The notes under the pieces: model-generated | Databases searched by the model: none | What the model saw: only the letters and a program-made list of their open reading frames with translations | What the model was told of the DNA's origin: nothing | Part shown: piece by piece, positions 1 through 23,838 of the stretch | How positions within the stretch are numbered: position 1 is the stretch's first letter | Layout of the letters: every line of letters begins with the position of its first letter | Made by a program: the position numbers and the translations under genes | IMG/VR virus record: IMGVR_UViG_3300028559_000191 | Span: 1 to 23,838 of that record | Length of the DNA stretch: 23,838 bases | From: a virus | Reading direction: 5' to 3' (one strand)

Positions 1-3
1 CAT
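1..3 (-). CDS. Start codon of an off-window gene
   Basis: An ATG on the minus strand occupies the first three bases of the window. It is preceded by AAGGA with a 7-base spacer (AATCAAA), a good ribosome binding site, and lies about 30 bases downstream of an early-type promoter (33-60). Almost the whole gene lies outside the window, so its product cannot be stated. Confidence 0.5.
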
Positions 4-32
4 TTTGATTTCCTTCAATTCATCCTATTATC

Positions 33-60
33 ATAGTAACAGGACTCTAATTAAAGTCAA
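33..60 (-). promoter_or_regulatory. Early sigma70-type promoter P1
   Basis: On the minus strand TTGACT (55-60), a 16-base spacer and TACTAT (33-38) form a host-sigma70-like promoter; TATGAT at 19 bases is an alternative -10. It reads out of the window towards the start codon at 1-3. The -35 box contains the TGA stop of the pyrophosphohydrolase gene. The region is nearly identical to promoter P2 (2238-2265) from the -35 box through GATAATAGGA. Confidence 0.7.
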
Positions 61-566
61 CCGCTATTTTGCGCCACCCATTTTAGAGCCTCGAGTTTGT
101 CCTGGTATTCAGCAATCTTTTCAAGTTCTTCCATTGCTGCGGCACGCCGAATTTGCCCATCAATCTCGGTCTGAAGCTCTGGGCCTGGGTCGGCCCAGTT
201 CGCGGGCTTCATAACTTTGCCGGCTTTTGGGTGCCCTTCAGGATAGTATACCACTTTGTAGACACCATCGATTAGATGTAACTTTTTCATATTGGCTGTA
301 TGGACAATATCCCACAGCGGGCCTGGGTCTAGTCCAAGCTCTACAAGGATTCCGATATTAAAATAAAGCCCGTCAATAGCCGCATCAGCTTGTTCTACAA
401 GAGTAGTGGCATCACGTAGTTCTTGAGCTTCCTCCTCACACCAACTAGCACGCTGCGCTGCGCGTTCTCTAGTTAGCATGGTAGGGGTGAGTGGAGCTGG
501 ATGATTGAATGCTAGATGAAAGCCGATAACGTCATTTGTAGCGTATTTAAGTGTGTTCATAGTCAT
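57..566 (-). CDS. MazG/HisE-like all-alpha NTP pyrophosphohydrolase
   Basis: A 169-residue protein of the all-alpha NTP pyrophosphatase superfamily (MazG, HisE, dUTPase-like). These enzymes hydrolyse (d)NTPs to monophosphates plus pyrophosphate with Mg2+ held by a cluster of acidic residues. The sequence shows an acidic helix with an E-x-x-E pair around residues 46-49 and the second metal motif E-Q-A-D-A-A-I-D (D61 and D65), the usual spacing for the family. The C-terminal third (from about residue 110) is a predicted helical extension without a known role. It follows thyX with a one-base gap, which suits a nucleotide-pool function. The ATG at 566 is preceded by GAAAG at 6 bases; a second ATG two codons later is possible. 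The exact substrate cannot be read from sequence. Confidence 0.7.
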   Translation of the reverse strand: MTMNTLKYATNDVIGFHLAFNHPAPLTPTMLTRERAAQRASWCEEEAQELRDATTLVEQADAAIDGLYFNIGILVELGLDPGPLWDIVHTANMKKLHLIDGVYKVVYYPEGHPKAGKVMKPANWADPGPELQTEIDGQIRRAAAMEELEKIAEYQDKLEALKWVAQNSG

Positions 567-567
567 A

Positions 568-1395
568 TTATACTTTCGTTGCTTTTACAGTTGTAATCGG
601 AACACCAAAGTCGCCATCGGGATGAATGGTAATATCATTGAATGTATACGGAGCTTCTAGTAGCATGAGATAGGCAAGTTCTGCGGCCAGGCGGCGAATC
701 TCAAGGTCTGCATGACTATCACCACGAAGTTCTAGAACATGTCTTAGAGCTCGCATGTTTCCAGTCCATACAAGCTTTGTCTCACATGAGTTTGGAAGAA
801 CGGACCTAGCCGCTTCGTTTGCACGCTTCTTGATTACCGTCTTTTCCTTGATATCATCAACCTCATTGAGCGCGGCAACATAGTCCGCCTGCTCGAGCTT
901 ATAGTCCTCAAGTGCTCTGGCGCATGAGGCTTCAAACCGTTTGATTCTTGGGTGGTCTTTATTGAAAGAACACTGCCACAGAAGCAGAGGCGGCACCACG
1001 AACTTGATGTCCTTGGCGTCAACGTAGCGCTGTGACTCTTGACTTACAGCAAAGCCAGCTCGGTGTCGGATAAGTTCGTGCGTCAGAGCTCTCGACACAC
1101 CAGAAATAGCAAAGGTAAAGTTAACGTGTTCTAGCACCGACCCATGCCGCATCTCGATCACGTTGGCTAGATACTCGTCAGACGGGCGGCCCTTAGAGAA
1201 GCTGTTGTAACAGAATCGCCCAGCAAACTCAGAGATGAGTTCTGGTGCTGGATAGCTTTCTGACTCCATAATGTTACCAAATGGTGTCGTTTCGTCCAAG
1301 TCACCATAGCCATTCTGAATGGCCCAGGACTCAAGTCCCTCAAAATCAAACTGGGATTTACCCACTACTGTGACGGTAGGTTCAAAGATTAGCAT
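568..1395 (-). CDS. thyX: Flavin-dependent thymidylate synthase ThyX
   Basis: A 275-residue FAD-dependent thymidylate synthase, which methylates dUMP to dTMP using methylenetetrahydrofolate and NAD(P)H. The diagnostic ThyX signature RHR-x8-S is present at residues 110-121 (RHRAGFAVSQES, followed by QRY), which binds dUMP and FAD. The upstream block with E-x-R-H-G-S-V-L-E-H (about residues 81-90) and the C-terminal R-A-L-R-H block are also typical. Enteric T4 uses the unrelated ThyA-type Td enzyme, whereas ThyX is frequent in environmental phages. Start ATG has AAGG 7 bases upstream and overlaps the preceding small gene by 14 bases, suggesting coupled translation from promoter 1614-1642. Length is slightly above the usual 220-250. 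Confidence 0.95.
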   Translation of the reverse strand: MLIFEPTVTVVGKSQFDFEGLESWAIQNGYGDLDETTPFGNIMESESYPAPELISEFAGRFCYNSFSKGRPSDEYLANVIEMRHGSVLEHVNFTFAISGVSRALTHELIRHRAGFAVSQESQRYVDAKDIKFVVPPLLLWQCSFNKDHPRIKRFEASCARALEDYKLEQADYVAALNEVDDIKEKTVIKKRANEAARSVLPNSCETKLVWTGNMRALRHVLELRGDSHADLEIRRLAAELAYLMLLEAPYTFNDITIHPDGDFGVPITTVKATKV

Positions 1396-1585
1396 CGTAT
1401 ACCTTTTGTTGAAAGTTGTCGGCTGTGATTAGCCATGTGTTAGCTGCGTCCATCCAGTCAAGTACTTCATTAGGCACTTCGCTGCCGTTCCGTCGTAGGT
1501 TCAGGATTTCGCAATATTTATTCTCAACCACCACCGGGCCATCTTTTGCCATAGTGGGGAGGTCAAAATGCTTTACTTCGGTCAT
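1382..1585 (-). CDS. Small hypothetical protein upstream of thyX
   Basis: An unrecognised 67-residue protein beginning M-T-E-V-K-H-F. The frame is open from 1642, but that codon lies in the promoter -35 box, so translation must begin later. ATG at 1585 has GGAG with a 9-base spacer; ATG at 1591 is only 3 bases from the same GGAG and is less likely. No signal peptide or membrane segment is visible. It contains tryptophans in W-M-D-A-A-N-T-W-L. It is the first gene of the operon with thyX and the pyrophosphohydrolase, and its 3' end overlaps the thyX start by 14 bases. No function can be assigned. Confidence 0.65.
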   Translation of the reverse strand: MTEVKHFDLPTMAKDGPVVVENKYCEILNLRRNGSEVPNEVLDWMDAANTWLITADNFQQKVYDANL

Positions 1586-1613
1586 GTCCATATTCTCCAC
1601 AAGATCATTATAT

Positions 1614-1642
1614 AATATAGTACATCTCTGATATAAAGTCAA
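1614..1642 (-). promoter_or_regulatory. Early sigma70-type promoter P4 (thyX operon)
   Basis: Minus-strand TTGACT (1637-1642), 17-base spacer, TATATT (1614-1619). Transcription would begin near 1607, just ahead of the small gene at 1585, and run through thyX and the pyrophosphohydrolase. It shares the TTGACTTTA start with the other early promoters of this window. Confidence 0.7.
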
Positions 1643-1827
1643 CCACTAGTTTAGCACATCCGCTGAAAGACCACAGCAAGTTGTTACATCTCTCAGTGCT
1701 TCCTTTTCTCTCTCATAATAATAAAGTTGTGAAGTCGCCCCCTACCGCTCCTCACCAATCATGGATATGATTTTAACCCACACATCAAATACCGGCAGGT
1801 AGTAAATGTGTAACCAGCTACTCGAGG

Positions 1828-2208
1828 TTAGCTTTTGTCCTCGTCTAGCATTTTCTTAATGGAGCCATATTTGAGACCGTAGGCGTATTCCACCTCCTCA
1901 TACCCGTAGAAGTCCACGTCAAGTGCGGCATCGGCCTCAATAAGGGTATCAATTGCCTTCTGAAGACCGCACCGCATGGTACCGCGCACAATGTTTACGG
2001 CGGTGACAAATTGCTCCATGGCCAGAGCTTGTTCTTGGGCTTCGCGCTCCATGTTGCGCTCCAGAGCGCCCTCGAGGTAATCCCATTCCTCATTGAATGC
2101 CTCTCGCGAAGCAAAAACAACGTTCCGCGGCCGTGAGCCGTACACGTCCTTATACAGGTCCGAGTAAATGGCGGCGCGGTCATCGGTGATTTGAGCGAGG
2201 GTAAGCAT
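1828..2208 (-). CDS. Hypothetical phage protein (IYSDLYKDVYGSRPR type)
   Basis: A 126-residue protein of unknown function. The N-terminal stretch with S-D-L-Y-K-D-V-Y-G-S-R-P-R is a motif I recognise, from memory, in small hypothetical proteins of many phages and some bacteria, with no established role. The rest is strongly helical and acidic. I chose ATG 2208, which has AGGA with an 8-base spacer; the frame could also open at GTG 2224-2226, which has a poorer context close to the promoter. It has its own early promoter (2238-2265) and is followed by about 185 bases with no convincing gene before the thyX operon promoter. Confidence 0.7.
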   Translation of the reverse strand: MLTLAQITDDRAAIYSDLYKDVYGSRPRNVVFASREAFNEEWDYLEGALERNMEREAQEQALAMEQFVTAVNIVRGTMRCGLQKAIDTLIEADAALDVDFYGYEEVEYAYGLKYGSIKKMLDEDKS

Positions 2209-2237
2209 TTCGGTATTCCTTTTCACTTCCTATTATC

Positions 2238-2265
2238 ATAATAACAGGACCAAGATTAAAGTCAA
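2238..2265 (-). promoter_or_regulatory. Early sigma70-type promoter P2
   Basis: Minus-strand TTGACT (2260-2265), 16-base spacer, TATTAT (2238-2243), immediately followed by GATAATAGGA. It lies directly after the regA stop codon and drives the gene at 1828-2208. Apart from four bases in the spacer and one in the -10, the segment is the same as promoter P1. Confidence 0.75.
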
Positions 2266-2270
2266 ACGAA

Positions 2271-2675
2271 TTATCCAGAAATAATGCGCCTACCGATATT
2301 ATATTTTGCCACAAGCTCCCAGTCACCCTTTTCCTTGTGCGGGAGAATCTTGATTAGGTTCAGAGGCAACCTTGGTTCTTTGATCTTATCAATGCCCACA
2401 ACTTTGATAAGGCCCCAGTCGGCGAGCAATGAGATGATGGTGTTCCGGCGCCCTATGTCGTCGCTTGTCATGTTGCTAGGCTTGCCATCTAGAGCAAATA
2501 GCTCCTTGAAGTGAACAATGTAATAAAGGCCCTGCTTGTGCAGGATATGGCATGACTGATAGATAGTCTTTGTTTTTGAAGAAGCCACACCGATCCTAGT
2601 AAGAGTTTCTCTTACCTTAAGAAAGTCGTCTTGTTCACCAAGTCGGATTTCCACTAGCCTGTCAACAATGTTCAT
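2271..2675 (-). CDS. regA: RegA translational repressor
   Basis: A 134-residue homologue of T4 RegA, an RNA-binding protein that represses translation of early mRNAs by covering their start regions (in T4 including those of gp45, gp44 and regA itself). Highly diagnostic blocks are present: D-F-L-K-V-R-E-T-L-T-R-I-G near the N-terminus, Y-Q-S-C-H-I-L-H-K-Q-G and Y-Y-I-V-H-F-K-E-L in the middle, D-W-G-L-I and the C-terminal K-Y-N-I-G. It is slightly longer than T4 RegA (122 residues), with a short C-terminal addition. It is the last gene of the gp45-44-62-regA operon, in the same order as T4, and its ATG overlaps the gp62 stop (ATGA). RegA target sites cannot be assigned with confidence because the consensus is loose. 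Confidence 0.95.
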   Translation of the reverse strand: MNIVDRLVEIRLGEQDDFLKVRETLTRIGVASSKTKTIYQSCHILHKQGLYYIVHFKELFALDGKPSNMTSDDIGRRNTIISLLADWGLIKVVGIDKIKEPRLPLNLIKILPHKEKGDWELVAKYNIGRRIISG

Positions 2676-3055
2676 TTTACGCCACCCTTATTGTTCTTTT
2701 TCTTAATAGCTTCGATCTGGTCGAGCGTAAGAATAGAAAGAGCGGTGAGTCCTTTGCGGCGATCACAACCATAATATTCACATATAAGAGCTAGATCAGC
2801 AGATTTATTCTTCTGACCCCACTTCTCATTACGCTTCCTGGGTCTTATGCTATTTATAAGATAGTCATACGCCATCCTATTGTCTAGGTGGTGGTGCATA
2901 TTGACAAAGTTGGATTGCATGACTGTATCAGGGTAGTACGATAGACCTCGGTTGATTACCCAGGCGGGATATTGCTTTTCTGCAATATCATCCACCATCA
3001 GGTCTTTCTTGTTGCCGTTAATGCTAGCCAGCCAGGGCCATGGCTCGGTGGTCAC
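2672..3055 (-). CDS. 62: Clamp loader small subunit gp62
   Basis: A 127-residue homologue of T4 gp62, the non-ATPase subunit that joins four gp44 subunits to load the gp45 sliding clamp. Recognition rests on position between gp44 and regA and on family residues such as W-V-I-N-R-G-L-S-Y-Y-P-D, M-H-H-H-L-D, and P-R-K-R-N-E-K-W. It is much shorter than T4 gp62 (187 residues), as in environmental T4 relatives, so the C-terminal domain is reduced. The start is GTG, overlapping the gp44 stop (GTGA), which implies translational coupling that would tie its amount to gp44. A perfect TATAAATA lies within the gene at 2851-2858 but is probably coincidental. Confidence 0.88.
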   Translation of the reverse strand: MTTEPWPWLASINGNKKDLMVDDIAEKQYPAWVINRGLSYYPDTVMQSNFVNMHHHLDNRMAYDYLINSIRPRKRNEKWGQKNKSADLALICEYYGCDRRKGLTALSILTLDQIEAIKKKNNKGGVK

Positions 3056-3993
3056 TTGAACTCACATTCGACCATAAGTTCAACCAGCGCCGCAGCAAGG
3101 TTGATCTCATGATCTGCAACGAAAGCCGCTTGGTATTGGTACTTTGCCAGAACCATCACCATCGCTGGAATCGAGCCAAGTTCTACGTATTGAGAGCAGT
3201 TATCATATAGCGCTCTAAACAGAGTAGCGGTATCTGTGTCGGCATTGGCTACAAGCCACCGACGAGCATCACCGAACTGTTTGTTCTTTAGGAACCCGGT
3301 GAGTTCCTTGAATGCCCGAGGATCAAGTGAAGTGAGAATACCACTGTCAATCTTACCAGAGGCACTGTAGCGTTGAAGCTCATTTAGTACTCGGCGCCAG
3401 TCGGGTAGGTGCATCTTAATCAGAGCAGCAACCGCGGCTGGGTCAGCCTCAACATTTTCAGTCTTGAGGATTTGCATAGCACGTTTGTGGAACTGACCTG
3501 CAAGAGAAGGTAGGTCCTCCTTCTTGATCTTGAAGTCGATGACCGTGCACCGAGAGTGTAGTGGCTCAATGATCCTGTGCTTGTAGTTACAGGTCATAAT
3601 GAAACCACAGTTCTTTGAGTATTCTTCAATGAAGTTACGCAGAGCCGGTTGCACTTTGTCAGCAGATAGATAGTCCGCCTCGTCAAGAATAACATACTTG
3701 CGGCCGCCGAGCATAGAGACCGACGATGCAAACTGTTGAATGTCATGCCGAAGAACGTCAATACCTGCATTGAGCGAACCATTGATTACGATGTAATCGC
3801 ACCCAAGTTGCTCTAGCATGGCTTTGGCTACAGTGGTTTTGCCTACCCCTGCTGTTCCAGAGAGAATGAGGTTAGGGATGTTGCCCTGGTCCACAAACTT
3901 CTGGAACATTTTCTTATACTCAGGGGATAGGATTGTGTCTTCAATTGTCTTGGGCCGATAGAGTTCGGTCCAAAGGAAGTCATCTTTTATCAT
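3052..3993 (-). CDS. 44: Clamp loader ATPase subunit gp44
   Basis: A 313-residue AAA+ ATPase of the RFC/clamp-loader type. Walker A is S-G-T-A-G-V-G-K-T-T (residues 45-54), Walker B is V-I-L-D-E-A-D (101-107), and the S-R-C arginine-finger motif lies at 147-149. The N-terminal L-W-T-E-L-Y-R-P-K motif is typical of clamp loader subunits. The C-terminal half forms the helical collar. With gp62 it opens the gp45 ring and places it at primer-template junctions. It lies 19 bases after gp45 and overlaps gp62 by 4 bases. AGGA is 11 bases upstream of the ATG, a somewhat long spacing. Confidence 0.96.
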   Translation of the reverse strand: MIKDDFLWTELYRPKTIEDTILSPEYKKMFQKFVDQGNIPNLILSGTAGVGKTTVAKAMLEQLGCDYIVINGSLNAGIDVLRHDIQQFASSVSMLGGRKYVILDEADYLSADKVQPALRNFIEEYSKNCGFIMTCNYKHRIIEPLHSRCTVIDFKIKKEDLPSLAGQFHKRAMQILKTENVEADPAAVAALIKMHLPDWRRVLNELQRYSASGKIDSGILTSLDPRAFKELTGFLKNKQFGDARRWLVANADTDTATLFRALYDNCSQYVELGSIPAMVMVLAKYQYQAAFVADHEINLAAALVELMVECEFK

Positions 3994-4012
3994 AATGTAA
4001 AGGTCCTATTGT

Positions 4013-4666
4013 TTAGCCGAAGGTGCTGTTGGATTCCACTGCAATCCAGTACTCTGCCTGAGCACCGGTGAACTTGGAAAGGCCCTTTGAAGTGACTTCA
4101 ACTTCATAATTGCCAGGCAGGATTCGGATGTTCTCTGCAAGGATGAGCATTCGGAAGGTATCAGTTGTCTTGCCAACGGCAGTGCTGTAGCTATCGCCGC
4201 CCTTTTTACTATCGACACAGCCGATGGTGATGGTTTCACCGTCGCCAGTAATTGAGATTTCAGGCAGGCTTAGAACAGACTGCGCCTTCATTAGGTCGGC
4301 AAAGTCAGTTTCATTAAGCGTGAACTTAATCTCTGGGGCTGGCAGCTTTAGGTCTTTTTCGGGTGGCGCAATGATAAGCGACGGGTCGGCAAAGACGTAG
4401 TTAATCTTACGAGTACCTTGCTTGATAGTCATATTTGTATCATTGATCTCGATTACTGGATCGCTGAATAGTGCCAGAGTCGATAGGAACCGAGATAGAT
4501 CGTAAATGGCAAATTGCTTTACGATGGTAGTATCTAGCTTAGCCTTTGCCAAAACAGACTTTGACTGAGATAGAGTACTTAGGGTATCACCTTCTTTGAA
4601 GATAATTGAAGGATTGATTGCCGCAAAGTTCTTAAGTAGTTGGATAGTAGATGGTGTAAATTTCAT
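4013..4666 (-). CDS. 45: Sliding clamp gp45 (DNA polymerase processivity factor)
   Basis: A 217-residue homologue of T4 gp45, the trimeric ring that tethers DNA polymerase to DNA and, with gp55 and gp33, activates late transcription. The N-terminus M-K-F-T-P-S-T-I-Q-L-L-K-N-F-A and the block I-Y-D-L-S-R-F-L-S-T-L-A-L-F are typical of the family, and the length is close to T4 (228). The frame is open to 4723, but ATG 4666 has AGGAG at 7 bases and the upstream part overlaps the promoter, so 4666 is the start. It is the first gene of the replication operon (gp45, gp44, gp62, regA). Confidence 0.95.
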   Translation of the reverse strand: MKFTPSTIQLLKNFAAINPSIIFKEGDTLSTLSQSKSVLAKAKLDTTIVKQFAIYDLSRFLSTLALFSDPVIEINDTNMTIKQGTRKINYVFADPSLIIAPPEKDLKLPAPEIKFTLNETDFADLMKAQSVLSLPEISITGDGETITIGCVDSKKGGDSYSTAVGKTTDTFRMLILAENIRILPGNYEVEVTSKGLSKFTGAQAEYWIAVESNSTFG

Positions 4667-4694
4667 TATTAAACTCCTAGTTTCACGATTATTG

Positions 4695-4723
4695 ATAGTA
4701 CTATGGGAAGACAATAAAGTCAA
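4695..4723 (-). promoter_or_regulatory. Early sigma70-type promoter P3 (gp45 operon)
   Basis: Minus-strand TTGACT (4718-4723), 17-base spacer, TACTAT (4695-4700). The predicted transcript starts about 20 bases ahead of the gp45 ATG and would carry gp45, gp44, gp62 and regA. Confidence 0.75.
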
Positions 4724-4767
4724 CCAATTTGTTTTAGAGATTATCTTGGCGAGCCACTAGCTTATTA

Positions 4768-4950
4768 TTATGTATTAGTTAGAGACCCGGAAAGTGTAAA
4801 TGTAGATAGTATGGTGTTGGCATTCGAATCATTAGACACTGTCCATAAGGTAGGCACTTGAGTTCCTCCTCCGCCCGGACTTTCACCTGTGACAGATATC
4901 AAATAGTTGACTGTAACCACATCATTATTTGATACCGTTCTTTTTAGATG
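4768..4950 (-). other. In-frame 60-codon extension after amber stop (duplicated domain)
   Basis: Directly after the TAG of the fibre-like gene (4951-4953) the same frame stays open for 60 codons, ending with TAA at 4768-4770. The translation parallels the end of the upstream protein: K-R-T-V-S-N-N-D matches K-V-T-V-S-N-N-D, a G-G-G-G linker matches G-G-G-S-G-G, and W-T-V-S-N-D-S-N-A-N-T-I-L-S-T-F matches F-N-I-T-N-D-S-S-S-N-T-S-L-D-T-F. The DNA of the two copies has diverged considerably, so the duplication is not recent. No in-frame ATG with a ribosome binding site lies near its beginning. It is either translated by amber readthrough or is a remnant cut off by a nonsense mutation. Confidence 0.7.
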
Positions 4951-5550
4951 CTATGACGAGACATCAAATGTATCCAACGAGGTGTTAGAACTAGAGTCGT
5001 TTGTTATGTTGAACGTTGCACCTCCGCTCCCACCTCCGGAAACACCCAGCCCAACTTTAAGTGTGTCATTATTAGAAACGGTAACTTTCGCATTAAGAGT
5101 AATGTTACCTGAGTTGCCGACGCCTGGCGAGGCCCATGACACCGTATTCGCTAACGATCCGTTTACATAGATGTAGAGCTGAAGACTGATAGATTCTTCG
5201 CCGGGTTCCTCGAGGTAGAGTGGATCTGGGTCGATGCCGTTGGCATATGCGTTACTTGTTCCGAAGTTCAGAGTAATCGGAGTATTGATGCCTGTGATGG
5301 TTATCTGATTACTATTTGCATTACCTGCAGGTCCGGTGATATCAAACGCCGCAGGAACAGGGTCCGCATTGGTAGCATTATAGAAGTTGGACAGGCTGAT
5401 CTGCCCGCTCGTCGGCACTGAACTATTTGCTGCAATATCGGGGACAAGCCCACCCCCCCGATAATACTCAGTTATGGCAATAGGATTGGACCCACCAAAC
5501 TCAGTTTGTAGGTCATTTAACGAGATTGCGCCTGAAGCGGGTAATGGCAT
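4951..5550 (-). CDS. Tail-fibre or virion-surface type protein
   Basis: A 199-residue protein rich in Gly, Ser, Asn and Thr. The first ~60 residues (S-G-A-I-S-L-N-D-L-Q-T-E-F-G-G, E-Y-Y-R-G-G, then S-G-Q-I-S-L-S-N-F-Y) form a module that I recognise from many phage structural proteins, often at the head of fibre or appendage genes. The remainder (about 70-199) looks like an all-beta Ig-like domain ending in T-V-S-N-N-D...F-D-V-S-S. The ATG has AGGA at 8 bases, and a perfect late promoter lies 32 bases upstream, supporting a virion role. It ends in TAG but the frame continues for 60 codons into a second copy of the last ~45 residues. Exact location in the particle is unknown. Confidence 0.75.
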   Translation of the reverse strand: MPLPASGAISLNDLQTEFGGSNPIAITEYYRGGGLVPDIAANSSVPTSGQISLSNFYNATNADPVPAAFDITGPAGNANSNQITITGINTPITLNFGTSNAYANGIDPDPLYLEEPGEESISLQLYIYVNGSLANTVSWASPGVGNSGNITLNAKVTVSNNDTLKVGLGVSGGGSGGATFNITNDSSSNTSLDTFDVSS

Positions 5551-5581
5551 GGAGGTGGTCCTTTAAGAAAGTGTTCCTATG

Positions 5582-5589
5582 TATTTATA
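5582..5589 (-). promoter_or_regulatory. T4-type late promoter TATAAATA
   Basis: Perfect minus-strand TATAAATA in an intergenic gap, 32 bases upstream of the fibre-like gene start at 5550. T4 late promoters consist of this single -10 element, recognised by gp55-RNA polymerase. Confidence 0.85.
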
Positions 5590-5597
5590 AGAATATT

Positions 5598-6452
5598 CTA
5601 TTTCTTTTTCACACTACTGTCGGCGGTAGCATTTGCGCCAATCTTAGCCAGGTCACTTAGTGAACCGCCAAAGATCATCATACCGACATGGCTGAGTTGC
5701 ATCCATGGGCAGAGCCAAACCTTCATGCCGGCTTTGCGGGTCCATTGACAGAACATATAGTCCTCTGATAGATACCGGTTGCTATCCTTACAGATGGGAG
5801 TATCAAAGAAAGCCATAATCTGCCTGGTGCCATCAAAGTGCTCAGTGCGAACGTGGTCGGGTGTGTACATCTGCTCAGGATATGCTTCCTGGAACTTTTC
5901 AAAGGTCTTACGACGGATCATCATGAAGCCAGTGCCAGCTTCCAGAACTTCGGCTGGTTCGCCTAGAAGGATAGAGGTAGTCCCGTTGGCTGGGTTGAAC
6001 ACGTAGTCACCAACGAACTTACTTAGTTCTTCTGGATTCTCGTCTGCAAAGCCCTTGTCTACTGCCAGTTTAATTTTCTCCCATGAGATACACTTCTTGG
6101 GATAAGGACCGGCGATGATATCGTATTCGTTGGTTTCATCTTCATGATCCTGTAGAGCCATAAGCGCTAGAACATCATGAGGATTAAAGCCGATATCAGA
6201 ATCAATAAACATCATATGAGTGTCGCCCGACCGCATGAACTCATCGGCACAGTAGTTTCGAGCTCTTGTGATTAGTGATTCATTGAATAGGAAGTAGAAT
6301 CGGACCTGGATTCCGTTTGCTGTGCATAGAGCCGAAAGGTCAGCAATTGACTTAGTAAACATTCCGGCGCATTGCCCACCATACATCGGTGTTGCTACGA
6401 AGAGTTTACGGCGGCGCATAGTTTCGATGGGTACTTTAATTTCGATGGACAA
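5598..6452 (-). CDS. GT-A fold glycosyltransferase-like protein
   Basis: A 284-residue protein with glycosyltransferase family 2-like features. The N-terminal K-L-F-V-A-T-P-M-Y-G-G is a typical first strand, F-I-D-S-D-I-G-F (residues 82-89) contains the D-x-D metal and nucleotide-sugar binding motif, and L-S-E-D-Y-M-F-C-Q-W matches the acidic catalytic E-D region. From memory, similar proteins occur in environmental T4-type phages, without known acceptors. The start is TTG at 6450-6452 with an ideal AGGAG and 6-base spacer; the first ATG would remove the leading 11 residues. It is 60 bases after the DUF3310-like gene, and a near-consensus late promoter (CATAAATA) is upstream, so it may be expressed late as well as by readthrough of the sugar operon. 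It ends in TAG. Confidence 0.75.
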   Translation of the reverse strand: MSIEIKVPIETMRRRKLFVATPMYGGQCAGMFTKSIADLSALCTANGIQVRFYFLFNESLITRARNYCADEFMRSGDTHMMFIDSDIGFNPHDVLALMALQDHEDETNEYDIIAGPYPKKCISWEKIKLAVDKGFADENPEELSKFVGDYVFNPANGTTSILLGEPAEVLEAGTGFMMIRRKTFEKFQEAYPEQMYTPDHVRTEHFDGTRQIMAFFDTPICKDSNRYLSEDYMFCQWTRKAGMKVWLCPWMQLSHVGMMIFGGSLSDLAKIGANATADSSVKKK

Positions 6453-6512
6453 ATTTGTCTCCTATTATGTAATGTCGGGGATTTTGGGTGAGTGTAAACT
6501 CTAACGCCTATC

Positions 6513-6956
6513 TTATTTATGCGATTTGCTACTTACATATGGAACTGAAAGCTTAGTTTCTACTGCGGTCTTTAGATCGATCGGTTTTCCGCGGGCGTAT
6601 CCAGCAGTGCTAGGGTAAGGGATACCATTCAAGTCAAAATCAGGAGTAACAGGAGTAATGGCATCCGTGAATTCAATGAGTTCATCTTGCTCATTATCGT
6701 GAACATGAAGCTGCATGATGGCATAATGGATGACTTTCATCATATCCTTGCGCCATTCTTCCTTGGTTCCTTTACGCCCATATCGCTGAGCATACTTCAG
6801 GATGTTGCCAATGTTAAAGCCGGTGCCATGACCAGCATCAAAGATAAACTCTGTAGCTTGGAACTTACTGTAACTGTAATGCCCACCATACGTGCCATTG
6901 ACATAGTCAGTGACTTCCTTTAGGATTTTATCTTCACTATATTTGTAGTCGATCAT
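6513..6956 (-). CDS. DUF3310-like phage protein
   Basis: A 147-residue protein resembling the DUF3310 family of small phage proteins, whose role is not established. The core is H-Y-S-Y-S-K-F-Q-A-T-E-F-I, then F-N-I-G-N-I-L-K-Y-A-Q-R-Y-G-R-K-G followed by W-R-K-D-M-M-K-V-I-H-Y-A, fitting the family pattern of G-N-x-x-K-Y-x-x-R-x-x-x-K-G. The C-terminal 50 residues are Pro-rich and probably flexible. The start ATG at 6954-6956 shares one base with the stop of the dehydrogenase gene, and AGGA is 5 bases upstream; a GTG one codon earlier is less likely. Its place at the end of the nucleotide-sugar operon gives no clear hint of function. Confidence 0.7.
   Translation of the reverse strand: MIDYKYSEDKILKEVTDYVNGTYGGHYSYSKFQATEFIFDAGHGTGFNIGNILKYAQRYGRKGTKEEWRKDMMKVIHYAIMQLHVHDNEQDELIEFTDAITPVTPDFDLNGIPYPSTAGYARGKPIDLKTAVETKLSVPYVSSKSHK
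6514..6521 (-). promoter_or_regulatory. Possible late promoter CATAAATA
   Basis: Minus-strand CATAAATA matches the late consensus at 7 of 8 positions. It overlaps the 3' end of the DUF3310-like gene and is 62 bases from the glycosyltransferase start, farther than the 22-34 bases seen for the other late promoters, so it is less certain. Confidence 0.4.
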
Positions 6957-7810
6957 CACTTTCCTTTATATGTTACAGATTGCGCGATTTCGCGTGGGTC
7001 AAGAGGATATTGTAGTCGAATTTCGTTGTTCCTAGCAATGACTTCATCTAGGACAGTGAAGTACTCATTAGAGTAGTGTGAGAATGCAGCCGTGTCTTTT
7101 GCAAAGCAAGCACCGCCAAAGCCTTTTTTACCATCAGGACCAGGGACCATCATGTGTGAAGTGCCGATTCTATCATCTGCTTGCATGGCGGTAGAAACAG
7201 CATCGTAACTACATCCTGAGGCTTCGACAATGTCACTGAACTGATTAAACCAAAGAACTTTACTGGCAAGGTAACAGTTGATGCCATACTTGATAAAGCT
7301 AGCTTCCTCGTGTGTGACAAAATATGTACGACATGGAGCACAAATACTGTATGCATCATATGCTGCCGCCACCTGTTCACAGCTTACGATGTTTCCACCA
7401 AAGACCTGCAGGTCTGGATTTGCAAAGTCACTGTTGGCGTTGTTCTCAGTCAAGAACTCAGGGTTATAAACCACCCGGTCCATAGTACCAGGATGATTCA
7501 AACTCATCTTGATTAGTTTAAGTACTGTAGGGGTGATAGTCGACTTAATCACCACAAGCGCCGGAGTGTTTTCAATTAGGTACTTGACTGTATTCACCAC
7601 TAGAGCGGGCTCAATCTCTCCCGTCTCAGACATTGGGGTAGGGACACAGACAAATGCAATGTCTGGGTGCACGTTATCTAGTGAACTGATATCTTTACCC
7701 AGTAGAGGGTCTACCAGGTACTGTCGTACTTTTTTATGAGTAAACCCCCATGACACGGCTTTGCCAACAAAACCAAAACCAACAATTGCAATTTTCAAGT
7801 TAGACTCCAT
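6956..7810 (-). CDS. UDP-glucose/GDP-mannose 6-dehydrogenase family enzyme
   Basis: A 284-residue member of the nucleotide-sugar dehydrogenase family, which oxidises UDP-glucose to UDP-glucuronate (or GDP-mannose to GDP-mannuronate) with NAD+. Visible parts are the Rossmann motif I-V-G-F-G-F-V-G (G11, G13, G16), V-P-T-P, K-S-T-I, N-P-E-F-L-T-E (E118), F-I-K-Y-G-I-N (K174, N178) and the catalytic-cysteine motif G-F-G-G-A-C-F-A-K-D (C235). The protein ends about 50 residues after that cysteine, so the usual C-terminal UDP-binding domain of 390-450 residue enzymes appears to be missing. It overlaps the epimerase gene by 11 bases. TTG at 7796-7798, with GGAG 6 bases upstream, is an alternative start giving M-K-I-A-I-V-G. 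The pairing with a glucuronate epimerase favours UDP-glucose as substrate. Confidence 0.85.
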   Translation of the reverse strand: MESNLKIAIVGFGFVGKAVSWGFTHKKVRQYLVDPLLGKDISSLDNVHPDIAFVCVPTPMSETGEIEPALVVNTVKYLIENTPALVVIKSTITPTVLKLIKMSLNHPGTMDRVVYNPEFLTENNANSDFANPDLQVFGGNIVSCEQVAAAYDAYSICAPCRTYFVTHEEASFIKYGINCYLASKVLWFNQFSDIVEASGCSYDAVSTAMQADDRIGTSHMMVPGPDGKKGFGGACFAKDTAAFSHYSNEYFTVLDEVIARNNEIRLQYPLDPREIAQSVTYKGK

Positions 7811-8759
7811 AGTAAGAACGATACCATTTGATAAATTCAGCCACACCTTGCTCGATAGGAGTATTGGCTGTGTAGCCTAGCGCTTGAATTTTGGTGGTAT
7901 CTGACCAAGTTTCAATTGTATCCGCTGGGTGTTTTGGTAGATAGTTCTTAATAGCTTTGATGCCGAGGTTTTTCTCAATCTCTGCAATAAAGTCCATCAG
8001 GTTTACCTGTCTACCATTACCTATATTATATACTTCTCGAGCATTGTCAACCGAATTAATGTGGTTGATCATAATATTTAGCCCGTTTACAATATCATCC
8101 ACGTAGGTAAAGTCACGGATCATATTGCCATTGTTAAACACGTCGATCGGTTCACCAGCTAGGATTTTCTTGGTGAAGGTAAACAGCGCCATGTCAGGGC
8201 GCCCCCATGGACCATAAACAGTAAAAAATCTAAGTCCGATGGTGTTCTTAATCTTTGACATGTTGAACTGGCACTCATTGGTTCGCTTTGTGTAACCATA
8301 TGGATTCAGCTGCATATTCAGCGGCTGGTCTTCTTTCCATGGAAGCGGGCAACCAGCCATAGTGCATGAAGTCGAAGCATAGATTACATTCTCGACACCA
8401 TACCGTTCGCACACCTCAATAAGGTTCTGAGTGCCAGTAATGTTGTTATCAATGTAAAGTTGCTGGTTGTCAAATGAGTGACGGACACCTGCATATGCCG
8501 CTAGGTGAATTACCACCTCGGGTCTCACCAAGTCAAACAGTCGGTCTAGTCTGCGAATCTCAAGAAGATTGCAATTGTGAACTGGAACTCTAGGTGCAGA
8601 AGCCGTAGCTAGCAAGTTGGCTCTATCATACTTAAGTTTGATATCATAATAGTCGTTGAAGCTATCAAAGCCACAAACATCATGCCCTTCGGCTTTAAGT
8701 TTGTGTGCAAGCGTCGAGCCGATAAAGCCTGCAATGCCGGTGATTAGAATTTTGCTCAT
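7800..8759 (-). CDS. NAD-dependent epimerase, UDP-glucuronate 4-epimerase type
   Basis: A 319-residue extended short-chain dehydrogenase/reductase. The N-terminal NAD motif is G8-I-A-G11-F-I-G14 in I-L-I-T-G-I-A-G-F-I-G. The active site is the S/T near 128-131 with Y154-x-x-x-K158 (Y-G-Y-T-K). The segment F-D-S-F-N-D-Y-Y-D-I-K-L-K, plus A-A-Y-A-G-V-R-H-S and L-R-F-F-T-V-Y-G-P-W-G-R-P-D-M-A, resembles UDP-glucuronate 4-epimerases that make UDP-galacturonate. ATG 8759 shares a base with the stop of the glycosyltransferase gene (TAATG), so the longer reading to 8792 is unlikely. The next gene encodes the dehydrogenase that could supply its substrate. Substrate specificity is inferred from similarity and context. 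Confidence 0.87.
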   Translation of the reverse strand: MSKILITGIAGFIGSTLAHKLKAEGHDVCGFDSFNDYYDIKLKYDRANLLATASAPRVPVHNCNLLEIRRLDRLFDLVRPEVVIHLAAYAGVRHSFDNQQLYIDNNITGTQNLIEVCERYGVENVIYASTSCTMAGCPLPWKEDQPLNMQLNPYGYTKRTNECQFNMSKIKNTIGLRFFTVYGPWGRPDMALFTFTKKILAGEPIDVFNNGNMIRDFTYVDDIVNGLNIMINHINSVDNAREVYNIGNGRQVNLMDFIAEIEKNLGIKAIKNYLPKHPADTIETWSDTTKIQALGYTANTPIEQGVAEFIKWYRSYYGV

Positions 8760-9646
8760 TAAAATCTTTCTCTCGGTTTTTCCATGATACACTGCTCTGG
8801 GGTACCAAAATTATCTGCCAGGACCAGCCCATAGTTATTGACTTGGTTCTTGATATTTAGCCCTTCCTTCTTGATGAGTTTATTTCCTCGGAATGGCTTC
8901 ATGTCTACGACATGGTGCCAGCGCCCATACCGTCGGGCAAGTTTCACACAGTCGGGATGCATTTCAACTAGCATCTTTGACTTTTCAAATGTGCCAATGC
9001 CATACAGTTCATCAGTGTTGCCGCCTTTCACGGTACCAGTTCTCATCTTACCCTGCAAGAAAGCATAGAACAAGATAGTGCATAGTCCAGACTTTAGCAC
9101 TCTGAGTGATAGGTCCACGTCCTCATTATACTTGCCTCTCCAGCGATGTTCCATCTTGTTATCGATGAGAATGCACGACATGAGGCGAGTGTTCTGAGTG
9201 ATAGGCGGGTGCGGATAGTTGTCCATGCAGAAGAACTTATACTGCAAGCCAGCAAGCCCGATGTTCTCATACCGATCACAGAAGTCCTCACAGGCTCTAA
9301 AGAATGAACCGGACTGAACACGAATACGTTGATTGTGATGGAAGCGCCAAAATTCCTTGATGTTGTCATCAAGAACCCAGTGACGATCAAAGCCATTAGC
9401 AATAGAGTGTTCCCACACCCAGTTTCGAGCCACACCAGAGCCCTTGCCGTGGTTGCTAAATGGTAGCTTCAGTACCTTGGCAGGATCAATCACCGCACAG
9501 TAGGCATCATATTCGTGTTCTTCAACGGCGATGTAATATGGTACTTTGAGTAGTTCTAGCGCCTTACTTGTAAACCTTGTATCTGCACGCCCTTTGGAAA
9601 TAATATAGATCGGATATTTTGGTTGGTGTTCTGGCTTATTGCTCAC
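8759..9646 (-). CDS. TET-associated type (TAGT/GREB1-like) glycosyltransferase
   Basis: A 295-residue protein whose features match the TET/JBP-associated glycosyltransferase family described in phages and proposed to glycosylate oxidised DNA bases. The N-terminus has Y-P-I-Y-I-I-S-K-G-R-A-D-T-R, followed by A-V-E-E-H-E-Y-D-A-Y, G-S-G-V-A-R-N, the D-x-D-like W-V-L-D-D-N-I (D93, D94) and Y-N-E-D-V-D-L-S (E175, D176, D178), likely the catalytic acidic cluster. It starts at GTG 9644-9646 with AGGAG and a 6-base spacer, overlapping the upstream gene by 11 bases, and is directly followed by the epimerase and dehydrogenase genes. Context suggests a uronic acid or related donor. No TET/JBP oxygenase or hydroxymethylase is visible in this window, so DNA as acceptor is inference; lipopolysaccharide or protein are alternatives. 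Confidence 0.75.
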   Translation of the reverse strand: MSNKPEHQPKYPIYIISKGRADTRFTSKALELLKVPYYIAVEEHEYDAYCAVIDPAKVLKLPFSNHGKGSGVARNWVWEHSIANGFDRHWVLDDNIKEFWRFHHNQRIRVQSGSFFRACEDFCDRYENIGLAGLQYKFFCMDNYPHPPITQNTRLMSCILIDNKMEHRWRGKYNEDVDLSLRVLKSGLCTILFYAFLQGKMRTGTVKGGNTDELYGIGTFEKSKMLVEMHPDCVKLARRYGRWHHVVDMKPFRGNKLIKKEGLNIKNQVNNYGLVLADNFGTPEQCIMEKPRERF

Positions 9647-10082
9647 TCACTACTCCTGCATCATCTTCGTCAATCTTTTCAAGTATTAGTTCACCGTGGA
9701 AAAATATTACGGTATCTTCTTGAGTCCAGCCAAGGTTTTCTACCCCTTCGGTCCAATCTTCTTCCCAGGCAGCAATAACTTCTTGCAGTTCGTCTGATGC
9801 ATCTCCGGAGATAACAGCCCATTCGGAGTTGTCACCGTCCCACAAATGAGCCACTTCTACATCTAGTATGGTTTCACCATCACCAAGAAGATCATAAACT
9901 GATAGTCCATCATCACTGATATTATCCAAATCGATAACGGGTGCTTCATCGGTGGCAGTGGTAATAATAACGGTGCCGCCTCTCCACCAAGTACTATACC
10001 AAATCATCTTATCTTCTTTTGCCCAGAAGTTAATGTCTTCAATATTCTTCTCGTATTTGGGGCTCAGATTCCATTTAGCCAT
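9636..10082 (-). CDS. Acidic hypothetical protein
   Basis: An unrecognised 148-residue acidic protein, rich in Trp, Asp and Glu. It has an N-terminal basic patch (K-W-N-L-S-P-K-Y-E-K), a central beta-like stretch (M-I-W-Y-S-T-W-W-R-G-G-T-V-I-I-T-T) and a C-terminal W-E-E-D-W-T-E-G-V. No membrane or signal segment is seen. It ends I-D-E-D-D-A-G-V-V-S-E-Q, where I-D-E-D-D-A-G-V repeats the very end of the preceding gene at the DNA level. The start ATG follows the TAG of that gene by two bases, with GGGGG 7 bases upstream. It belongs to the operon leading into the glycosyltransferase. Confidence 0.6.
   Translation of the reverse strand: MAKWNLSPKYEKNIEDINFWAKEDKMIWYSTWWRGGTVIITTATDEAPVIDLDNISDDGLSVYDLLGDGETILDVEVAHLWDGDNSEWAVISGDASDELQEVIAAWEEDWTEGVENLGWTQEDTVIFFHGELILEKIDEDDAGVVSEQ
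9655..9675 (-). repeat. Direct repeat copy A encoding IDEDDAGV
   Basis: A 21-base segment 20/21 identical to 10092-10112. It encodes I-D-E-D-D-A-G and the start of V near the end of the gene at 9636-10082, and the continuing sequence holds the AGGAG ribosome binding site of the glycosyltransferase gene. Confidence 0.8.
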
Positions 10083-10084
10083 TT

Positions 10085-10447
10085 CTATACCCCCGCATCA
10101 TCTTCGTCAATCCAGCGCTTTAGGATATTACTGTCACGTTCCTGTGGAGGCCACCAGACGCTACGAGTTTTAGGTGTCAGGCTCTGCCCAAGGACCGCCG
10201 CAAACGCAAGGAACTCTTCTTGTGTCTTAAAGTTCACAAGGAGTTGCTTCACTGCTTCCATATTACGGACCTTGAAGTCTGGCATATCCTGCCAGTGTTC
10301 ACGCCAGTTCATATAGTTGTGTTCTGCCCAAGCATCTGCCTCAGTCTCTGGGATTTCGTCAATTCCAAGAAAACCAGCTAGAGAACCTGGGCGGTCCTTT
10401 TGTTCTTTAAAGCCGATGCAGTCGTCAAATTCTTCTGGTTTGTTCAT
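10085..10447 (-). CDS. Small hypothetical protein with KT-R-S-V-W-W-P domain
   Basis: A 120-residue protein of uncertain function. The segment W-Q-D-M-P-D-F followed by L-L-V-N-F-K-T-Q-E-E-F-L-A-F-A-A and L-T-P-K-T-R-S-V-W-W-P resembles, from memory, a small domain found in phage and plasmid proteins, some fused to or beside ParB-like or DNA modification genes; no activity is established. The frame extends to 10498 but that lies in the promoter. ATG 10447 has GGAG with a 6-base spacer; ATG 10450 is too close. It is the first gene of the operon carrying the sugar genes, ends with TAG, and its last codons contain repeat copy B. Confidence 0.6.
   Translation of the reverse strand: MNKPEEFDDCIGFKEQKDRPGSLAGFLGIDEIPETEADAWAEHNYMNWREHWQDMPDFKVRNMEAVKQLLVNFKTQEEFLAFAAVLGQSLTPKTRSVWWPPQERDSNILKRWIDEDDAGV
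10092..10112 (-). repeat. Direct repeat copy B encoding IDEDDAGV
   Basis: Second copy of the 21-base direct repeat (see 9655-9675). It ends the gene at 10085-10447 and its G-rich edge (GGGGG) lies 7 bases ahead of the ATG of the next gene at 10082. Confidence 0.8.
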
Positions 10448-10469
10448 CATGTTCTCCTTTATTATATCC

Positions 10470-10498
10470 ACTTTACATTGGGCTGATATTAATGTCAA
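10470..10498 (-). promoter_or_regulatory. Early sigma70-type promoter P5 (sugar/glycosyltransferase operon)
   Basis: Minus-strand TTGACA (10493-10498, perfect consensus), 17-base spacer, TAAAGT (10470-10475, 4 of 6 consensus). It lies between the deformylase stop and the gene at 10447. Transcription would run through the two small genes, glycosyltransferase, epimerase, dehydrogenase and DUF3310-like gene. Confidence 0.65.
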
Positions 10499-10502
10499 CC
10501 GG

Positions 10503-10994
10503 CTATTTAGCTTTCTTTGCTGCGTGTTTTGCCCGTTCGGCTCTTTCCAGATGGATTCTAGCGGCTCTTTGTTTATAGGTCACACCATCTAGATGGTCAA
10601 GTTCGTGCTGAAAGATTCTAGCTGACATCCCACTGAACTTTCTGGTCACGGTGTTGCCATTTGGTTCTGTATAGCGAACCTTGATATTTGCCGGGCGCTT
10701 TACTTTAATGAAGAGCCCTGGAAATGATAGACAGCCTTCATCCAAATAGACAGTCTGCTCACCAAAGTCCACAATCTTAGGATTGAAGCACCCAATCACT
10801 TCCTCAGCTCGCATCACAAAAAATCGATATGGTAGCCCGACCTGATTAGCGGATAAACCTAGTCCAGATTTCTCTAGCATAAACTTTGCCATATCATTAT
10901 ATAGCTCGATTGGATTCACTGGCATTTGGTCACCAAACTCAAATGGCAATGCGGCAGTCTTTAGGATGGGGTCGGTTGATGCTACTAGATTCAT
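10503..10994 (-). CDS. def: Peptide deformylase
   Basis: A 163-residue metal-dependent peptide deformylase, which removes the formyl group from the N-terminal methionine of new proteins. All three family motifs are intact: G-L-G-L-S-A-N-Q (residues 44-51), E-G-C-L-S (86-90, C88 a metal ligand) and Q-H-E-L-D-H (129-134, H130 and H134 ligands, E131 catalytic). The C-terminus is a short Lys/Arg/Ala-rich tail. Its ATG overlaps the gp46 stop (ATGA), placing it in the early gp55-gp47-gp46 operon. Phage deformylases are known from marine phages and may favour turnover or maturation of host or phage proteins. It ends in TAG. Confidence 0.95.
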   Translation of the reverse strand: MNLVASTDPILKTAALPFEFGDQMPVNPIELYNDMAKFMLEKSGLGLSANQVGLPYRFFVMRAEEVIGCFNPKIVDFGEQTVYLDEGCLSFPGLFIKVKRPANIKVRYTEPNGNTVTRKFSGMSARIFQHELDHLDGVTYKQRAARIHLERAERAKHAAKKAK

Positions 10995-12703
10995 TGTTCT
11001 ATCCTGCTAAAGTTCTTGTGTTTTGTGAACTCAATAATACTATGGAACTTGTCTCTGCCTGTAGATTTGTGACTGATTACAAATACGTTACCATCCGTGT
11101 GCAGGTCTAGAATATCAGTTAGATAGTCATTACCTGCGGTATCAAGTGATGAGTCAAAAACTTCATCCAAGATGAGCAAGTTAGTAGAAGCAGAGTTTCT
11201 TAGTTTTGCCAGGGCGCGCCAAGTGAACATGAGTGCTAGGTCTAGTCTAGCCTTTTCACCTTCACTAAATGAGGAATAGGTAAAGTCATCCCTTCCTCTT
11301 GATTTGATAGTTTCGTTGAACGAATCGTCGAGTTCAAAGTTGACAAAGAAGTTCATTGAAGCTAGATACTTATTGATGATCTTGTTCATGATGGGAATAT
11401 ACTGACGGATGATTTTGGACTTGATACCACCATCCTTAAGTAGATACCCAGACACCTCGTAGAGTTCTCGGCTGTTAACTAGTTGTTCCTTTTGCTTCTT
11501 AAAGTCTGACAATTCGGCATTGATAGTATATAGTTCTGTCACATTATTAGAGCGAGTTTCAGCTGGTTTATTTAGAAGTGCCAGTTCCTTAGCAAGTTCT
11601 GCAATGTGCCCAGTCGCAAACCACCTGTCTTTATTTAGATCGGCAATAGTGGCATTCAGTTCATTGATTTGCCTTTGTACTTCGGAGATTTGGTCAAGTC
11701 TATCTAGTACTTTTCTCCAACTAATGTCAAGCTTCTCTAGCCCGGCATTCACTTCATCAATCTTTGTTTCCTTAGTTGAGACAACAGTACTCTTAAAGTT
11801 ATGCTCAATGCCTTGGTGACAAGTCGGGCAGTTGTCGTTTTCCTGATAGAATGCAATTTCCTTAGTGAGTTTCTTAATTCTGTCTTCTAGTGCTTTCTTG
11901 GTATCAACTAGTTTCTTGTTCCGTTCAAATGTTCCGGCAAAGCCCGTAATGGTGGATGAAAGATCGGAGATTTCCACATACCTTGCTGATAGTTCTAGGT
12001 CAATCTGTGCAATTCGTTCCTGGTGCTCCTTGATCTTTCCTTCTTTGTGCTTGATGATGGCATCATTGTTCTGCTTTAGCCCATCAAGATGCTTACGGTG
12101 CATATCCAACTTCTGCTCGCATAGAGCAATACGATAGTCCGTATCACTTATGGAGGTCTTGTTGTCTGCAATTTTGGTCTTAAGTAGGCTATTCATCACC
12201 GAGAAGATTTGAATGTCTAGAAGGTCCTCGATTACCTCTCGCCTATGCTGTGCAGGTAGTTGCATGAAAGGCATATAGTTGGCGGAACCTAGGACTACAA
12301 TCTGACTGAACGACTTGGTATTCATCTGGAGAATGTTCTTCTCTAGAAGGTCCTGGTATTCTTTAACACTTGCAGATTGGTTGAGCAGTTTACCGTCGAT
12401 TATGATTTCAAAGATGTTAGGCTTCATACCACGACGGACTAGGTATTCTTTGCCACCGGTAGAGAATTCAATCTCGACCAATAGGTCCTTCTTTGTTATG
12501 CTGTTGACAAGCTGAGGCTTATTGATATTGCGGAATGGTTTACCATATAGAACATAAAGTAGCGCATCGAGCAGAGTAGATTTACCCGCACCGTTCTCAC
12601 CGACGATCATGGTAGACTTGGAACGGTTCAGTTGAATTTCAGTAAAAACATTACCAGTAGATAGAAAATTCTGCCACCTGATTTTCTTAAAGTCTAATTT
12701 CAT
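10991..12703 (-). CDS. 46: Recombination nuclease ATPase subunit gp46 (Rad50/SbcC-like)
   Basis: A 570-residue SMC/Rad50-type ATPase, partner of gp47 in processing DNA ends for recombination-dependent replication and host DNA degradation. Walker A is G-E-N-G-A-G-K-S-T (residues 35-43), the zinc hook is C-P-T-C (292-295) at the tip of a coiled coil spanning about 190-420, the ABC signature is F-S-E-G-E-K-A-R-L-D-L (479-489), and Walker B is L-L-I-L-D-E (509-514) followed by the D-loop S-S-L-D (518-521). Length matches T4 gp46 (560). It follows gp47 by 2 bases, with GGAG 5 bases before the ATG. Confidence 0.97.
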   Translation of the reverse strand: MKLDFKKIRWQNFLSTGNVFTEIQLNRSKSTMIVGENGAGKSTLLDALLYVLYGKPFRNINKPQLVNSITKKDLLVEIEFSTGGKEYLVRRGMKPNIFEIIIDGKLLNQSASVKEYQDLLEKNILQMNTKSFSQIVVLGSANYMPFMQLPAQHRREVIEDLLDIQIFSVMNSLLKTKIADNKTSISDTDYRIALCEQKLDMHRKHLDGLKQNNDAIIKHKEGKIKEHQERIAQIDLELSARYVEISDLSSTITGFAGTFERNKKLVDTKKALEDRIKKLTKEIAFYQENDNCPTCHQGIEHNFKSTVVSTKETKIDEVNAGLEKLDISWRKVLDRLDQISEVQRQINELNATIADLNKDRWFATGHIAELAKELALLNKPAETRSNNVTELYTINAELSDFKKQKEQLVNSRELYEVSGYLLKDGGIKSKIIRQYIPIMNKIINKYLASMNFFVNFELDDSFNETIKSRGRDDFTYSSFSEGEKARLDLALMFTWRALAKLRNSASTNLLILDEVFDSSLDTAGNDYLTDILDLHTDGNVFVISHKSTGRDKFHSIIEFTKHKNFSRIEQ

Positions 12704-12705
12704 AG

Positions 12706-13767
12706 TTACTCCAGGTTAAGCGCTTCGTGATGCAGGTCCGAGATGAACTTGTTAATGAGTCCTCGGTCTACATTTGTCTCGAGTTGGTCCACATATTTCT
12801 TTAGGATGACCAGGGTATCATCTGCTTCATCCACGGTGTCACTGTCGTCATCTAGAGCAAGTCCGATATTATCTTCAATGATCTGTAGATCAAGAACATC
12901 AGCTGCCTCTAGTTTCTCCACCACCATATCCAGCCAGTAGGGATTGCTCTTAGCCCTAACGACTAATTTTACAAACGTGTTGGTATAGACAGAAGGATCA
13001 AAGTTTAGTACTTCGTCAAGTGTCTTATCCAAGTCGTTATAATACACCTTATGGAAGATACTATATGGATTCTTAATATATGTCAACTCTAAAGTTTCAG
13101 TATCAAACACATGGAAGCCCCGAGCATCATCATAGTCCGACCAAGTCATCTCATATGGTGCGCCAAGGTAGTGGATATTCTTTTTGGTAGATTTGGTGTG
13201 AAAGTGCCCTGACATGACAATCTGAAACTTGGAAAAGACCGATGGGTCCATGCCGTGCTCATTCATAGCGCCACGATACATTTCAAACCCAGTGAGTTCC
13301 AGGTGCCCATACAGAACTGTCGCCGTGGTGTTCTCGATGAACTTCATGCTTTCCACATAGTTTCCAGAGCATACCCAGGGCAGCAGAGCAATCTTAAGTC
13401 CATCAATCTCTAGTTCTACTGGTTCAGAATAGACGAACACATTATTATATTGGTTTAGTAAAATATTAGGTGAGTTAACCTCATTGGTGTTTTTGAAGTA
13501 TGTGCAGTGGTTACCAACTATCACATCTAGCCGAAGACCTTTTTCTTCAATCGGGTCAAACCAAAATTTCTTAGCTCTTTCTAAAGTATAAAAATTTACA
13601 TACTTTCTACGGTCAAACGTATCCCCGCCATCAATGATGCGCGTGATGTTATGCTCTTCCAGATAAGGAAAGAATACTTTACTATAGAATTTTTCCATAT
13701 AGTCTAGAAATTTTATGCTATCATTTCTTGCGCCAAAATGCTGATCATTTATCAGGGCAATCTTCAT
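12706..13767 (-). CDS. 47: Recombination nuclease subunit gp47 (Mre11/SbcD-like)
   Basis: A 353-residue calcineurin-like phosphoesterase of the Mre11 family. Metal-binding motifs occur in order: D-Q-H (D8, H10), D-G-G-D-T (D46-T50), G-N-H (85-87), Y-G-H-L-E (H155) and S-G-H-F-H (H188, H190). With gp46 it forms the exonuclease that resects DNA ends. Size is close to T4 gp47 (339). GGAG lies 8 bases before the ATG. It sits after the 60-residue gene, across a 51-base gap that holds a small inverted repeat. Confidence 0.96.
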   Translation of the reverse strand: MKIALINDQHFGARNDSIKFLDYMEKFYSKVFFPYLEEHNITRIIDGGDTFDRRKYVNFYTLERAKKFWFDPIEEKGLRLDVIVGNHCTYFKNTNEVNSPNILLNQYNNVFVYSEPVELEIDGLKIALLPWVCSGNYVESMKFIENTTATVLYGHLELTGFEMYRGAMNEHGMDPSVFSKFQIVMSGHFHTKSTKKNIHYLGAPYEMTWSDYDDARGFHVFDTETLELTYIKNPYSIFHKVYYNDLDKTLDEVLNFDPSVYTNTFVKLVVRAKSNPYWLDMVVEKLEAADVLDLQIIEDNIGLALDDDSDTVDEADDTLVILKKYVDQLETNVDRGLINKFISDLHHEALNLE

Positions 13768-13795
13768 TCATATATCTCCAAGTTCCGTTGTAACA

Positions 13796-13811
13796 AAGAA
13801 GGCACCTTCTT
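13796..13811. repeat. Short inverted repeat between small gene and gp47
   Basis: AAGAAGG-CA-CCTTCTT, which on the transcribed strand folds as a 6-bp stem with a GTGC loop followed by TTGTT. It could act as a weak terminator, attenuator or mRNA processing element ahead of gp47; the stem is short and the T-run is interrupted. Confidence 0.35.
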
Positions 13812-13818
13812 CTAATGT

Positions 13819-14001
13819 TTACTTCTTTTTCTCCGGCGAACCAATTAGTGATTTCTCATAGCTAGCAATAGCGCGTTCACAATACTTAATCACGGCGCGC
13901 ATGGACACAACATAGTTATAACGGATGTGCTTTGGTGTGGTCTGATCCATTGCATTGCTAAACATCTGCTGAATAGCCACAGGCACGTTATCATGATCCA
14001 T
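13819..14001 (-). CDS. Small hypothetical protein after gp55
   Basis: An unrecognised 60-residue protein starting M-D-H-D-N-V-P. It is mainly helical, with R-Y-N-Y-V-V-S-M-R-A-V-I-K-Y-C-E-R-A in the middle and a basic tail ending E-K-K-K. ATG 13999-14001 lies inside the end of gp55 (11-base overlap) with AGGA 5 bases upstream, so translation is probably coupled to gp55. The longer frame to 14040 would be encoded within gp55 and has no better start. It may be a co-regulator given its position, but nothing in the sequence shows this. Confidence 0.6.
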   Translation of the reverse strand: MDHDNVPVAIQQMFSNAMDQTTPKHIRYNYVVSMRAVIKYCERAIASYEKSLIGSPEKKK

Positions 14002-14572
14002 AATCTTCCTCCTCTTCCTCGACCGGAATAAACTTGTCAAGTCCTTTTGCTGGTTTAAGTTTCATTTTCTTTTTGGCGTTCATAGTATCTTCATAGTCCT
14101 TGATCTTATCACCAGGAATGGTCTTGGCAATGGAATCAGGTAGTGTAAAGTGATCATCACTAAATGGCTGGTCCACTAGCATATTCATGATGCTGTAGGT
14201 TTCCATTGCCTTTGATTTCACATAAGCTTGCTTCTTCTCTTTAGCAATCCGCTGTAGGAAAGAGTAGTAGATGATCTGTGTGAAGTAACTAAATGGATTC
14301 TGTGATTTTTCTGTAGAGAAGTTATGCAGATACCTACAACAAGTCTCAATGCCGTCCGATATCATATCATCCTTGTAGGAATAGTTGTAGAAGTTCGGGC
14401 GGCTAGCTAGTCTAGTGGAGATTTTAACAATACATTCACCAACATACTTTGGAATCTTAGGCTTTTCCTTGCCGGCGCGCTCAGCCTCGTTGACAGCATC
14501 AATGTACTCCTTCATCACTTGATAAAGCAGCTTGTTATCGACATAGTGCGCGGGCTTCGGCTTTGCTGTCAT
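13991..14572 (-). CDS. 55: Late transcription sigma factor gp55
   Basis: A 193-residue homologue of T4 gp55, the minimal sigma factor that directs host RNA polymerase to TATAAATA late promoters, activated by the gp45 clamp. Family blocks seen are Y-V-G-E-C-I-V-K-I-S-T-R-L-A-S-R-P-N-F, D-D-M-I-S-D-G-I-E-T-C and N-P-F-S-Y-F-T-Q-I-I-Y-Y-S-F-L-Q-R-I-A-K-E-K-K, the sigma region 2-like core. The C-terminus is acidic (E-E-E-E-E-D), where T4 gp55 binds the clamp through a short hydrophobic tail. Length matches T4 (185). AGGAG is 7 bases before the ATG, and it has its own early promoter. The late promoters found before the virion genes are its expected targets. Confidence 0.95.
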   Translation of the reverse strand: MTAKPKPAHYVDNKLLYQVMKEYIDAVNEAERAGKEKPKIPKYVGECIVKISTRLASRPNFYNYSYKDDMISDGIETCCRYLHNFSTEKSQNPFSYFTQIIYYSFLQRIAKEKKQAYVKSKAMETYSIMNMLVDQPFSDDHFTLPDSIAKTIPGDKIKDYEDTMNAKKKMKLKPAKGLDKFIPVEEEEEDYGS

Positions 14573-14599
14573 TGGTAGTCTCCTGGGTATAATATAGTC

Positions 14600-14627
14600 A
14601 TAGTATCACAAACTGTAATAAAGTCAA
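14600..14627 (-). promoter_or_regulatory. Early sigma70-type promoter P6 (gp55 operon)
   Basis: Minus-strand TTGACT (14622-14627), 16-base spacer, TACTAT (14600-14605). It would drive gp55, the 60-residue gene, gp47, gp46 and peptide deformylase. The -35 side abuts the stop of the preceding gene. Confidence 0.75.
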
Positions 14628-14633
14628 CACAAC

Positions 14634-14951
14634 TTAGTTGATAGTGCCTGTTCCTTCAAACACAGTATCTGCTAGAACTGGAACGGTGGTCATACCTTTC
14701 TCAAGATCAAGACACTTTAGATAGAAGTTGATGTATTGGGCGCCCGGAGTAGCGGTAGAGATTATCCCATGCTTAAACAGCACTACATATGGATCATCTT
14801 CATCTCTATAGTAGTGATACCTGGAAATACTTCCTTGACTAATTGACATTGGTTTGTGGATGAGCATCTCATTGCTACCCTCAGAGGATACTACTTCGCC
14901 GATGAGTTCCTCACCGTTACAAAGCTTAATAAGAAGGTACCGTTCACTCAT
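14634..14951 (-). CDS. LSm-like small hypothetical protein
   Basis: A 105-residue protein with a predicted small beta-barrel. The N-terminal L-L-I-K-L-C-N-G-E-E-L-I-G-E-V-V resembles the Sm1 motif of LSm-like proteins (strand, N-G-x-E/x, G-x-V), and K-P-M-S-I-S-Q continues the pattern. Similar small proteins are common in environmental T4-type phages, without a proven role; RNA binding is a guess from the fold. It follows uvsW with an 8-base overlap and AGGA 7 bases before its ATG, so it belongs to the uvsY-uvsW operon. Confidence 0.65.
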   Translation of the reverse strand: MSERYLLIKLCNGEELIGEVVSSEGSNEMLIHKPMSISQGSISRYHYYRDEDDPYVVLFKHGIISTATPGAQYINFYLKCLDLEKGMTTVPVLADTVFEGTGTIN

Positions 14952-16416
14952 CTCTCATTCCTACTACATAGATTTTGTAATCAAAGCCTTCACGATCATA
15001 GATTTTGATACGTTCGGCAAAGTGCTTTAGTGTATAGTTCTGGCTGGATTTTGTGCCTAGGTCGTCAACGATATCATAAAGGATAGCACCTGTAGCTTCC
15101 TTGTCCTCGTGCAGGCGCAGAAGTCGACCGATTGACTGTAGAACTTTGATCTTTGACTTTGACGGAGAGGCGGCAATCATATGCTTAAGTCGATTGATAG
15201 AAACCCCGGTTGAGGTTGTTCCCAGGGAAGCTAGAAGTATTGCATCTTCTTCTTGTTCGATTGCGGTACGAATTGCTTCCCGATCAACGGCTTTTACGGC
15301 GCCATCAATGTAGAATACATTTTTAGCTTCATCCTTAAGTATATCATATAACACTTTGCCATGTTTGTCAACCAACTTAAAGAAGATAAGTTTGTTTCCT
15401 TTAAGGGAAAGCGCCAGATTCTTAATAAAATGGTTCCGCCTATTGTGCCCTACGATAAAGTCAATCTCTTCCGGGTAGGTAGTTCCTTTAGCCTTGAATT
15501 CTTTCCTTGACTTTTCTGTGTGCTTTAGTATAATACACTTAATGGTAAGCTTTGAGACGTGCCCATCATTCATTAGTTCTTTTGTGGTAGTAACCGCATA
15601 CTTTGGACCAAATAGTCCTTCGATGGTGGCAGTGTTTAGGTCCTTATCATCCAGTGTACCCGTAGTGCCAAAGCGATACTTACACTTGGTCATCTTGGAA
15701 ACAATCTTGATGATCTGTGTAGCCTTGGCAGTATGAGCTTCGTCTACAATAACACACTTAAACTGAGAGTACCATGCAGTCGGAACACTATACTTACCGT
15801 TATCAATCGACTGCCAGCAAGCTATAGTGATAGGTTCTTCGATGAGACCTTTGTTAAGCTTGTCGGTAGACTTATGGATCGTGCCCTTATAGCCATATGA
15901 TTCAAAGTCTGCTGTCATCTGTAGAACAAGACCAGTAGTAGGCACAATGATTAGTTGCTTGGTATTGTACCACATACATAGTATGTAGATGATGAGTGAC
16001 TTACCAGAGCTGGTAGGAGATAGTAGAGTTCTGCGGCGGGACCTAAGACACTTTACCACCGCATCCACTTGATATTCACGAGGCTCTCTATCTGCAGGTA
16101 GGTTCAGAGTCTTGATAAACTTCCGCACCTCGGCTACAGATACATCGTCATATGCTAGCTGATCGTCAAACGTAAATGTATAACCTCTACTGTCACAGAA
16201 CTTCTTGATCTTATGAGCAAGACCTGCGTAGATTAGCCCAGTCATCATATTGAGAAGTCGTATCTTGCCATCCCAGAAGCCCATCTTGAACTTTGGGTGA
16301 AACTTATAGTTCTCTGCAAAGTAGGTAAAGTGATCGTTGAGCTCTGCCATGAGGGCCATATCCGCCACTACTTTTACATAGCTCTCGTTCACATACTGTA
16401 GATGAATTCTGTCCAT
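14944..16416 (-). CDS. uvsW: DNA/RNA helicase UvsW
   Basis: A 490-residue superfamily 2 helicase homologous to T4 UvsW, which unwinds R-loops and branched DNA and helps switch from origin- to recombination-dependent replication. After an N-terminal ~100-residue domain come motif I S-P-T-S-S-G-K-S (133-140), D-E-A-H (225-228), the motif III region F-G-T-T-G-T-L, and motif VI Q-S-I-G-R-L-L-R. Length fits T4 UvsW (about 500). It begins 3 bases after uvsY and is the middle gene of its operon. T4 uvsW is a late gene; here no late promoter is seen before it, only the early promoter of uvsY. Confidence 0.95.
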   Translation of the reverse strand: MDRIHLQYVNESYVKVVADMALMAELNDHFTYFAENYKFHPKFKMGFWDGKIRLLNMMTGLIYAGLAHKIKKFCDSRGYTFTFDDQLAYDDVSVAEVRKFIKTLNLPADREPREYQVDAVVKCLRSRRRTLLSPTSSGKSLIIYILCMWYNTKQLIIVPTTGLVLQMTADFESYGYKGTIHKSTDKLNKGLIEEPITIACWQSIDNGKYSVPTAWYSQFKCVIVDEAHTAKATQIIKIVSKMTKCKYRFGTTGTLDDKDLNTATIEGLFGPKYAVTTTKELMNDGHVSKLTIKCIILKHTEKSRKEFKAKGTTYPEEIDFIVGHNRRNHFIKNLALSLKGNKLIFFKLVDKHGKVLYDILKDEAKNVFYIDGAVKAVDREAIRTAIEQEEDAILLASLGTTSTGVSINRLKHMIAASPSKSKIKVLQSIGRLLRLHEDKEATGAILYDIVDDLGTKSSQNYTLKHFAERIKIYDREGFDYKIYVVGMRDE

Positions 16417-16419
16417 ACT

Positions 16420-16854
16420 CTATCCGCCTACTTGGAATCTCGCCCAGTCGATGGCGTTCTTAATCAAGAAGCCTCTAGTATTTAGCGAGCGGATAATCGA
16501 GTCCAGAAGTGCAATCTTTTCCTGCTGAATGCCGATCCGCAGAGTCTGCTTAACCACTTCTTCATCTACGTCGATGTAGTTATTGGCATCGGCTTTAATT
16601 ATTCTACCAATTGGAGGAAGTTTCCAACCAAGTGCTTCAGTTTCATCCGAAGGTCCCTGAGTAAAAAACTCATACTTGTCTAGCCTTAGTTTCTTGAGCT
16701 CTGCCTCATATGCTCTAAGCTTTAGCTTTTCTTCCGTGAAGATACTAAAGTACTTGTGGTGTAGCTTTGGTAGTTTGAGTGCTTCCTCGCCTAGTTCATT
16801 TCTATTGATCTCAACATCAACCTTCCAGAGGTCAAAGATATCTTGCAGCTTCAT
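16420..16854 (-). CDS. uvsY: Recombination mediator UvsY
   Basis: A 144-residue homologue of T4 UvsY (137 residues), the mediator that loads the UvsX recombinase onto single-stranded DNA coated with gp32. Recognition is based on size, position beside uvsW, and the family pattern: L-P-K-L-H-H-K-Y-F, coiled region E-E-K-L-K-L-R-A-Y-E-A-E-L-K-K-L, Y-I-D-V-D-E-E-V and the C-terminal L-N-T-R-G-F-L-I-K-N-A-I-D-W. It is preceded by an unusual ~148-base leader with a folded element close to the ribosome binding site (AAAGAG, 6 bases before the ATG), suggesting post-transcriptional control. It ends in TAG. Confidence 0.9.
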   Translation of the reverse strand: MKLQDIFDLWKVDVEINRNELGEEALKLPKLHHKYFSIFTEEKLKLRAYEAELKKLRLDKYEFFTQGPSDETEALGWKLPPIGRIIKADANNYIDVDEEVVKQTLRIGIQQEKIALLDSIIRSLNTRGFLIKNAIDWARFQVGG

Positions 16855-17002
16855 GCTATACTCTTTCTATGTCCAACCAGGCATTAACCCAACCTGATAA
16901 ACTTTACCGAACCCGCTTCGCGTTGGAAGACAAGCTTCCAAACAAAAATGATTTATGATGTGTTTGATTGTAATGAAACCTATGTTCATTTGTCAGGGTC
17001 AC
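16855..17002 (-). promoter_or_regulatory. Structured leader RNA upstream of uvsY
   Basis: About 148 bases between the predicted transcription start (near 17002) and the uvsY ATG. On the transcribed strand there is a perfect 7-bp hairpin TTGGAAG-CTTGT-CTTCCAA (16923-16941), then CGC-GAA-GCG, then CAGG...CCTG (about 16877-16896) enclosing GGTTAATG. The CCAAC of the first hairpin can alternatively pair with GTTGG near 16890 or 16875, so a switch between two folds is possible. One frame reads V-W-K-L-V-F-Q-R-E-A-G-S-V-K-F-I-R-L-G, stop, C-L-V-G-H-R-K. I recall this string from many short hypothetical proteins, which suggests a widespread conserved DNA/RNA element. The stop and lack of a start argue against a protein here. 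Confidence 0.55.
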
Positions 17003-17008
17003 TAACCT

Positions 17009-17037
17009 ATTATAATCACGTACTAGTTCAATGTCAA
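17009..17037 (-). promoter_or_regulatory. Consensus sigma70-type promoter P7 (uvsY operon)
   Basis: Minus-strand TTGACA (17032-17037), 17-base spacer, TATAAT (17009-17014): a perfect match to the sigma70 consensus. It directly follows the terminator-like hairpin after the tail-tube-family gene and would drive uvsY, uvsW and the LSm-like gene. Confidence 0.85.
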
Positions 17038-17038
17038 C

Positions 17039-17070
17039 AAAAAAGTGCGCCCATTACAACTTTGTAATGG
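17039..17070 (-). terminator. Possible terminator after tail-tube-family gene
   Basis: The inverted repeat CCATTACAA-CT-TTGTAATGG (17051-17070) contains the gene's TAA stop and on the transcribed strand is followed by GCGCAC and a run of six T. The stem is AT-rich and the T-run is 6 bases away, so it is a weaker candidate than the one at 17611. It separates the late head module from the uvsY promoter. Confidence 0.45.
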
Positions 17071-17572
17071 TATATTTTCTATACTTGAATGTAGCGCTAG
17101 ATGATACGTAATCAATCCCCTGATCCATAGTATTTAGGTCAAACGAACTAAGAGAGATGGGAAATGCATCCTCAAACTTGAATTCGATGTTAGGTTTCAT
17201 GGCGCTATTTAGGATCGTCACAGTAATATCAGAAGTGATTAAATCTGTATCACCGTTTTCTTTATTTGCCAGAGCCTTATACTGCTCGAACTTATCTGGG
17301 AATCCAAGAGCTTCGAGCCAGTTGTGAATCTCTAGCCAGTTTGAGAGATTTTCGTCGAGCTTAAACGCGATCTGAAGATCCTCGTAGTCGATATGATCCC
17401 CAGGGATAGGAATTTTTACAAATGGGGTGGGCTGTGTAGTAGATGGCATGGAAATACCTGGAATGGTAACATTCTGTAGAAAAAACGAAGTAGTTGGCGC
17501 TCTTGTAAGCACCATCTTGAAACCTACCGGAGATAGAAAATTGACATTATCGGGTTGTGTATTCAAGCTCAT
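17054..17572 (-). CDS. Tail tube family protein (gp19/gp54-like)
   Basis: A 172-residue structural protein with the pattern of the T4 gp19 tail-tube family: N-F-L-S-P-V-G-F-K-M-V-L-T-R-A-P, then V-T-I-P-G-I-S-M, I-P-G-D-H-I-D-Y-E-D-L-Q-I-A-F-K-L-D-E-N-L, and W-L-E-A-L-G-F-P-D. The size is close to T4 gp19 (163). In T4, gp19 forms the inner tube of the contractile tail and gp54 initiates it. Its position between gp23 and uvsY is where environmental T4-type phages usually carry a tail completion gene (gp3), so it may be a tail terminator or a second tube-like protein rather than the main tube. AAGGA is 6 bases before the ATG, with a late promoter 27 bases upstream. Confidence 0.7.
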   Translation of the reverse strand: MSLNTQPDNVNFLSPVGFKMVLTRAPTTSFFLQNVTIPGISMPSTTQPTPFVKIPIPGDHIDYEDLQIAFKLDENLSNWLEIHNWLEALGFPDKFEQYKALANKENGDTDLITSDITVTILNSAMKPNIEFKFEDAFPISLSSFDLNTMDQGIDYVSSSATFKYRKYTITKL

Positions 17573-17598
17573 TACAAATCCTTTTCTTCTTCCTACTC

Positions 17599-17606
17599 TA
17601 TTTATA
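17599..17606 (-). promoter_or_regulatory. T4-type late promoter TATAAATA
   Basis: Perfect minus-strand TATAAATA, 27 bases upstream of the tail-tube-family gene and just 5 bases beyond the T-run of the gp23 terminator, so this gene has its own late transcription start. Confidence 0.85.
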
Positions 17607-17610
17607 TGCT

Positions 17611-17637
17611 AAAAAGGGGGAGCCCGAAAGCTCCCCC
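17611..17637 (-). terminator. Rho-independent terminator after gp23
   Basis: A perfect 8-bp GC-rich stem GGGGGAGC/GCTCCCCC with a 6-base loop (TTTCGG on the transcribed strand), directly followed by five T. It lies 24 bases after the gp23 stop codon, a classic intrinsic terminator. Confidence 0.92.
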
Positions 17638-17661
17638 GATCTTAGTTGTGGGCGCCGAAAC

Positions 17662-18981
17662 TTATAGTAGGTTCTGAACGATGATCCGGCGGTAATACCG
17701 GTTGGTATCTTGAGTGATAGCGCCATTGCCCTCGGTAGTACCTTCGGCAAATGGGTTGGCAACCATGGCATAGCGGGTCTTGAAGCCGATCTTGGGCTGG
17801 AATGAACTGGTATCGGTCGCACGAACCATTTGTAGAGGAACGTAGGGGCAATAGAATAGACCAGCATCGAACTTACCAGCACCCTTATAACCGACGGTCA
17901 TATAGTTAGTGCCAGCATATGGGTCGATGTAGACCTTCATGCGGCCGTTAAGAACACCAGCGAAGGTATTGCCGGTGTCATCAACATTTAGGTTGTTGCT
18001 GTTTAGAGCAGGAGCATAGTCAAGGACACCAGCCATTTGTAGGGCTGAAGCAACATCAGATGAACAGATCACGATGTTACCCTTACCGCGACGAGTGTCA
18101 CGGGCAATCTTGTTAGCTTCACGCTCGATCTGGAACATTAGACCCTTGAACTTCTCAACTGACCAGCGGCCGTTTGAGTCGGTGTCTAGGTCAAAGATAC
18201 CAGCAGTAGTAGTATCGGATGAAGCACCCTGAACGGCGGAGACGTTAATGGCGCGGACAACTTCACGGTTGATGTCGGCAATTAGTTCGGCTGATAGGAT
18301 GTTAGCAAGTTCGCTCTCGGCATCTAGACCGTGGATTGACTTGAGGTCCTGCGCAAGTTCCATTGTGTACTCGGCCTTTAGAGCACGGGTAACAGCGGTT
18401 GCAGTAACCTTCTCGACTGAGAAGGACATTTCAGGAATTTCAACAGTTGAGTTACCGTATAGTTCACCGACTGAAGTAGCAAGACCGGTAGCATAGTTAT
18501 AGGTGTTTGAACCGGCGTTATTAGAAGAAGTAAGGTTGGCACCGATATTACGGCCACCAGCTAGGTTAACAGTAGTGTTACCGGAACCGATGGTTGAGAA
18601 GCCGGTGTTGGCTTCATTGTAGAAGGCCTCGGGACCGTTCTGAGCACCATAACGGGCGCGCATGGCGAAGATTAGACCTGAAGGGCCTGTCATGGCCTGA
18701 ACGCCGCAGATATCATATGCCATTAGGTTAGGCATTGAACGACGGACAAGTGAGATTAGGACTGGGTCGAAATTGTCAATGGATGAACCAGTGACGTTGG
18801 CTGGTGACTCGCCAAGTAGAGTGTGACCTTGGAAAGAGCCGCTTTCGCGTAGCGCAATTTCTGTGTTCTCTAGTAGAGTAGCAGTAATGTCGCGGCGCTG
18901 GGCGCTAACGATTGGGGCAAGGTCAGCATGCTCTAGAATTGGCTGCCACTTATTGCGTAGGTTTTCTTCTGTGAGATTCAT
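17662..18981 (-). CDS. 23: Major capsid protein gp23
   Basis: A 439-residue T4-type major capsid protein. The N-terminus M-N-L-T-E-E-N-L-R-N-K-W-Q-P-I-L-E and the highly conserved V-R-R-S-M-P-N-L-M-A-Y-D-I-C-G-V-Q-A-M-T-G-P block are diagnostic, as are F-A-M-R-A-R-Y-G and the C-terminal R-Y-Y-R-R-I-I-V-Q-N-L-L. T4 gp23 is 521 residues; shorter forms are normal in environmental relatives. The likely gp21 cleavage site is after L-G-E (residues 56-58), comparable to E65 in T4 and matching the L/I-x-E rule. The ATG has AGGAGG at about 8 bases, one of the strongest sites here, with a perfect late promoter upstream and a strong terminator downstream, fitting very high expression. Confidence 0.98.
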   Translation of the reverse strand: MNLTEENLRNKWQPILEHADLAPIVSAQRRDITATLLENTEIALRESGSFQGHTLLGESPANVTGSSIDNFDPVLISLVRRSMPNLMAYDICGVQAMTGPSGLIFAMRARYGAQNGPEAFYNEANTGFSTIGSGNTTVNLAGGRNIGANLTSSNNAGSNTYNYATGLATSVGELYGNSTVEIPEMSFSVEKVTATAVTRALKAEYTMELAQDLKSIHGLDAESELANILSAELIADINREVVRAINVSAVQGASSDTTTAGIFDLDTDSNGRWSVEKFKGLMFQIEREANKIARDTRRGKGNIVICSSDVASALQMAGVLDYAPALNSNNLNVDDTGNTFAGVLNGRMKVYIDPYAGTNYMTVGYKGAGKFDAGLFYCPYVPLQMVRATDTSSFQPKIGFKTRYAMVANPFAEGTTEGNGAITQDTNRYYRRIIVQNLL

Positions 18982-19014
18982 AATTCTTTCCCTCCTATGG
19001 GTGATTAGTTTTTT

Positions 19015-19022
19015 TATTTATA
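19015..19022 (-). promoter_or_regulatory. T4-type late promoter TATAAATA (gp23)
   Basis: Perfect minus-strand TATAAATA followed by an A/T-rich run, 34 bases upstream of the gp23 ATG, in the gap between gp22 and gp23. Confidence 0.88.
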
Positions 19023-19027
19023 AGAAC

Positions 19028-20053
19028 TTATTTCTTAGTGGTTTTGGCGATGGCTTGGGCATACCGATTCATTGTAGGGTCCGCAATTGTGGTTTCTGCT
19101 TCTTCAAAGATTGAAGTTGGGGCAACAAATGATTCGGTGAATAACTCTGAGGTTGCTGGTTTTGCAGTGAAGTAATTTTCACGAACGAGTTCTAGCTTTT
19201 CCTTGTACTCTTCAACCGAGTCAAAGCTTAGGTTTTCAGCAATATTGCGTAGCTTTTCTACTTGAGTAATGGCAAGACCTTCAGCAACATCCTCGAATGT
19301 AGCTTCTAGTGTGGCTTCATTGACTAGTGAAGTGAGTTCGATGTTTTCATTGATTACTTCATCTAGCTTATCCTCAAGGGCTTCAAGTTGAGCCGATAGT
19401 TCACCAACGATATCTAGACGCTCATCGGGAACATCGATGAAGTTCTCGGCGAATAGGTTACGAAGGCCTTCAATAAAGTTCTCTGTGGCTTCAACCCGAA
19501 GTGAAGAATCAATGGCAATCTGATTTTCTTCGAGCCATTCTTCTACAATGTGGTCAAGATACTTACCAAGGCGAGTTTCAATCTCTTGCGTTTCTTCTGC
19601 AAGCTGTTCTTCAAAAGCTTCCTCGAGACGAGCAACTTCTAGTTCAACTTGGATTGAAACTGCGGCTTCAAACAGAGCAGTGGTCTTGGCCTTGAACTCT
19701 TCGGATAGGTCCTGGCCTTCAAAAAGAGCATCAACATCCTCACGAACCACACCAGTAGCACGAATTGAGTTCTTATTCTTGGCAGAGTTATCAACCGCGC
19801 CGGGCATCTTGTTCTTGGCAAATTGAGCAAGAACCTCACTGAACTTGTTGAGGTCTTCCTTGCCCATGCCGCCCATAGCAGCAACGACTGAGGCCATGAG
19901 TTGAGTGCGACCCTGATCACCACCACCAGACCCCTTGCCTGGAGCAAGTGTATCGGATGCAGCGGATTCGTCAACGGGCTCTAGGTCGTCTTCTTCATCG
20001 TCTAGATAATCTTCTAGATCGTCAATGTAGTCATCTTCTGGTAGTTCGGACAT
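19028..20053 (-). CDS. 22: Prohead scaffold protein gp22
   Basis: A 341-residue homologue of T4 gp22, the main internal scaffold that shapes the prohead and is then degraded by gp21. The first ~40 residues are very acidic (D-D-Y-I-D-D-L-E-D-Y-L-D-D-E-E-D-D), and the centre (about 110-270) is a long Glu/Leu-rich coiled coil with V-S-I-Q-V-E-L-E-V-A-R-L-E-E-A-F. The conserved C-terminal M-N-R-Y-A-Q-A-I-A-K-T is typical of the family. Several L/I-x-E sites suit cleavage by gp21. It lies between gp21 and gp23 in the standard T4 order, with AAGGAG 7 bases before the ATG and its own late promoter. T4 gp22 is 269 residues, so this one is longer. Confidence 0.93.
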   Translation of the reverse strand: MSELPEDDYIDDLEDYLDDEEDDLEPVDESAASDTLAPGKGSGGGDQGRTQLMASVVAAMGGMGKEDLNKFSEVLAQFAKNKMPGAVDNSAKNKNSIRATGVVREDVDALFEGQDLSEEFKAKTTALFEAAVSIQVELEVARLEEAFEEQLAEETQEIETRLGKYLDHIVEEWLEENQIAIDSSLRVEATENFIEGLRNLFAENFIDVPDERLDIVGELSAQLEALEDKLDEVINENIELTSLVNEATLEATFEDVAEGLAITQVEKLRNIAENLSFDSVEEYKEKLELVRENYFTAKPATSELFTESFVAPTSIFEEAETTIADPTMNRYAQAIAKTTKK

Positions 20054-20080
20054 ATGTAATCTCCTTGATAGATTATCTGG

Positions 20081-20088
20081 TATTTATA
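20081..20088 (-). promoter_or_regulatory. T4-type late promoter TATAAATA (gp22)
   Basis: Perfect minus-strand TATAAATA, 28 bases upstream of the gp22 ATG, in the 54-base gap after gp21. Confidence 0.87.
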
Positions 20089-20107
20089 AAAGTGGTGATC
20101 TTAGGTT

Positions 20108-20776
20108 TTAAGACTTGGTTAGACGATTGAGATATGACTTGAAAGCTTTAAGTTTATTGGCTTCTGTGAGCTTACGAGTTCTGGCTAGAGTTTCGATATC
20201 CTTACGGGCGCGATCTGCAATTTGTTCTGCGACCAGAGCGCCCTTTGAGTCATACCAATATTCAACTCCCTCCATGATGCCATTAACAAATGCATCGGGG
20301 GCAGAAGGATCGGCTACAATATCTGCGGCGGTTGAGATACGGAAGTCTTCTTTAACGTATTTGATACCATTTCTATTTTCTAGTGAACCAAGGCCACGGG
20401 AAGAAACTCCAAGCCGAACTCCATCCTCGATAAGTCCACGAGCAATATTTCCCATTGGAGTATTCATGATTTTAGCTTTGCCGTTCCAGTTATTACCTTC
20501 ACGGACTAGACTTACAATCATATGTGACACCCGGTCAAGATTAATTGCAGGAGTGTCAGGGTGCCCAAGTTCACCAAGGGCGCGCCCACAGCCCACAAGT
20601 TCCTTTGTATATCTGTTTACCTCATTTTCCATAATGCTAGCAGGATAGCACCGACCATTACGATTGGTGATCTCTGCTTGCAAGAATGGGCCTTGGATGT
20701 ATAGCGACTTGGTGCCATCTTCCTTGGCTTCAGTCACATACTTTACATCTTCGTTAATTTCGGTAATAAGCTTCAT
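20108..20776 (-). CDS. 21: Prohead core protease gp21
   Basis: A 222-residue T4-type prohead maturation protease (herpes-protease-like fold), which degrades the core and trims gp23 once the prohead is complete. The catalytic histidine lies in A-L-G-E-L-G-H-P (H72) and the serine in L-G-V-S-S-R-G (S125/S126), both family hallmarks. The N-terminal L-Y-I-Q-G-P-F-L-Q-A and N-R-N-G-R-C-Y-P are also conserved. Length is near T4 gp21 (212). AGGAAT lies 5 bases before the ATG, and the gene begins 3 bases after the upstream small gene, with no late promoter of its own. Confidence 0.96.
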   Translation of the reverse strand: MKLITEINEDVKYVTEAKEDGTKSLYIQGPFLQAEITNRNGRCYPASIMENEVNRYTKELVGCGRALGELGHPDTPAINLDRVSHMIVSLVREGNNWNGKAKIMNTPMGNIARGLIEDGVRLGVSSRGLGSLENRNGIKYVKEDFRISTAADIVADPSAPDAFVNGIMEGVEYWYDSKGALVAEQIADRARKDIETLARTRKLTEANKLKAFKSYLNRLTKS

Positions 20777-20779
20777 AGT

Positions 20780-21163
20780 TTATTCCTGGGTGAAATACGG
20801 TGACGGCAATGTGCCTTGCTTAGCCAATTCAAGAATCAAAAATCCGTCAGTGCCACCGATCAAATCTACTACTAAGGTTGCAGTGGAATCTAGAGTAAGT
20901 GGATTGCCACAACCAGCAAAATCAAGATATGCAGTAGAGTCAAAGACTGCCACGGTATTGGCGCCACGCTTTACTCTCCAATAGGCACCTGCGCCAGATG
21001 AACTTCCGCACCAAGCCTGGGTGATATATGCTCCAGTTAGAACTTCAGAGCCGATAGCGACGTTAGAAACAGAATTATTACCTGCAATAGTGATAGTAGA
21101 ATTGGCAGTGAAATGCAGTGTTGCTGATAGATTCTTTCTATTTGCTTGAATACTATATGTCAT
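20780..21163 (-). CDS. Small unknown protein between gp68-position gene and gp21
   Basis: An unrecognised 127-residue protein, predicted all-beta, rich in Thr, Ser, Ala and Gly (T-F-like repeats such as A-N-S-T-I-T-I-A-G-N-N-S). Features include A-Y-I-T-Q-A-W-C-G-S-S-S-G-A-G-A-Y-W-R-V-K-R-G and a C-terminal G-T-D-G-F-L-I-L-E-L. The composition suits a virion or capsid decoration protein, but no family is recognised. It sits inside the T4 core order 67-68-21, where T4 has no such gene. The ATG follows the TAA of the upstream gene directly, and GGGGG lies 5 bases upstream. Confidence 0.7.
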   Translation of the reverse strand: MTYSIQANRKNLSATLHFTANSTITIAGNNSVSNVAIGSEVLTGAYITQAWCGSSSGAGAYWRVKRGANTVAVFDSTAYLDFAGCGNPLTLDSTATLVVDLIGGTDGFLILELAKQGTLPSPYFTQE

Positions 21164-21790
21164 TTAGACCCCCAGTAGTTCTTTGTTTTCAATAGCAAAC
21201 GAAAGCATGGCATCAAAGCCAGCAGCATTTCGTTCCGCTGTGATGATAAACTCGTTAGCGTTAGCTTCTGAGAGTGAGTTAATAGTTGCACTCATTAGAG
21301 CAACTTCCTTAGCGGTCGGCAGCCGTTCCGTGTGATCGGCAAACTCAAGAATAATAGGCACACCATAATCTGTATCAAGAATTGACTCTAACTTGATTAC
21401 GTCTTTTTTCTTGCGAGTAACAATCTTGCCGTTTGGTTCGCGCACGTTAATCTCACTGTATGAAGCAGACTTAGCATCTTCCTTCATTGTTTTGGCGCCA
21501 TTAAGCTTTTCTCTGAGTCTAGCTTTTCTACGATCGGCTGAACACATTGTAGCTTCGTTCACTTCGGCATCTCTAGGAGCATCATAACCATGGCGCTCTG
21601 GCTTACGCTTAATGTACTTGATGGTTTTGGCTTTGAACAGATCGTCGTCATTGCCATTGGCATCAGGAGTTACCTCTAGCCTATGAGCATCAAGAAACCG
21701 CTGCTCGTCTGGTGAACGGACCCGGAGATACCCAGTGGCCTTTGAGGCCTCGCCTTTTTTAGGTTCAAGGAACTGTGAGAATTTTTTCAT
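21164..21790 (-). CDS. Prohead core-region protein (gp68 position)
   Basis: A 208-residue, highly charged protein in the place of T4 gp68 (prohead core), but without clear similarity that I can see. The N-terminus K-K-F-S-Q-F-L-E-P is a common opening of T4-type prohead-internal proteins. The central I-K-R-K-P-E-R-H-G-Y-D-A-P-R-D-A-E-V-N-E-A resembles a segment of the gene at 23005-23838. The C-terminal part has E-F-A-D-H-T-E-R-L-P-T-A-K-E-V-A. It starts 3 bases after the gp67-like gene, whose last codons hold the AGGA site 7 bases before its ATG. A core or maturation role is inferred from position. Confidence 0.6.
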   Translation of the reverse strand: MKKFSQFLEPKKGEASKATGYLRVRSPDEQRFLDAHRLEVTPDANGNDDDLFKAKTIKYIKRKPERHGYDAPRDAEVNEATMCSADRRKARLREKLNGAKTMKEDAKSASYSEINVREPNGKIVTRKKKDVIKLESILDTDYGVPIILEFADHTERLPTAKEVALMSATINSLSEANANEFIITAERNAAGFDAMLSFAIENKELLGV

Positions 21791-21793
21791 AGA

Positions 21794-22078
21794 TTAGTCC
21801 TCGTCATCCAGGTCTAGGTCGTCTAGGTCTAGATCATCCAAGTCTAGATCATCGTCATCAAAGTCGTCGGCGTCATCATCAAAATCATCTTCATCGTCTA
21901 GGTCCAGATCGTCATCCTCAAGTTCATCTTCTTCAGTGAACAGAGTGCGGCTAAAATATTCTTTGTGTTCAAGCACCCGATTGGTGGCTTTACTCTTAAG
22001 AAGTTCTGATACTAGCTCTTTCGCGGTAGTTGGTGATTCATTCATTACTGCCTCTACGATGTTTTTGGTCTGACTCAT
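21794..22078 (-). CDS. 67: Acidic prohead core protein, gp67-like
   Basis: A 94-residue protein with a helical N-terminal half and a C-terminal half made almost only of Asp, Leu and Glu, built from D-L-D-D repeats (DNA imperfect repeats over about 21794-21920). T4 gp67 (PIP, 80 residues) has the same plan, is part of the prohead core, and is cut by gp21 to internal peptides that remain in the capsid. It lies upstream of the gp68-position gene, gp21, gp22 and gp23, as in T4. AAGGAG is 6 bases before the ATG, and a near-consensus late promoter is upstream. The assignment rests on position and composition. Confidence 0.7.
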   Translation of the reverse strand: MSQTKNIVEAVMNESPTTAKELVSELLKSKATNRVLEHKEYFSRTLFTEEDELEDDDLDLDDEDDFDDDADDFDDDDLDLDDLDLDDLDLDDED

Positions 22079-22099
22079 AATTGTCTCCTTCTTACCGCT

Positions 22100-22107
22100 T
22101 ATTTATT
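22100..22107 (-). promoter_or_regulatory. Late promoter AATAAATA
   Basis: Minus-strand AATAAATA (7 of 8 to consensus), 22 bases upstream of the gp67-like gene, overlapping the stop codon of the preceding gene. Position and sequence fit the other late promoters. Confidence 0.6.
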
Positions 22108-22939
22108 AGGCATCCTTCAGGATGGTATCTTCACCATCACTGGTAATGCCAGACATTGCTACTAGTGTTTCGTATTGAACCCGCCCTGCACGCCCACCTT
22201 TGCCTACGGTACGAAGAACCCAACCTACGTGAGCGGCACCAGAGGCAACACCAGACACAGTAGCGGTAGCAAGAGCTGCCTGCCCGGTTAGGGTGTGAGG
22301 TTGAGCACCAGTTCCAACCGAAGCAAGATTGATTGCAGGACCATCGGCATTGGTGGCTAGTTGGATCGCAGTAGAGTTTGCGACGATGACAAAATAGTTG
22401 TTGTTGTTGGCAAGACCACCAACGGCTGTATTTGCAGCTGGAACACGATAGTTAACAATATCATTTTTACTTAAGAAAAGAGTATTGGCACCTAGAGTGA
22501 TAAACCCTTTAACGGTAGAGTTCCCTACTGTAACTGAGGTAGAGTTAGCAGAAAATGTAATGGCGGCAGGCGCGGCTACAGCGACGGTAGGAGCCGTTGT
22601 GTATGAGTTGCCAGGAAGAACAATGTTTACAGCAGAGATGCGACCGGTTGAGTTGGCAGTAGCATTGGCGGTAGCAGTACCGCTTACTGTAACCGCGGCA
22701 TTAGCTGTATAACCAGAGCCGGTGAATGTTACTTCATATGCCACAACCGAGCTGTTTGCAACTCCAATTTCTGTGGTATCAAGACCAAACACTCCGGTTG
22801 TCTGCCCGCTAATGAAAGCATCAGGTGTAGTATTGCCGTATAGGTTGGTTTGAGTAGTTGAATTTGCAACTTGCTTTAGCTGTGATACACCCCACAGGAC
22901 TGAGTTAGCAGTGTTGTCCGTATTGCCCCATTGTGGCAT
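22106..22939 (-). CDS. Virion structural protein (environmental T4-type)
   Basis: A 277-residue protein rich in Ala, Thr, Asn, Gly and Val and probably all-beta. The N-terminus P-Q-W-G-N-T-D-N-T-A-N-S-V-L-W-G and the C-terminal G-W-V-L-R-T-V-G-K-G-G-R-A-G-R-V-Q-Y-E-T-L-V-A-M are blocks I recall from structural proteins of marine T4-type phages in the same position near gp20-gp21. The middle (about 60-130) has repeated N-A-T-A-N-S-T-like segments resembling Ig-like or decoration domains. AAGGAGG is 7 bases before the ATG, with a near-consensus late promoter 28 bases upstream. A capsid surface role is plausible but unproven. Confidence 0.75.
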   Translation of the reverse strand: MPQWGNTDNTANSVLWGVSQLKQVANSTTQTNLYGNTTPDAFISGQTTGVFGLDTTEIGVANSSVVAYEVTFTGSGYTANAAVTVSGTATANATANSTGRISAVNIVLPGNSYTTAPTVAVAAPAAITFSANSTSVTVGNSTVKGFITLGANTLFLSKNDIVNYRVPAANTAVGGLANNNNYFVIVANSTAIQLATNADGPAINLASVGTGAQPHTLTGQAALATATVSGVASGAAHVGWVLRTVGKGGRAGRVQYETLVAMSGITSDGEDTILKDA

Positions 22940-22966
22940 GAGAAGTCCTCCTTGTTGAGTTCTTTA

Positions 22967-22974
22967 TATTTATC
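22967..22974 (-). promoter_or_regulatory. Late promoter GATAAATA
   Basis: Minus-strand GATAAATA (7 of 8 to consensus), 28 bases upstream of the structural gene at 22939, within the gap after the gene at 23005. Confidence 0.6.
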
Positions 22975-23004
22975 ATATTGTATTATTCAGGAATAGCAGT
23001 AATT

Positions 23005-23838
23005 CTAATCTTTTCTCAATAGCTTAAAATCGTGAGCATCAAGTTTGCCGTTCTTGTTCTTGTCGAGTTTGTGCTGCTTACCTTTTAGCGCCTTTGCTTT
23101 GTCATCACGATACGCTTGAGTGCGCTGTGCAAGGGTTCCGACTCGAGTTTTATCCTCGTAAACAGCCTCGTCAGCACCGGGGTCATATCCCTTGCGCTCT
23201 TTTTTACGCTCGATGGTTTTGACAACTTCTTCCCGCTTTTTCATTTCAGCTGAGGTGAGTGTCTTCTCATCCATATATTCTTCTTTAATTTTAGCGTGGT
23301 ACGTCTTCGTCGGCCCATGATAGAAAGGAACCTTGGGGCGGAGCTTGTTATATCTCCAGCCTTTTTTCCAATCTTCTTTTGAAACCTTGCCGTGCATTTC
23401 TTTATGAGCATACCAGCCGTCATCTTCAACTTCTTCGTTGAGTGGTGTGCAACCTTTTACTGAGCTTCCCACTTTTCTAGTTTTTGCTACCGCCTCGGGA
23501 TATGTCAACCCGTTTCTCATATGGAGGTTAAGTCTGTTTTTAACTGCGTCTGTTTGCTTGTCAAAGTGAGCGTCGTATGCCTTCGCGTTTTCGTCAATAA
23601 CAGTTTCTTCGTTAGTCGCTTTGACCTTAACACTTACCTGACCCGAACCAGGGAAGCGTTTCCCGATCTTTTTGGCCGCAATGGTAGCCATTTTTGCTGA
23701 CTTACGGAACTTTTCGGGAGTAGGGTGTTGTCTGCCGCTTTGGCTCTTGTCTAAGTAATCTGCGAGCTTCTCTTTAGACAGCTCATGAAGGTCAGCTTCT
23801 TCGTTAGTTTTCTTCTTTGATTTTGCATACTTCGCGGT
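23005..23838 (-). CDS. Prohead-region protein with EF-hand-like motif (5' partial)
   Basis: The frame is open to the window edge, so the gene is truncated at its 5' end; an internal ATG at 23691 is probably not the start, as coding-like sequence (H-E-L-S-K-E-K-L-A-D-Y-L-D-K-S) continues upstream. At least 277 residues, highly charged and Lys-rich. Features are a Lys-rich N-terminal part, D-D-G-W-Y-A-H-K-E-M-H-G in the middle, E-R-K-K-E-R-K-G-Y-D-P-G-A-D-E-A similar to the gp68-position protein, and a C-terminal D-K-N-K-N-G-K-L-D-A-H-D-F, which matches an EF-hand/dockerin-type calcium loop. Proteins with this ending are, from memory, common in environmental T4-type phages near gp20, with no known role. 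Confidence 0.65.
   Translation of the reverse strand, partial: TAKYAKSKKKTNEEADLHELSKEKLADYLDKSQSGRQHPTPEKFRKSAKMATIAAKKIGKRFPGSGQVSVKVKATNEETVIDENAKAYDAHFDKQTDAVKNRLNLHMRNGLTYPEAVAKTRKVGSSVKGCTPLNEEVEDDGWYAHKEMHGKVSKEDWKKGWRYNKLRPKVPFYHGPTKTYHAKIKEEYMDEKTLTSAEMKKREEVVKTIERKKERKGYDPGADEAVYEDKTRVGTLAQRTQAYRDDKAKALKGKQHKLDKNKNGKLDAHDFKLLRKD

Follow-up and report, generated by a model that had tools for sequence, protein, structure and literature searches.

A non-coding cassette of promoter, easily melted spacer and hairpin element at uvsY and two further sites in a phage judged T4-like, tentatively read as a replication origin

The uvsY locus

The window examined here, the whole stretch of 23,838 nucleotides from one IMG/VR virus record, carries on its minus strand a tail tube gene and, after a gap of 199 bp, the gene for the recombination mediator UvsY (Table 1). 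A sequence-only reading of this DNA had described a perfect promoter before uvsY, a leader of about 148 bases and a 7-bp hairpin within it, and on these points it holds. The downstream gene is uvsY by its PHROG match, and the promoter, TTGACA-17-TATAAT (minus strand, 17037-17009), agrees with the sigma-70 consensus at 12 of 12 positions. Transcription is predicted to start near 17002, the leader runs for about 148 nt to the uvsY ATG at 16854, and the hairpin TTGGAAG-CTTGT-CTTCCAA is present near its middle, at the upstream edge of an 81-bp element that follows an AT-rich spacer.

Taken alone, this hairpin is near chance level: when the leader is shuffled with its dinucleotides preserved, 6% of the shuffles contain a perfect 7-bp hairpin, and so do 5% of the 148-nt windows in the contigs. 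In addition, neither the whole leader (z=+0.57) nor its 84-nt core (z=-0.4) folds into anything stabler than shuffled sequence, no T-tract adjoins hairpin 1, and no site resembling an intrinsic terminator was found on either strand of the window copy. The cassette is counted as real because it is repeated, and not because of the hairpin alone.

Table 1. Coordinates of the uvsY locus and of the three cassette copies (window positions unless a contig and locus are named)
Feature	Position	Strand	Remarks
uvsY, recombination mediator	16420..16854	-	PHROG 231, E 4e-32; downstream gene at copy B only
Tail tube gene, upstream neighbour	17054..17572	-	PHROG 45
Promoter upstream block (TTTTGTTGACATTGAACTAG + flank)	17023..17046	-	includes -35 TTGACA, 17032-17037; common to the three cassette copies
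-10 box TATAAT	17009..17014	-	17-nt spacing from -35
AT-rich spacer	16942..17008	-	67 nt in copy B; low duplex stability
81-bp conserved hairpin element	16863..16943	-	95% identity to copy C, 82% to copy A
Hairpin 1, TTGGAAG-CTTGT-CTTCCAA, 7 bp	16923..16941	-	invariant in three copies
Mini-hairpin CGC-GAA-GCG	16914..16922	-	invariant
Variable patch 1, predicted unpaired linker	16905..16912	-	from comparison of three copies
Hairpin 3 (GTTTATCAG...CTGGTTGGAC)	16871..16902	-	variable loop 16887-16893; from comparison of three copies
Copy A	G003, L017:948-1026, promoter to 1112	-	spacer 47-48 nt
Copy C	G001, L012:9451-9531, promoter to 9615	-	spacer 47-48 nt

Copies of the cassette and their distribution

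An exact 20-mer scan of IMG/VR returned three contigs besides the window: G002, which is 99.98% identical to the window over 23.8 kb; G003, which shares 98.8% identity with G002 over the first 20 kb of the latter; and G001, whose first 136 bases match the end of G002 at 98.5%. Judging from these near-identical overlaps, the four IMG/VR contigs tile about 93 kb of one phage population and do not come from different phages. The phage is judged T4-like from its UvsY, UvsW-type helicase, tail tube and baseplate families and from the likeness of its gp23, which is 65.8% identical to gp23 of Stenotrophomonas phage DLP6.

The leader in the window is one copy (B) of a non-coding cassette of promoter, easily melted spacer and hairpin element that is found at two further sites (A and C), with inter-copy distances of about 35.6 and 37.3 kb. 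All copies have the same layout, in which a promoter block is followed by an AT-rich spacer of about 47-67 nt and then by the 81-bp element, and all match the sigma-70 consensus at 12 of 12 positions. The promoter upstream block of copy B is identical to those of A and C at 20 of 20 positions (BLAST), and copies A and C are 90% identical over about 180 bp, promoter included. The spacer of B shows no detectable homology to that of A and C, 381 of 1000 shuffles aligning equally well. That the promoter and the element (95% identical between B and C) have been kept while the spacers of the two share no detectable homology implies, as judged from sequence, that the promoter and element are constrained and the spacer is free.

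The predicted consensus structure of the three elements comprises hairpin 1 (7 bp), the CGC-GAA-GCG mini-hairpin and hairpin 3. Variation is found in 2 of 42 paired and 11 of 29 unpaired columns (Fisher p=0.001, for a structure derived from the same three sequences), and the differences fall in two clusters, possibly two events. Compensatory changes were seen at 0 of 21 pairs, a count of very low power with three similar sequences. The proposal of a structured nucleic-acid element stands in so far as the cassette is non-coding, repeated and probably structured, with a strong promoter of its own and with variation that follows predicted loops rather than codons. Since no compensatory base change separates the two, either RNA or single-stranded DNA could be the active form of the element. 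The mutually exclusive pairings of CCAAC with either of two GTTGG are likewise real in the window sequence, though copy A has lost one of the GTTGG partners; a TCCAAC/GTTGGA pairing is retained in all copies. A role as a general operator was rejected, as the hairpin 1 palindrome has no further occurrence within 2 mismatches, and so was a G-quadruplex (GGTTGG...GGTTGG), the motif not being retained in copy A.

The element had been supposed to be widespread; among the sequences searched it is confined to one phage population. Exact scans of 2.9 million IMG/VR viral contigs with four patterns recovered the same phage only, BLASTN against 50,697 phage and 72,556 plasmid records gave no relevant match, and Rfam had no match for the leader region, either above the gathering score or at E<=10. 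A tRNA/tmRNA search returned nothing relevant to the element, the element was not found in 80 uvsY relatives, and a search for relatives of copy A gave no other phage with the query used. Run over about 1 Mb from related loci, both nhmmer and a covariance model detected the three copies only (covariance-model scores of 104-112 bits; next best E 0.07).

A promoter-block 18-mer occurs in four more IMG/VR contigs, in one shared coding segment reading VDIELDT, putatively from an aminotransferase. A scan of 84,980 bacterial genomes with an 18-mer gave 16 isolated matches. Neither set was accepted as copies of the cassette: both were taken as chance, the first lying in a coding segment and none of the second extending along the element. 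The best partial bacterial match to the element, GATGTCTTCCAACGCGAAGCGGGCTAATAATGG at L183:3439-3475 in a Pyrinomonadaceae contig, has an nhmmer value of 1.8e-5, reached among sequences already selected for carrying the 18-mer, and is probably due to chance.

Another family of repeats in the same phage consists of at least 14 near-identical copies of the early-promoter/leader unit TTGACTTTAATTAGAGTCCTGTTACTATGATAATAGGAAGTGAAAAGGA..ATG. These include positions 1-63 and 2206-2268 (minus) of the window and further sites in G001 and G002 (L012, L013, L016). All share the strand of the genes and lie past 41.7 kb in G002, and most of the copies read stand directly before an ATG.

Orientation of the copies and the sites in relatives

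Only copy B in the window is followed by a sense gene. Copies A and C are sited between co-directional genes with their promoters facing backwards (antisense), that of A running in reverse into a baseplate-wedge gene (PHROG 438) at its 3' end and that of C likewise into a PHROG 455 gene; the cassette is, therefore, not a gene leader by nature. Homologues are thus not always upstream of uvsY, only copy B of the three being so placed, and the idea of a general uvsY-leader regulator falls, as two of three copies precede no sense gene and no uvsY relative carries the element.

Site C is empty in relatives L100, L103 and L104, in which the stop codon abuts the next start codon. In uvsY relatives L020-L022 (65-68% identity), the element is absent, a sigma-70-like promoter closely follows the tail tube gene, and the leader is about 35 nt long; in isolate relatives, the uvsY leader measures 15 nt (Stenotrophomonas DLP6) and 3 nt (Sinorhizobium phiM12). 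Because uvsY relatives retain the promoter without the element, the promoter of copy B is probably the ancestral uvsY promoter, and copies A and C are probably duplicates of the uvsY promoter-element unit, presumably copied outward from there.

Perfect antisense sigma-70 promoters were also seen just downstream of the PHROG 455 gene at L112:1431, L129:4391, L133:4373 and L143:4112 (minus). Their leaders differ from the cassette and are related among themselves, two of them having the leader ACGAGGGGTCAG, and a hairpin that resembles a terminator by eye lies just upstream on the same strand. Such loci, 503 kb in all, contain eight perfect antisense promoters, of which five follow PHROG 455, in about two independent lineages only.

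Candidate functions and known systems

Our best guess is that the cassette is a transcription-activated replication origin like T4 oriF and oriG, a reading held with modest confidence because its support is circumstantial. Host RNA polymerase would start at the cassette promoter, its transcript would remain paired within the melted spacer as an R-loop, and this transcript would prime leading-strand synthesis. The hairpin element would then perhaps form a structured primer end, or a signal for single-strand loading or processing. In T4, oriF consists of the uvsY promoter and an AT-rich unwinding element, about 100 bp in all, at which an R-loop formed by the transcript primes replication; oriG shares this layout but little of the sequence, and the unwinding elements are interchangeable (PMC3016281).

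Several features speak for such an origin, including promoters at A and C that serve no obvious gene, the presence of three copies in about 93 kb, and the lack of an insert at site C in relatives. The spacers of all three copies rank in the lowest 0.2-0.9% of duplex stability (100-bp windows across about 93 kb, with B at 0.9%), and copy C overlaps the least stable 100 bp of all; many other promoters in the contigs melt equally easily. Low stability in the B and A/C spacers without common sequence would be expected if only meltability matters. In addition, the best change point in fourfold-site GC skew falls between gene centres at 25.7 and 26.7 kb, adjoining B (26.96 kb), a position next to B that was reached in 23 of 1000 gene permutations and that coincides with the border between late structural and replication genes and with the highly expressed gp23; no skew shift is seen at A and C. 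In T4, shifts in compositional skew are seen at oriE, oriF and oriG. Counting against the reading, T4 origins need no conserved 81-bp element, and the promoter here is not of the MotA type. The position of such an origin would not be conserved, as uvsY relatives are without the element and isolate relatives have almost no uvsY leader. A stronger version, in which a uvsY-promoter origin cassette was duplicated to roughly evenly spaced sites as a portable, sequence-defined origin, is rather doubtful.

Perhaps, instead, the cassette is a family of small-RNA genes, each a promoter with a structured RNA of about 150 nt acting in trans or on the host, and the uvsY site holds an RNA unit captured as, or left in, the leader; we regard this as possible if somewhat doubtful. 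All copies have their own strong promoter, the conserved block would be the 3' part of the predicted transcript, variation keeps to loops and not stems (2/42 vs 11/29 columns, p=0.001), and two copies are unlinked to a downstream sense gene. However, there are no compensatory changes, folding is no stabler than in shuffles, the window copy has no intrinsic terminator on either strand, Rfam holds no match, and no phage mRNA makes a convincing target (best real candidate z about -3.4 in 399 tests). Trans targets among phage mRNAs were rejected, the pairings being either self-antisense or weak. For all three elements, the best pairing candidate was the translation start of a short gene at G002:40959-41342 (about window 2672-3055, minus), with a weak predicted pairing of about -34 to -37 kcal/mol (z -2.7 to -3.4). 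If true, the small-RNA reading would reveal a new non-coding RNA encoded by a phage and equipped with its own promoter, and under either this or the origin reading the uvsY leader here would be a copied non-coding module and not a gene-specific switch.

We consider it unlikely that the cassette is a mobile promoter/stem-loop unit of the PeSL kind, spread by recombination between copies and supplying mainly a promoter or recombination homology, with the hairpin as a by-product or weak attenuator. Cassettes of promoter and stem-loop are reported for T4-type phages (cited in PMC4503421), comparison with L100, L103 and L104 shows site C as a clean insertion, and the site of C is occupied by an antisense sigma-70 promoter in another phage lineage. 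Yet two of three promoters face away from genes and so supply none, the conserved stretch of 81 bp is long, follows the promoter and lacks a T-tract, and the apparent early promoters of this phage belong to the other repeat family, in sense orientation before genes.

The uvsY-specific switch first proposed, whether attenuator or protein-binding leader, is very unlikely: the mutually exclusive pairings do end near the uvsY ribosome binding site in the window, and the TCCAAC/GTTGGA pairing persists in all copies, but the element occurs at two sites without a following sense gene and in no uvsY relative, and copy A lacks one GTTGG partner. A short coding sequence is scarcely credible, for although a frame LEACLPTRSG..VYQ..LMPGW of the same length is open through all three elements, the frames upstream differ (A from C by a 1-base indel, B by its spacer), the changes within it are mostly non-synonymous and clustered in loops, and it has no Pfam, PHROG or tblastn relative. 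The frame quoted from the sequence alone does stop inside the element in all copies, and it is not common to the copies as an open frame, being closed by a TAG just upstream in copy A; the tiny protein said to recur in many genomes is not supported here, with no Pfam or PHROG match and no relevant tblastn match in phages or plasmids. Some probability beyond these five readings is left for other causes.

Among known systems, halovirus HF2 offers a general likeness, as the account in PMC8707807 describes intergenic repeats with promoter motifs in a tailed virus; however, the virus and sequence are unrelated, and promoter activity of the repeats was assayed there with a reporter gene placed downstream. 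PeSL (promoter early stem-loop) elements of T4-like phages, as cited in PMC4503421, are closer, being dispersed intergenic units of an early-type promoter and a stem-loop. Here, in contrast, the promoters of A and C point away from their flanking genes, so that an early promoter driving an adjacent gene is absent at these sites and only B precedes a sense gene, and a conserved 81-bp block without a terminator T-tract lies downstream of the promoter, with no terminator-like site in the window copy.

The origin reading draws on T4 oriF, or ori(uvsY), and oriG, or ori(34), in which a promoter is likewise followed by an AT-rich, easily melted region within about 100 bp (PMC3016281). Copy B sits exactly at the uvsY promoter, as oriF does, and T4 too has several origins per genome. 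The T4 origins use MotA middle promoters and have no known conserved 81-bp hairpin block, whereas the cassette described here has a sigma-70 consensus promoter and is a candidate origin only. No local sequence motif is common to the T4 origins, and the definition of an origin in T4-like phages is unsettled (PMC3016281); a conserved cassette repeated at uvsY and two other sites would offer a concrete sequence for testing T4-like origins. If the portable origin were true, it would give T4-type replication a repeated, recognisable origin sequence, unlike the motif-less origins of T4 itself.
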